From NCBI GenBank assembly GCA_963971575.1, contig OZ020611.1, forward strand, positions 178,438,071 to 178,502,070: DNA of 64,000 nucleotides, written 5' to 3'. The position numbers were made by a program, and so were the translations under genes. This document shows positions 1 to 64,000 of the stretch, in pieces. Below the pieces are notes generated by a model, which was not told where the DNA came from, did not search any database, and worked only from the letters and a program-made list of their open reading frames with translations. The stretch comes from Liopterus haemorrhoidalis (taxonomy: Eukaryota; Arthropoda; Insecta; Coleoptera; Dytiscidae). Positions within the stretch are counted from its first letter, which is position 1. Each line of letters starts with the position of its first letter.

Positions 1-460
1 GTCTCCAAATTGGAGTCCAAATTTCTCGCGACAAAATTTGGCAGTGATTTTAGCATGGGTGGATAGCTGAATGGCCACCCATACTGCTTTTTTGATTATA
101 CTACGTTATTCTACACCAAAAGTGGTCCTGGTATGTAAAATTTCACACTCCTACAGGCAATAGAAGTGATTTAACAAAGGATCAAAGTTGGTAATTTTTG
201 CGGTATTTACGCATGAATGGGACGAGAGCCCATTGAATATGGACCTGTTATTTAAGAACCAAAGCAGATTGAGCTCTAATATTTTGCAAAGTGTCATTTG
301 GGGTCTAGTGCTATCTTAATACAAAATTTCATGGCATTTGGAGAGGGTCGAGTGGGAGCCATAGGTGTCTTTTTGGTGATTTGAGATGGAATGACCCAAT
401 TCCTTTAACAAGTTCATATGTGAATAACGTTCTCTTCTTTTCAATGTATAAGCTATATTG
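1..460. other. no recognisable feature
   Basis: A+T-rich sequence with no sustained open frame, terminal repeat or RNA gene that I can recognise. Confidence 0.4.
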
Positions 461-643
461 AACATTGGCTAACTCTTGATATTTTGCCCAATTTATGACC
501 TATATATGTACAATATGGTACAACAATTTTGTAGCAAATATTAGTTGTACTATACATATCCTACATGTTTACAATATTGGCTGTCTTTGAATATAGAACC
601 CTGCTATCCTTGCCAATAATCGGGCAATATTACAGCCAATGTT
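461..643. mobile_element. short MITE-like inverted repeat
   Basis: AACATTGGCT followed by a TTTTGCCCAATT-type stretch on the left is mirrored on the right by an imperfect inverted copy ending AGCCAATGTT. The arms are about 35 bases with gaps and enclose about 110 bp without coding potential. No clear target duplication, so the superfamily is unknown. Confidence 0.4.
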
Positions 644-1734
644 GGTCCAATCAGGATGTGCTACAGGGGATCTTTTAACCATATATTACACCATAAATCA
701 CGTATTATTTTAAATGTATGCACCTATTAACAAGCCACCAACTATCGCCACAGCATAGTCTGTTCACGCTATAGCTAGCCGAGAAAATTGTGAAGAAAAA
801 CTGTATCGTGTGTTTGCTCTAACGATCCGGTATACCTGCACAAGTAACACTTTGTAGGTAGACCTGCGCAGATTTACCTGTACGTGTATAGCCGGCTTAA
901 CCCTATTCTAGTACCTTATTTTCAAGTTCTGTTGAACATCTTTCAATCATCTTCAACATATCTATTCTTAAAACAAAATTATCTTTTATTACATTCGTTC
1001 AATTTAATTTGATGAATCAAATCAACAATCTATTCAGTGCTATCAATGTCGGTATTGGCCCGATATTGGTTTAATAAACACGCAATTCTAGATTGATTAC
1101 AGTAGAACAATTTAGTAGGTACTTTATTAAATTTGCCAGCATTCAATAACCGACATTCGAGGGTTTATTTACATTATGTGTTCAGGGTCATTATTGCATT
1201 GACTCACTGACATATGTTACCAATTATAGTAATAAACATTGTTTCTATAACTGTGAATGAATAACATGTTAAGTTAAGTGTTTGTTTTGTGGTTAAAAAA
1301 AGCAAGAACACATAATGGATCCTGGCCTCTATTAGCTTCTGTTTTGGGTCTGTCCAGTTTTTATCTTTTTGTTTTTAATCCCCAAATTTATACAGATCTG
1401 CTTTCATTTGATCTTTGTACCTAACTTCATGTTAAAGATAAAGATAAGGAAAAACGTGCCTAAGATGGTTTGCTGATTTTTACTAATTTATTCTTTCCAC
1501 GTGCGCTGCCTCTACAATTTATATCACAACACACATAAAACTAAATTCTTCTCTCTCGATGCCGAGCGTTTGTCGATTTCCTCACACACACTTGTGTCGT
1601 GCGTGTTGCGTTTGTAATATAAGATAAATAATATAAGGACTTGCAGCTTTAACGTGACTTCTGAACTATGTAAGTTCATTTTTACTATACAGTACATTAT
1701 ATATCACATTGCTCTAGCAATCAGGTTTAACAAT
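644..1734. other. no recognisable feature
   Basis: A+T-rich unique-looking sequence. A short stretch near 1046-1074 (AATGTCGGTATTGG) resembles the terminus of the preceding element, but no pair is seen. Confidence 0.3.
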
Positions 1735-1965
1735 CGAGCTGCTCAGGTGTTAAGTTGCATTTTTTAATAAGTTCAAATATGGATGTAAAACATGAATTAT
1801 GCTACTCCTGATAATTTATAAGAAATATTTGGTTGGTAGAACTGCGCGTTTTATTGTTCGTCACAATGTTATCAGTGGTACCTTACATGTTTATATCTTA
1901 TGTTTAAAACATTAATTAACATCTCAAAAGTATGTTTTTGTTGGTTATCTACACCCGAGCAGCTC
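1735..1965. mobile_element. MITE with 15-bp inverted ends
   Basis: GAGCTGCTCAGGTGT at 1735-1749 pairs with ACACCCGAGCAGCTC at 1951-1965, one mismatch over 15 bases. The 200-bp interior has no open frame. Flanks are AT-rich and no certain target duplication is visible, so the superfamily is undetermined. Confidence 0.45.
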
Positions 1966-3017
1966 AGTTATTATAATTAAATGTTACCTTAATATTTTAA
2001 GTAGCCTTTATGTAGCGAACCTTTGTTACTAAACAAAAAGAGAGAAAATCCAGCTGTAGAACAGAAAACAATGCTCCCCAAAGGTATTTTTGTTTTACAA
2101 TAAATTGTTGGCTCAAAAATTTAACTCAAAAACTTGACGCGACCCGTTGTATCTATACCGGTAATACCTGTATTAACAGCTAGTAAACCTAGGTCAAACT
2201 ATTTTCGGGTCACGACCCAGGGTTTGGAAACAAAAGAGATTGAAGAGACCCAACTTCGGTAACTCGAATATCTTCACAGAATGCAAAAACATTGATCAAA
2301 AGGGTGCACGAAAACACTTTCAGTGAAAAATGTTACAAGAGAAGCGCTCTGAACTCTTACAAAAAGTACAGTCGGTTTTTATATGAACACAATTACGTCA
2401 AAAGTAATTGTCTATTACGTTTACATAATATGTATAAATACTTGATATAAATAAATTCGCAATTATCATACTGAACTCGTATACTAAGGCAACAAAAAAA
2501 AAATCGTTTTTTCCTTCTTAGATTACCGAGAACCATTCACTTTAAAATATTTCTACACAGAGTTTTAGAACTTGTGAGGTTATGTATAGAAACATTCATA
2601 TGCATACAAACATAATATTCAGGCAAATTTCACCATATGGATGCTACTGTTGCTTACGGCGTACTTAGGTAGTCACACAACATCCCTACATTTGAGTAAA
2701 TACTATGCATATGCGTATAGTGCTCGATGACGTCAATGTCTTTATAAAAAATCCGACTATATACAATAATTGCCTGAACGTGTTAAAAATTCATGGTTCC
2801 TAACTAATAATAAAACGGGTTTAAGTTTTGGTACACTAACCTTGAAATATAATGGTTCGGTTCAGATTCAGATTCACGAAAAATACAGTTTTTTTGGGTT
2901 TTCAGATCGGGTTCAGTTTTATGACCCTGTTGAAAACCTAATTCATTATTTTAGTGGAGCTCTACTGTATACATTACTATTTTTATAAAATGATATGCAT
3001 TAATAAAATACACAAAA
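1966..3017. other. no gene; possible decayed hAT end
   Basis: No coding signal. CCCCAAAGG near 2076 and CCAAACCCTGGGTCG (reverse strand) near 2213-2228 look like decayed hAT-type ends, but no target duplication supports this. Confidence 0.3.
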
Positions 3018-3812
3018 ATTGTTTATGATTATATGTTTAAGCTTTATAAAGAGGCACAAAACTCAGCAATAATTCAAAACGACATAAATTCCATCACAGA
3101 TTGGTGTACTGCATGGCTTTTACCGCTGAACATACTAAAATGTCGCATATTACATCTTGGAAACAATAATCCCAGGCACATTTATTATATCCTAGGAAGC
3201 GCTATGCAGCAGGTCGAAAGTGTAGTGGATCTTGGCATAACCATTACAACAACACTTGATTGGTCACCGCACATAGCTAATATAGTGAAAAAAGCAAATA
3301 AAGTCATGTACATTACATACAAATCTTTTCTTCATCTAACCCCTTCCTTATTTCGTTTAATTTACCTATCTTACATTCGCCCTCTCCTAGAGTTTGCAGT
3401 TGTTGTTTGGTCGCCCTACCTACATCGAGACATACTACTCCTGGAGGGGCTCCAAAGACGTGCTACTCGCCTACCGTGTAGTCTTCGTCATCTCTCATAC
3501 GAACAACGACTTGCAAAACTAAACATACCATCACTAGGTGTTCGTAGAGAGCGCGGAGACCTCATTCAGATGTACAGGCTAACTACAGGCAAGTTTTCCA
3601 CTGATATGTCTTCACTGTACGAACTTAACCTGGACCGTCGGCTTCGTGGACACCATTTAAAATTAAAGCACGAGAAATACAGCAAGCAACCGAGGCAACA
3701 CTTTTTCACCAACCGTGTATTTGAACTGTGGAACTCTCTCCAGGACAATGATGTATCTGCCCCATCGATAAACGCTTTCAAAAATAGAATTAGCCATCTA
3801 TTCCCAATGTAA
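3018..3812 (+). pseudogene. reverse transcriptase C-terminal fragment (CR1/L2-like)
   Basis: Open for 259 codons from the ATG at 3033 to the stop at 3812. The frame runs a little upstream, where Tyr-Asp-Tyr-Met-Phe-Lys-Leu-Tyr sits where an intact enzyme would have the catalytic Tyr-Ala-Asp-Asp box followed by Phe-Lys-Leu-Tyr. Motifs typical of the thumb and C-terminal region follow: VDLGITITTTLDWSPHI, LIYLSYIRPLLEFAVVVW and GLQRRATRL, then a basic tail ending in an AFKNRISHLFP-type motif. The endonuclease and the fingers and palm of the RT are missing, so the piece cannot be functional. The intact downstream frame suggests a fairly recent insertion. Clade placement is by eye; CR1/L2/Rex1-type is likeliest. 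Confidence 0.8.
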
Positions 3813-3836
3813 TGGAAATAATTTATTAATTAGCAA

Positions 3837-4026
3837 TTTTGTTCTCTTGATTATTTTGTTCTTTTGTTCTTTTGATTTTGTTCTTTTGATTATTTTGTTT
3901 TTTTTTTTTATTATTTTGTTCTTTTGATTATTTTGTTCTTTTGATTATTTTGTTCTCTTGATTATTTTGTTCTTTTGTTCTTTTGATTATTTATTCTCTT
4001 GTTTATTTTGTTCTTTCGATTATTTT
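3837..4026 (+). repeat. 17-bp minisatellite in a LINE 3' UTR
   Basis: About ten degenerate copies of GATTATTTTGTTCTTTT, some shortened to TTTTGTTC units and one expanded to a T run. It lies directly after the retrotransposon stop codon, so it is probably a subfamily-specific 3' UTR expansion. Confidence 0.85.
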
Positions 4027-4192
4027 AAATATTATTTATAGTATAATGTTATATGCCTCATAATTTTGTAAATAATTGTATTATATATTATTTTCTAGTT
4101 TGTAAGTATAATTATGTAATTATTTTTCTTTGAGCATAACAAGCCTATGGCTTCTGCTCTACTTTTTGTAATAATAATAATAATAATAATAT

Positions 4193-5359
4193 GTAATTTT
4201 AGAAAATTCCCTCTATTATGTACTCCAAGAACCGTTAACAATGAACAAACTTTACGTAAAGCGACCTCATTATTATCAAAGATAAAAACAAACAAAATAC
4301 ATTTTCTCGAATATACTACGCATGACATTTTTCTGCGCAACGAATTCAGAAAGAGTTTGGTAACTAATTTAAGAAGTTTGAGGAAAGTTTAACAGGTAAA
4401 AAATTCCATTGAAATTTCGTGTCATGCTCTGATCTCACATTAAAAGCATGTTGTTTTTTTACTATCCGCGATATAATGACCATGAATTTAACTCTGAAGA
4501 TGCATGTGAAAGAAACTAATTAGCATATTAAATTGTGTAATAAATAATATGGAAATTTTGTAGTTGAATGGACTAAAATATTGATATAGCACGCAGAGAA
4601 ATTATTTGATAATTATTATCATCTTCCGCTGGCTTTTAGTAACGAAGTTGTGGTTGGCAAAAAATACTATTGTTGTTAATTGTAAATATGTTAATGAAAA
4701 TGAATGATGTTATTGTATAACATAACTTTTTCACTTTAGCAGCGCCGTAAACTTTCATTGTCAAACGGTGGTACACATTGCAAGATAAAGAGTGATTATA
4801 AAATGTGAGTTGTGCCGTTAACGATTTTACTATGCCGCCTTGCAAACATCATTTTATAAAACTTACTAATGCAAACATTTACTTATGCCTTCTGTTGATG
4901 AAAAGTTGTATGAAAAATTACTTTACTTTAAAAAAAGTGTTTAGAAGTGTTTTTGTGAGGAGCTTGTTTTATTTATTCCTGTTTTAATCGTGGTGTTTAG
5001 TTAACTTTTTTGTTTCTTAATGTTATTATTTTATTTTGGTAAGTTACAGATTACCTTTTTAAATATATTCCCTTTATAATCAGAAATTTTTGATTTCAAA
5101 TTTTTAGTTTTAAGAACTACTCACACTACAGAGCAAATTTCAATTGCTTTCTACCGTTAGTTTTTTTTTTTTTTAATAAATCTTGAATATTTATTTATTA
5201 ATTTATTTTTTTATATAATAGCAAGTAAAAATGGACACAAACACTTAAACATACAACATCAAATAAGCAAAATAATAAAGTTATAAGCTAAGCAATATGG
5301 GATATGTGAACACCGCATTTATCAATACAAATTATCGCAAGCGATTCTCCTGTTAATTG
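4193..5359. other. mostly featureless; one open exon-like frame
   Basis: An open frame after an acceptor-like TGTAATTTTAG runs to a stop at 4392 and is discussed among the findings. The remainder is AT-rich with T and A runs and has no recognisable gene. Confidence 0.25.
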
Positions 5360-5367
5360 ATCTAAAT

Positions 5368-5605
5368 CATAGGTTCTCAAACTGGGGTACGCGTACCCCT
5401 GGGGGCACGCGAAGCATCTATTGGGGGTACGCGAGATCATTCCCACTAAAGTTGGTAAGTGTATTTTCATGTATGTTTTTTTCAGTCAAGTCTGCTTTGT
5501 TTAACAATTTTCAAATTTCCGATTTTTTTTTACCTTTTTGGGGGTACGCGCCTGTTCTGGAATTGACATAAAGGGTACTCAAAAAAAAAAGTTTGAGAAC
5601 CTATG
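5368..5605. mobile_element. hAT MITE with perfect 8-bp TSD
   Basis: Ends CATAGGTTCTCAAACT and AGTTTGAGAACCTATG form inverted repeats. ATCTAAAT at 5360-5367 is repeated exactly at 5606-5613, the 8-bp duplication expected for hAT transposition. The 238-bp interior holds three GGGGGTACGCG-like blocks and no open frame, so it is non-autonomous. Confidence 0.9.
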
Positions 5606-5613
5606 ATCTAAAT

Positions 5614-5924
5614 GATACGCAAATTCTTTATACTTGCAAAATTGTCAAAAATGACAGTAATAAACAGTTTTTGTATTTGTTGCTTGATTAACGCCAACAT
5701 GCCCAATTTTGATTTTTCTTCATCAACGGCTTACTACGACGTTTTTTTTTTTGTTTCACATGTTGCAAATAGTATAACATATTTTGATTTTTTTCTTGTC
5801 CAAAAATATTATATACATTTACAATTTTAATTAATTAGAATGATTTTATATATGAAATAGTTACAAATATCTAGTAAAACAAAGAATAATACAAAAAGTT
5901 TTAATTTAACAAGGACGTGGCTGT
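5614..5924. other. no recognisable feature
   Basis: AT-rich. A 72-codon open frame here has no recognisable motif and is probably chance. Confidence 0.3.
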
Positions 5925-6404
5925 CTAGACAGATTGTATGGAACATGATAATGTTGTTTGTAATCGTCCCTTACGATGTAAAGTTTTACTTTATTAATTT
6001 GCGGAATCTTATAGGAATTCCCTCCTTTTGATAACATGGTTGCTTCTAGACAAGTTTAAATGTTAGAAAAACATTATCAAGGATTTGTAAGTTTAATGTA
6101 TTTTGTAGGCAGCCAAACAGTTCGTCGATTGTAAGTCGATTTGGAACTTCTTCCTTGCAATTCAACACAATTTTGATCAAAGTTCGACATTTTGTTAGAA
6201 CAGCGGGTGTCACTTTAATTTGTCTAAAATACGCGGTTTTTTTCTGTGAATTACTTTTGACATATGCAAAACATTTACGTGCCATTTGTTTATTAGTTGC
6301 TTAGCAACCACTTATTTAGTAATAAGAATAAAAAAAGATAATATTACTTTAGCTAATCTCACATTTTTTAAAGTAATGTATACCATATTTTCGGACGGAG
6401 GGAG
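5925..6404. mobile_element. mariner-like MITE, left end missing
   Basis: The right end reads GTATACCATATTTTCGGACG, then GAGGGAG and a TA. From about 5930 on, the interior matches the interior of the complete copy at 44196-44772 (for example AACATGATAATGTTGTTTGT). The left inverted repeat is absent, so this copy is truncated. Both copies share remnants of a minus-strand frame (6046-6285 here) of unknown identity. Confidence 0.65.
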
Positions 6405-7234
6405 TATAATATTGTAATTTTTTACTTTTGGTGCAAGATAATTAAATTTTTGTATAGACATTTCAAAAAAAAATTACTGTTATTTCTATAATTCTAACCA
6501 CCTTAATTAAAAAGTAATGTTTAAAAAACCAAGCCTTTTTCATATTATCCGCTTTTCTCCTATAGTAATTTTGTTTTTTTTTTTTTTTTCGATGATACGT
6601 TGTGAGGCTATCAAACAATAAAATTTAAGAAGAACTTTGTTGTGATTTTGTCGGGTATTTAGTGTTTGATGATATTATTTTTTAATTATTTTTTACCTGG
6701 TCGTATTTGGAGATCAAATGGACAACACTGAGGGGTAGAAGACGAGTTCACATGTAGGGCTGAAGCATTCAAGGATAAAAGAGGCCCTTTTACCCACGGT
6801 TTAAAAAAATGTATTAACCACATTTGCAGATTAAGGTTAAACTCACACGTACCACAGCGTAATCACAATACAGTGGATAAATTATGGGCGGTAATGTATT
6901 TATATGGAAACGCATGATTTTGGTACTCACACGGACCACCGACTGAAGTCGGTTTGGACGGCCATCGTTATGCGTGCACGGTGGGTGATAACCCACTAAT
7001 CACTAAACTATGGTCGTATATTGTGTCTAACAACTCACACGGTGCGACACGCCAACCACTCGCCGCCGACTACGCGTTTTGCGCTACCGTTAAGTGTTTT
7101 GGACAAGGCAATGACCATCGGGCAATGCATCCGACAGTCGGAAGTCCTTTATGACCTAAGCAGGTTCTTTTTTTTTGTTAATCCAGCCGTGGCTCAGACT
7201 GACATATCATTCTGCATAATTAACTGAACTGACT
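6405..7234. other. unassigned, partly GC-richer patch
   Basis: Between about 6830 and 7110 the motif ACTCACACG recurs three times in direct orientation, and ACCGACTGAAGTCGGT forms a perfect palindrome near 6938. This may be a decayed element, but I see no terminal repeats and no gene. Confidence 0.3.
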
Positions 7235-7242
7235 ATCCGCGC

Positions 7243-7552
7243 CAGAGCCGCAGTAAGAAAAACTTGCGCTAGGGGCAAAACCGTGTTTTGGCGCCCTTGG
7301 AAAATAAATGTAAGTGATAAGCAAAAATAAGGTTCTTATCTCCCAAAATCTAAATGTTGAGCAAAAAAAAAAGGTCCTCACCTCTTAAAATCCAAGTGAT
7401 GAGCAAAAAAAAGGTCCTCACGTCCTAAAATCCAAGTGATGAGTAAAAAAAAGGCCTTCGCAATGGTGCGCTCCTTAGTCAAGCTCGTCAGCGCCCTTTT
7501 CCTTAGTGCGCTAGGGACCGTCGCCCCCTCCGCCCCCCTTACTGCGGCTCTG
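7243..7552. mobile_element. hAT MITE, copy A (CAGAGCCGCAGTAA ends)
   Basis: CAGAGCCGCAGTAAG at the left and CTTACTGCGGCTCTG at the right are perfect inverted ends. ATCCGCGC at 7235-7242 is repeated exactly at 7553-7560. The interior holds about three tandem copies of a 39-bp unit (AAGTGATGAGC, an A run, GGTCCTCAC). A second copy in inverted orientation lies at 31992-32259. No transposase, so it depended on an autonomous hAT element. Confidence 0.93.
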
Positions 7553-7560
7553 ATCCGCGC

Positions 7561-8567
7561 CCGACGAGTCTCATTTATTTCACCGTTCGGTTTCCGGAAG
7601 ATTAACGACTATTCTACCCTCAAGTTTGTCTGTCCAGTCAACACCAACAAGCATATACAACACAAATATAAGGAGAGGATTTTATATGCATTTGCAAGAG
7701 AAAAAAGGTTATGTTCCATTTTCCAGAGAACCCTCTACAGAGATTCTCTAGAGAGGGCGACCGAAACCCGACTGTATTCATTGGCATGCTGCATAGACAT
7801 TTCTTAAATGAAAACTTGTGATATTTAACAGACCTGACCTTTTAAATTTCATGAATTATAAACAGAAAAATTTAAAATATGTATTTAATATGTTTCAAAG
7901 GTTATCAGAATCCACAATTTTCATGAACTAAATTTTATTTGAATGATTTCGCAATCAAAAATATTGTTTACAGTTTATACCTAACTAAACCGAGTAGGTA
8001 CCTATTGTACTATTTTTTTTAAAACATAATTGTTAAGCATAAGTTTTATTGTTGTTTATTTCGAGCAATTACGTTTGTTACTGTAGTTGCAAAACGTACT
8101 AATAATAATTTTCATTGTTATATTCCTTTTTATGACAGCCCAATGAATGATTTTTATATTTTACTTTGACAATAAAATATAAATATATTTTGTAATTTTT
8201 GTAAATAACAAATTTTACCTACATAAAATTTAACAAACAAAATAAATTGAATCGTTGAAAGGTCGTAAATAATTATTAAACACTAATAATTACTAGTTTT
8301 CTTGTGTTGTAATTATAAGAAAACATGTAATTATGTTTAAATATAAATTAAGGATTTAAATAATGGTTTGTTTACATTGTAACAAAAAAAAAAAAAAAAA
8401 AGTAGAAACAATTGGATATTAAATAAAGTTTAAATTAGTTTAAGGACAATTAAAAACAGGTGTACCAAACAAATGCATATTATGTACAATGATACCGGTG
8501 CCTGTCCAACGACAGGCTTGAAAGTGATAGACGAGAAATGATATATATTTTTTTTTAAATTTGGTCT
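7561..8567. other. no recognisable feature
   Basis: An open frame from the preceding MITE runs on to 7807 without any motif I recognise; I regard it as chance. The rest is AT-rich with an A run near 8383-8401 and a small hairpin near 8499-8518. Confidence 0.3.
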
Positions 8568-8577
8568 TGGCAATTAA

Positions 8578-8733
8578 CCAGTATCAATTTTATTATTTCA
8601 ATTTTCTTGATACAATGCATCCTTAAAACTACGAACACACACAAATATCCATGCCATCATCAGGATTCGAACCCGAACCCCCGTGGCTTAGCAATCAGAG
8701 CGCCACCAACTCTGCCCGCTAGACCACAGCGAC
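8578..8733 (-). mobile_element. tRNA-derived SINE with 10-bp TSD
   Basis: On the minus strand the head carries an RNA polymerase III box A (TGGTCTAGCGG, 8716-8726) and a box B (GGTTCGAATCC, 8663-8673), followed by a short AT-rich tail. TGGCAATTAA at 8568-8577 is repeated at 8734-8743 and marks target-primed insertion. The tRNA-like head does not end in a proper acceptor stem, so this is a SINE and not a tRNA gene. Confidence 0.88.
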
Positions 8734-8836
8734 TGGCAATTAAAAATTTCATTTGTCCAAGAAAGTTTTGCAATAAAATACTCATAGACAAACAGAAATA
8801 CACAAAATACCTCACAATTACCCGTTAATTAAACGC

Positions 8837-8859
8837 TACCCGTTAACAGTTAACGGGTA
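8837..8859. repeat. 23-bp palindrome
   Basis: TACCCGTTAAC and GTTAACGGGTA are separated by a single A. Further TACCC-type repeats continue to about 8945. No function is assigned. Confidence 0.6.
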
Positions 8860-9132
8860 ATGTGTAGATAACAGATAGTCAGTAATCAAAATCGGAACCG
8901 AGTAAAATATTAATGGATCGGGTAGCGAGTGCCCGAGTACCCATCATCATTCCTACTAACAATATTACCGCGGGAGAATATCGTATGAATATGTTACTCC
9001 GGTACCGACGTGACAATAAATATGATTATTTGAAATAATTCGGTACATACAAAGTTTCCACAAATAAATAAAAAAGTAAAGTTTTTGTATTGCTTTGTAC
9101 TATCGGCTTTAAGCATATCGAACAAAAAATGT
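8860..9132. other. no gene
   Basis: Contains several GGGTA/TACCC runs (8920-8945) that may be the remains of a repeat. No coding signal. Confidence 0.3.
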
Positions 9133-9221
9133 TTAAGCTCAGCACAACTATGTTATTAAAGAGGAACACGAAGAAAATTTCATTGTTATCAGGTTATTTT
9201 TTTCTCTCGAACGCAGAGAGC
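9133..9221 (+). repeat. dispersed repeat, unit 1
   Basis: About 88 bp that recur with few differences at 11037-11124 in the same orientation (both contain AACACGAAGAAAATTTCATT and a TTTTTTTCTC block followed by CGAACGC). The flanks differ, so it is a dispersed element piece rather than a tandem repeat. Confidence 0.7.
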
Positions 9222-9644
9222 GTTCGGCTACCCGATAATTTAATTTTAGCGTGGAATGAAATCATTACTTTTATTATTATTTTTATCAAAATGTTTAGCC
9301 TAAATTATGACAGTAATTTCAGTATTTTGTTTGTAATTTAATATTCGGCACATAAAATTGCTGCTCGAATCATAACGGATTGCGATGGACCTAGATCTGG
9401 TGTAGGCTCCACGGCTGCAGATAGCCAGTGTTTGGGACACAGTCAGGTATATTTAGCTCAATTAGTTTCTGGTATGACTTGGTTCAAAAGTTACTGAGTC
9501 TGCGACTAGTGGATTCTTGTCAGAACTTGATAAACCCAATAATAATAAAATAAAACCGAATCTTTTGCAAGTTCACAGTTATATAAAGTATGACAGAAGT
9601 CTCAGAAAGAAACATAATCAGTATAAGTACAAAAGTATATAATA
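9222..9644. other. no recognisable feature
   Basis: AT-rich with no sustained frame. Confidence 0.3.
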
Positions 9645-9652
9645 GAGAGGGG

Positions 9653-9791
9653 CAGAGGCGTACTTAACGGGTGTCGCACCTGGCGCCTACCAACTGAGAA
9701 AAAAACAAAGCTCAACAAAACATATACCTAATATGAGGGACCCCCCATGCGTTTAGCGCCAGGGGCCCCGAGAAGTGTAAGTCCGCCTCTG
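9653..9791. mobile_element. short hAT-like MITE
   Basis: CAGAGGCGTACTTA on the left and TAAGTCCGCCTCTG on the right are inverted ends with one mismatch. The 8-bp flanks GAGAGGGG and GAGAAGGA agree at six of eight positions, so the target duplication has decayed. The 139-bp interior is GC-richer and non-coding. Confidence 0.65.
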
Positions 9792-9808
9792 GAGAAGGAG
9801 GTTTAACT

Positions 9809-10432
9809 CAGGTATGGGGAGTCAGCAGAAAAATACTCCGACACTCGCCTCCGGATTCCGCCTCCTGGCTCCGACTCCAACTCCCGATTTCTAATGCACT
9901 AATGCACTACAAATTACTTTGTAGTTTGCTTGATAAAACTAAAGTAGGCAATAGGAAACTTTTTGTCAATAATACAATTTTTATGTGTATAATATATATA
10001 CAAGATTAACATTTAATAAAAACGTGTTTACTTGATTATCATAATATAATAATAACAATAATCGTAATTAGTATTTAATATTTGGTATTTTAGTATAGCT
10101 ATAGAGCGACGATGTTAATTTAAAAAGAACAATGGGTTTTTTGCCAGTTAAGTACAATTATAAGGGAAAAAGATGAAATTGTTATATAAAAAAAATCTGT
10201 ATTGTCTCATTGTATTAATCAGTTAATACGAGCAGTATTCATCAAATTATAAATCTGGAGAACATAAAGGAAATCCAGTTAAAACCGTTGTTAAAAAGTT
10301 TTTAGTTTCGTTTCCATTCTTGAAGAAAAAAACAATATGTTGTTCCAGTTTTCGTTCTTTAAAATATTCTGGTAATATCGTTATTTTGTTTTCGTTTTCA
10401 GTATGTTCTCATCCTTGATAAAAATTAAATCA
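9809..10432 (-). repeat. dispersed repeat, inverted copy of 22492-23176
   Basis: The left end (GGAGTCAGCAGAAAAAT, then CTCCGAC-type repeats) and the right end (TTCTCATCCTTGATAAAAAT) match, in reverse complement, the right and left parts of the repeat at 22.5-23.2 kb. The middle also matches (TCTCATTGTATTAATC against GATTAATACGATGAGGCA). No transposase frame is seen, so the class is unknown. Confidence 0.6.
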
Positions 10433-10571
10433 AAGGTTCGTAAGCCAATAGTTTTTCTGGCTTACACCTCAGACTCCATATCTGGTTTAATTCAATGAGC
10501 CGCGGAAGAATTACTGAAAACAGTATATCCATTTATTGTTCAGTAATAAAACTACAGTCCGGTTATCTTAA

Positions 10572-10832
10572 GCTGGCCAGTGAAAGACAGTACTGCGCAG
10601 AGTGCAACAGTATTATGAGTGACAGTGTTGTGGCACCTAAGTACAGTTGGAAAAAATGGCATGATAGACTTGTAACGCGCGAGCGCTTCCCAATTTGACT
10701 TCAAAATCATTTTTTTGACGTTTTGTACGGTCACTACAAAAATATTGCTATGCGAATACTGCTAGCACTATTACTTCTCTAATATTAACGACGCCCCCTA
10801 CTATTTTTCTGGCTACTGCACAACCGACCAGC
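10572..10832. mobile_element. MITE flanked by TTAA
   Basis: GCTGGCCAGTG on the left and a CGACCAGC right end are imperfect inverted repeats, each bordered by TTAA (10568-10571 and 10833-10836). This fits a piggyBac-like TTAA duplication; TTA duplication by Harbinger is an alternative. The open frame crossing the left border is not a gene. Confidence 0.55.
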
Positions 10833-11036
10833 TTAAGATAGTCGAAATATAAATATACCACTAATACATTAATATGCTCTTAATACATATCAACCAATAT
10901 TGAATCTAAAAACAGAAGACACAGTACAACCACCACAAAACATACCCGTACTCGAAATCAACAAGACAAGGATGTCTAATCATTTTCGAAGGCATTACAA
11001 GGATGTCATAAGAAGTGAACACTATTTTTATTATTC

Positions 11037-11124
11037 TTAAGTTCAGCACAACTATGTTGTTAAGAGAAACACGAAGAAAATTTCATTGTTATCAGGTTAT
11101 TTTTTTCTCCCGAACGCGGAGAGC
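11037..11124 (+). repeat. dispersed repeat, unit 2
   Basis: Second copy of the repeat at 9133-9221. It loses similarity just after GAGAGC. Confidence 0.7.
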
Positions 11125-11930
11125 TTTATGTATATAAACATATACATAATGAAATAACTGGAATTTTCGTTAGTGTTTCCTTCGATTTCGTAGTATTTAG
11201 CAGAAAAAGTATTCCGTCAATAATTAAACAAACAATAAAATGACCCTTTCTTTAATGATCAGACGGATTTTATACACTGGTTTCAAACCAGTTTTTCTAC
11301 TACACATACCAAGAAAAATGCCTATGAGAGACTCAAACTTTTTTCCAGACCCTCACACACAACGCAATAGGATATAATATATCCATTCAAGAGGAAATAT
11401 CCACCTTTACATGTCCTATAAAACTAGCTACAAAGGAACAGACGGTTGATATATTATTCAAAGACAATTTAAAGTCAGATAAAATTCAATATATTCTTTT
11501 TTTTAAGTAAAAGAAACGCTAGGATTACAGAGACGAATTGGTCTAGAATTGACAGCATCTGGGAAATTAATAGTACTATTCTGAACAAATGGTCGTAACA
11601 GCTGTTAAATTAACTTCGGTGTAAATACATCGCATAATTTACGCCGATGATTAGGACGGGTGTTAGGATAAGATATTGTTAAGCTACAACAGCGGTTCCC
11701 AATTTTGAATGACTCGCGAAGCCCTCTCCACTCTCCACATATTAGGTCTGTTCGTCGAACCATTTCTAACAGTTAACTATCGTCAGATACAAGCACAGAG
11801 TTTCTATAAGTGCGTTAAAATAACTGCGAACAGAGCTAATATGTTATCGCAAACCCCCAGCCCTGAAATCGTACAGTATGTACCGTAGATACTTTTTATG
11901 AAATATATTGTAGTACTTCAGAATACCATA
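11125..11930. other. no gene; possible solo hAT end
   Basis: CAGCGGTTCCCAATTTT at 11691-11707 resembles a hAT left end, but no matching right end or 8-bp repeat is present. The rest is AT-rich non-coding. Confidence 0.3.
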
Positions 11931-11932
11931 TA

Positions 11933-12652
11933 CAGTACTACCCCGCCACTCAAATACCTTTTAGCGCCTTTTAGCTGGACGATTTCGCCATTCGATGTGA
12001 ATGTCGAGTGCGAGAGTCGACGGAGCATCGCTATCCGACGCGTGATCGAGTATCACGTGACACATATTTTGGTAAACAAAGCGAAATGAACGCATGGCCA
12101 GCAGTTCGCGCCTAGATATCTTCACGAACAACTTAGAATTAGTGCTGCTATGTTTTTTGCTAAAATAAGTGATTTATATTTATAATTATGGGTCCAAAGA
12201 AGGCTAGAGATGCAAGCATAGCTAAAAGGAAAACAGTAAGAACCACTATGGAACAGAAAAAAGAAATAATAGCCAAATATGAAAGTGGTATTCGTGTTGT
12301 CTACAAGGTATGGATGCCATTCCTAGATCGACGATCAATACTTTTGTACAGCATAAGGACGCAATTAAAAGTGCCGATGTAGCAAAGGGAGTTTTTTTCA
12401 ATAACCAAACTTCGTCCACCTATTATTGACGAAATTGAAAAATGATTGTTAATTTGCATCAAAGAAAATGAGTTAGCTGGTGATAGTGTTTCTGAAGCTA
12501 TAATTTGTTCAAAAGCCAGGTCATTGCATAGTGATTTGTTGAAAGACAGGTCTGGCACCAGTAGTGATATGTATGTACATATGATTCCCTTTATTTCTTA
12601 TGGGGAAATTCGACTCGCCACTCGACGAAATCGCTATTCGACGGTATTACTG
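11933..12652 (+). mobile_element. pogo/Tigger-type deletion derivative (N-terminal half)
   Basis: CAGTACTACCCCG on the left and CGACGGTATTACTG on the right are imperfect inverted ends, each next to TA (11931-11932, 12653-12654), the target of Tc1/mariner-pogo elements. Inside is the start of a transposase, but the catalytic domain is missing, so the element is non-autonomous. Confidence 0.78.
12188..12580 (+). pseudogene. pogo/Tigger transposase, N-terminal fragment
   Basis: The ATG at 12188 opens MGPKKARDASIAKRK, then TMEQKKEIIAKYESGIRVV, the helix-turn-helix start of a CENP-B/pogo-type DNA-binding domain. Around 12300 the frame shifts. The second helix-turn-helix region continues in another frame (STINTFVQHKDAIKSADVAKG), then again in another (PPIIDEIEK, then CIKENELAGDSVSEA, then KARSLHSDLL). 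At least two frameshifts plus a stop make it non-functional, and the DDE catalytic core is absent. Confidence 0.75.
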
Positions 12653-12654
12653 TA

Positions 12655-13481
12655 TGACAATATCAAAAGGTTTAATATTTAATCAGTTCCGTTTATTAAC
12701 TTCCTTATTCAGAAACAAATATCTCCGAAACAGTAAACTTTGTATTATTGATGTTTTACGTTAAATCAAAATTTTGTAGGTTTTGGAACGAATTACGCTA
12801 TTTTATATTGTTGACTGACATCAATTAAATGGATACCCAAAGTGTGGGAATGCTTAAATATATTAAAATATTCGGACTTAATTAATTTTCACTTTTCGTG
12901 CTCATATAACAGCTATAATATATTTTACGTATTAGCAAAACAAACAATAATTAAAAGTTTTCTAATTTTATAACAAAACTAATAACAAACTGTTTAAAAT
13001 GAACGTGATGCACTGATTATATTAAAAATAAACTGCATTCCATAAAACAAAAGTCAGCTTCTGTAGTTATGAGTTCTTTTTTCTAAATAGTGACTGATTT
13101 TTTCTTTTTATCAAGTGCAGCTGCTGCTACCCAGACTGTAAATTATAGCTCTAACATTTCTTTTGCTCCAATAAACGCTTCTTTCACAGATTTCAGTGTA
13201 GGCATTTTGAAGTGACAGAAATAGAAGAAATACGCAGACGATGTTTTTCTCTATAAAAATAGCATATTTGTAAAAATAAATATCTAAATATGGAGTTTTT
13301 TGTTGATAGAAAGTAAACATCTTTGTAGAAAATGAGTAGACAAAATGAATTCTAAATACGGAATAAAATTTTATGAACACAAAGGAGGTCATCTACCTGA
13401 TGTAATTCCAAAATACTTTTACTTGTTCACGTCAACATTCTAAATGTTCTGTATTTGAAAGGAGTTACATTAAACAATAAC
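12655..13481. other. no recognisable feature
   Basis: AT-rich. A 93-codon minus-strand frame at 13111-13392 has no motif I recognise and low-complexity composition. Confidence 0.3.
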
Positions 13482-13863
13482 TGCCTTTACAGACAGACAT
13501 TTTCCACATACGCTTAGGTGCCTACGGTTTTTTGCAAAAGATGGAGCGTATCACAGTCCGTAAAGTACAAACTGTCTACGAACCGTAGGAGCATATAGGG
13601 TGTCACCGGTATTTGCATTTTCATTGCCTTTACACTTATCTATGATTTAAGCCTGGTTTATAATAACTCCATAGCATAGCGCATACGTAATAGAACAATG
13701 GATTTGACCCTTCAAAACATCTTTTTGTAACAAACAGAAAGAGAAAATAGTGTAATTTTTATGCTTATGTTCCATACCATATCTATTATAAACCAGGCTT
13801 TCTTATGTAAAAGCGGCCTCACATCCTAACTGCACGGGAAACCGTCAGGGTGTAAAGGCGGCC
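13482..13863. mobile_element. possible decayed foldback element
   Basis: GCCTTTACA near 13484 is mirrored by TGTAAAGGC near 13850, and CCTACGGTT (13522) pairs with AACCGTAGG (13581). A second MITE lies within. The inverted ends are short and the target duplication is unclear. Confidence 0.35.
13651..13798. mobile_element. TTAA-type MITE, copy 1 (GCCTGGTTTATAATA ends)
   Basis: GCCTGGTTTATAATA on the left and TATTATAAACCAGGC on the right are perfect 15-bp inverted repeats around a 148-bp AT-rich core. The left flank is TTAA; the right flank (TTTC) has mutated. A second copy at 33517-33666 has intact TTAA on both sides. Confidence 0.8.
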
Positions 13864-14944
13864 GTTAGATTTTCACGAAATAGTAAGATTTAAATACAAC
13901 AGAATGCCAAAATTAGTTCTACTATTAAAATATACTATTAAAATCGTATAATATAAATTTGGTAAATTAGTAAATAAATTAAGCATGAATTTAAAATTTG
14001 GGAATAATAATTAGGTCAGATTCAGTGAAGGCAGTAGCATACAAAGCGCAATTCGAGGTCTACATGGAACCATATAGAATAAAATTATAATAAAATAAAA
14101 AAACAGCACATCGAGGAGAAAAGTGGGCTGTTTCAACTAAGAAACACAATAAGATATGCCAAGTTGGACTTTATGAGAAGAATGTTGCAATACATACGCA
14201 AGAAATACATTTTCTATGCGACAGATTAAAAAAATATAGCGGAACCTATTAAAAATTAAGTTTCTTTGTGAAATAACTCGTTTATTTAATGTTCAATTGT
14301 TTTTCCAACTTAATATTCTTAGCTTCAGAGTGGAATACTCGATCTTTCATAATTTAACTTATTTCTTATCTCTTATAATAAATAAGTTAGCATTAATCAA
14401 AAAGTTCCCAAAATCACTCCTTGACAACAAAAATATTCAGAACGAAGAAACGATTTTATGTTCAATGCAGTTTTTAATAATTGAATATTTGAAGGCTGCG
14501 GACAGCGCTATCTAAAATTTTAATATTTCACTTATTATTTACGTTACAGCAAAATTTATTTAACAAAAAAACGTACTAAGTACGGGACGTCATATAGTTT
14601 AAATTAAATCTTCCATAATATCTTTCTTACAGCTACTTTTATAACAAAATAAAAACAGAACTAGCCAATATACCCAACGTTGAGGTAACTTTTTAACTTT
14701 AAACGCTATCTTTTAAAAACTTCCTAGTAACAAAAATAAATGTTTTTTATATTACTCAATTTTTCTGCTTCGGAAATTTAAAATCGATTACGAAGCGTAC
14801 CTAAGGCGTAATTACTGCACTTTCGTGAGATGTTACATAGTAAAATTTTACTTAAAATTACCATTATTTTTAATTAATTACTAATACCAAGTTTCAGACG
14901 CAAAATAATTCTTTGTTGCGTGGTTCAAAATATGTTTAAATTCA
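13864..14944. other. no recognisable feature
   Basis: AT-rich, without terminal repeats or motif-bearing frames. Confidence 0.35.
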
Positions 14945-15263
14945 TGGCACAATAATAGGTATAAAGCGGTTTAAACTTTAAATATTTTTGATGTTTTTTA
15001 TTCATATTTATTTTCTATTTTTATAAAATAGCAGGCTGAAGAAAATAAATGAATTATTGTATTTGTCATTTTTGTATCTCGTCGGGGTCACCAATAAGTT
15101 AAAGCTTTTAATTATTTTTAATGTTTTTTATTTATATTTATTTTTGTATAGTACATTTAAAATATTTAAAAGTTTAAACCGCATTATTAGTGCCCCGACG
15201 TGATACAAAAATAAGAAATACTATAATTCATTTATTTTCTTCAGCCTAAAATTTTATAAAAAT
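14945..15263. mobile_element. foldback element with long stem and a duplicated arm
   Basis: From about 15030 the sequence reads TAGCAGGCTGAAGAAAATAA onward and is mirrored to about 15250 by TTATTTTCTTCAGCCTA. The arms run on through CGTCGGGG / CCCCGACG to a centre near 15150, giving a stem of roughly 110 bp. The inner arm also occurs as a third direct copy upstream (GCGGTTTAAACTT at 14966 against AAGTTTAAACCGC at 15170-15182). No coding sequence. Confidence 0.75.
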
Positions 15264-15719
15264 ATAACATATTATAAAAAAAGTGGTTTTGTCATATGGC
15301 ATAGTCGCTACACGTACATACATCATGGAAATTGGGTAGGTAAAATGTTTTTAAATGTAGTGCTTGGTAAAGTTTCACAAATATTTTTATTGGCCATGCT
15401 GTCTATAGATTCTGCGTTAATCATTTTGAAAGCTACAATGACATGGTTTGATAACTGAGAATGGTTAACCGGAATAGAAACTGAAATGGAAAACACTTTG
15501 ACAATGATTGATACAGAACTGCAGTCAGCATGAACAAAATATTTATGGAACTTTCAAGTATTTCATTTAAGAACTTTTTCATTATATTCGAGTTTGAGCA
15601 AGTAAAACTGTCAACTATTCAATATATATTGTAAACTAGTTGAAAAAACTTAAGTTGATTTAATAGTTATTGATACGAGTGCTAAAATGTCATATTTTTG
15701 AATGACTGGAAGTGATGAT
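15264..15719. other. no recognisable feature
   Basis: AT-rich with short open frames only. Confidence 0.3.
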
Positions 15720-15879
15720 AACCCAGGCAGTAGCGTAGCGACGGGCCCATAAGTCCCGCAGCCGCGCGTGCGGGGGGCAATGAAAATATTTAAAAAAAAG
15801 TTGAAAATATTGCAGATTTAGTCAATATATTAACAATTACCTATTGCGATGTAAGTAGTACATTCACAGAAGTAGATGC

Positions 15880-16065
15880 ATCGCTTTTGCCATATTTGAC
15901 ATAACCCGTAAGCGTGGCCACTGCAGAAAGGTTCTTCTGTACATTGAAAAAAAAAAAAATCGTTTAAGGACAACGATGACTCAATATCGATTGTCAGCAC
16001 TAAGCATATTAGCCATTGAAGCAGAAGAAGCTGCTCAAATAAATTTAAAAGATGCCATCGACTAA
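15880..16065 (+). pseudogene. hAT transposase dimerisation domain remnant
   Basis: PVSVATAERFFCTLK starts at 15905, the conserved opening of the hAT C-terminal dimerisation domain (families read PVSNASAER or similar). After a frameshift in an A run, TMTQYRLSALSILAIEAE follows and ends at a natural-looking stop at 16063-16065. The rest of the transposase, including the catalytic core and BED finger, is missing, and an in-frame TAA lies just upstream of the Pro codon. The match to the hAT family is clear; the subfamily is not assigned. Confidence 0.85.
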
Positions 16066-16266
16066 TTTACAGCTATAAAGGTGCCTGTCCACTTGAGAGT
16101 ACTCTCGAGAGTAACTCTCGAGAGTAACTCTCACGGGTTTGTCCACTAGAGAGCTGATTTCGATCGGGTGGACTCTCGAGAGTACCTTGCGAGTTGCTCT
16201 CGAGAGTTACTCTCGAGAGAACTCTCAAGCCTGTGTCCACTTGATCAGTTGTGGAGAGTAGCCAAG

Positions 16267-16356
16267 ATGGCGTCGTACTATAGAAAGGTCGCAGCAGCTG
16301 TAATAATTCTAACTATTTATAAAAAAAGAAAAAAGTTGAATAAAAAAATCTGCTGA
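16267..16356 (+). pseudogene. Harbinger transposase N-terminal exon, copy 1
   Basis: The ATG at 16267 opens MASYYRKVAAAVIILTIYKK, followed by a basic run. In copy 2 the frame continues as WIKSWIDRRRVLGAFNN, which resembles the conserved start of PIF/Harbinger transposases (a Trp-x-Arg-Arg-x-x-Leu-Gly-Ala-Tyr pattern). In copy 1 a TGG-to-TGA change ends the frame after 29 residues. All DDE residues are gone, replaced by mitochondrial DNA about 45 codons in. A longer frame starting at 16168 only translates the subterminal repeats and is not taken as real. Confidence 0.7.
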
Positions 16357-16404
16357 ATTAAGTCATGGATTGATAGAAGACGTGTTTTAGGTGCCTACAA
16401 TAAT

Positions 16405-16754
16405 TTCTGAAAATCAAAAATGAAATGGTGCTGCATCTATTTTTAATAATAAAGTTGAATTGACTAATATTATTAAAAATTTATGTACTTTTAATAACTT
16501 TCTTATAAAATTTATTTTAAATATTATTAATAAAATTGCAAATAAAAATAGTTGAAGCTATAGCTTGTACTAAAAAATATTTAATAGAAGATTTAAAGGA
16601 ATATGATTTTTCTTTTTTCTTAATAAAGGAATGTAAAGTAAAAGAAAGGAAAGTAAATTAATTTCTAATCCTATTCACGCCCCTATTCATGAAATTGTAG
16701 AAATAGAGATTATTCTTCCTGTAAATAAAGTTGATAAAAAAAAAAAATAGATAT
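16405..16754 (-). pseudogene. mitochondrial ND2 5' fragment in the nucleus, copy 1
   Basis: Read on the minus strand with the invertebrate mitochondrial code (ATA Met, TGA Trp, AGA Ser), this gives ND2-like peptides: LSTLFTGRMISISTISW, then WMGAWMGLEINLLSF, then (after a frameshift in an A run) SYSFKSSIKYFLVQAMAS and finally LLLKMDAAPFHFWF. These are conserved NADH dehydrogenase subunit 2 blocks in the right order. TGA at Trp positions shows it cannot be expressed from the nucleus. The start lies directly next to tRNA-Met as in insect mtDNA. An extra indel in the T run near the start distinguishes this copy from copy 2. The far end joins the Harbinger transposase frame. Confidence 0.88.
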
Positions 16755-16755
16755 T

Positions 16756-16821
16756 AAAAAGAAAAGGGTTATTACCTTTATATTTGGGGTATGTACCTAA
16801 AAGCTTAATTAGCATATTTTG
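16756..16821 (-). pseudogene. mitochondrial tRNA-Met copy in the nucleus, copy 1
   Basis: Minus strand GCTAATTAAGC (D arm) followed by TACATACCCC (anticodon loop with CAT) and AAAGG..CCCTT (T arm) is the typical insect mitochondrial tRNA-Met. It lies two bases before the ND2 start. The acceptor has a mismatch relative to copy 2 (TAT against AGA). Confidence 0.87.
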
Positions 16822-16828
16822 TTGTTAA

Positions 16829-16898
16829 TTACATTTTAGTAGATGATGTACAAAGTTTTTTGATACTTTAAAAACTAGTTTAATTCAATTAAATGTAA
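16829..16898 (+). pseudogene. mitochondrial tRNA-Gln copy in the nucleus, copy 1
   Basis: A 70-base cloverleaf. The acceptor arms TTACATT and AATGTAA pair perfectly, and the anticodon stem AAAGT/ACTTT encloses a loop with TTG. It faces the opposite way to tRNA-Met and tRNA-Ile, as in ancestral insect mtDNA. Confidence 0.87.
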
Positions 16899-16961
16899 TT
16901 ACTAAAATAATTTAATAATTTTATTCTAGGCTCTACTTAATTATTTGGGGTAGTTAGTTAT

Positions 16962-17024
16962 TAACAAAGGTAAAAATTTACATAATTTATTCTATGAAAA
17001 TAATTCTTTTAATCAGACATAATG
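16962..17024 (-). pseudogene. mitochondrial tRNA-Ile-like copy, copy 1
   Basis: Minus strand CTGATTAAAAGAAT (D arm), an anticodon arm and TGTAAATTTTTAC (T arm) match mitochondrial tRNA-Ile in layout. The anticodon reads CAT here but GAT in copy 2, so copy 1 has mutated. The 5' acceptor strand does not pair clearly with the 3' strand. Confidence 0.68.
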
Positions 17025-17165
17025 TTTTAAACTTTATTTTAATAAAAAAAAACATATATATTTTCATTTTTAAATTGAATTAAATTTAAACTAATTAATT
17101 AATTTTAATAAAATTAAAAAAAAAAATGGTTAATAGGTTGGTAATTTTCTAAATTTAAAGGTATA
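17025..17165. other. AT-rich tract, possible control-region piece
   Basis: Runs of A and T with TTAATTAATTAATTTT follow tRNA-Ile on its 5' side, where insect mtDNA has its A+T-rich control region. The assignment rests on position and composition only. Confidence 0.4.
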
Positions 17166-17741
17166 AAATTTCCTACAAAACATTATGTTTTTTCATTCTG
17201 TCACGGTAATCGACACATTTCACGATCGACAGAATTTCCCGGAGTTCGTACAAGGCGATTAATTAATTTATTTCCTCCGGTGACGAATTTTTGAACATCT
17301 TGTAAGCAGACAGCTCTCGAGAGTACTCTCAGGAATTCGAACACAGTTCGTATTTGGCGAGCTACTCTCGGAGAGTGTAGGGAGCACGTGTCCACTTGCA
17401 AGTACGTTGAGAGTAGTTAGCTCTCGGAGAGTAGCTCGCCACTTTCAGCGAGTTACTCTCAGATGCCTGTCCACTTGAGAGTAACTGCTATCGAGAGCTT
17501 CTCGCCACTATTTACTCTCAAGTGGACAGGCACCATTAAGGCCAAAAAATAACAATTTCGTTAATTTTATTTTTTTCAATTTATCTTATTTATTTAGTTT
17601 GTAAGATATTTTTAATTATTATTTTCAAGATAATATTTTATAAAAAAGTTGTGTTGTTTTCTTAATATACCATTTTTTTTGTTGGGGGGGGGGTGAGTTT
17701 TGCGTGGGGCCAAATTTTGTTGCTACGCTACTGAACCCAGG

Positions 17742-18194
17742 AATAGGTACAAAAAGGCATTTTACACACGAGTTGTATATATAATTTTTCCTAAGACCAC
17801 AAAGCGTAAATATTACATTCTGAGACAAATAAAACGTTTTGACTATTAGTTATTTCATATTTCAAAACATCAAAATCATGGCAAACTAAAAATTGCGTCT
17901 TTATTGTTTATTCACGGCGGTATTGAGAAAACTATATTAATAAAATTGGAGGCTATATCTGCTTATTTTTATTTTTTCGGCGTCTTATTTGGTTTCTATA
18001 CGTTTCAGACGATTATAAGAAGATATCAGCAAAAAAATCAATTTATGTCTCCGTCACGTAAAAACGGCTGGATAAATTTTCAAGAAATTTGGTAAGATGA
18101 TACAGTAAAACCAGGATTCGAACATATACTATATGGCACCACAAAAATTTTATTCCAAGGTTGTGCTTCGGGGTTAACACTGTTTACTAAAAAA
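17742..18194. other. no recognisable feature
   Basis: AT-rich. A 63-codon frame at 17904-18095 has no motif I recognise. Confidence 0.3.
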
Positions 18195-19215
18195 CTTAAA
18201 ATATGTTTTATTATTGGCTTAACAGAAAAATGTATATAACAGTAATTGTTTACAATAAGGAAACAAATATTTTTTGTTTAATGCATTTATTCACTTTGAT
18301 GAATATTTAGGGAGTTACCTTAAGACACCTTAAATCAAAACCTTTGAAATATCCCGTATATTACCGTATTGACCAGAATATAAGACTAGTTTTTTTACGC
18401 CGAAATATAAAAAACAAGGGTCGTCTCATATTCGGATCCTTTTTATACTTAAAAAATATTATTTTTATCAGATTTTATCGGTAAAAAGTGGGATTCGTTT
18501 TATAATCAGGGTCGTCTTATATTCGGGTTAATACGGTATTTATTTAACAGAAAAAAATATATGACAAAAATTGTTTATAATACAAAAACCAATATTTTTA
18601 TTTTATGTACTTTATCGATTCGATGAACATTTGGGAAGTTAAAGGGGAACCCTAAAATTAAAATCTTGAAAAATCTTATTTATTATTTATTTTACATCAA
18701 AAATGTATGTGAGAAAATGTGTTTAGAATAAGGAAAAAATTATTCTGTTAAATACAGTTTTTAATAAGAAAAGTATTTAGGGGGCCAATGGTAGTGTTAC
18801 CTATAAAGTTGAAATATCTCATCTCCGTAACAGCAAAAATGAATATAATGATAGTTAGTTAAAAATTAAAAAAACGATTAACTATAATTAAAACACGATT
18901 TTTTTTCTGTTCAACGAAGTTTTTAATAAGATATATTTGGACAGCTCTGTGGTGCGTACCTACAAACTTCAAAGATCTTATTATTTACTAAATCACAAAA
19001 CTGTATATAAGAAAATTTGATTGAAATGAAGAAATATTTCTTTTCTGTTCAAGTTTTTAATAAGATGAATATTTGGGGAGCTATGGAGAGCGCTACCTAT
19101 AACCGAAGTATCTCACTTGTTATTTACTTAACATCAAAAATATATGTAAAGCAGTGATTTGAATAAAGAAACGATTTATTCTGTTCTACTTAAAATGAAA
19201 TATTACTTAACAATT
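18195..19215 (+). repeat. degenerate tandem array of about 150-bp units
   Basis: A landmark of the form AGTTTTTAATAAGAT-AATATTTGGGGAGCT recurs near 18281, 18606, 18756, 18917 and 19049. Spacing is about 133-161 bp once a 175-bp MITE insertion is subtracted. Between landmarks each unit repeats CATCAAAAATGTATAT, an AAGGAAA block and ATTCTGTTCAA. About five to six diverged units; no coding frame. Confidence 0.65.
18364..18536. mobile_element. TA-flanked MITE within the tandem array
   Basis: CCGTATTGACCAGAATATAA on the left and TTATATTCGGGTTAATACGG on the right are inverted ends with two mismatches, bordered by TA on both sides. The GAATATAAGAC-type termini suit a Tc1/mariner-pogo MITE. It splits one unit of the surrounding array. 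Confidence 0.8.
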
Positions 19216-19354
19216 ACGTTATGGCAAAAATATGCATAAACAAAACGGTACGAAATCAGGGTAACCAGGTCTCAGGGGTTCACCCGGAGTCTTAGGGTTT
19301 CCGGCCAAAGTTTCAGGGTTCCGGGTTTTGTTATAAAATCTCCGGGTTTGTAGT

Positions 19355-19510
19355 TTGGAGGTGAGGACCTTTTTTTTGCTCATTACTAGTATTTTGGAGG
19401 TGAGCCCTTTTTTCTTTTTGCACATCACTTATATTTTGGAGGTGAGGACTCCTTTGTTACAAATAAAAATACAAGTAATGAGCAATTACTTGTATTTTTT
19501 GAGGTGAGCA
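19355..19510 (-). repeat. 39-bp hairpin minisatellite, three diverged units
   Basis: GGAGGTGAGGACC, a T run, GCTCATTACT and similar blocks repeat three to four times. This is the reverse-strand form of the unit found in hAT MITEs at 7.3, 32.1, 45.7 and 53.6 kb. Upstream (19255-19350) there are CAGGGTTCCGG-like short repeats but no identifiable element ends. Confidence 0.75.
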
Positions 19511-19748
19511 AAATTGAATAAAATATACTATATTTCCAATTTTTTTTTTTTTCAATCTTAAGGTGCCTGTCCACTTGAGAGTACTCTCGAGAGTAACTCT
19601 CGAGAGTAACTCTCACGGGTTTGTCCACTAGAGAGCTGATTTCGATCGGGTGGACTCTCGAGAGTACCTTGCGAGTTGCTCTCGAGAGTTACTCTCGAGA
19701 GAACTCTCAAGCCTGTGTCCACTTGATCAGTTATGGAGAGTAGCCAAG

Positions 19749-19892
19749 ATGGCGTCGTATTATAGAAAGGTCGCAGCAGCTGTAATAATTCTAACTATTT
19801 ATAAAAAAAGAAAAAAGTTGAATAAAAAAATCTGCTGGATTAAGTCATGGATTGATAGAAGACGTGTTTTAGGTGCCTTCAATAATTTCTGA
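19749..19892 (+). pseudogene. Harbinger transposase N-terminal exon, copy 2
   Basis: 47 codons from the ATG at 19749: MASYYRKVAAAVIILTIYKK, a lysine-rich run, then WIKSWIDRRRVLGAFNNF and a stop. The Trp-Ile-(x)5-Arg-Arg-x-Leu-Gly-Ala stretch resembles the N-terminus of PIF/Harbinger transposases. The stop lies in the sequence contributed by the reversed ND2 piece, so the transposase ends at the capture junction. It lacks the whole nuclease domain and cannot catalyse transposition. Confidence 0.72.
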
Positions 19893-20237
19893 AAATCAAA
19901 AATGAAATGGTGCTGCATCTATTTTTAATAATAAAGCTGAATTGATTAATATTATTAAAAATTTATGTTCTCTGAATAATTTTCTTATAAAATTTATTTC
20001 AAATATTATTAATAAAATTGCAAATAAAAATAGTTGAAGCTATAGCTTGTACTAAAAAATATTTAATAGAAGATTTAAAGGAATATGATTTTTCTTTTTT
20101 CTTAATAAAGGAATGTAAAGTAAAAGAAAGGAAAGTAAATTAATTTCTAATCCTATTCACGCCCCTATTCATGAAATTGAAGAAATAGAGATTATTCTTC
20201 CTGTAAATAAAGTTGATAAAAAAAAAATAATAGATAT
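19888..20237 (-). pseudogene. mitochondrial ND2 5' fragment in the nucleus, copy 2
   Basis: In the mitochondrial code the minus strand reads MSIIFFLSTLFTG from the probable ATA start, then ISISSISWMGAWMGLEINLL, still in one frame. In the AAGAAAAAAG region a frameshift follows that is identical in copy 1. The downstream frame gives KYFLVQAMAS and the conserved AAPFHFWF block before the junction. Because both copies share this frameshift, it existed before the element multiplied, or was in the captured sequence. Copy 2 keeps the correct length of the T run that is altered in copy 1. Confidence 0.88.
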
Positions 20238-20238
20238 T

Positions 20239-20303
20239 AAAAAGAAAAGGGTTATTACCTTTATATTTGGGGTATGTACCTATAGCTTAATTAGCATCTT
20301 TTG
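20239..20303 (-). pseudogene. mitochondrial tRNA-Met copy in the nucleus, copy 2
   Basis: Same tRNA-Met as in copy 1, with a better acceptor stem (AAAAGA against TCTTTT). The CAT anticodon lies in the TACATAC loop. Confidence 0.87.
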
Positions 20304-20310
20304 TTGTTAA

Positions 20311-20380
20311 TTACATTTTAGTAGATGATGTACAAATTTTTTTGATACTTTAAAAAATAGTTTAATTCAATTAAATGTAA
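20311..20380 (+). pseudogene. mitochondrial tRNA-Gln copy in the nucleus, copy 2
   Basis: 70 bases with TTACATT/AATGTAA acceptor arms and a TTG anticodon loop, nearly identical to copy 1 and in the same relative place. Confidence 0.87.
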
Positions 20381-20442
20381 TTACTAAAATAATTTAATAA
20401 TTTTATTTTAGGCTCTACTTATTTATTTGGGGTAATTAGTTA

Positions 20443-20508
20443 TTAACAAAGGTAAAAATTTACATAATTTATTCTATCAAAACAATTCTTTTAATCAGGC
20501 ACATAATG
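20443..20508 (-). pseudogene. mitochondrial tRNA-Ile copy, copy 2
   Basis: Minus strand GCCTGATTAAAAGAATTG is followed by TTTTGATAGAAT, keeping the GAT isoleucine anticodon, then the TGTAAATTTTTAC T arm. The acceptor stem is not clearly paired. Confidence 0.75.
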
Positions 20509-21011
20509 TTTTAAACTTTATTTTAATAAAAAAAACATTATTTTTAAATTGAATTAAATTTAAACTAATTAATTATTTTTAATAAAATTTAAAAAAAAAT
20601 GGTTAATAGCTTGGTAATTTTCTAAATTTGGGGGTATAAAATTTCCTACAAAACATTATGTTTTTTCATTCTGTCACGGTAATTGACACATTTCACGATC
20701 GACAGAATTTCTCGGAGTTCGTACAAGCCGATTAATTTATTTATTTCCTCCGGTGACGAATTTTTGAACATCTTGTAAGCAGACAGCTCTCGAGAGTACT
20801 CTCAGGAATTCGAAAACAGTTCGTATTTGGCGAGCTACTCTCGGAGAGTGTAGGGAGCACGTGTCCACTTGCGAGTACGTTGAGAGTAGTTAGCTCTCGG
20901 AGAGTAGCTCGCCACTTTCTGCGAGTTACTCTCAGGTGCCTGTCCACTTGAGAGTAACTGCTATCGAGAGCTTCTCGCCACTATTTACTCTCAAGTGGAC
21001 AGGCACCATTA

Positions 21012-22380
21012 TGTTTACATCAACTGAAATCTGGTCACCCTGTACGAAGTAAGGGTAAGAACTAGTCATTAAATATTATTGAAGAGTGTGCAATAATTTT
21101 ATTTTTAACAGTATTAAAAAAAGGCATACTTTATGTATTTACCCGGTAGCGCAAATTTATACTCCGCCACACAAATATAAATAAATTTTTATAACGTGCG
21201 CCCTAAAACTTCTTACCCTAACCGCACCGCGGGACATAACCTACGGCACTGTTTACACCCTCAAAACTATTTTAAAATGGCCTACGTTGTGTTCACATGA
21301 AAAATTATTACGATAGACAAGAGAGGAGGACGTGACATTCCGTATAACTAAAAACAAAGAAAAAAGTTCCAAATTTTTTGTTGATTTTGTACCATTCTTT
21401 AAACTGTTATGTTTTTAATAGACGAAGCATTGCTTTACTACATCTGCTAAATTATTACAATTGTTTTGAAAATACTGTTTATGTTATGTATTTTTAAACA
21501 TGTGATAACTAGTTCACAAATCTAAGAAACCCTGACATTGAAAACAATATATGAACACATTACACAATATGTATTTAAAATAGTCGACATTATTTATCAC
21601 AAAAAATAAATCTAATCAGTCAAAACACGAAACATCCAAACACAATCACACTTCCACATTATTCCTCAACTCACCTCTTTAAATAATCCTCTAGGTATCA
21701 TTCCACTACACCTCAAAACACTTTAAAAATTCACCTCAAACACCTTAAAAACACCAACAAAACAACAGCACGTGCACAAGCATCAAAACAGCGACAGGAA
21801 AGTCACGACAGTCAGCGAAACACTGACTAGTTTTCACCCATCTACAAAAGCGTCGTGGTGAGAAAGAGATGGAAATACAACAAGCGACGGAAATACACGA
21901 ACGTAGATGTTTTAAAAGGTCCGCATACAATGCCGGTGCATGCTTCCCTTGCAGCTTCAGACCGATCGAATTCTAGAGGCGTGTGTATGAGCATGCGTAT
22001 TTGGTGAAACACGTTTTTGTCCCAGAAACTCACCAAGTTATCAAGATGTGTCTCATTTTATTGACGAGGGGATTGTATTAGGTTCTGTAAATAAGGAAAT
22101 TAGCGGCATATGAGGACATCAGAGCTATTTTCACTTTCAATAATGAGTAATTAAGGTCAAATAATTTTACTCTTAATGGAAATTTAATTTATACTCTTGG
22201 ATTTGTCCATTTTTTACCAACATATTACGTTCTACTCGATTGACATTTTCAAAATAGATAGTTTTTTAAATAGTTTTTTAAGACAAAAACATTGCTGTCG
22301 TTGATTTTATTTTTAACCATTTAAATATTTTATTAAAAATTTCGATGAAAATTATTCTTAAAAAATATCCGTAAAATCAA
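21012..22380. other. no recognisable gene
   Basis: AT-rich flanks with a slightly GC-richer stretch at 21640-22030. Minus-strand frames of 61-64 codons there overlap each other and carry no motif I know. No terminal repeats found. Confidence 0.3.
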
Positions 22381-23176
22381 GGATGGGGAGTCGGAGTCGG
22401 AGTCGGAGTCGGCAGTCGGGAGTCGAAGAGTCGAAGCTTTTTCGAGGAGTCGGGAATCGGAAAAAGTTATCGACTCCAGACTCTTTGGTTAAATTTTTAT
22501 CAAGGATGAGAACAAACTAAAAACGAAAGCAAAATAACAATATTTTTTAAAGCACGGAAACAGGTACGATGTTTTGTACTATTCAAGAACAAAAATGAAA
22601 TTAAAAATATTTAATACCGGTTTTACCAGGATTCCTTTATGCTTTCCAGTTTAATATTTGATTAATACTACTCGTCTTAACAGATTAATACGATGAGGCA
22701 GTAAAGATTTTTGTTTTTACTCATATCCATTTTTTAAACAGAAAAAGACTGTTTCTTATGTTTATGCAGAACTAAACGGGATTTTTATTTTCTCAAGTTG
22801 TAACGAGCTTCGTGATCATTTCATGTTTCATGTTGGCAGCCAAAATCTAAATATCAAAAGGACATATTATGAAAAATAATGCATATAAAACGATAAAATT
22901 AGATATAAATTAGATATTTAAAGTAAGTATAGTCTGTTTCTTTGGTTTAAGCGGAACTAGAAATAGAAATCTACTAGCTTTTAACAATAGAATAAGGTTT
23001 TTTATTATTTTGTTTAACAAAAGCTTCGATCGTTAAGAAATGAACTCGTGATAATTTAAAAAAATTAAATTTCCACTTAGTTCCGCTTAAATATTTGGAA
23101 TAGACTACGATTTACGAATGAAAGGAGTCGAGAGTCGGAGTCGATAGTCGGAAGTCGATAATTTTTCTGCCGACTT
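22381..23176 (+). repeat. long dispersed repeat with GGAGTC minisatellite
   Basis: Begins with several GGAGTC hexamers (22387-22420) and ends with a similar GGAGTCGAGAGTCGG block (23122-23160). The part from AAATTTTTATCAAGGATGAG to GATTAATACGATGAGGCA and the right block match 9809-10432 in reverse. It is interrupted by a MITE at 22932-23105. No coding frame, class unknown. Confidence 0.6.
22932..23105. mobile_element. TA-flanked MITE (GGTTTAAGCGGAACTAG family)
   Basis: GTCTGTTTCTTTGGTTTAAG on the left is mirrored by CTTAAATATTTGGAATAGAC on the right, with CGGAACTA / TAGTTCCG continuing inward, and TA on each side. A related copy lies at 40513-40687, and a degraded third begins near 22746 (GACTGTTTCTTATGTTTATG). 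About 174 bp, non-coding, probably mariner-type. Confidence 0.72.
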
Positions 23177-23191
23177 CAACGTTCAAACGTT

Positions 23192-23346
23192 TTTTTTTTT
23201 TTAATTTTTTTTAATGGCCTTTGCTGCTGTGGCAATTAGCCAGGACAATTTTTGTTTGAGAAAATTTCCATGCCATAACCGGGATTTGAACCCGAGCCCC
23301 CATGGTTGGTAGTCAAATGAGCTGACCACTACGCCATAGCGACCGG
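23192..23346 (-). mobile_element. tRNA-derived SINE with 15-bp TSD
   Basis: On the minus strand: head GGTCGCTATGGCGTAGTGG with box A (TGGCGTAGTGG, 23326-23336), box B (GGTTCAAATCC, 23282-23292), a unique body and an A-rich tail. CAACGTTCAAACGTT at 23177-23191 is repeated exactly at 23347-23361. The long perfect duplication and intact pol III boxes indicate a recent insertion. A head of the same family lies at 38551. Confidence 0.93.
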
Positions 23347-23689
23347 CAACGTTCAAACGTTAGAAATACTGAAATGCTCATATGGAAAATGGGAGCGATC
23401 TTGCCAAATGTTGTAAAAGTGTCAAATATATCAATGAACTTAAAATATTATGCGGAATTTTATGAGAGTTACAAAAATTAACTCAGTACAAAAATCAGGT
23501 AACACAGAACAAAAATGAGTAACCATTTCTAGAATACCGCGTCTTCACAGATCAGCGCGTTTTACAGCCGGCAACGTCGCCAAGATAGAAAAGGATAGTG
23601 TTATTGGGAGAACCCATTATAGAGTATGAAAAAGAACTATTCCACGTGCCTTGTTCTGCATTCTAACGTTTGAACGGACTAGATAATTT

Positions 23690-23985
23690 TAATAGCATTT
23701 TAATGTTCTGTAAAGGGTTGGGATTAAACGATGCAATTTGTCTAAAATGTATTAGTCTTTTTTCTTAGACAATTATACTGTTAATCATAAATATGTTAAT
23801 TTTCAACTGCATATTAGTGTTATGTAGTGAGATTAAGAGATGGCTTTTGTTTAAAAAACATAGGACCTTTTCCTTACTTAATTATACTGTTTGTCTTAAC
23901 GATGTCTATTTTCAATTGCACATTAGTATTGTCAGAGAGTCGGGAATTAAACGGTTATTTTGATATGAAAGGTCCTATTACAGTT
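23690..23985 (+). repeat. three diverged tandem units of about 110 bp
   Basis: CTTAGACAATTATACTG (23765) recurs as CTTACTTAATTATACTG (23875). The following CATATTAGTGTTATG / CACATTAGTATTGTC blocks and a first partial unit (CATTTTAATGTTCTG, 23696) keep a spacing of 110-114 bp. It sits just upstream of a transposase-like frame and may be its subterminal region. Confidence 0.5.
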
Positions 23986-24038
23986 TAAAGAAATTTGTTG
24001 TAGTTTTTGAATTTAGTCTGGACAACAAAACAACAAAA

Positions 24039-24215
24039 ATGGAGTTTTTGAAAGATTACGTAGCTATTAAACGGGTAAACGGTGGAGCGTTATCAGTTAA
24101 CGAAAAAATTGTGGTGCTAAATTGTTACAATGCAGTAAGCCACATGCTCTTGTCAAAAATAGTGGATGATTGTGTGGAAATTTGTTGCAAAATGACAGCT
24201 GTCTCGAAAACGTAA
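24039..24215 (+). pseudogene. possible transposase N-terminal fragment
   Basis: 58 codons from a good ATG: MEFLKDYVAIKRVNGGALSV, then NEKIVVLNCYN. The composition and the KENKYGGGKE stretch that follows in another frame (24229-24255) resemble the N-terminal helix-turn-helix of DDE transposases seen in insects and cnidarians, but I cannot assign a family. It breaks at a stop and shifts frame soon after. It could be a chance frame. Confidence 0.35.
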
Positions 24216-24672
24216 ATATAAAGTGTTAAAAGAAAATAAATACGGAGGGGGAAAAGAAACGGCTAATTCTAATGGAATTAAAAAAAAATAAGCCTATGAC
24301 GGTGATAAATAAAAAAAAAAAAATCTGTCAGTTCTAAGCCTGAAAAATGTGAAGGTTTTACAACTTCGGGTTATTCCTAAACGAACTACAGGTATAACCA
24401 AGAGCCCTTATTCTGTTACTCACTTGTCTGTATGTTTATCTGAAGTACCTTCATATAGGCCACTGTTGTCACTAACAGGAGATATCATGGGTTCACATGA
24501 ATATATCCTTCGAAGAGAAGGCCTAACATCTCCTTAATGTGTTCTAACTGCACACACGGTTAAACTCTACAGTCAAATGCTTCTTCGTTGCAACATTGGT
24601 TGCAACAGTGGCCCATCGAAGGCACTGCAGATAGACAAACAGATTTATCTGACAGTAACTGACTTATAAACA
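24216..24672. other. no recognisable feature
   Basis: Contains a 62-codon frame at 24349-24537 without known motifs. Confidence 0.25.
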
Positions 24673-24680
24673 GTTTAAGA

Positions 24681-25263
24681 CAGCGGTTCCTAAACTGAGG
24701 TCCGCGTATCCATTACTGGGGGTCCGCGAAACAATTTTAACATTATCTTTACATCCCCCAACTTTTCGCTTTTATTCAAATAACTCATTTAATAAATATC
24801 CTACATGGTCAAGACTTTTTGTATTTGTTATTACCTAGTTATTGACATAACTAAACAATAATTAGTAAAAATATAATTATTTTTATTCAACTGCAAATTA
24901 TTTACAGAAAACATATTATAATAAGATCTATTTTCACCAATATTTGACCAAGAAATGTTTGTATGAGTTTAACGTATTATAATTTGTAACTTTTTTAATT
25001 CTTTTACTACTATTTTTATTCATTTTATGTTTTTTATTCTATATGCTAATAAAAATGTTCATCTCTATAAATGAGCAAAACCATTTATTAAAATAACCAG
25101 CGATACATATTTACCAATATTTATTATAATGTAGCGTAGTATGAGATTATTGAGCCATAAATTAAGTCTCAAGTACGACGTAAATGAGTACGGTTGGGAA
25201 GGGGTCCGAAAAAAAAGTTGTACAAGAGAGGGTCCTCCGACTACATAAATTTAAGAACCGCTG
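24681..25263. mobile_element. hAT MITE with perfect 8-bp TSD
   Basis: CAGCGGTTCCTAAACT on the left and TTTAAGAACCGCTG on the right are inverted ends. GTTTAAGA at 24673-24680 is repeated exactly at 25264-25271. The 583-bp interior is AT-rich, with GGTCCGCG near the left end and GGTCCTCCGAC near the right. No transposase. Confidence 0.92.
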
Positions 25264-25401
25264 GTTTAAGATATGAACGGATAAGCAAAAATTATTACCT
25301 TTGAAATGTACGTCTATCAAATTTTTTCAAAGTACCTTTTCTATAAACTATTTAACCGATAGCTGCCCAGTATTCAAAAATAAAACGTAAACGTAAAAGA
25401 A

Positions 25402-25696
25402 TAAGCAAGCATCTGTACCTGCTACTTGACCGCTGAGCAAGGGCACGGACGTGAGTTCAATTCCTGCTTATGTCAAATAATATGTGTAAAAATATTTATA
25501 CAAACTACAGGTTTTGCTTACACGTTCGCAACCGGCTTTAAACTGTAGGTGCCTTTCTGTGTACGCTAAACATTAAACGTAATACTGACCATATTTCTCC
25601 TGAATATACATAGATTGAGATCATGGTCATGAAAACTGGAAATACGAGGCCTAGGCTCAACTAGGGCTGTGATAGCGCCAATGATGATGATGAAAA
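25402..25696 (+). mobile_element. tRNA-derived SINE with ATG-repeat tail and TSD
   Basis: The head contains a box B-like GAGTTCAATTCC (25453-25464) downstream of a degenerate box A region. The body is about 220 bp and ends in ATGATGATGATG. GTAAAAGAA at 25393-25401 is repeated at 25697-25705. The family differs from the SINEs at 8.6 and 23.2 kb. Confidence 0.75.
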
Positions 25697-25705
25697 GTAA
25701 AAGAA

Positions 25706-26879
25706 AGTTTTAAATATTATACATAATTTATCGACTATTTAAAGCGCAAATAGTGAAGATTTATTGAAACCTTTTCCCGAAATGTCTTCGTGTTATTAAC
25801 TTTATAAACATTTAGTATTCACAGAATACACTTTCGGTAGTTTAAAATCTCTGTAGATTGCTTCAAAAACATAAAAACAAATCGTAACATGGACGCTGAC
25901 GACGTATTTTAATCTTATAGACAGAACAAATGTCTAACAAGAAAATTCTGAACGAAGTCGGGAAAGAGCCAGAAATACTGTTTACAACGAAGAAGAGAAC
26001 ACTGGTGATTGGAAGGTGGACTAACGAAATAATTGTAGATATTTAATGGTAAACTCACTGACACTGGAGTGTTTTAAAAAGTGCTGTTTATAAAAGCAAT
26101 ATCGCATGACTGGACGTCGTGTTTAAACAGAAGTACGGACCGTTTACCTCCAACACAATGTTCCATGCACTTATATTGTTTGCTTTCCATTTTATTTTTC
26201 TCATTCATGTTCATTCCCCATCCAACCATTTATAAATTGTTCATCAAATATTGATTTCGAAATTGATTTATGTCAATATTAAATCGAATCATTCTTACAT
26301 ATTGAAATACAAAATAATTGCATATATTCATTCCCCTGAAATAATAAAAAAAAATCTAATTCAATATGGATTTTGGACATTTAATGATGTGTATTCATCA
26401 AAAGAACGAACACTAATAAATATGCTCGATATGTGTGGATATATCAACGATCACAAGAGATCATAAAAGAACCACTTCGAACATGCACTATTAATCGTTT
26501 ATCGTTAATTAAAAATATGTTCAGTTGGGCTTGTTTGCGTTTGGTGTAATTCTAAACGGTAGAACGGATATTGAATTTGTGGAATATTGACGAACACTAT
26601 TCATTCCCGCTTGTTCGCGTTCATTTCAGATTGATGACGTATGTAAGTGTTTGCATTTATTCGATGTACCTATTTGTTCGTTTGTAATTTGACAAAAAAA
26701 CATTAAAAACTTGTTTCGTAAGTAATTTCGTAAACCAACGAAATTCAAAAATGGAAAAATAGATGTGATTTTCGTTGCTAATGGATCAAAATACATAAGA
26801 GCACAAATTATTAGCAAAATTCAATTTTTGAAGAAATATTCGATTCTTTTTTTTATTTATTTTTTATTTACTATTTACA
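25706..26879. other. no recognisable feature
   Basis: AT-rich. A 71-codon frame at 26251-26466 has no motif I recognise. Confidence 0.3.
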
Positions 26880-26951
26880 TCGGACGATGAAGTTAAAGCG
26901 GTTCTTCGGTGGGTTCGAGAACAAGCAAAGATTTTGTTGCAGAAGACATAA
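26880..26951 (+). pseudogene. mariner transposase C-terminal scrap
   Basis: 23 codons, SDDEVKAVLRWVREQAKILL then QKT and a stop, resemble the end of mariner transposases (pattern SDEEVKxAVxxWLREQ). Nothing upstream supports a longer remnant, so this is a fragment of about 70 bp. Confidence 0.45.
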
Positions 26952-29774
26952 TAAGCTAGGTGACTATCAGGGGCACTTCTGACATGTGCAAAAAGTCTTA
27001 TGGCGCCTCCCATGTCTTTTTTCTTGAGTAAAGTTAATGAAATCCAATCCTTTGTAATTTATATTGACATAAAAGACATAATTTGGCTAATTTCACTAAT
27101 TATAATTTATAATTTTTTCGTGGAAAATTAAAAATTGGAAAGACATTTAGATAACATGAACTCTCATCTTCATTGGAACGTGTTTTAATTATTTTTTTAG
27201 GTAAATTATAAACAAAAATATCGATATTTTTGTGATCTAATGAAAAAAATAAATAAAAATACATTGCCATTAAATTTAATGAGTAAGTAGCAATTAATTA
27301 ATAAAAATTGTTCAAAAACCTTGTCACGAGATCATCGATAGCAGGTTGAATGGGAAACAGGGTAGTCTGAAATGTCTGAAAAGCAGTTACGCAGCAATAT
27401 TAATCAATATTTTACACCTTAGTTATAAGCTACACAAAAGGCCCCACCTATAAATACACCTATTTTTTCACAAGTATTTACAAGTATTAAACAAGTAAGG
27501 AAATATCAAACTACTAGACAGCAAAATGCAACTAGATCTTAATGTAATGGTTCAGATAGAGAAATCGGGAAATTAATTTAAGTGTCTGGTTAACGGGAAA
27601 AGAAAAAGACAAAATTTAAAGACAAATAAAATTATTAGAAGAATTTTTCTACAAACGGAATTACTCTGAAAGATTATGAATTTACTAAAGAATTTTCTTT
27701 AAAGGAAAAATCTAAGAGGAGAACTTTAATAACAAGGATATCAATTTCTATTGTATTGTTAATGATCTTGTATAATGTTACAGCTTTGTAATACAGAGAG
27801 CTTGAACTCAATCAGAGCCTTCAAAATTAAAATAAAAATATTACAAAAGCTTTTAGTTTTACATCGAACCTTTTATTTTAGTGGTGCCCAGCATTGTTGG
27901 TAATGGACTCTAGATGTAGTAAATCCGCCATCACATCTGAACATACTATGTCTTTTCTACTACACATTCAGCGCTCCGCGCGACATAATTACTAATGTTT
28001 TCTTATGGTAGTTTCGCTAATTGTGCACTGAATTTACATGCTTAGATATTGTTTTATGTATATTTTTTTTGTGCTGGTAATTATCTTCTTTCCATAATAA
28101 AGAACTACACCACTTTAAATTTTATAAAACATTTAACTGTGTGCCATAAATAGTGTTTTATATTCGATTGTTTCTATAAGTTAAGTGTCTATTCTGTTGG
28201 TTATGCATATAAATTTTAATGCTATTTATGTCATTTAGTCATTTTAAATACATTTCTAGCAGTGAATTATGTAAACAGATAATGAATAACATAATAATAA
28301 TATTAAAAATATTTTACCAACCGGATACAAAATACGGACTATATGTCAGTTGTTTAATCAACGCAGTTGGTCATTTTGCGTCATAACTTCAATGACAAAC
28401 TTACTAAATCAATTTTATTGCATGTGAATTCTAGACTAATATTGCTCTCCACTCTTTTATTTTACTAAAACATACCTTTTGAAGTCATATTAGTTTGTGT
28501 TCGATAGTCATTTTGAAGATTTACAAATTGTAAAAGTGTGTTTTTAATATAGAGACAGTTGTATTGGTATCGATAAATAAAACGATGTTTACATTTGACA
28601 TTTTATAATACGCTCTGATGTGTTTTGACACTTGTGTTCACATATCTAACTTATAGTAATTTCTAAAAACCTTCTTTATTTAGTTTTCTGTTTATTTAGC
28701 ACTTTTGTGTTTAGTTATATATTTTCTTATAGATATCTTATAGATTTCCATTTGATATTGTGTGTAGTGCATAGCTTTTTAGGTTAAATTCAACGTATTT
28801 CTATTTTCTTTTCTTCATATCATATCATTTTATCATATTTTTGGATCACATCAGCCCTTTTTAGAACTACTTAGCCTATTGAATAGTTTATTTGTTTCTA
28901 TTCTGTTCGTATTTTTACATTTTAATTTCATTACGATACAAGTGACAGCGTACGAATATTACATTCGTTAAATGGATGGTAGACGTACTAAACATGACGT
29001 CACAAACACATGTGACGTTTCCAGTGACGCAACTGCACTGATTCCCCGACTGCCCTATACTAGTTTCTGTTTAAATTCATCAAAATCTACTCTTTTTATG
29101 GCATGTAACCATTTGTTACATTGTAATTTTAGAAAGTTTATTTCAACAAACTTTTTTATTTTTGTTCTTGAAAATGATGGTATTGCGTTTCTTGCAGCAT
29201 TTGAGGTGTAACTAACCACAAATCAATAAAATGGCATTTCTACAATTCCTATTTATATTTAAAATAACCTAAATAATATCCCTTAACCATAGTGTCAGAT
29301 TTAAGCTCAAATTTTACGTTTATTTCACCATGACAACTTATTAATTGTCATTAATAGGTTGCATGGGTTATCTTGGAAAAAACGTGGATATAACTACAAC
29401 ACAATTAGATGTGCCAAATTTTAATAACTTTAATTTAAAACCATATAATTAACACACTGTATTGGGCACCAACAGTTTGTTATACCGCCAAGACATAAAA
29501 TGATATCATGCGGACCACGTGAGTAGACTGATTTATTCAAGGCGGATAAAAAACTGTATCCCGTTAGCGGGTAACGACCGCCCGTGCGCAGTTTATTGAT
29601 AATAACTGCACTACACGTGTACAAATTGATAGTTTCTCTCTGTTTTCTTGAATACTGTCAGTTGGAATGACAAGGCCTCACACGAAACCTTCGTCTTGCT
29701 TTGTTATCAGGTCAAGTTTAGTTTAGTATATTATAGATTGGATGGATTTTACCGTTATTCCTAGGTGAAACATG
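26952..29774. other. long stretch without recognisable genes
   Basis: AT-rich intergenic-like DNA. Short frames such as 28972-29211 contain CRE-like TGACGTCA near their start but no protein motif. No terminal inverted repeats or target duplications were found by eye. Confidence 0.35.
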
Positions 29775-29904
29775 TTAAATAAAAATTCAATTAAAAATAC
29801 TAGGTAGGTTTCACTAATATGTTTATTTTCAATTTACAAAATAACTCAGTTATTTTGTAAACTCTTAAAACCTAACTAGTGTTTTTAATTGAATTTTTAT
29901 TTAA
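29775..29904. repeat. 130-bp near-perfect palindrome
   Basis: TTAAATAAAAATTCAATTAA at the left is mirrored by TTAATTGAATTTTTATTTAA at the right. The arms continue through AACCTA-type sequence, and the centre is TTACAAAATAACT / AGTTATTTTGTAA. It is either a tiny foldback MITE or a hairpin-forming RNA source. Confidence 0.8.
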
Positions 29905-31534
29905 TATTTTAATTTCGTAGATTAACTTACCGAACTCTTGTGTTGGGTTAGAAAGCTTATCTCATTTTTTTTTTACAAAAAAAATATTTTTAGATTTTCC
30001 ATTCATCAGAGAGTCATAATGAATAGTATATTCTGTAACAAAGTTGGAATGAGAAATCTTGATGCGAGTGGAACCACGAGTATCGAATTTTCTCTTTCAA
30101 CCAAGTCACAGACCCTTCTTACTCCACGACCAACAGAAAAAAAAAAAAGATTTTTAACAAATAATTATTTTAACTAACATTTTATCTTAACAAATAATTT
30201 ATATCACATTACAAATTAATCAGTTAATTGGACCTATTTGTTATTTATTATTTGTTTAACTTTGGTTTAATTTTCCGCATATCGGTCACTATTTTGGTAC
30301 TTTTTAAGAATGTTGCATTTATTTAATGTAAACATTTCATATATTTTAATGTATCCCTACGCGCCTAGATACCGTTTGCACTACATTTCAGCGCGGTGCA
30401 TACCTTAAAGTGAACAATAACAAATGACAACAAGCATGGAATAGTTATTCCAGAACAAGTGATGAAATGAAATACACGCAAAATGCATAAGAAGATAAGT
30501 GCTTTAGAATAGCATTCCAACTCTTGTGTTAGAATATTAACTTTCTGTAGTCAAAATTGGTTTTAAAATTGGTAAATTCTATAGTGGTCGCGGAGAAACT
30601 AAATTATGTGTTATAATGAGTTTCATTATGACACTAAACATTTTATTTCATAAAATCCGTACAATAACATGCACGTTTTACAAAACATAATTGACAGCTA
30701 CCTTGAAAAGTATAAAACTGTTAAACCAGTCGGGCCAACCACTACATTACTATCTTCCGTAATCAAGGATATTGTTTTATTTTATAATGCAAATGTATTA
30801 TTTTAAAGGTACGAAAAAGTTTGTTAAAGGTACAAAATAGAAAGAATAGTATACAAAACTCGCTACATGAGGCTTTTGCTGCACTCGTCGAGATTAGAAA
30901 ACGAGAGGCGAGAAGCTACGATTTTTTTTATTCGACAGTGGTAAAATTATGCCTTATGAAACTTGTACTTTAATATAATATTTTCATACAGTATATACAG
31001 GAACCACCACATTATCAGAAGTATCTTCCACAATTAAGTTGCAAAAATCAATTATGATTGCATCTACGTATATCTACGAGTTTTAACACTTGTCGAATCA
31101 AAAATCAGACAACAATTATATCGCAACAATATTATATTTGTATGAAGATACTAATCTAATCTTCAAACAAATATTTTTTAAATTTGTAAATGTGTTATCA
31201 ATTTCTAAAACTAAGACGCAAAACAAATTATTTTCACGTGCAGTTTCCAAACTATAATATAATTTTTGCTAAACAGAAATTACGTCAACACAATAGTGTT
31301 CGTGGTATTCTTAATTTGCGGATTATTGCTAATTTCCATACGAATTATTTTCGTGACAAAATAGTAAATATATTCAACTATGTTTATTTGTTTTTAAAAT
31401 TGTAAATAAATATAGTTATCCCAATATAATTTCTAACAATAAGGTTAAAAACACACTGTTTTTTAGCACACAATATGATTTTTGGTTGTGTGAATGTCAT
31501 GTACTGAATATTATTTGATTAACTGTCTTAAACT
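29905..31534. other. no recognisable gene
   Basis: AT-rich. Open frames up to 79 codons (29938-30177, 31190-31405) lack known motifs. A weak repeat links 30738-30768 and 31000-31030 (ATCTTCC context). Confidence 0.3.
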
Positions 31535-32314
31535 GCATTCACAGCTATTAAATTAGTCGACTATAGATTCTACATTATGGATAAAATTAGTAGATAGTTT
31601 TAACGTTTAACGAAAGCGTTTACAGCTCTGAACATTAATGTGTAACAAATGTCGTGCCATCTATTTTGTTTCAAACCAACTGCGGTGGAAAAATAGCATT
31701 TGTGACTTTTTAGGAACCCGCCATCAGCGAGATCGTAATTTCTTACTAAATTTTAATAACAAAATTATAACCGCAACTACAGCAATTCTTTTTCGATTTT
31801 CGAAATTTGTTGAAATATGTCTGACAGTATTTTTTAGGTTATGTAAAGTGAGATAGCTAATGTGTATTTATATCTGTGTCTCATTAAAACAACGCACCAA
31901 CTACAATCGACAAAGCATAACGCATTAAATTTAGAGCTGTAAACGGTTGCTCGCGTTACTATATGACAAACTTGGTAGTGACAATCAACAGCAGAGCCGC
32001 AGTAAGCGGAGTGGGCAACGGCCCCTAGCGCACTAAGGAAAAGGGCGCTGACGGGCTTGCTAAGGGGTGCCATTGTGAAGAAAGATGAGGACCTTTTTTT
32101 TGCTCATCACTTGAATTTTTGGAGGTGAGGACCTTTTTTTTTTTGCTCATCACTTAAATTTTGAGAGGTAAGAACCTTAAGTAAGGTAAGAACTTTATTT
32201 ACCAAGGGCGCCAAAACACGGCTCTGCCCCTAGCGCAAGTTTTCCTTACTGCGGCTCTGATCAACAGTGCACAAGTCATAGTCTATAGTCGACTAATTTA
32301 AGAGCTGTGAATGC
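31535..32314. mobile_element. foldback element with nested inverted repeats
   Basis: GCATTCACAGCTATTAAATT at the left end is mirrored by AATTTAAGAGCTGTGAATGC at the right end, and the match continues through AGTCGACTATAGA. A second inner pair, GCGTTTACAGCTCT (31615) and AGAGCTGTAAACGG (31933), forms another stem. A hAT MITE (31992-32259) is inserted inside. The target duplication is not certain. Confidence 0.75.
31992..32259. mobile_element. hAT MITE, copy B (CAGAGCCGCAGTAA ends)
   Basis: Same family as 7243-7552 in the opposite orientation: CAGAGCCGCAGTAAG to CTTACTGCGGCTCTG. ATCAACAG at 31984-31991 is repeated exactly at 32260-32267. It holds two to three units of the 39-bp hairpin minisatellite. 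Confidence 0.93.
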
Positions 32315-33512
32315 TTATTATAACAGAAACTCGTTGCCTGATTTTGGATTGTTAGGAAAAATAGCCCAACAGTAAGGCCCGCCAAAAAATTTTGGTACTT
32401 AATGCGGCTCGAGACGTAGAAATAAAAAAGGTTATGAATGCTACCCGCGACGTTAAAAAAGGGTGCCGACCCCTAGCATAAGTCTTAACCTTTTGGAAGT
32501 CGCGAGTTATAAATCAGACAAGATTTAGGAATAAGAGAAGGCACCTAAGACAATTAAGCGAGACATTGTTACAGTGGTGGCGCTATCGGGAGGTCGGGGG
32601 GGGGGGGGTGTCTAAAAGTTGCTCTGGCCCACAGTTGGCCCCTCTAGAATTGCTTGGAAAAAAATATATTTTAGAAGTGAGGACCTTTTTTTTTAGGTCA
32701 TTACTTGTATTTTCATATGTAAACGATAAAAAAATATTTCCTGGCTCCCCCAATATTTTTGTTTTCAACGTTTTTGTTTTCTTAACGTAGGTACGCAGAA
32801 TCATGCAAATTTTAATAATTGATTCCTGCTTATATTGATTTTTATTCGATATCAGTTTGCCAACATTGTTGGCAAGGGGTCTGCTAGTTTGATAAATAAT
32901 ATTATGTATTATAGATACAATTTAATTTTCTAACTGTTACAATATTATGTAGCAAAATCGGTTTTAACTGGTTTATCATTTCGGATGAAACAGGATTCTG
33001 AGGAATATAATAGTGAGAACGTAAAGAAAGGAAGCGGTATTTTTCGTTTTGGTTCCTAATGGGAACAGACGGTATTTTACCGATTCTAATCTAAACGAAT
33101 CTTTTTATATCATAATATAGTTTTAAAATTATAATGATTCTGCCTGACTACTATGTGTTACAAATAAAACGGATGTCCGGTGATAAAATAATTTGAATAA
33201 GTACAGATGGGATGGATCATCCATATATGATGGCCATTTGCCACTCATGGCAATTCGGAAAAGAAAACAAAATCATTGAAATTTTTGACAAAAAAAATTA
33301 AAGTAATGAATAATATTAATTATATTTATTAAATTAATTCGCTATGTTTTTAAATCTGGTAAGTTAGGTGATTGAATCGAATGATTTTAATATTAAATGG
33401 GTTCGTTTATTCCGCGCACGCCTTGTTACATTTTAAAAAATATGCACAATAATTGTACAGATTTTTTATTTTGTGCAGTATGTACACCCGTTTGTCCAGT
33501 CGGCAATTACCC
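32315..33512. other. no gene; one minisatellite unit
   Basis: The stretch 32560-32640 includes a run of G. A solo copy of the 39-bp unit (GTGAGGACC, a T run, AGGTCATTACTTG) lies at 32678-32716. No element ends could be assigned. Confidence 0.4.
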
Positions 33513-33516
33513 TTAA

Positions 33517-33666
33517 GCCTGGTTTATAATAACTCCATAACATAACGCATTACCTATAAAACAATGAGTTTAACCATTCAAAACATCTGTTTGTAATAAA
33601 CAGAGCAAAAAAAGTAGTGTAATTTTTATGCTTACGTATCTATAACATATCTATTATAAACCAGGC
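33517..33666. mobile_element. TTAA-type MITE, copy 2
   Basis: Perfect GCCTGGTTTATAATA inverted ends and TTAA on both sides (33513-33516, 33667-33670). The 150-bp core matches copy 1 at 13651-13798 throughout. The TTAA duplication suggests mobilisation by a piggyBac-like transposase. Confidence 0.88.
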
Positions 33667-33670
33667 TTAA

Positions 33671-34415
33671 CTGTGCACTTTGTGCATGCACTTGCTCGGT
33701 CTCTCGAAGCTGAGCACAACTGTACACTTTGACACGTAGTTTAAAACTTGTTCGCAAAACAAACATAAACTTGTTAGCGACGTTTGATGTATGTCAATTT
33801 ATAATACATAGTGGATATTGAATAAGAAATTCTAACAAAGAAAGGAAAATATACTTCTATAAATATATAAATATACAGTAGAAAGTGATATCCGACTATG
33901 TTACCAACGGCCACTGGCCAGAACATATTTCTAAGAAGCAAAGAAACAAAATCAAATGTATCAAATCTTAATCTAGAACAAAATGCCTAAAATGGACCTT
34001 GCATTTCTGTTTAAATCAAAATAAGAACTATTTTTATAGTTAAATTTCTTTTTTAGAATAAAAGAAAATTAATATGATTTATTATTTATTTATTTTTTGG
34101 TTATGTATGCAAGTAACAGATCATGATCTATAGGTTGACGGCACTGTGCACATCGCGTTCGTTTTTACGAACCTGCACAATCGACACAGGTGTAACGTGG
34201 CACTTAGACACAGCACAGACTGCGCAGTTGTGAATTGATGAACTTTATTGTACAGGGAACAGGTTGTAGTTCACACTGACGACAAATAGATATCAAAAAC
34301 TGAGTTTTTTTAAATATAGTTTAAAAGCTAATGGTAAGATAATGACATAACTGTCAAAATAATAGTATCGAATGAAATCGAATAAAACTTTATGAAACCA
34401 ACTAATTATTTAATT
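33671..34415. other. no recognisable feature
   Basis: AT-rich, no motif-bearing frame. Confidence 0.3.
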
Positions 34416-35240
34416 TATTTCTTTATTCATGTTTCAACGTGAAAATTCGGATACTTCGGAACATATTCCTTGTTAATTTTATTTTTTAAATTAATTATTT
34501 AATGAAGTTATTTCCCCATTCACATATATTTTTTCAAGTAAAATAATCGTTCCTTGAAACGAAACAAAGAAAATTGCAAATCGATAATTGATTTAGCGAA
34601 TTATGAAAATAAAAGGATGAGATAATTAGAACATAAAAAAGGACTAATTTAATCCAGAACAATACCAGAGAGAATAGTAATTCTCAATCTACGGTAGAAA
34701 TTAAAAATTCTGAGTACGTTTTCAATATCAGCAAAGCAGGTTAAAAAACTTTGTTTCGCTTGTTAAACTTTTTAACTACCTATTAGGTTAGTTCTTATAT
34801 TAGTGTGTAGTTTTGAGAAAATTTTAAACAAGGCAACTAGAACACAATTATTTATTCTTTTGCTCAATAATATATTTTTCATCATTTTCAACAACTTGTT
34901 GCGTTCTTACTGACAATTTTTTAATTCCATTTGTGTAGAATTTTTTTTTTTTTATTTTCCGACTGAGTATTTACTTTATTTATTTAATCATGTTTCAACA
35001 TAAAATTCGGATACTACGATTGAACATATTTCTTGTTATTTTATTTTATCACTATTAACTAATTATTTAATGAAGTTACTTTTCCAGTCATATTTTTTCA
35101 AATGAAATAATGATCGTTCATCGATCAAATTTTTGATCAATTCTAAATTTTAACTTCATTTTCAAAAACTTGTTGTGATCTTACTGACAAAGTTTTAATT
35201 CCATTTGTCTAGTAGAATTTTATTTAAAAAATAATTTTTT
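34416..35240 (+). repeat. diverged tandem duplication
   Basis: Block A at 34416-34570 (containing CATGTTTCAACGTGAAAATT and AATTATTTAATGAAGTTA) recurs at 34985-35130. Block B at 34880-34960 (CAACTTGTTGCGTTCTTACT) recurs at 35155-35240. The order A-B-A-B points to an old tandem duplication with a later deletion. No coding sequence. Confidence 0.65.
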
Positions 35241-35384
35241 CGATGGAAAATATCTGATGATAGTGATATTTTAATATAGTATCCATTTTTCATCCCATAT
35301 AACAATGCGGTGAAGGAATGAGACATAAATTAAAAGAGAAGTGCAAACGTTTATTGGTTTTCTCGCTAACATCCACAAAATTAT

Positions 35385-35525
35385 TTATGGCCAGTAGCTA
35401 AAGAATGAGTTAAGTGTTTTAACTAAAGTGATCCCTAACTCCAGTTAAAATGATGATTTTGTATATTGTTTTGACTTGAACCTTGAGTTAAAACACTTAA
35501 CCCGTTCTTTAATAATCGGCCATAA
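35385..35525. mobile_element. 141-bp foldback MITE
   Basis: TTATGGCC at the left and GGCCATAA at the right bound arms of about 42 bp that share AGAATGAGTTAAGTGTTTTA / TAAAACACTTAACCCGTTCT. The loop is about 57 bp. No clear target duplication. Confidence 0.65.
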
Positions 35526-36346
35526 GAGAATCTTTGTCAAATATAACAAGACTAGCCTTATTTCCGACAATGGGGCTTGTCCTTTTTCCTTCTCCACCAA
35601 TATTTCTGAACAGTCCTTACACCCCTGGTTCTTAAACGGTATTCCGCGAAATTATGACTGAGTAGCTTCGTATGTATACAGTATTTTCATTTTAATTTGT
35701 CTCCTATTGCTACTTAAAACTATACGAGCTACGAGGTTGCTTAAATTCGACAACAGTTATTATTTTATAAGAGAATATCAATAAGACAAGCAATTTTTTG
35801 TTTCGACCAATGGTTCTCAAAAATGCCACTCTTTTATTTTGAATGCGAGCACATTAAATGGGGATTTGTTTTTTAAGTAGTCTGTATTTTGTTTTAAATT
35901 CTACCAAGTTAACTTTTCGAATAACGGGATGTTTAACACGAAAACACCTATTATTGGAGATGTGTCAATGGATGATTTCCCGTGATGGATGATTTCAATA
36001 GAAGTTCAATGTATGGTGCTGCATTTTAAATAATAAAGTGTACATTTAATAACCAACACTGACGATATTTTTGACGATCTGTCTTTAATAGTTATTAGAG
36101 ATGTACACTTCCAGCAGGATGGATCACAAGCCCACAACTCTCATCAAGTAGTAGACTTGCCAACACTAGGCATCCAAATGGATTTGTTTCTTTTCAAAAG
36201 CTCTATCCAAAGATACCCAACTTGATATACAGTATCATTTTAAAAACTTGTACTTCCGGTTTGTCTAGGAAAATTTCAATACCACCATTCAATTCTTTGA
36301 GTAAAATATGGTCATAAAGTTTGTCTCAGTGTTCCTGGACGCTTTC
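35526..36346. other. no recognisable feature
   Basis: AT-rich with no motif-bearing frame. A piece resembling old transposase 3' sequence was suspected near 36090-36200 but not supported. Confidence 0.25.
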
Positions 36347-36354
36347 ATCTATGT

Positions 36355-36650
36355 CAGTGTTTCTCAACCAAAAACGCACCGCGGACCAGTGTAATATATA
36401 GTTTTCTAACGCGGACCATTAATAATAATTGTTGGTTCATTTTTTGCAAGAAAACAAATATATTTAAGGTGCTACTAACACGTTTATTTTATTTGTAGAA
36501 AATCACAGAAAATTTACAGAAAATAAACAAAATATAAATTATTTTCATAAAAAATGTACATAAAAAATAAAAATAAACTGCAAAAAATACATATAAAAAC
36601 ATTCGCAGACCACTAAAATTTTTCTGCGGACCACCTGTTGAGAAACACTG
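36355..36650. mobile_element. hAT MITE with perfect 8-bp TSD
   Basis: CAGTGTTTCTCAACC on the left and GTTGAGAAACACTG on the right. ATCTATGT at 36347-36354 is repeated exactly at 36651-36658. The 296-bp core contains CGCGGACCA near the left end and CTGCGGACCACC near the right, extending the inverted similarity. Non-coding. Confidence 0.93.
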
Positions 36651-37075
36651 ATCTATGTGTCAATGTGGTGGAAAGACAATTTGAAGATAAAAAGTAGTTA
36701 TAAATCACTATGTAAAGTAATTTAAATAAGCCAGGATAATTCTAATTTTTGAAAATTCCATGTTTGAACAGAAAATTTGTATTTCCTTAAAACTACATTA
36801 TTTTGATATGTTAATGTTAGTTATGTCACCTAACAAAACAAAAATTACATTTTAATTAATATTATAGCCAAATTTTTGAATTAAAATATTGTAAATTTGA
36901 AATAAGCCGACCACGGAGCTAAGGTTGCCGAGTAAAACGACTGAGTATGACGTCAAACGATAGGGGTTTCACATCACAGATACAGCTACAACATAATCTT
37001 TACACGTGTGTGTATTGTATTGTTCGAGAGTTTTGTATTTGTTTTTAAGCAATTTTTCACGCATTTATTATTAAA

Positions 37076-37198
37076 ATGGCAGATAAAGATTTTGTTAGGG
37101 CTCAGAGTGATAATTTACCCAACATTGATGCATTTATGCTCATGGAATATATGAAAAATAATGAATGCTACAGTGCTGAGGAAATACGTGGTGTCAAA
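37076..37198 (+). CDS. possible first exon of a SWIM/YqaJ-type family protein
   Basis: ATG at 37076 after a purine-rich AAA context. The frame MADKDFVRAQSDNLPNIDAF, then MLMEYMKNNECYSAEEIRGV, ends at Lys just before GTATTT, a usable splice donor. From memory the pattern (FVRAQSDNLP, then a short helix, then MRGVK) is the N-terminus of uncharacterised insect proteins with a SWIM zinc finger and a YqaJ-like nuclease, often present in many copies. No second exon was found nearby, so it may be an orphan exon or transposon cargo. Short imperfect inverted sequences containing AAAACGAC and TGACGTCA flank it (36932-36953 and 37537-37563). Confidence 0.35.
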
Positions 37199-37659
37199 GT
37201 ATTTTTTATTTTATATTCTATAACTTTATGTAAACAAACGCTGCAACTCTGTAAAATGTAAATATTTATGTAATTTAGATGTCAGAATTTTACTACATTG
37301 TTTACATGAAGTTACAAAACGTTAGAGGCATAATTGAAATACTGCAATATAAGTTATCTATTTTAATATAAAATTTAATTTGGTAAACATGTATAAATTG
37401 TTTTTATAGAATTAAACTTTATTTTAATTAAAATCACTCTAACTTTACATAACCTATGAAAGTTATACAAACAAGTAAGTTCAGAACAGACTATCTACGC
37501 CGGTAAGCTAGTAGTGTCATACGTCAGTTAGAAGGGGTATGACGTCACACGTCGTTTTCGCGCGCTACATACATTTATGATTTTTTTAAGCCTTCAAATT
37601 ACAAAAAAAATAAATAAAAACTGTTTTTTATGTTTATATTTAACAAGAGGAATATAATA

Positions 37660-37755
37660 AAAAATAAAAAAAAAATCATGCTTATCCCCTATTCTAACCC
37701 GAGACTTTAGAAAAGCAGCACCTGTGTTACCACAACGCTACGGCGGTCGGCCAAA
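37660..37755 (-). mobile_element. degraded tRNA-derived SINE
   Basis: On the minus strand a box A-like TAGCGTTGTGG and a decayed box B (GGGTTAGAATAGG) are spaced as in a tRNA and followed by an A/T-rich tail. The head reads GGCCGACCGCCGTAGCG. The target duplication is uncertain. Confidence 0.5.
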
Positions 37756-38462
37756 ATATATTATGTACCAATTAAAATAGGAATGTTTAAATTGATTTCT
37801 TTGGTATTTTTCATGCATATTTGGCCCTCGACGAAGCAATTTCGTTCTTACACGGCCAACAAAAATAATTCTGAGATAAATAAAGCCCAAAAGTCGATAC
37901 TATTTTGCACCCTTTGTGTAAAGTATCCAATGATCCATCTTAGTTATAACATTGACACTAATAAGACTTGTTAATCATTTTACTGTCAATAATTTAATAC
38001 AAAGTTAAACTCTATTCAACAAATCTACCTATTCAAAATCCTCAAGCGTGTACAACAAATTCAAACACAATAAAACAGATTTGGAAACTGGGGAGAGTTC
38101 GAGAATTTGGCAAATCCATCCGGGTCGTATGGATTTGCGAGAGCTACAAACTACAAAGGACTGACATAGAAACTTAAATGGTTTAATAACCCTTTCAGAT
38201 CGTTTATCAACTTGAAGTGGACAGAAATTTACCTCATACATGCGACGTTAACTTTGAATTTTTAGGATTATGTAAATTAGGAATAAAATGATATACTTTA
38301 AACTTAAAAGATTTTCTTAAAACTTCAGATATTCGTTTCGTTTTAGTCTTTGTAAGTCAAACGAGACAGGTTTCAAATAAAAAAGCACAAATGAATACTG
38401 CTGTGTGGTACACTGGTGCCCATGGTTCTACAGAATTTCGTATTCTAATACGATGTCATAAC
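37756..38462. other. no recognisable gene
   Basis: Frames of 63-70 codons at 37783-37974 and on the minus strand at 38029-38241 have no known motif. Confidence 0.3.
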
Positions 38463-38755
38463 TTAAGGCAGGATAAAAACAACCGTTCTCACAAGTTTCG
38501 TATACAAAACTAACAAACTGAAATAAAATTGGTATTTAACAATTTAAACTCCGGTCGTTATGGTACAGTGGTCAGCGTGTTTGACTGCTTAAACTAAAAA
38601 ATACTAATTTATCCAAAATAAATATGAAGATATACTGGTTAATGACCATCAGTTGCAAAGACCAAAAAATTAATAAAAAATAATCTATGCAACAAATTTT
38701 TCAGCGAATTTTTGTTTATCTAACAGAGTATTTTTAATTGTAAAAAAAATATATA
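38463..38755. mobile_element. left terminal repeat of the TTAA MITE family, split by a SINE head
   Basis: TTAA followed by GGCAGGATAAAAACAACC and TTCGTATACAAAACTAACAA matches the roughly 100-bp terminal repeat of 46437-47152. After an interruption it resumes (TTTTCAGCGAATTTTTGTTT, then ATTTTTAATTGTAAAAA). The partner right end is absent. Confidence 0.65.
38551..38588 (+). mobile_element. SINE head fragment
   Basis: GGTCGTTATGGTACAGTGG, then TCAGCGTGTTTGACTGC, matches the first 37 bases of the SINE at 23.2 kb, including box A (TGGTACAGTGG). No box B follows. TTAAACT occurs on both sides. It may be a SINE with a deleted middle reaching to about 38685. Confidence 0.5.
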
Positions 38756-40512
38756 TATATATATGGAATTGTGTATCGCAGACAGTACACTAGTATATCG
38801 TATCGTGTTTCTACGATTGCATTTCGGATAAGCAAACATCGCACATCTATAATATTTGCAATGGATTAATTCTCCTACATTGGCTTTGGCAATGCAGATG
38901 TAATAACCCTATTTAACGTGTCAAAGGTCAGTTCTGTACACATTGTTATAAACTATTATTTATTCGAATAAAGTAAAACAAAACCATGGACCAAAACGTC
39001 ACATATGTACCTCCGAGGTTTGATTAAAAAAAAAATCAGACTAGCGTCTTAAAATTTAAAAACGAGAAATTATTTTACATTTAAATTATCACCTTCGAAT
39101 ACCGCCCTTCTACAGTTAAACATCGTTGCCAACATCTTTTCCACTTGTTGAAACCAGTGGCATTGGGTCCATATGTGCAGGTTGTGCACTGTTTACCCTA
39201 AATATTTTCTGAATTGTGCTCTAAAATTATTTGTGATCTGCACTTATTTTACTATGTTGTAGTTCAATACTTACGGATTTACATTGTTTTTATTTTAATG
39301 CGGGAATTTTCTCTCCGTCAGTAAAAATCAGTATTTTTATGTGTGTATAGAGTATCAGATTTTTATTTATTTCTTATTATTATACTAGCTTTCCATTGTC
39401 GGTAGCAGGCGCGGAGCAAGACATTTTTCTTAGAGAGGGAGACATTTTGTTTTTAAGGGTATAAATCCGAAAATTATTCGAATTTTAATTGCTGGTGAAA
39501 TGCACTTTATTTTTCAAAACGCACGTGTTGACCTAAAAAAAAGGTCTTTATTTCCAACAAGTGATGACCTAAAAAAAGGTCACTCATGTGTCTGTCTGGC
39601 TATCGGTATTCGGATTACATGTTTATTTAAAGATATTTAAAAATGTTCCTTTAATAATGATCCCTGTTATCTCAACTTTCTCAAAAAAAAAAACAAAATT
39701 CGGTATTCAAATTTGAGACTACTTAAATTATAATATAATAACAACAAATTTTCCGCTTTTTTAGGATATAGCGACTTCTGGTAGACGTGTATTCCTAGCC
39801 GACAGATTCTGTATACATTATAAATAATCAGTGGCCGATTAATTGATAATCGGCCAATCTGCTTATCGGTGCAACCTTAGTAAATAACAGCATGAACCTA
39901 CTGGTGGAATAATCGTAAACCATCTTCAAATCATAGCTCAGCTTGTATCTCACCTTTGTATAATTATATAATAAAGAAAGATAAAGACTCTGGTAAATTT
40001 AAAAATATTCAGATTCGCTGTAAAAGCTTTGTATATACATATTTCACTTTACATTTAATAAACGTTGCATATTTTATGTTTTATGCATAATGTTAAAACA
40101 TGAAACACATAGTGTCAGCAATTTTACAGGTAAATACATCGCAATTATTATATTTTATCAGCACGAACTATGTATAAGTTCATTTGAGAGAAAAAATGTT
40201 AACGACATTTTAAAATTGTGTACGTTGTAAATGTTATTTCTGCAGACGAATACAAACAACCTTGATTACATAAACATTAACGTAAATGCATGCACTACAC
40301 ATGTTACAATATGCTAAGATCGACATTTACACAGTGCGTAGTACCAGTTATGAATGGTTAAGTAGGGTCAATGTGGTAACATTGAATCATATTTATTCAA
40401 TCTCATATATCCTAAAACTTTGTCTTTTTGATAGGAAATAACGAACTACTACCTACATTTTACCCATATGATGACGCAATTTCTTGTACAAGATTTCGAT
40501 TTATATATATTA
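38756..40512. other. no gene; two minisatellite units
   Basis: AT-rich. Copies of the 39-bp hairpin unit (GACCT, an A run, AGGTC, GTGATGACCT) lie at 39529-39586. CAGGCGCGGAGCAAG at 39407 looks like a hAT end without a partner. Confidence 0.4.
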
Positions 40513-40687
40513 TAGTCCACTTTTTCGGTTTAAGAGGAACTAGATTTTTAAATCTATTAGTAGATTGAACGGAGCTTTTGATCATTTTGTTTAGCCTAAG
40601 CCCACTTAATTGTTAAAAAGTGAGCTAATGACAACATAAGAAAATTTAAATTCCATTTTGTTCGGCTTAAACGTTAGGGATAGCCTA
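40513..40687. mobile_element. TA-flanked MITE, second copy of the 22932 family
   Basis: TAGTCCACTTTTTCGGTTTA on the left, AAGAGGAACTAG inward, mirrored by a decayed TTCGGCTTAAACG and ATAGCCTA on the right. About 175 bp. Confidence 0.55.
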
Positions 40688-40737
40688 TAGAATAGCATTC
40701 CTTCGGAATATGTAACTATAGCAACGCCATATAAATA

Positions 40738-41665
40738 CAGTGGATATCGTTTATAACGACACCTCATATAACGACATATCGGTTTTTGCGATGAAATTTC
40801 TAAGTCCCGGCCAGAATTTTTTTATACGCGGGACTTATCGCTTATAAAAACATCGGATTTTACGACGAAATTAATAAACGACGAAAAATGGCTTGAAATT
40901 AGGGTCAAATTATCTTTTATAACGACGGATCATCACTGTCTAACGTGAAAACGCCGGGGACATGCCGAATAGGCTAGGGGAATTGCCGAGTTATGAAAAG
41001 GCAAGATGAAACGCGACAGATAAACATATTCATTCAGTGGTTAACTACGAGTTGAAGGTATGTCATCGACGTCGATTTATCGTAACGAAAAGCATTAATA
41101 TGAATTTTTCAAATATTGATGAAGAACTAGAAACGGAGGAGAATATGACGGAAGATGAAATTTTAGCTGGCTCAGATCCGAATTTGGAAATAAACAACGA
41201 CGAAGTGGAAATGGAAGAAACAATCGAATTCCAAACAGCTACTATAAAGGATGCATTTTCAGCTGTTGAAACAATTCAGCATTTTTTCACGTTTAATCAA
41301 AATTTAAAAGAGACTAAAACAGATTTTGTATTGCAACATTTGGAAAAAATTATTGAAAAAAACTTTTTAGAAAACCAAAAATCACAAAAACAAACTAAAA
41401 TGACAGATTAACATATGTACGTATATAAAATTATGTATGTATTAAGTTGTAAAATAAGTTGGATTGATTTTTTATGTTTTGTAACACTTGAAAATTGTTT
41501 TTGTTGCTTAAGCTTCTTGCACTCATGTAAATGTACTCTTTTCTAACATAAACAGAATGCATTTTTTAACATTGTATTTATAGTGTTTGGATATAGCAAC
41601 CTATGGTTATAAAACGACCGAATTTCATTGATTCCTTCAACGTCGTTATAAACAATATCCCACTG
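40738..41665 (+). mobile_element. pogo/Tigger-type deletion derivative (C-terminal part)
   Basis: CAGTGGATATCGTTTATAAC on the left and GTTATAAACAATATCCCACTG on the right form inverted ends with a few mismatches. A TA precedes the left end; the right flank is eroded. The 928-bp element keeps the tail of a transposase frame and an outer repeat rich in ATAACGAC, typical of Tigger-like families. Confidence 0.75.
41037..41411 (+). pseudogene. pogo/Tigger transposase, C-terminal tail
   Basis: 124 codons ending at a natural stop. The acidic stretch NIDEELETEENMTEDEILAG is followed by AFSAVETIQHFFTFNQN and DFVLQHLEKIIEKNFLEN, the usual layout of Tigger/jerky-type transposases after the DDE domain (acidic linker, then an ALETL-type helix and a final coiled segment). 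The DDE core and DNA-binding domain are absent, so it is not catalytic. The first codons (41037-41099) are probably non-homologous leader sequence. Confidence 0.6.
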
Positions 41666-44193
41666 CATATAAATGACAGACGGTCATTGCTTGTAAAACT
41701 AATAAAGGTTACGCTCGAATTTGTGTGTTTTAATTGACATTTTTACCATCATTTGTCTACCAAGTTCATACAAAACGTGATTTGCCCAAATTTTACTAAT
41801 CGATTTTTCGTATTTTTGCTCTAAGTTTTAACGACATGTCTGGATTCAATGTTTGGGACCTTAAAATTATAAAAATTCCCTGATTGTCATACAGAAGATG
41901 ATCTAGCTCCTGTTTTCCTTTTGTTTGTTGGCTTTAGCAGCTTTGGTTATTAGCCAGGTAATAAAGGCAAATAAAAATGCTTTAATATAGAAAAGGATCT
42001 AGCTATTTCTCCCATTTTGTCTAAAGTTTGTTGTGCCATTTTAGTTAATATAATCTTCTTTTGCACTTTTTTTGCAACTTCTTTCACAATTTTAAATATA
42101 ACTAGAGTTGTAACTGCACATTTAACATTTAGGGGCACATTTAACATTTAGGGGCACATTTAGGGATTTAACTTCTTTTGCAACTGGTAACACTTTTCTA
42201 GCTTAATTTTCTTTGGTTTGTAACACTTTTACACATGTTTTAAATATTCCATTTCTAGCAAATAGATTCCATTAAGAGTTAAGTCTTCACCCATTCAACA
42301 GTTAGCAGCTGCTGATGACTAACATTAGGTTTGTAAAATTTAATTTTGCCCAAGGATTTAATTTTACATTTATCTTTATTCTATTCTTTATTAAACTATA
42401 TAAAATACGGTATTTAAACGCATTTATCTCCTTTAATGATTCAATAAATAATTCGGAGCTACATTAAGAGCTACGCGCAATATAAATAAAGTATTCGTAA
42501 TCAGAGTCATAACAGATGTACTTAATTACAAAACAGTTATTATTGTTGATGTTTACTATTCCTTTCTTGAACTCGGGTTAATTTTATTCGACGTACAAGT
42601 TCATTATTTAAATGGCAATGATGGATTTTAATTGATGGAAATAATTACTAAATCAACGAGTTTTATATAAATATCTTTATAAACTTCAATTAATTACTTT
42701 TATATACTCTGTTTATTAAAAGAAAAGAAAATTTATTGCTTTAATTTGATTTTTAAAGTTTTTATAAACTTAGATATTCAGAAGAGTGCTGCTAAATTGT
42801 AATTACTCTTCACTTGTTTGGTAACTAAATATTCTCCAGTCGAAATTTCGATCAATCTTCATTTATCAAATATTTTAAAGTAAGTCGTCTATATGTCTCG
42901 AGTTACCAGGTTTTGTTAAAGTTGTTCCGTTGTCCAGGAAGGTTCTTTCGCAAAACATAAATAATAATAATACATTTTTATTATTTTCTTCTCTTATTTG
43001 TCAGAAATGCAGAAGTTGTTGAATTGTGTGAAGTTGTTCCTAGCTTGTAAATGTCTTGGGTTTGTCTTTTCAGTTATAGAATTTTTTAACAGGTTGAGTG
43101 TTACGAGGTAAATACATATGTGACCCATGCTTGTCTAGCAACGATACTCTCTTCACGAAGAACATGCAGTCGATGTAAACCTTCGAACTACGTAGGTACT
43201 CTTGTTCTTAGTGGACGAAAGGATATTTAAAACACTTTTAATGTCAGTTCGTACAATCAGAGCAAGAGTGATGTAGTTCTAACGTTTACACTAACCAGGT
43301 TCTCCGCGAAAGGAGTATAGTTCTGCAGAAGGGGTTACGTTTATCATGCCTCTTTCTTCAGGACTCTTTCTACCAGTAACTCACACTTTTGCCACATTCC
43401 GATTACTTGGTTCCCCGGTATTTGAGACATATTTTCTGTACATATACGGCTTCCGGTTAGGTTTGAGTGTGAGACATTATAGCACTATCATTTTGAAGAT
43501 GATGTCAACCAATTTTCAGAATAAATTTTGAATTTTCGAGACAAGCAGAATAACCCTTAGCATTCAACCTGATAAAGGATAGTTTCTCCTCATTTTAATT
43601 TAAAAATGGCTGGTTTATGTCAATAGTGTCCATCAATATCCCAGAACATTACTGGTTTTGAATTACTGACCGAATTATAATTTTTAAAACTAGTTGCTGT
43701 CTTAGATTTTTGCCCGAATCACATCCAATGTTACAGCAATATAATGCATTGACACAATGTGTTGTCATTATGATCATAGGCTGACGATTGGTTGAGATGT
43801 TGGGTCACGTGACTTCCAACGTTTTCGCACACACTGTACACGTTTAAACTATGGAAAGTAGAAAAAAAAAATGTTTTCGTTAACACCAGCACTATATACA
43901 CAACAAATTGGAACATAATAACACCAATGACAATATTTTCGATAAGCACATACCGACAAATTTGTAGATTTCTGAAGTAGTACAAAACTGGGACTTACCT
44001 AAAACAAAAACATCAATAATTAGTTACATATTGTAAATCGAAAACAAACGGAAAATATAGAATACAATAGGTGGTCGTCAAATAAGAAACTTGTTAAAAT
44101 TCTGTATTATATATTTTACTTTATTGTAATGTACCTATTCAGATATTTTAAATTTTATCAAAAATAAATATCAGTAGCCTTGACTGTTTTAAG
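41666..44193. other. no gene; short tandem repeat
   Basis: AT-rich. A 22-bp unit (ACATTTAACATTTAGGGGC) is repeated about twice at 42117-42160. Open frames of up to 84 codons (43731-43985, minus strand) show no motif. Confidence 0.35.
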
Positions 44194-44195
44194 TA

Positions 44196-44772
44196 CTTCC
44201 TCCGTCCGAAAATATGGTATACATTTTGTCTCCACAGCTTGTATGAACATGATAATGTTGTTTGTAATCATCCCTTACGCTAAAGTTTTGCCTTATTAAT
44301 GTGAAGAATCTTTTTGCTAACATGGTTGCAATGACAAGTTTGCAATGTTAGAAAAAAATTATCAAGGGTTTGTATGTTTAATGTATTAAATGTATTTTGT
44401 ACGCATTCAATCAGTCCGTCGATTGTATTCGGAGAAGCTGTATGTTGTAAGGATTGTATAGAATTTAAAAAGCTAAGATCCAATAGTTAATATCTGGAGT
44501 ATTTGGCGGTTGTGATTAAAGTCGATTTGGATCTTCTTCCTTGCAATTCAACACAATTTTGATCAAAATTCGCTCTTTTGGTAGAACAGCGATTTTTTTT
44601 TTTTTCTGTGAATTACTTTTGAGTTATGCCAAACTATTTGCACGCCATTTATTTATTAGTTGCCTAGCAACCACTTATTTAGAAATAAAAACAAAAAAAG
44701 ATCAAGATAATATTACTTTCGTTAATCCCACATTTTTTAAGTAATGTATACCATATTTTCGGACGGAGGGAG
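44196..44772. mobile_element. mariner-like MITE, complete copy (CCTCCGTCCG ends)
   Basis: CTTCCTCCGTCCGAAAATAT on the left, mirrored by ATATTTTCGGACGGAGGGAG on the right, with TA on both sides (44194-44195, 44773-44774). The inverted ends are about 30 bp. The interior is shared with the truncated copy at 5925-6404. The TA target and CTCCCTCCGTCCG-type termini suit a Stowaway/mariner-type MITE. Confidence 0.85.
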
Positions 44773-45083
44773 TATTTCTTTTTAGATTTCATACGCATTT
44801 CGTTTTAGTTCTTTACTGCCTATGGATATAAAAATAGTTTATAGTAATGAGGAACGTGTAGTCATAATAAAATTGTTTATGGAGGTAATAATAACAGCAA
44901 GGTGAGATTTGCTCTCAGTGAAATTTAGGTATGATTCGTCCGATACCCAGTACAACCACAATAACTAAATTGGTAGCAAAATTTTAAACGACACCAAGTG
45001 TGTCATAAATGCCCGTAGAACGGCAGTTGGTAGAAGAAAGAGTCCTATGCATGGTAAATGTAGACTCCTTTTGCTTTTGTAGA

Positions 45084-45380
45084 TGTATTGAGAGAGGGTT
45101 GAGAATACATTCAGTGGCGCTGTGACCACTTAGAGGTACGGATGTGCAGGAAAATAAAAATGTTATATTCGCGGATACGAATACGGATAAGGATTATTTT
45201 GTAGAATATCCCCAGATACGGATACGGATAAAAATGTATTAAGAGCGAGTTGAGAATACTTCCAGTGGCGCTGTAAGCACTTAGAGGTAGGGATGTGCTC
45301 GATCATAAAAATTTCATATTCGCGGATACGAATACGGATACGAATTATTTTGTAGAATATCCCCAGATATGGATAATAAT
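45084..45380 (+). repeat. two tandem copies of a 151-bp unit
   Basis: GTATTGAGAGAGGGTTGAGA (45084) recurs as GTATTAAGAGCGAGTTGAGA (45235). Each unit includes CAGTGGCGCTGT, a CACTTAGAGGTA block and a run of GGATAC hexamers. The units differ at scattered sites. Confidence 0.85.
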
Positions 45381-45591
45381 GTTCCGTTAACCGTTATCAA
45401 TAAAATTTATTTTAAAATTATAGTTGAGAAACTAAACATGACATTACTTTTTTACCTTCAATAATTATTGAAGCATTTTATAGAAATATAAATTAAAATT
45501 AATTATAGATGGTATATTCTTAACAAATCTTAGTGACACTAACATCCATTACAAAAAAATTAACCATATTTAAATTTTAGTAGGGCGAAAT

Positions 45592-45895
45592 CAGGGCCAT
45601 ATCTTGCTTTTTCCGGGCTCTGGGCAAGATTTTATAATTGAGACCCCCCTTAACACTATATAATATATAATACAAGTGATGTCCTAAAAAAAGGTCCTCA
45701 GTTCTAAAATACAAGTGATGACCTAAACAAAAAAAAGGTCCTCACTTCTAAAATCCAAGAGATGACCTGAAAAGGTCATAACTTCTAAAATCCAAATGAT
45801 GACCTAAAAATCACTCAAATACAATTATTATCTCAATATTATCATTTCTGGGCCCGGACCTGTGCCTCTGTTGCCCCTGCCTATTTACGACACTG
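45592..45895. mobile_element. hAT-like MITE with hairpin minisatellite core
   Basis: Begins CAGGGCCATATCTTG and ends CTATTTACGACACTG. The flanks GGCGAAAT and GGCAAGAT match at six of eight positions. Its core (45675-45815) is four tandem copies of the 39-bp unit GTGATGACCT, A run, GGTCCTCAC. Ends are weakly inverted, so the call rests mainly on the flanks and the shared core. Confidence 0.6.
45675..45815 (+). repeat. 39-bp hairpin minisatellite, four units
   Basis: Units of about 39 bp: CAAGTGATGACCTAAA, A-rich spacer, AGGTCCTCACTTCTAAAAT. The arms GTGATGACC and GGTCCTCAC are complementary apart from one base pair, so each unit can fold. Confidence 0.88.
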
Positions 45896-46149
45896 GGCAA
45901 GATTATATTATGATAATAATAATTTTGAAGCTTTGTCTCCATATTTCAGAAATGTTTATTTCAGAGTTCACAATAAATTTTTGTAATTTTTTGGAGTAAT
46001 TTATTTTTATACCATGTATCATGTTTTGGTCCATCGGCTGCAACAGTGGAATGCAATTTAAAGGCAGGAATTAGTTTATCATCACTGATTAATTCGTCGG
46101 GATGACCTGGTGATGATGATATTAAAACTGTTTTTAGTGGTGATTTTAG

Positions 46150-46423
46150 TTCCATCATTTTACATCATACTCATGACATATTTCGCAACAAGAACTAATG
46201 TCTCTGCACGTTTAAAACCAATCAACTACTACTGCGCAAGTGCGGGATCATACGCTGAATCCTATTTTTTTGTGTCCATAGTATCCATATTTTCAAACTG
46301 CAAGTCTTGCACTATTATTTAAATACGTTGTTCGAATTAAAATATGTTGTTTATATTATAACTGTTTCGTGTTACAGTTTAGATAAGTGGATTAATGTGT
46401 GGTCGGATAAAGAGGTTTCACTG
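46150..46423 (-). mobile_element. possible solo end of a pogo/Tigger element
   Basis: On the minus strand CAGTGAAACCTCTTTATCCG starts directly after TA, the usual form of a Tigger/pogo terminus. No second end was found, and the adjacent minus-strand frame (45961-46158) has no motif I can place. Confidence 0.35.
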
Positions 46424-46436
46424 TAATTTAGTTTAA

Positions 46437-47152
46437 GGGTGCGCACAACCGTATAGTTTCTTATACAAGACTAACAATCTGAAATAAAGTTAGTAACAAT
46501 CTATACATCAAAATTTTCAGCAAATTTTTATCTATCTAATAGGCTATTTTTAACTGTAAAAAGAACTATCATGTAATTGTAAATAAACAAATTGCATAAT
46601 AGACGCCATCTTGTAAAACATTCGACGCATATTTGTATATCATGCGGCAAATTGTAATAAAGCTTTGTTCTACAAATATATTTCATGATATTTTGTTCTA
46701 ATGTGAAAACTAATTATAGTTAATATACTTGGTAATCTATTTTTGCCGCCACCTCGAATCTGCCGCAGTTCTCAATATAGGTGCTGCGGGTAAAAATGAT
46801 TTATTAGATTAATACTCGTACCAAGTGACATTTCATTATCTTCAAGTATAATATTTTTCGACGAAGGTTAAAAACTATAAAAAATCATGTTGAAAAAAAC
46901 ATTGACTTATTATTTGAACATTTCTACACAAAACAATATAAATATAAAACTTATTTGAAAGCCACAAATATATTTAAAAAATTACAGAACATTGTAATAA
47001 AATTGTTACAATAATTTTTTCTACAATCTAAAATATCCTATTAGATAGATAAAAATTCTCTGCAAAATATGATGTATAGATTGTTACTAAGTTTATTTCA
47101 GATTGTTAGTTTTGTATAAGAAACTAATAATCTCTGGGGGTTGTACGTAGCG
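46437..47152. mobile_element. TTAA MITE family, complete copy
   Basis: Terminal repeats of about 100 bp: ACAACC, then GTTTCTTATACAAGACTAAC, AATCTGAAATAAA and a TTATCTATCTAATAGG block, mirrored on the right (CCTATTAGATAGATAA and GTTAGTTTTGTATAAGAAAC). TTAA lies on both sides (46433-46436, 47153-47156). The 500-bp interior matches parts of 50461-52560. No transposase. TTAA targeting points to a piggyBac-like helper. Confidence 0.88.
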
Positions 47153-47299
47153 TTAAGTACAAATTTTTATTAGTTTTTTTTTTATTATTATTATTTAACA
47201 AAAAATAACAGATGCATGCATATCCACTGCTATGTGTTTAGTGCCCGTACATTATTAATTTACATTATATTTATATTATTATTATGAGATATTATTACA

Positions 47300-48345
47300 A
47301 TACAGAATATAAATTTGTGTCTAGTAAGAATTCGTGGTTTGCCAGGTTTTTTGCCTTGTCACTGAGGGCTTCTTGTAAGTTGTCAGGTATGTGGTGTCGT
47401 TTTCGTATTGGGTGCAGTCTTGTATAATATGTTGTCTGTCTGGTTGTCAGATTGTCAGTTGTATTACACTCGTCACAGGTTGGTGGATCTTTTCTTTCAA
47501 GTCTGTATTTGTTCGTCAGTCTGAAATGTCCGATTTTTAATCTAGTCCAGTGGTATTCAACCAGTGTTTTATTCTGTTTTATAATTACTCTTTGTTTAGA
47601 TAAAATGATTTTGGTAAATTTTGAAAACTGAATAACTTTAAATTTGAGGGTGCTACAAATTTCTTAATCACCATTTTCGTCATCAGTAAGTCATATTTAT
47701 TCTAAAACAGCTATATTTATTCGACAAAAAGTTCAAATTTGTTGAGTAGTGATTATGATTTACTTCTTATACCACCTACCATTTAAGGTATTGCATTATT
47801 TAAAAAAAAAATAGTATTAATAAAAAATATAGAAACATAGTCAGCTATAAAATAATAAACATCTAAATTATTGTTTTAAAACGTTTGACCTTAAAATTAA
47901 AAAATACAGCTTACTGTGGCTTGGGGTTCCAAAGAAATTGCATTTAAACTGTAGGGTTCCGCAGATGTAAGAAGGTAGAAGACCACTAGTCTAGTCATTT
48001 GCTGTCTTTTTGTCCCTTCAAATTGCCATTTTTTGTGGCTTCTTTTGTTCGCCGTAGTTTGTTGTCTCTTAGGTCTTGCCATTCTCTTTCGTCTTTTAGT
48101 ATTCCTTCTGGGTTCCTTTTGGGTGGTCTCTTTAGCAGCAAAGGCTTTCTCATTGCCTTGTATACCAATGTGTGAAGGAATCGAAATAAGATGTACTTCT
48201 ATACCACGTGTTTTAAGATGGTGAAGTTTGTCTTGCAGTGACCAACGCATTTTTTTAATGCATCTGTTCAAAGCTTCTCAGTACACTAAAAGAATCCGTG
48301 AATATAGAGAATTTTGTTGTGTCCTTTTCTTCTATTATCTGTTAT
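47300..48345 (-). pseudogene. non-LTR RNase H domain and C-terminus, interrupted
   Basis: Upstream of the MITE the minus strand reads KFSIFTDSFSVLRSFEQMH (RNase H strand with its Asp), then HLISIPSHIGIQGNEKA, where an intact enzyme has WTPSHIGIxGNExAD. KRQQMTRL follows, and the MITE inserts at 47548-47988. On the other side the sequence picks up as TRLKIGHFRLTNKYRLERKD and PPTCDECNTTDN, the Arg-Leu-x-x-Gly-His and Cys-x-x-Cys motifs found in the sister copy at 49.6-50.5 kb. Frameshifts and an internal stop show it is dead. The catalytic Asp after GNExA is replaced by Phe. Confidence 0.78.
47548..47988. mobile_element. hAT MITE inserted in the RNase H fragment
   Basis: CAGTGGTATTCAACC on the left, mirrored by a decayed GGTAGAAGACCACTA on the right. 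ATCTAGTC (47540-47547) and GTCTAGTC (47989-47996) agree at seven of eight positions. Removing 441 bp plus one duplication restores continuity of the retroelement peptide. Confidence 0.85.
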
Positions 48346-49392
48346 TGATTATAATAGATTTATACTTTTAAACAAAACAGGGTTTTAAAAATTTAACAAA
48401 TTAATAAAATGTCGTGTGAAATAGTAATAATAAATTAATTACCTAAAACATGGCTAATGAGATTTATTTTTTATTTAAATTGAACAAATCGATAAACCTT
48501 TAATTATAATAATAAATGTACGCGACCAAAATATCAAAAAGTAGGCATGTATTTCATATTATAGAAAATTATACGCCTTCGATTGATACCATAATCATTG
48601 ATTTCCGTAATAGCGGTGAATAACATTCAGCAAAAAATTGATTTACAATTTTAATCTCACATGTACACCACACAGACAGACACACGGTATAATTCAGTTC
48701 TTATGTAAATTAAACTACTAATTAATGCTAAAATTCTAAACACATGTAACGTGTAGGACGTTTAAGTGGATTTAAAGAAAATACAACTTCCACAAATAGA
48801 AGTGTAGATATTACCTGTACAGTGTGATATTCAACACCGTAGATAATATTTCGCCTGATGCTCATACAACCCGTTTAACAGTTGTGTTGCGCTGACTGCG
48901 TGCTAGTTATTTCGCGAATATAAAGTTACTTTGTAGAATTGTAGATTACAGCAGCAAAGTTGGTAAATTAAATTCCTCTTCTTTGTTTGATATTCGGATA
49001 TTTGATTAGTTTCTATACAATGTATTATTTAGGTATTTTGTATAAATTTAGTACAAATATGTAGAAATGAATTCCTGTACAAATGTTTTTAACAATTTCG
49101 CTTTGTTTACAACATCGGTCATATATTGGCCGTGGCTCCGGGTCAATTTGAGAGAATGATCTAGCGTGCGAATGCCATGGCCGGTACAATCAAGACTTTT
49201 TGAAAAATTTAAGTTCTGTCGCGTTTTTCCAAGTTTGAGACGCTGCTTTGAGAATGCAGATACGCTGCTTTTCAATTACGGCCATCTTACAAATCGCGAG
49301 GGGGGACCAAATTTGTTCTCGAAGGGTTGGAGAATAGTGGGGGGGGGAGGCAATCGGTCCCAGACATCAAAACTAATTTTAAAAAACTCGTT
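48346..49392. other. no recognisable gene
   Basis: AT-rich. Near 49280-49370 there is a G-rich block with GGGGGGACC that may be an eroded hAT terminus. Confidence 0.3.
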
Positions 49393-50490
49393 CTTTTTTT
49401 TTTTTTTATTTGCAAACATAGAGTGCTTCGACTTCTTGGTCATTAGCACCCGGTACATTGGTGTATACATTAATTTATACAGTTATATAGTATGATATAA
49501 GTAATATTTAACATTTGTATTTAATTAATAGTAACATTTTGAAGGAATTAAACGTATATTATATTAGGTACGGCATGTAATTTAGATTGTGTCATATAAA
49601 TTGGTTTCTTTCAGGAATTTGATAACATCATTGATTTGGTTTGTATTGTTTCTTAGGGCTTCTTCTATTTTGTCGGGGATATTGCACGCTTGGCGTTCGT
49701 TTGAGAATTTTCTGCATGTTGTCAGTATGTGTTCTACAGTTAGATCGACTTGGCAAACATCACATATTGGCTTCGGTTGTTTTTGGAAGATATGTTGATG
49801 CGTGAGGAGGGTATGCCCTATTCTCAATCGGGTGATGGTTTGTTCCTTCCTGTCGTTTTTTGCTTCCCATTTGTTTATATCTTTTTTTATCTTCCTTAAT
49901 TTGTTATTGATTGTGTTGTCCCAGTCTTCTTTCCATTTATTTGTGGTGTGTTTTGCAATGTGGCATTTAAAGTCATTAGCGTCTATGGTGTTGCGGAGTT
50001 TTTCTACATTAATGGCTTCTCTTGCGGCTCTATCGGCTGTTTCATTTCCTTTGATTCCTATGTGTGAGGGCGTCCAGATTATTTTGGATCTTATGTTTTT
50101 GCTGACGTATGCTTCGTGTAGATATTCCTTTATTTTTACTAGTTCTTCTTTTTTAGGGAAAATTTGTGTAAGACTTTGCATTGCGCTTAAGGAATCGGTG
50201 GAGATGATATAGGTTTTATTTGTTTGTCCTTGGTTTTTGATGTACTCTGCCGCTTTGTATATTGCGTAGAGTTCTGCCGAGTAGATGGTAGTTTCGTCTG
50301 GTAGATGGTATTTTTCTATGGTTTCTCCACTGACCATAGCTGCCCCCGTACCGTTTTCTGTTCTTGAGCCGTCAGTATAAATCTGGATTGCGTCTTCTGT
50401 TTGATAGATTATACGTTTGAAGTCGTTTCTCAGTATTTCGGGTGGTGTAGTGTTCTCTACTGTTATGTAATTGTATTTTAGACGCCATCT
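49393..50490 (-). mobile_element. RNase H-bearing non-LTR fragment, second copy
   Basis: Minus-strand 3' fragment: RNase H coding region, 3' UTR and a poly-A tail (the T run at 49393-49408). Truncated at its 5' end around 50455-50490, where sequence of the TTAA MITE begins. Probably I/Jockey/R1-like, judged from the presence of a C-terminal RNase H followed by a Cys-Cys-His-Cys tail. Confidence 0.75.
49582..50490 (-). pseudogene. non-LTR RNase H domain, uninterrupted
   Basis: The frame is open to 50556, although the usual ATG at 50337 would cut the domain. Reading from about 50450: YITVENTTPPEILRND, then AIQIYTDGSRTENGTG (first catalytic Asp), YSAELYAIYKAAEY (Glu), YIISTDSLSAMQSL (Asp), then IIWTPSHIGIKGNETADRAA (His/Asp). 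TITRLRIGHTLLTHQHIF, CDVCQ and VEHILTTC complete a Cys-x2-Cys...His-x4-Cys tail. All RNase H catalytic residues are present and the frame has no stops, so this fragment is younger than its sister at 47.3 kb. Lacks endonuclease and RT. Confidence 0.82.
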
Positions 50491-51064
50491 TGAAAACCAA
50501 TCAACGTATATTAAATATTTGCATAAGACGCGGTAAATTCTAGATAAAGCTTCACTCTACAAATCGACCCGTCCTACCAAGATCGTCGTAACTCAATATT
50601 TTCATTTTTTAAATTATGTTAAATATTAGAATATCGTGTAATCTTTTCATGAAAAAATTCGTATGTCACAAAACTATCATTTTGGTATCATAACCCAGTG
50701 TTTCCCAACCCGTAGTCCGCGGTATGTTTTCAGGTGGTCCGCGACTTCAGCAGCAATAAAAGATTCGTTCCGTCAGTGGCTGAAAAGCACTTTGAAAATA
50801 AAATTGCAAATGTTTTTGTACATGAGCAGTACCAGTTTTGAAACTAGTAACTTTTGATTCATTTGTAGAGTGAATGGTTTTCAAGTACTTGCCAATCAGC
50901 TGTAGCAACGAAGCTAATATAAAAATGTGCGTCACTAGCCACCCCCCATTCCTTACTCTCTCTCGCATACGTCTCAACAACTTTGCGCGCGTAAAAGTCT
51001 CTGCTGTCCCCTGTCCCCACTATGTGTATGTCGGTAGCTTGCACGCGTCTAATTGTTTTCGTTA

Positions 51065-51497
51065 AAGCCTGGAACAGAATGCACAGCGCGGCGTCATTTG
51101 CGACAGCGCCGTTGAGAATTTTCGCCTGCACACAATGCAATAATTTTTAACACCGTCAAGTGTCACTTTCGCTTATCACGTGCGCTTTCTTTTATTAAAA
51201 GTATAATGGATGATGAAGACTTGTGTGTGATGTTATTTATGTTGTATGCAAGTTATTTATACATACAAACACTTTACCATTCAATAAAAACTGAGGTTAG
51301 GGGTTCTGCGTCAACGTTCAACGGCGTCAAAAGTTGGAAGTTGACGAACATTCAGTATCAACGGCGTTCGAACGCCGGAGGACGTTGTTCATTCTGTGCA
51401 CTTGCGTACGACAGCTTGGTTTTAACTTTCTTCTGACAGATAGCGCCGTACGTACGCCGTCAACGCGTCGTAGAACTCGGTGCATTCTGTTTCCCAC
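51065..51497. mobile_element. Harbinger MITE (GGAACAGAATGCAC ends)
   Basis: AAGCCTGGAACAGAATGCAC on the left is mirrored by GGTGCATTCTGTTTCCCAC on the right. TTA lies at 51062-51064 and 51498-51500. The 433-bp interior is GC-richer than the surroundings and contains repeated CAACGGCGT motifs. Confidence 0.72.
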
Positions 51498-51500
51498 TTA

Positions 51501-52062
51501 AGGCGCCTACAGACGGCGTGGCAAGTCACGGCCAATGTTTATACTTGTCTAGCTCTGTGGATCGTGTGTAGGGAAAACAAGTCACAAGTCACAGCCAGCG
51601 TAGGCTGGGCTTGCGACTGGCCGACGTTCGCTTCCGAGGCGGTATTCTATCACAAGTCAAACGAGTTTGACCAACATCGGTGCAGACTTGTACATCCCTG
51701 TTAGCACCGTAAACACGACGCGCACACACTTGTCATCACATCAGTCGAGAGTGTTGTGCTCAGAGTGAAAATTATAACCATTTTTGCGTAATTATGAAGT
51801 CTACTTAAAGTAAAAAGTAATTTTTTGTACTTTTAATCTAATTTAACTAACAAAAACAAGGTCGAAGCTGCGACCATAACCTCACTTTCACTGTCAGGCG
51901 CCATTTTACAAGCGCTGGCCCATGTTCGCTATTTTTGTACTTGGCCAGCACGGACGCTTCGTCTGTAGGGTACACAAGTACAAGTGTCCGCCAGCGCTAC
52001 ATGTTACGGCCAACGTCAGAATTAGAAGCTGGCGAACGCTGGCACACCGTCTGTAGGCACCT
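51501..52062. mobile_element. Harbinger MITE (GCCTACAGACGG ends)
   Basis: AGGCGCCTACAGACGGCGTG on the left is mirrored by CACACCGTCTGTAGGCACCT on the right, with TTA at 51498-51500 and 52063-52065. The 562-bp interior is GC-rich relative to the window, with inverted CGGCCAA / TTGGCCG pieces. No transposase. Confidence 0.85.
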
Positions 52063-52584
52063 TTAGACACTATCACAGATAAAAGTCACTGTGCGGTCAC
52101 CTTGCATTAGTTATTGTATATCTTCAAATAATACGTGGTGGTTGTCCGCAACTCTAATGTGATTTGGAAATGTGGTCCGCCGGTGTAAATAGGTTGGGAA
52201 CCACTGGCATAACATACAGTTTTGTGAGATGTATATTCTTTTCACATAAAAAATATCGAGTATTCTAATATTTAACATAGGTAAGTCAAAAAATTATAAT
52301 ATTGAATTCCGACGATCTTCGTAGTACGGGTCGAAATATGTTTGTAACTGTTTTGTTCTATTGTGAACTACTTATAATTATTGTTCTTGGTAGTCTATTT
52401 TTACCGCAATCTTCAATCTGTTACGGTTCTCAATACAAGTGCTCCGGATAAAAATAAAAACCCGTGCACAAAGTGGCATTCCGTTATCATCAATTATAAT
52501 ATTTTTCGACGAAGGTTCTAAACTATAAACAACCATGTCGAAAAAAATGTTGATATCTATTATGTTATTGAGCGATAACATTTA

Positions 52585-53435
52585 GGCAGCAGTCTGACTG
52601 ATCGAGCGCCGTCGTGTAACGTAGCGTCGAGTCGTGTAGTGTCGTTTAAAAATTTAAAAGCTGGTCTGACTGATCAAGTACTGTCGAGTATTATCGATCA
52701 TTCAGTGTCAAGTAAATTTGTTTCTCACTTGTCAAATAGTGCATATTCCAACGTAAAACTATCAAACAGTTAATTTTGTTTTTTTTTCCACCCCTATTTA
52801 ATTATATTGCAATTATTAGCACTTTTTTCGTGAAAAATAGTACCCATAAATAACTACAGTGAATTATCATTTCATAATTAACTGCTTACGGCCAATCACA
52901 AACCTAGATTTCCATAAATCACTCTCGCTGATCCAATCATATTTGACAATGCAGTGGTAGTAGGCCATGGCAGTTTTGTTTTTCACTTTGGTTATGGATG
53001 ACGCTGTCACTTTCTTTAAAATAATCAAATTTGAGTCTAATTTATTTGTTTAATAGGTGTGGAAAAAGCATAGTATTACATTCGCGATTATGGCCATTAT
53101 TCACTCAGATGATTTGCGCCACTCGCCTTCGGCTCGTGGGCTCAAACGCATCTTCGTGAATAATGGCGGTCATAATCGCTCATCTAATAATATACTATTC
53201 TTGACGTTCCAACGGTCAAATAATATATGGTTATGAACTAATATGCTTAAATCGCATGTGCTATGCGTCGAGCGTCGAGCGTCGAGTGAAATTCAAACCG
53301 GTTTGAAATACAAACAACTTGATGCTACTTAACGGTAAACGATGGTTCAGTGCGACTCATGCCCTTAGTTAACGTGTGTTTGAAATTTGCTCGACAGCAA
53401 ACGATCGACAGCACTCGATCAGTCAGACCGCGGCC
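52585..53435. mobile_element. Harbinger MITE (GTCTGACTGATCGAG ends)
   Basis: GGCAGCAGTCTGACTGATCG on the left is mirrored by CGATCAGTCAGACCGCGGCC on the right, with TTA at 52582-52584 and 53436-53438. Subterminal GTCGAG-type repeats occur on both sides (GCGTCGAGTCGTGTAG, GCGTCGAGCGTCGAG). It carries a 96-bp hairpin in the middle. Non-coding. Confidence 0.87.
53084..53179. repeat. 96-bp hairpin inside a MITE
   Basis: GCGATTATGGCCATTATTCA at the left is mirrored by GAATAATGGCGGTCATAATC at the right, and the pairing continues inward to GCCACTCGCC / GGCTCGTGGGC. A compact foldback, possibly a tiny element of its own. Confidence 0.75.
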
Positions 53436-53475
53436 TTATACAACAATATTTTCTACAATTATAAATATCCTATTA

Positions 53476-53700
53476 CAGTGGTTCCCAAACTTTTTCGGTT
53501 CCGGACGCCCTTAATGTATTAAAATGTTACCGCGGCGCCCCAAGTCAATACATTCAATTTTGCATTTTATTTTATTAGACAGTTGAAAACATGAAATTAT
53601 AAGTGATGATATAAAAAAAAGGTCCTCACTTTTAAACTACCAAGTGATCACACAAAAAAAAGGTCCTGGGTCTTCGCGGCGCACACTTTGGGAACAAAAT
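53476..53700. mobile_element. hAT-like MITE, right end eroded
   Basis: CAGTGGTTCCCAAACTTTTT on the left and CACACTTTGGGAAC on the right, without a final CACTG or a clear 8-bp repeat. Two units of the 39-bp hairpin minisatellite lie at 53601-53665. It splits the right terminal repeat of the surrounding TTAA MITE. Confidence 0.65.
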
Positions 53701-53979
53701 TGGGTGCAAAATTTGATGTATAGATTGTTACTAATTTTATTTCAGATTGTTATTTTTATATACGAAACTTGTAATCTACGTGGGTTAGATCTACTAGAGT
53801 TAACACTACAAACCATTCTACAGTTATAGACTAAAAACCATAAAGCTATTGAGGTCCAGATATTTTACTCGATGGTGTGATTTACAATTTGGATGGTAAA
53901 CCCTCTTTAACTAGTCCTCTTACCACTAATTAGGTACCTGTCTCATTAATCGGCACAGATACATTTTATGGTATTGAAA

Positions 53980-54067
53980 TGAAAATTCGCTGCAAAATTG
54001 TTTAATTAGTTACTAATCTTACTTCAGATTGTTAGTTTTGCATGCGAAACTTATGAGAACTATGGTG
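53980..54067. mobile_element. solo right terminal repeat of the TTAA MITE family
   Basis: AAATTCGCTGCAAAATTG, TTACTAATCTTACTTCAG and GATTGTTAGTTTTGCATGCG match the right repeat of 46437-47152 and are followed by TTAA (54068-54071). No left partner nearby. Confidence 0.65.
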
Positions 54068-54071
54068 TTAA

Positions 54072-54778
54072 CCCCGCATTACGTTTCTTTGCACTATCTT
54101 GTACTAACTAAATACACTGGCGGCTGAGTCAGGGTGGCGCTGGAACAGTAACCTCATAAAAATTTTCAATAAAAAAAAAAACTGAATTTAAAATTTCATT
54201 TGTACTTTAAAATTGCATTAAATTAGCTGAATATATCTGCATATATTTATTTCTATTATTTCTAATTCTAATTCAAAGATTTTTCGTAGCAGTGTTAGAT
54301 TTTTAAAATGTAGATCTAGAGAACAATGCTCAGGTGGACACTACTCGTAGTGTTCCAATACACAATGTTGCCACATGCGATTTCTAATGTATTTATTTAC
54401 GCAAGTAATAAATATGAACTGGAAAGAACAATAGCGGCGAAGGGTGGTGTGTATGTGTTAGTGAATTTAGGCCGGTGTCCTTAGCTTAGCTCGTTTGTTT
54501 TGAATTGTGGTAAGTACTCAGAAGTAAAACTGGATACAGTGCCGTTATATTAAAACTAAGGTGCTTAACTATGAAATTATATTATTAATAAAAAATATTG
54601 GTCCTCATTGGCCAAAATCGAATATTTCACAATCGAACACAAATAGAAATAGAAAATTAATAGAGAGTTAGTAAAAACAATATGGTAATAATTTAGAATG
54701 GGGCATCCAAAGCTACAATTTTTTTAACGACCCATGATTGACCTATCGCTGGCTCGGAGTTTAACAAAAATATATATT
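54072..54778. other. no recognisable feature
   Basis: AT-rich without motif-bearing frames. Confidence 0.3.
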
Positions 54779-54849
54779 TATAATTAAAAATATTTCACTT
54801 TCAAGTCGTACTTGGAAGTATAATTTGAAAGCGAAATATTTTTAATTAT
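54779..54849. repeat. 71-bp hairpin
   Basis: ATAATTAAAAATATTTCACT and its near-perfect mirror GCGAAATATTTTTAATTAT form a stem of about 25 bp with a short loop. Confidence 0.65.
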
Positions 54850-55014
54850 TTTTATTATAGTCAACTTAGGACATCATTTTTATTTACCAACTTTCACATC
54901 GCGTTTTTAGATAAATCGTGTTCCCTTTACCTTGATACATTATGTATATGAATTCTAAATATGTTTCACGGGCCAGATTGAGTTGGATTTGGGGCCAGAA
55001 ATTTAAAAATCACA

Positions 55015-55145
55015 GAGGACGAGTGGGAGAAATTCTGAAAATCATTTGAGAAAGTGGGGAAGAAATTCTGAAAATCAATTAATGACAGGGGGAGTGGATA
55101 AATTCCGAAAACCTTTTGTGGAAGGGAGGAGGGTGATTCCCAAAA
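55015..55145 (+). repeat. degenerate short tandem repeat
   Basis: GAAATTCTGAAAATCA recurs three times (the last as AAATTCCGAAAACC), each preceded by a GTGGG-type block, period about 45-55 bp. GGGCCAGATT occurs on both sides (54970 and 55201), suggesting the core of an eroded element. Confidence 0.6.
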
Positions 55146-55588
55146 CAAAAAAAAAAACAAGGGATAGAAATTTCATGCGAGCCGTTTAAAATTTATTGTT
55201 GGGCCAGATTCGCTGGACACCATTGCAGTATATAGATCAAAAAGTGTCCCCCATATTCATTTTACCCACCAGCCGCTACTGACTAAATAGAAACTAAATG
55301 TATTATTATTATTGCTATAATATCCTGGATCATATTGCACGTATGCGAAATTCACTGCAGTTCATTAACATTTAATTACGTTAATTTTGCATTCAGCTAT
55401 CAACATGCACATGGTGTAAACACCGGGTTACTTAGCATTTCCAAACCGGTTACCACGTGCCGCAGTTAGCTTGTAAACAAGTCGTGAATCATGTATGCAT
55501 TATAGCGAATTTAGCCTTCAACAATGCCTTCATTGATGCGTGAAAACTTATCAATTAATAACATTTATAATTTTGAATGACTGGATAT
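55146..55588. other. no recognisable feature
   Basis: AT-rich. Only the flanking GGGCCAGATT copy noted above. Confidence 0.3.
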
Positions 55589-55592
55589 TTAA

Positions 55593-55700
55593 CACCACGT
55601 ATAATACCCAGAGATTACAAGTTTCTTGTATAAAATTAATAATCTGAAATAAAATTTGGAACATATATATACATCAAATTATGCACCGAATTTTTTTTTA
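55593..55700. mobile_element. solo left terminal repeat of the TTAA MITE family
   Basis: TTAA (55589-55592) is followed by CACCACGTATAATACCCAG, AGATTACAAGTTTCTTGTAT and AATAATCTGAAATAAAATTT, matching the family terminus. Similarity stops near 55700. A right-type repeat of the same family lies at 62315. Confidence 0.65.
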
Positions 55701-56487
55701 TAGTAAAGGAGACTTTAGTTGACACATGACGGTTAATTAAAGCATATGGTTCAATGGGAGAAAACTATAGCAATAAAATTTCCATTTTTGAATAGAGCCA
55801 TATTATTTGTTCACAGACAAAGCTAGAAATAGAGAAAGAGATACAAGAATGTATCGAACACGTGGAACCTTTTCCACTACACCATTAGTGACCACCCTCG
55901 AGCTGAATGCGCGCGCGTATATACAAAGAGACATACGTTGAAGTTACCATATTATAATGTAACAAAAAAAGACAAAAACTATGAACGTACGTCAGTGGCG
56001 GACTGGCCCGGCAGGACATTGGGCAATTTCCCGGTGGGCCGGTCCCAACAGGACCGATTCTTGGATCAATGGGGCCGGTCCTTGATTCAATGAGGCCGGA
56101 TCTTGACCCTATGGGGCCGATTTATTCCAAATTTCCAGGGCCTTAATATAAACAATTAAATATATTATTTAATACAAACTAAGCAAATGAAAATAATAAA
56201 TCACCTTTTTTGTTAATAAAAATTAAATTATAATCAAAATTAAAATATATATGAGCCAACTCTCCGTAAAAAAAGAAACAATATATTTGTATTATTTTAC
56301 GAATATTTTTTCGAAATGGACCCCCCCCCCAGATTGATTTTCTATGTGCGCGCCTGCTATAATAGGTTTTTTAATTGTAGAAAAAACATGTTGTAAAAAT
56401 GTTATCGCCCAATAATTTAATAATATATATCAGACAAGAATTTTTTGTAATTTTTAAATATATTTAGGCGTTTTAAATAACTTGTAG
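55701..56487. other. no gene; possible eroded hAT end
   Basis: CAGTGGCGGACTGGCCCGGC at 55993-56012 resembles a hAT terminus and is followed by repeated GGGGCCGG blocks, but no matching end or target duplication was found. Confidence 0.35.
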
Positions 56488-56904
56488 TTCAGAACCAGTA
56501 CCGTAACTAGCATCTTTAGAAACTTGGGCTGTTCGCATTAACAGTTCCACTCTCCGACGTAAACGTTTACTACTATTCTTTTATTTATATGTAAATTGTT
56601 AAAATTAAACTTTTATGTATTTAACTTTTCATCTTAAATATTGCTGGCTGTTATATATGTATTTTATTACATTACCGTTTTGGAACAATATTATTTCTGT
56701 GATCTGTTTTGTTACGGGCAGCGAAAAAAATATTTCATATCACTAAAAACAAAATAATTTTTCGGTAAATATATATTTTCATTCAGGAATGGTATTCCGT
56801 AATTATTCAAAAGTAAAAGTAATCCGCTTTTCGAAAATATGATGTTAATTTCCATTTTTTTTGGCATATCATTTTAGAGCGTGGAACGTGGAATTTTAGA
56901 GCCC

Positions 56905-59900
56905 GAGGTTGGTAACCCTGAGATGAAGTAATCAGCTGATTTTGACAGTTAAAAATTAAATTAAATTATAAATGTGAAAAATTTTAAAATAAATAAAACA
57001 AATCATAGGCCACCTCGCAGTAAGTTATTTTACAAATATTTAATGTTTTACATTTACTATAAGCATGTATAATTCATTGTAAAATAATATTAAACATTAA
57101 GTCAACTTAATCTGACGTAGTGGAGCATGCGCATTAGTACATGAACAGCTGCAGTGATGCCACTTGACAAATCTGAATCAGAGTAGTTCTAACAAGGAAT
57201 CAGAGATGGCAGCACAAATTAAACGCTAATAATAAATAAATAAATAAATTATATATAATAGATAAATAAAAATTAAATAAATATATAATCAAAATTAAAA
57301 AATTAGTAAATAAATAAAATAAAATAAAAAATTATAAATAATTAATTAATAAAATAAAGAAAATAAAAATAAAAATAAAAATAAATAAATTATTAATAAT
57401 TATTTCACTAACTTAAAATCTGATAGATTACTTCACTCAGAGTAATAATTGAACGCCTAGTGGACTGTTTCGAATACTCACGAAAACCCACGAACCAACC
57501 ACGGCGAAAGTCGGGCGCCGGTTAAATAACCCGTCAACCTGAGTTGGCCAACGGCTTCGGCCGGATGAGCTTTCTCAGAGGGTATAGCGAAAACCTAAGG
57601 GAATTAAATATACCTTAAATTTCACTACTAGTTAGGAGTAACAACCTAGTAAAAAAAACCTGGTATTAGTTGGCCCGACTGATGGTATCCAGTGAGGGTC
57701 CCTGCCTAGGGTTACAGGTGAAAACCGGTCAACGGCCTCGAAGGCAAATGAAGACTTTGGTCTCAATGGCGGAGAGGGCGGAAGAACCAACCACAGGGAT
57801 AGGCCGAATCCCTAAGTCCTGAAAGACAATCGACCTACGGGAATAAATCCAAGACACAAAATTGAACGGTCCTCCAGGGTGGGGGTTTGGGCGATGGGCC
57901 AGCAACCCATCACCAGTAAAAAAAAAATGTATACGGCTAAATTTCCTTATGCCAAGCCTCGGATATCGATTGGATCAACATTACGACGAACAAAAGCGAG
58001 AAAACGGACAATGAGAATAGGTACATGGAACGTGCAGAGTTTAAACAATAAATCTGACGAAGTTTTAGAAGAACTAAATAAACTGAACATTGACATTGCC
58101 GCACTCACAGAAACAAAGAAGAAAGGTACAGGTACAGATGAGAAAAATAAGTACATCCACATTTACAGCGGGGTTGCAAAAGAGGAACGTGCGCGGAGTG
58201 GAGTCTCTATAGCTATCCACAAAAAGTACAAGCGTTTTATAAAATCTTGGGAACATATTACAGACAGAATCATGCAAATCCACATGAATTTGATGAGCCA
58301 CGAAGTTGTCATTATAGGAGTATACGCTCCGAACGAAGATGCCGTTGCAAGTCTCAAGGACGAATTTTATGAACAATTGACAAAATTGCTTGATTCTATC
58401 AGCAATCGCAAAGAAATTATTTTACTTGGAGACCTAAACGGCAGAGTCGGAAAAAGAATTGACGACCCAATAGTTGGAAAATTTGGCGAAGATACTGTTA
58501 ACAACAACGGCGAAAGGCTCATCGAATTATGTCATCGTAATAATTTGTGTATCTCCAATGGCTGGTTTCAGCACAAAGACATCCACAAATATACTTGGAC
58601 ACAACCCACACGACAGCTGAAATCCATTATAGATTATGTAATAATAAAACAGGACACAAAGTTATTTATTACAGATGTCAAAGTGAAAAGAGGAGCGGAA
58701 TGTGGTTCCGATCATCACTTAGTGGAGTCAAAGATATATTTCCCTTTCAAACCGCCAACTAGTAGCAATCCAGTTCAGATTATTGACGATGGAATTACAA
58801 ATCCTGATCAGATTAAGTACAATCTGATAAGCCTTAACGACGATTCCATAAGATTTCTATACCAGCTCAGGTTGACACAGAAGCTCAGTTCAATAGAACA
58901 AGGCTCTCCACAAATAATGTACGACCAAATAAAGACCTGTATACACCAAGCAGCTAAAGAGGCCTTAGGTGAAATCGAAAAATCCCCCTCTAGAAGAAGC
59001 TTGCCAAGATGGTGGACTAAAGATATAGCGCTTAAAATCGAGCTTAAAAAAGAATCGTACATGAAATGGTTGTCATCACAAAACACAGTGGATCGAGCTT
59101 TATACTGCAAATGTAGGAAAGATGCCCAAATAGCTGTGAACAAAGCCAAAAATGAGCAATGGCGGAATATTGGCACAGAAATTAATAAATGCACAGGTAA
59201 TACTAGAGCCAATAAAGCCTGGAGTATATTAAAATCTCTTAGAACACAAAACCAGGACAAGAGCAGTATTAACCTGATTGACACAGATACATGGTGCACC
59301 TACTACAAGCAGTTATTAACCGAAAGCAGGACGGAATTTTTGGATAATAATCAGATGGAAAATAATAACTATCTTAGCTCCCAAGACACAGTTCCCGACT
59401 TCACTTATGAAGAAGTGCTAAAAGCGCTCAAATCCATGAAGAACGGCAAAGCTCCAGGTCCAGGCAATTTATCCATCGAGCTTATAAAATCTGGCCCTAG
59501 TCAACTAATAGAACTGACAACATACATTTTCAATATGTGCCTAAACAACTTTGAAGTTCCTGATGATTGGAAGAAGGCATATATTTCTTCATTGTACAAG
59601 AAAGGTAATCGCCTGGAATGTAAGAATTACCGAGGGTTAAGCGTCATCAGTTCTATGGCCAGGTTGTATGGAAAAGTCCTGAAAGCGAGAATAGAGGCAA
59701 ATCTTCAGATTGCAGAAGACCAAAATGGATTTAGAGCGGGAAGGTCTTGCGTGGACGGTATATTTGTCCTAAAGCAGTTAGTTGAAAAAAGATTGGCGAG
59801 GAATCAACCTACTCATCTCACCTTTATAGATCTTCATAAGGCGTACGACACAGTCCCACTAGGTAAACTATGGGGAAGCATGAGAAAAATTGATGTTAGT

Positions 59901-60892
59901 GAGACTTATGTGAATGCTGTTCGTAATCTTTATGAAAAATGTTCTAGCTGTGTCAAGCTAGGGAAGAAACTCTCTCCCGAGTTCCCTGTAACGAAAGGAC
60001 TCAGACAAGGCTGCACTCTAGCTCCCACCCTCTTCAAGATATATATTGAAGGGGCCTTGAAGGCATGGAGGCGCAAATGCAGTAATATGGGTATAGATAT
60101 TGGAGGCAATCCACTGTATACCCTATTATTTGCAGATGACCAGGTTCTGATAGCTGAAGACGAAGATGATTCCAGCTATATGGTGAGGAAACTAAGGGAG
60201 GAATATAAGAAATGGGGTTTAGAAATTAATGCGCAGAAAACAGAATACCTCGTTGTTGGTGAGAAGGGAAGAGACCTCAAAATAGATGATGGAATCATTA
60301 GAAACTGCCAGTCTTTTAAATACCTAGGTGTTACCCTATCAAATAGAGGGAAGAGTGAAGATGACATCAATAATAAAATAGGGCAAGGGAAGTGTGTAGT
60401 AAGGCAACTAAACCCGGTATTGTGGAACGACAATATAACCAAACGAACGAAAACGGTTATCTACAAAACTATTGTCGAAAGTATCTGTACCTATGGTTCA
60501 GAAACATGGGAGCTCACACAAAGAAATAAAGCCCGACTGAGCGCCGTGGAAATGGACTTTTGGAGAAGGAGTTGCGGTATCTCCAAACTCGAGCACGTTC
60601 GTAATGATACTATAAGAGCAACTATGAATGTTGAAAACTCCATTATAGAATCAATAGAAAGCAAACGACTCTTATGGTATGGGCACCTCCAGCGTATGCC
60701 TGACGACCGATGGCCCAAGAAGATTTGGGAGTGGATTCCTGCGCGCAGACGAAGACCAGGGCGACCCGCAAGGACCTGGGCTCAGGATGTGCGGGAGGCG
60801 ATGGAGGCAAGAGGTCTCCAAGATGGCGACTGGATGGACAGAGTCGCCTGGCGAAAAGGAAGCGAGAAACGGCGCCAGCCGTAAACCACTCG

Positions 60893-60925
<33 letters not shown>
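56905..60925 (+). mobile_element. full-length RTE-type non-LTR retrotransposon
   Basis: TTTTAGAGCCC at 56894-56904 is repeated at 60926-60936, a target duplication bounding about 4.0 kb. It contains a 5' region of nearly 1 kb (the stretch 57215-57410 is a low-complexity A-rich tract), one long EN-RT frame, a 3' UTR of about a dozen bases and an AT dinucleotide tail. Very short 3' UTRs and simple-repeat tails are RTE hallmarks. If the A-rich tract is the tail of another element, the true 5' end may lie nearer 57420. Confidence 0.85.
57894..60884 (+). CDS. RTE endonuclease / reverse transcriptase polyprotein
   Basis: 996 residues from the ATG at 57894; the frame is open from 57816, but no earlier ATG lies in it. 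Numbering from that ATG: an apurinic-type endonuclease occupies about 40-285 (RIGTWNVQSL with Asn46, LTETK with Glu73, IIGVYAPNED, ILLGDLNGRVG, and GSDHHLV with Asp273-His274). A linker follows, then the reverse transcriptase from about 490 to 760 (NGKAPGPGNLSIEL, YRGLSVISS, QNGFRAGRSCVDGI, LTFIDLHKAYDTVP with its catalytic Asp, GLRQGCTLAP, and LLFADDQVL with the FADD box at 746-749). The C-terminal region has SFKYLGVTLSNRG and a basic end, GRPARTWAQDVREA. No stops, frameshifts or missing catalytic residues, so it could be active. Length agrees with other RTE proteins. It nicks the target and primes cDNA synthesis from the cut end. Confidence 0.95.
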   Translation: MGQQPITSKKKMYTAKFPYAKPRISIGSTLRRTKARKRTMRIGTWNVQSLNNKSDEVLEELNKLNIDIAALTETKKKGTGTDEKNKYIHIYSGVAKEERARSGVSIAIHKKYKRFIKSWEHITDRIMQIHMNLMSHEVVIIGVYAPNEDAVASLKDEFYEQLTKLLDSISNRKEIILLGDLNGRVGKRIDDPIVGKFGEDTVNNNGERLIELCHRNNLCISNGWFQHKDIHKYTWTQPTRQLKSIIDYVIIKQDTKLFITDVKVKRGAECGSDHHLVESKIYFPFKPPTSSNPVQIIDDGITNPDQIKYNLISLNDDSIRFLYQLRLTQKLSSIEQGSPQIMYDQIKTCIHQAAKEALGEIEKSPSRRSLPRWWTKDIALKIELKKESYMKWLSSQNTVDRALYCKCRKDAQIAVNKAKNEQWRNIGTEINKCTGNTRANKAWSILKSLRTQNQDKSSINLIDTDTWCTYYKQLLTESRTEFLDNNQMENNNYLSSQDTVPDFTYEEVLKALKSMKNGKAPGPGNLSIELIKSGPSQLIELTTYIFNMCLNNFEVPDDWKKAYISSLYKKGNRLECKNYRGLSVISSMARLYGKVLKARIEANLQIAEDQNGFRAGRSCVDGIFVLKQLVEKRLARNQPTHLTFIDLHKAYDTVPLGKLWGSMRKIDVSETYVNAVRNLYEKCSSCVKLGKKLSPEFPVTKGLRQGCTLAPTLFKIYIEGALKAWRRKCSNMGIDIGGNPLYTLLFADDQVLIAEDEDDSSYMVRKLREEYKKWGLEINAQKTEYLVVGEKGRDLKIDDGIIRNCQSFKYLGVTLSNRGKSEDDINNKIGQGKCVVRQLNPVLWNDNITKRTKTVIYKTIVESICTYGSETWELTQRNKARLSAVEMDFWRRSCGISKLEHVRNDTIRATMNVENSIIESIESKRLLWYGHLQRMPDDRWPKKIWEWIPARRRRPGRPARTWAQDVREAMEARGLQDGDWMDRVAWRKGSEKRRQP

Positions 60926-60926
<1 letters not shown>
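60894..60926 (+). repeat. AT dinucleotide tail of the RTE element
   Basis: About 15 AT repeats immediately after the short 3' UTR and before the target duplication. Confidence 0.9.
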
Positions 60927-60929
<3 letters not shown>

Positions 60930-61139
60930 AGAGCCCCTATTTGGTCAAGGCCCCGGGCATGTGCCCCTTCCTAGTTACGGCTCTGTTCAGAACCTTCGTT
61001 CTTTACGAGAATTAAATCATTTTTACTCTATATATAGCACCTATATTGAGAACCGCGGCAAATTCAAGATGACGGGAAAAATAAAAAATCAAGTAATGAA
61101 GCTTTAGCTACAATTAACGCATAAGAAATAAATTAACAT

Positions 61140-61575
61140 ATATACAAGCAGTTAACTTATATAAAACCATAATAGCACCGCACATTGATTTCTGTGGGTA
61201 ACTTATCTAAGGTTAATATTTATATATAAAATGAAAAGAGGTATGGTTCCGGACTACTTAGTTATTAATATTACATTTAATAGCGAAATAAGTCCATATA
61301 ATTTAAGAAATAAGTACGTTTTTAGTATAGCAAAAACTGAAAAAAGGGTTCTCAAAATTCTTTATTTTATAAAGGATTACTATTGTTCAATGGTTTAGAT
61401 GATAAGTTAAAACAAGAGAGTATTTTAAGTAGGGGTATTTTAAGAAAGGGTGTAGCATATACATATATCAGGGAAAATATGTCTGTCTATTAAATTTATG
61501 TAGATATGTTTAGATGTAATCTATTGTATATAATTAATCTTTATGTTAAATAAAGTATTATTATTATTATTTGTT
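61140..61575 (+). mobile_element. non-LTR retrotransposon 3' relic
   Basis: Peptide traces in shifting frames: LYKTIIAPHIDFCG (RT thumb region), then MKRGMVPDYLVINITFNSEI, SPYNLRNKYVFSIAKTEKR and YKGLLLFNGLDDKLKQE, the usual last motifs of L2/CR1/Jockey-like RT proteins. It ends in an ATT repeat at 61552-61568. Several stops and frameshifts, so it is old. Confidence 0.65.
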
Positions 61576-61941
61576 GGGACGCACGTTAATATACGTGCGT
61601 TGGTTTGCAAATTGACGTCTATAATGCAATTTGTTTATTTGCGATTTTTTTTAATGTTGTTTATATTCGCGACTGCAAATAACAATGAGACATCTGGTGG
61701 TAACTGGCTAAATTAAACAGAAGCGTATATTTGCATAATATTTGTAGCGTGTTGTGCTGTAGTTTATGTGAATTAAGAAGTATTTTAAAATATAGTGACT
61801 TAAATACAGTGCTTTTTTGCCGAAATATTGTTTGAACAGGTAAATATTAAGAAAAACTTCTGACATATACGCTTCTGGTCCGCCATCAGCTGTTGTACGC
61901 AGCGCCGCCAACGTTAGTTTCAGTCGCAAATAATGGTGTTA
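61576..61941. other. no recognisable feature
   Basis: No motif-bearing frame. An ACGCACG / CGTGCGT hairpin lies near 61581-61600. Confidence 0.3.
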
Positions 61942-62281
61942 AGCTGCGTTCACCCTAAGCCAACTGACAAAGCCAAGTGGTTATGCAAGTTGGCAGGGAC
62001 TTTCACATTGTCAGCTCAGGGTAGTGCGCATCAGTCTGTTATCAAGCCTGTTTAGCACAGCTTGCGAGATACATTTTGTAAGCCCAAGTTGTATTTGTAT
62101 GCTGCTTGGCGCAGTTGTCACATCTCATATAGTTGTCACTATAAGCGTTAGCGCGGTTTTCTTTGATCCAGACTGCCATCTGTCGGTTGGCAAGTGGCTT
62201 GCTAAGCGGCCTGTTGGCATAAGCCAACGACACGTCCACTCCTATGTGGCTATGGCAGCCGACATAGTGTGAACGAACCAT
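61942..62281. mobile_element. Harbinger MITE (CGTTCAC ends)
   Basis: AGCTGCGTTCACCCTA on the left is mirrored by TAGTGTGAACGAACCA on the right (imperfect), with TTA at 61939-61941 and 62282-62284. The 340-bp interior is GC-richer than the window, with several GCCAA / TTGGC pairs. Non-coding. Confidence 0.75.
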
Positions 62282-62314
62282 TATTTACACAAAAATGTGT
62301 AGTTAATATTGATA

Positions 62315-62400
62315 TACCTATAGATTGTAACTAATTTTATTTCAGATTGTCAATTTTATGTCAGTTTTGTATAAGAAACTTAGAAAAACTATAATGTTGT
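62315..62400. mobile_element. solo right terminal repeat of the TTAA MITE family
   Basis: TATAGATTGTAACTAATTTT, ATTTCAGATTGTCAATTTTA and GTTTTGTATAAGAAAC match the family's right end, with a small internal duplication (TTTTATGTCAGTTTTG). No TTAA remains at the outer edge. Confidence 0.6.
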
Positions 62401-63598
62401 GCCTCCTCTTCGCAAAAGGGGCGTAGGTAAAAAAATATTAGGAACCAGCAATATAAACAATGTATCTCACATCTGGGACCTTTTATGTATACTTAAAATT
62501 CCATATACTTTAATTTTTAATTTTCTTTAGGTAGTAAGTAAATATAAATTTTTTAAATGGCAGTTACTGTAAGATGAAGCCAAATAAATTTGCTATAAGT
62601 GTTTTCCAAAACGTCTTTTCATTTGTACATTCCAAATATATAATATCAATCAAACGGGGTTTCATATTCGATCAAGTTACCGTCCCGTTAAATCCGCTTA
62701 TAATGGATTTTGAGGGATTAAGGTAGTTGGTCCATTATAACCGATTATCCACTTTATGAGAATTTGAATTAATACATATTTTAAGGGGATAAACAAATAG
62801 AAGAATTAAACATTCATTCCAAAAACCAGTGTATTATAATATGTACTTAATCAAAAACATTTAAAACAGAACATATTCATAAATTAGTTTGCATTTGTTT
62901 ATTTTTTTTGTAAACCATGTTTTGGTATTTATTTAAATTTATATATTAATTTATAAATTTTATATTTATATATACATTTTATTTATTAAAATTTATCCTG
63001 TATTGTTACTTGAATTTTGTTTAAGTTCCAAAAATGACACCCTTGGCGACTTCTTGCTGGATAAAGTATTTTTGTAATTTTGACGCAATCTAATGATTTA
63101 TTTAGTAGTTATTGTTTCTGTTGTTCTTTACCATCCTGCTCCATATTTTAAACTTCATTTATTAAATCATAGTTAGCCAATTCTTTTGTGGTTATCACTT
63201 CATTACTGACAATAACATAATAATCAAACTTGTTTAAGTCAATAATAAATAAATAATAATAGGTGCCCAACGCCTACATAGGCGTACACGGGTCAGAAAA
63301 GGTAAGTTCTCCGTTTCTAGACCGCCGGCCATAGATATGAAAGCCACGTGGTAAGTGTGACATATCAACCGGTCCTATTATCCCTGTATATATAGGTACT
63401 CATTTTTAGTATTAAATACATGAGAATGAGTCGACCCCAGAGCTGACTGCACAATATCGAAAGATAAAAATCTGAAGAAGGTAGTTTGAGTCAAATAAAG
63501 GAAAGTCATCTTCTGGATCGAAATCTATTGCTTCAGTTCTATTCATGGGATATATTAAACCACTCCACTTATAGTGGACTAGAATAACGATTTTTAGT
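62401..63598. other. no recognisable gene
   Basis: AT-rich. TCCGCTTATAATGGA and CCATTATAACCGA near 62694-62740 look like fragments of a pogo-type terminal repeat, but the ends are not defined. Confidence 0.3.
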
Positions 63599-63653
63599 CC
63601 ATTTTTAGGGTTTTGCAGGTATGAACAAAAAACCCTTATACCGTCATTTTGTC

Positions 63654-63693
<40 letters not shown>

Positions 63694-63760
63694 GTCTGTC
63701 TGTCTGTTTGGTAAAAAATGTAGCCAAATATCTGCTAATCGAAAAAAAAAAATTAAAAAA
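63599..63760 (+). repeat. dispersed repeat with CTGT microsatellite
   Basis: AGGGTTTTGCAGGTATGAAC, AAAAACCCTTATACCGTCAT and then about 14 CTGT units (63653-63709, one CTAT). This order (a gene-poor leader followed by a CTGT run) is common in insect dispersed repeats. Element ends not seen. Confidence 0.65.
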
Positions 63761-64000
63761 TTTTGAGTAGGGTATCAAATGAAAGCCCTTAGTACGTGGA
63801 TTAACGATCAAAATTTTATTTTTGAGGCGATTTTTGCCAAAATTGTGCAAAAAAATTGTTATCCCACACCCTGTACCCCAGATGGTTTACACTAAAAATC
63901 TGAAAATATACTAAGTAATGTACATTTGTGTGAACCGGAATAGTACAACAGGAATTTTTGATCAGATTATGTTTTCGGAAAATAACGCATTTTTTTTTTT
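63761..64000. other. window end, no recognisable feature
   Basis: Probably continues the preceding dispersed repeat. No gene. The window ends in a T run. Confidence 0.3.

Follow-up and report, generated by a model that had tools for sequence, protein, structure and literature searches.

A Harbinger-derived transposon with a mitochondrial DNA interior in dispersed copies in the genome of Liopterus haemorrhoidalis

The window is a 64,000-nucleotide stretch of the genome of the diving beetle Liopterus haemorrhoidalis; the ND2 of this genome is 99% identical to that of the species. As an earlier note on this DNA had claimed, the window contains two elements that begin and end with the same inverted repeats (Table 1). 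They are 96.5% identical to each other. The 19-base end AGGTGCCTGTCCACTTGAG, counted with up to three mismatches tolerated, is present at six sites in the window, three per element, and at none in 100 shuffled windows. The two copies are separated by 2 kb. The TTA on either side of copy 2, also claimed, is present, and that copy is not nested, whereas copy 1 resides within a further element that bears the 12-base ends CAGTAGCGTAGC and is flanked on both sides by the 8-bp duplication AACCCAGG. These ends and this duplication uphold the nesting of copy 1 and are compatible with a hAT element. The name hAT itself, which we presume from the ends, gains nothing from Pfam, where the 34-residue hAT-like peptide of the host element has no match.

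Table 1. Features of the two copies and of the element hosting copy 1, in positions of the window
Feature	Position	Strand	Remarks
Host element of copy 1, hAT-like ends	15728..17733		8-bp duplication AACCCAGG both sides
Copy 1, mtDNA-bearing Harbinger derivative	16079..17535	+	flanks TAA/TTA; 1457 bp
Left terminal inverted repeat, copy 1	16079..16101	+	
Harbinger transposase exon 1 remnant, copy 1	16267..16395	+	truncated at mtDNA junction
mtDNA segment, copy 1	16394..17169		776 bp
5' part of ND2, frame broken, copy 1	16394..16754 (approximate)	-	
trnM(cat), copy 1	16755..16823	-	transferred from family consensus
trnQ(ttg), copy 1	16829..16899	+	transferred from family consensus
trnI(gat), copy 1	16963..17023	-	transferred from family consensus
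Mitochondrial control region end, copy 1	17024..17169 (approximate)		
Harbinger MADF gene remnant, copy 1	17173..17298	-	match to end of MADF gene in coding relative (L068)
Right terminal inverted repeat, copy 1	17513..17535	-	
Copy 2, mtDNA-bearing Harbinger derivative	19561..21008	+	flanks TTA/TTA; 1448 bp
Left terminal inverted repeat, copy 2	19561..19583	+	
mtDNA segment, copy 2	19876..20642		767 bp
Right terminal inverted repeat, copy 2	20986..21008	-	

The interior of the element is occupied by approximately 0.78 kb of mtDNA, comprising the end of the control region, trnI, trnQ, trnM, and the 5' part of ND2; at its edges in copy 1, CC (left) and AT (right) are common to the Harbinger sequence. 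When the family consensus is reverse-complemented, tRNA detection in metazoan-mitochondrial mode places trnI(gat) on the plus strand, trnQ(ttg) on the minus strand, and trnM(cat) on the plus strand, with ND2 also on the plus strand, which we take to be the ancestral insect order and strands, in agreement with the reversed ND2, tRNA-Met, tRNA-Gln, and tRNA-Ile read in the earlier note. Other overlapping tRNA calls of the same run, in the G+C-rich ends and elsewhere, were treated as spurious, and these tRNAs are not called in the window by a bacterial-mode tRNA search or by Rfam at the gathering threshold. Beyond trnI, the insert continues for about 140 bp into the end of the control region, an addition to the earlier note. 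The segment is collinear with the mitogenome of the host (contig C91), with 679 of 791 columns identical (86%), leaving a difference of 14% with gaps counted. Among 23 database ND2 proteins, hand-picked out of 120 listed, its ND2 part groups with the host ND2 with 100/100 support (85.6% identity), the second-closest being that of Colymbetes (72.6%). The consensus of the segment contains frameshifts. Being nuclear, and homologous and collinear with mtDNA of its own lineage, the segment is a NUMT.

The Harbinger assignment, likewise first proposed from the window, is firm because a coding relative has the same left end, identical over its first 22 bp. This coding element (C1:213627196) contains a transposase gene, whose exons, joined by eye, match DDE_Tnp_4 (PF13359, E 9.5e-32; genome match at C1:213628927), and a second, Myb/SANT-like gene, whose first exon matches MADF (PF10545, E 1.5e-9), while the presumed far part of this second gene has no Pfam match. 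Its left 317 bp (L067) are 91% identical to consensus positions 1–317, where the match stops at the mtDNA junction, and the end of its MADF gene (L068) is 80% identical to consensus positions 1091–1217. In a Pfam scan, the two short peptides of the mtDNA-bearing element itself give no Harbinger match (the first none, the second a sub-threshold Skp1). The coding relative may be a cousin rather than a helper, because it is only 80–91% identical to the ends of the element over the stretches compared, the left end and the end of the MADF gene. The element is a 1.45-kb non-autonomous PIF/Harbinger derivative, with a terminal inverted repeat common to the coding element (compared at the left end) and a 3-bp TWA-type target duplication. 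It has no transposase gene of its own and occurs in 40 uniform full-length copies, as a MITE would. MITEs are short, typically less than about 800 bp, and the element is not filed as one because of its length of 1.45 kb.

The terminal inverted repeat occurs, with at most one mismatch, at 583 sites in the genome, and its backward control at none. Full-length matches (1–1457) make up all of the 40 best-scored of 480 first-look candidates; these copies, which include both window copies and are those nearest to the query rather than a random sample, lie on 14 contigs, are 1436–1471 bp long, and are 95.5–100% identical to copy 1, the copy number of the family being estimated rather than counted. 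Both mtDNA junctions are common to 40/40 copies, so that the identity of the internal junctions, noted for the two window elements, extends to all of them. The outer flanks, called unrelated in the earlier note, prove to be so in an all-against-all comparison of 300 bp around the 40 copies, which reveals no collinear shared flank, apart from two loci that have tandemly repeated element end to their right, and so no larger shared duplication. The mtDNA segment is present in 57 of 59 loci examined, and when the first 10,000 of the 16,544 mitogenome bases are compared with the fetched flanks, none of the 59 loci contains mtDNA from outside mitogenome positions 5838–6620, that is, none running past the transposon ends. 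Multiplication of the family reached into recent time, because some copies on different contigs are free of substitutions relative to each other (L006 and L007 on C13 and C6; L013 and L014 on C15 and C2).

Target duplications were tallied in 60 rows, of which 8 were set aside, and the 52 simple end pairs kept comprise 23 TTA/TTA, 14 TAA/TAA, 11 TAA/TTA, and 4 other pairs. Identical TTA or TAA duplications are thus found in 37/52 pairs and missing in 15/52, and TWA stands on both sides in 48/52, including 11 mismatched pairs. All 11 TAA/TTA mismatches have the same orientation, a bias not predicted by simple cut-and-paste; a reason for this one-sidedness was looked for, and none was found.

The reading that we favour, with a probability of about 0.92, is that a single Harbinger element once lost approximately 3 kb and received approximately 0.78 kb of own-lineage mtDNA in its place, and that the product multiplied. 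Its first part builds on observation of the anatomy, the family of both ends, the source of the mtDNA, and the single set of junctions in the aligned copies; the route of repair is our inference. A double-strand break, resulting from excision or arising within the element, would have been the trigger; gap repair off a template copy probably halted early, and the loose ends would have been joined to free mtDNA, aided at either junction by microhomology of about 2 bp. The lost interior corresponds to the greater part of both genes, transposase and MADF. Multiplication is recorded in dispersed insertions with target duplications and in the substitution-free copies. As both ends were retained, transposase from coding relatives presumably mobilised the product in trans, and cut-and-paste would then have delivered the mtDNA to numerous TTA/TAA sites, over a long span that reaches into recent time. 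The proposal that a NUMT became transposon cargo is supported by the junctions common to 40/40 copies, the unrelated flanks, the target duplications, and the match to the coding relative.

The strongest competitor, although we regard it as unlikely, is an origin in two steps, in which an internally deleted Harbinger existed first and only later took up a NUMT, by end-joining at an internal break, before it multiplied. Ordinary NUMTs enter breaks, and such a history would yield the same anatomy; however, the deletion and the mtDNA have common breakpoints, where both Harbinger genes break off, and in a small sample of 20 further loci with the terminal inverted repeat, 18 contain mtDNA, 2 are unclear, and none has the breakpoints joined without it. 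DNA transposons are able to move between species, and the 14% difference between the segment and host mtDNA could be read as the mark of a whole element, mtDNA included, acquired horizontally from another beetle. This is quite improbable, as the ND2 part groups with the host at 100/100 (85.6%, against 72.6% for Colymbetes among the 23 picked proteins), and transfer from a distant beetle was set aside on this ground; a donor within the same subfamily would be compatible with the grouping.

A further rival is an ordinary NUMT that was amplified through tandem or segmental duplication and has Harbinger ends nearby by chance. According to a review (PMC2820518), NUMTs are expected to multiply in these two ways, and the window copies do lie only 2 kb apart. 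This rival is nevertheless very hard to reconcile with 40 copies on 14 contigs whose flanks are unrelated, with target duplications situated at the element ends, and with the nesting of copy 1 but not copy 2 in another element; for the copies examined, segmental duplication is contradicted by flanks, target duplications, and nesting and was set aside. Still less credible, with nothing found in its favour, is an assembly or sequencing artefact in which mtDNA reads were fused to nuclear DNA, given that the segment differs by 14% from the assembled mitogenome, contains frameshifts in its consensus, and is found in 40 separate contexts.

The family resembles several known systems and differs from each of them in some respect. 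It has the terminal inverted repeats, 3-bp TWA duplications, and two-gene coding relative of PIF/Harbinger elements and their internal-deletion derivatives, which in Medicago are described as spreading after abortive gap repair (PMC2213677), but here the interior is replaced by organelle DNA. Pack-TYPE elements of plants are also non-autonomous DNA transposons with captured DNA between their ends; they are described as capturing coding DNA (PMC8903248), which comes from nuclear genes, whereas the cargo here is mitochondrial, and we suggest a similar working rather than membership. Neither "mitochondri" nor "organell" occurs as a string in the main text of PMC13317346 or of PMC8903248. Like other NUMTs, the segment is a pseudogenised nuclear fragment of own-lineage mtDNA; unlike NUMTs that multiply only by duplication, it appears to have multiplied by transposition, judging from dispersal, unrelated flanks, and target duplications. 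A 2010 review describes numts as lacking a transposition mechanism and reports a 7.9-kb numt of the cat in 38–76 copies on one chromosome (PMC2820518), which is likewise amplified, but in tandem rather than dispersed with target duplications. In rice, filler DNA of 1–123 bp is reported at transposon excision sites (PMC4423477); this is also foreign DNA patched in after excision, whereas here approximately 0.78 kb lies inside an element that kept moving. Three candidate precedents were rejected: numts of the tarsier genome are described as random insertions (PMC5059674), numts are merely filtered from a repeat library in PMC12910113, and PMC11797046 is a numt survey by similarity. Literature searches limited to open-licence PMC papers brought up no transposon family described as carrying mitochondrial DNA as a passenger.

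The many copies of the insert could mislead work on mtDNA and the annotation of repeats. Capture of mtDNA by transposons is now testable elsewhere, by looking for mtDNA within elements with terminal inverted repeats. The family also suggests that organelle DNA can serve as patching material when transposon breaks are repaired, and it provides mtDNA whose transposition history is traceable, because the host mitogenome, a coding relative, and many independent copies are available in one assembly. It is conceivable, though doubtful, that the mtDNA-bearing form is the main lineage of the family, has outspread mtDNA-free forms, is still moving, and has made transposition the chief origin of the nuclear mtDNA found here; if so, organelle DNA would be mobile within genomes and, in principle, between them. 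The multiplication of organelle DNA by means of a cut-and-paste transposon is a route that was not expected.

The two copies in the window of a ~1.45-kb non-autonomous PIF/Harbinger element are 96.5% identical. As an earlier sequence-only note had described, they share the same inverted ends, and copy 2 is flanked by TTA on both sides. That note had also placed copy 1 inside a hAT element; the nesting stands, and the ends and the duplication of the enclosing element resemble those of hAT, but a Pfam scan of one 34-residue peptide from it gave no support, which weakens the label. At the right end of each copy, a second copy of the terminal inverted repeat (TIR) faces the terminal one, forming a 75-bp palindrome-like stretch (17461-17535 and 20934-21008). 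Elsewhere in the window, the 324-aa RNase H frame probably stems from another retroelement.

Positions of features in the window and in the family consensus
Feature	Position	Strand	Details
Copy 1	16079-17535		flanks TAA/TTA; ends AGGTGCCTGTCCACTTGAGAGTA...TACTCTCAAGTGGACAGGCACCA
Copy 2	19561-21008		flanks TTA/TTA; ends AGGTGCCTGTCCACTTGAGAGTA...TACTCTCAAGTGGACAGGCACCA
Element enclosing copy 1	15728-17733		12-base ends CAGTAGCGTAGC; 8-bp duplication AACCCAGG
324-aa frame	49582-50556	-	RNase H domain
Non-LTR retrotransposon	57816-60884	+	1022-aa open frame; endonuclease and reverse transcriptase domains
trnI(gat)	511-573 of consensus reverse complement	+	ARAGORN, metazoan-mitochondrial mode
trnQ(ttg)	637-707 of consensus reverse complement	-	ARAGORN, metazoan-mitochondrial mode
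trnM(cat)	713-781 of consensus reverse complement	+	ARAGORN, metazoan-mitochondrial mode

The cargo is the ND2, tRNA-Met, tRNA-Gln and tRNA-Ile region of mitochondrial DNA (mtDNA), as the earlier note had read it: the order and strands of the tRNA genes agree, ND2 comes after trnM on the consensus reverse complement, and the element is collinear with positions 5844-6620 of C91, the mitogenome of the same assembly (86% identity with gaps counted, or 679 of 791 columns). The three tRNA genes were absent from the results of standard tRNA and Rfam searches of the window; further overlapping tRNA calls in the same ARAGORN output look spurious. A trnI-trnQ spacer of ~60 bp is kept both in the living mitogenome (C91 ~6320-6390) and in the cargo (574-636 of the consensus reverse complement). 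The first 10 kb of C91 (16,544 bp) were compared; its frames, read in the invertebrate mitochondrial code, are presumably COX1, COX2, COX3, ND3 and ND2, of which ND2 was tested by database comparison and showed 99% identity over 97% with Liopterus haemorrhoidalis, Colymbetes fuscus being next at 80%. Codon projection, with indel-bearing codons dropped, left 118 residues of the captured ND2, which are 85.6% identical to host ND2 and 72.6% to Colymbetes, the next in rank. A maximum-likelihood tree was built from 24 sequences: the host, the captured segment and 22 hand-picked from 120 listed database proteins, omitting the Liopterus entry because it duplicates the host. It separates captured segment plus host from all others with support of 100/100, the remaining branches being poorly resolved. 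This grouping most likely places the capture in the beetle's own ancestry. Captured and host ND2 differ at 13/121, 5/123 and 21/122 first, second and third codon positions, and the ND2 part of the consensus contains frameshifting indels, which together suggest no protein role for it.

The aligned copies point to a single capture of the mtDNA. Both junctions, which the earlier note had found alike in the window copies, are shared by all 40 copies aligned, with base changes as the sole difference except for a gap beside the right junction in one copy. Harbinger and mtDNA sequence have ~2 bp in common at either junction, CC on the left and AT on the right. The segment is present in 57 of 59 loci, always within mitogenome positions 5838-6620 and in none of the 57 extending past the transposon ends, as judged from the fetched flanks and the first 10 kb of C91.

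The parent of the element belongs to a superfamily that looks abundant in this genome: scanning for its nuclease domain gave at least 150 matches above the cut-off (150 scored of 1619 candidates, all above), many with long open frames; one of 14 control genomes, Bacteroides ihuae, matched too. One nuclease match, at C1:213628927, lies 1.7 kb downstream of a TIR match at C1:213627196 that was spotted by eye among 100 listed TIR places. This coding element, read as two joined loci (L067 and L068; 3521 bp, stopping short of the right terminus), has TTA preceding the same TIR. Consensus 1-317 matches it at 91% identity up to GGTGCC/GGCGCC, beyond which mtDNA follows in the mtDNA-bearing element and transposase in the coding element; consensus 1091-1217 matches its other end, an antisense MADF gene, at 80%. 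The transposase exons, joined by eye, match DDE_Tnp_4 (9.5e-32) and the MADF exon scores 1.5e-9; an additional antisense frame, taken as the far end of the MADF gene, had no domain match. Both ends therefore belong to a two-gene Harbinger, in agreement with the original assignment, and the mtDNA occupies the place of ~3 kb of missing Harbinger sequence (positions 333 to 3392 when the two loci are joined).

Abortive gap repair has been proposed as a model for PIF/Harbinger deletion derivatives in Medicago (PMC2213677), and foreign filler is documented at rice transposon excision sites (PMC4423477). The simplest account would be that one failed gap repair of a Harbinger took in mtDNA. The mtDNA-bearing copies would then have been mobilised in trans by transposase from elsewhere, because their ends are shared with the coding element and their own transposase is truncated; the coding relative, 9-20% diverged at its ends, is a candidate helper, not a certain one.

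Multiplication within a larger shared duplication was looked for in 300-bp flanks of 40 copies, compared all against all, and none was found. The flanks are unrelated, as first noted for the window copies; what few matches there are consist of short repeats whose places do not correspond, of a repeat that L038 has on either side of itself, and of the right flanks of L018 and L026, which are tandem repeats of the element's own end. Sixty end pairs were tabulated (L011, with a duplicated left end, entered twice), of which 8 were excluded because of tandem right ends or because of length; the 52 simple pairs, from loci L002-L066 and the window, comprise TTA/TTA 23, TAA/TAA 14, TAA/TTA 11, TTA/TCA 2, TCA/TAA 1 and ATA/TTA 1. 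The base preceding the duplication is C in 18 of 37 copies and the following base G in 19 of 37, a loose C-TWA-G target preference. The mismatched duplications are one-sided: TAA left with TTA right occurs 11 times, copy 1 included, and the reverse in no simple pair, only in the tandem L018 and L026. For simple gap filling to give such pairs, the target centre would have to contain a T:T mismatch; these 11 count against the proposed reading, and no explanation for them was found.

The genome search with the element, as the earlier note had proposed, gave 40 full-length matches on 14 contigs, window copies included (best 40 of 480 candidates), at 95.5-100% identity to copy 1. They diverge by 0.3-2.0% from their own consensus (median pairwise distance 0.022), figures biased low because the search favours copies close to the query, so that those studied are a biased sample of the family. 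The TIR at up to 1 mismatch occurs at 583 genome sites (297 + 286; backward control 0), which, with 3 matches per window copy at up to 3 mismatches, makes an estimated ~200 or more copies likely. From the first 100 of these sites, 20 further loci were taken, 9 for closely spaced end matches and 11 in list order, known copies skipped; 18 contain mtDNA (9 of the 11 in list order), one has a right end only and one nothing in the fetched stretch. Ten of the 11 list-order loci match the consensus, differing by 1.1-9.9%, which points to long activity; zero substitutions between L006 (C13) and L007 (C6), and between L013 (C15) and L014 (C2), point to recent activity too. Consensus 1037-1126, from the right mtDNA part to just beyond the junction, is absent from L047, L048, L059, L063 and L064, which probably form a subfamily. 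The right end (~207-233 bp, up to the TIR) is tandemly repeated in L026 (C6:11350604-11352001), L018 (C8) and L056 (C1:2214134); L026 has 7 such right ends, and the end of a transposon is here becoming a satellite-like array.

A 2010 review (PMC2820518) describes numts as having no transposition mechanism and expects them to multiply through tandem or segmental duplication. A limited search of open-licence papers found no description of a transposon family that carries mtDNA. Pack-TYPE elements and Helitrons are known kinds of transposons with captured foreign DNA, as in the mtDNA-bearing Harbinger; the transposition machinery is known, and the mtDNA cargo and its consequence for numts appear, within that limited search, to be new.
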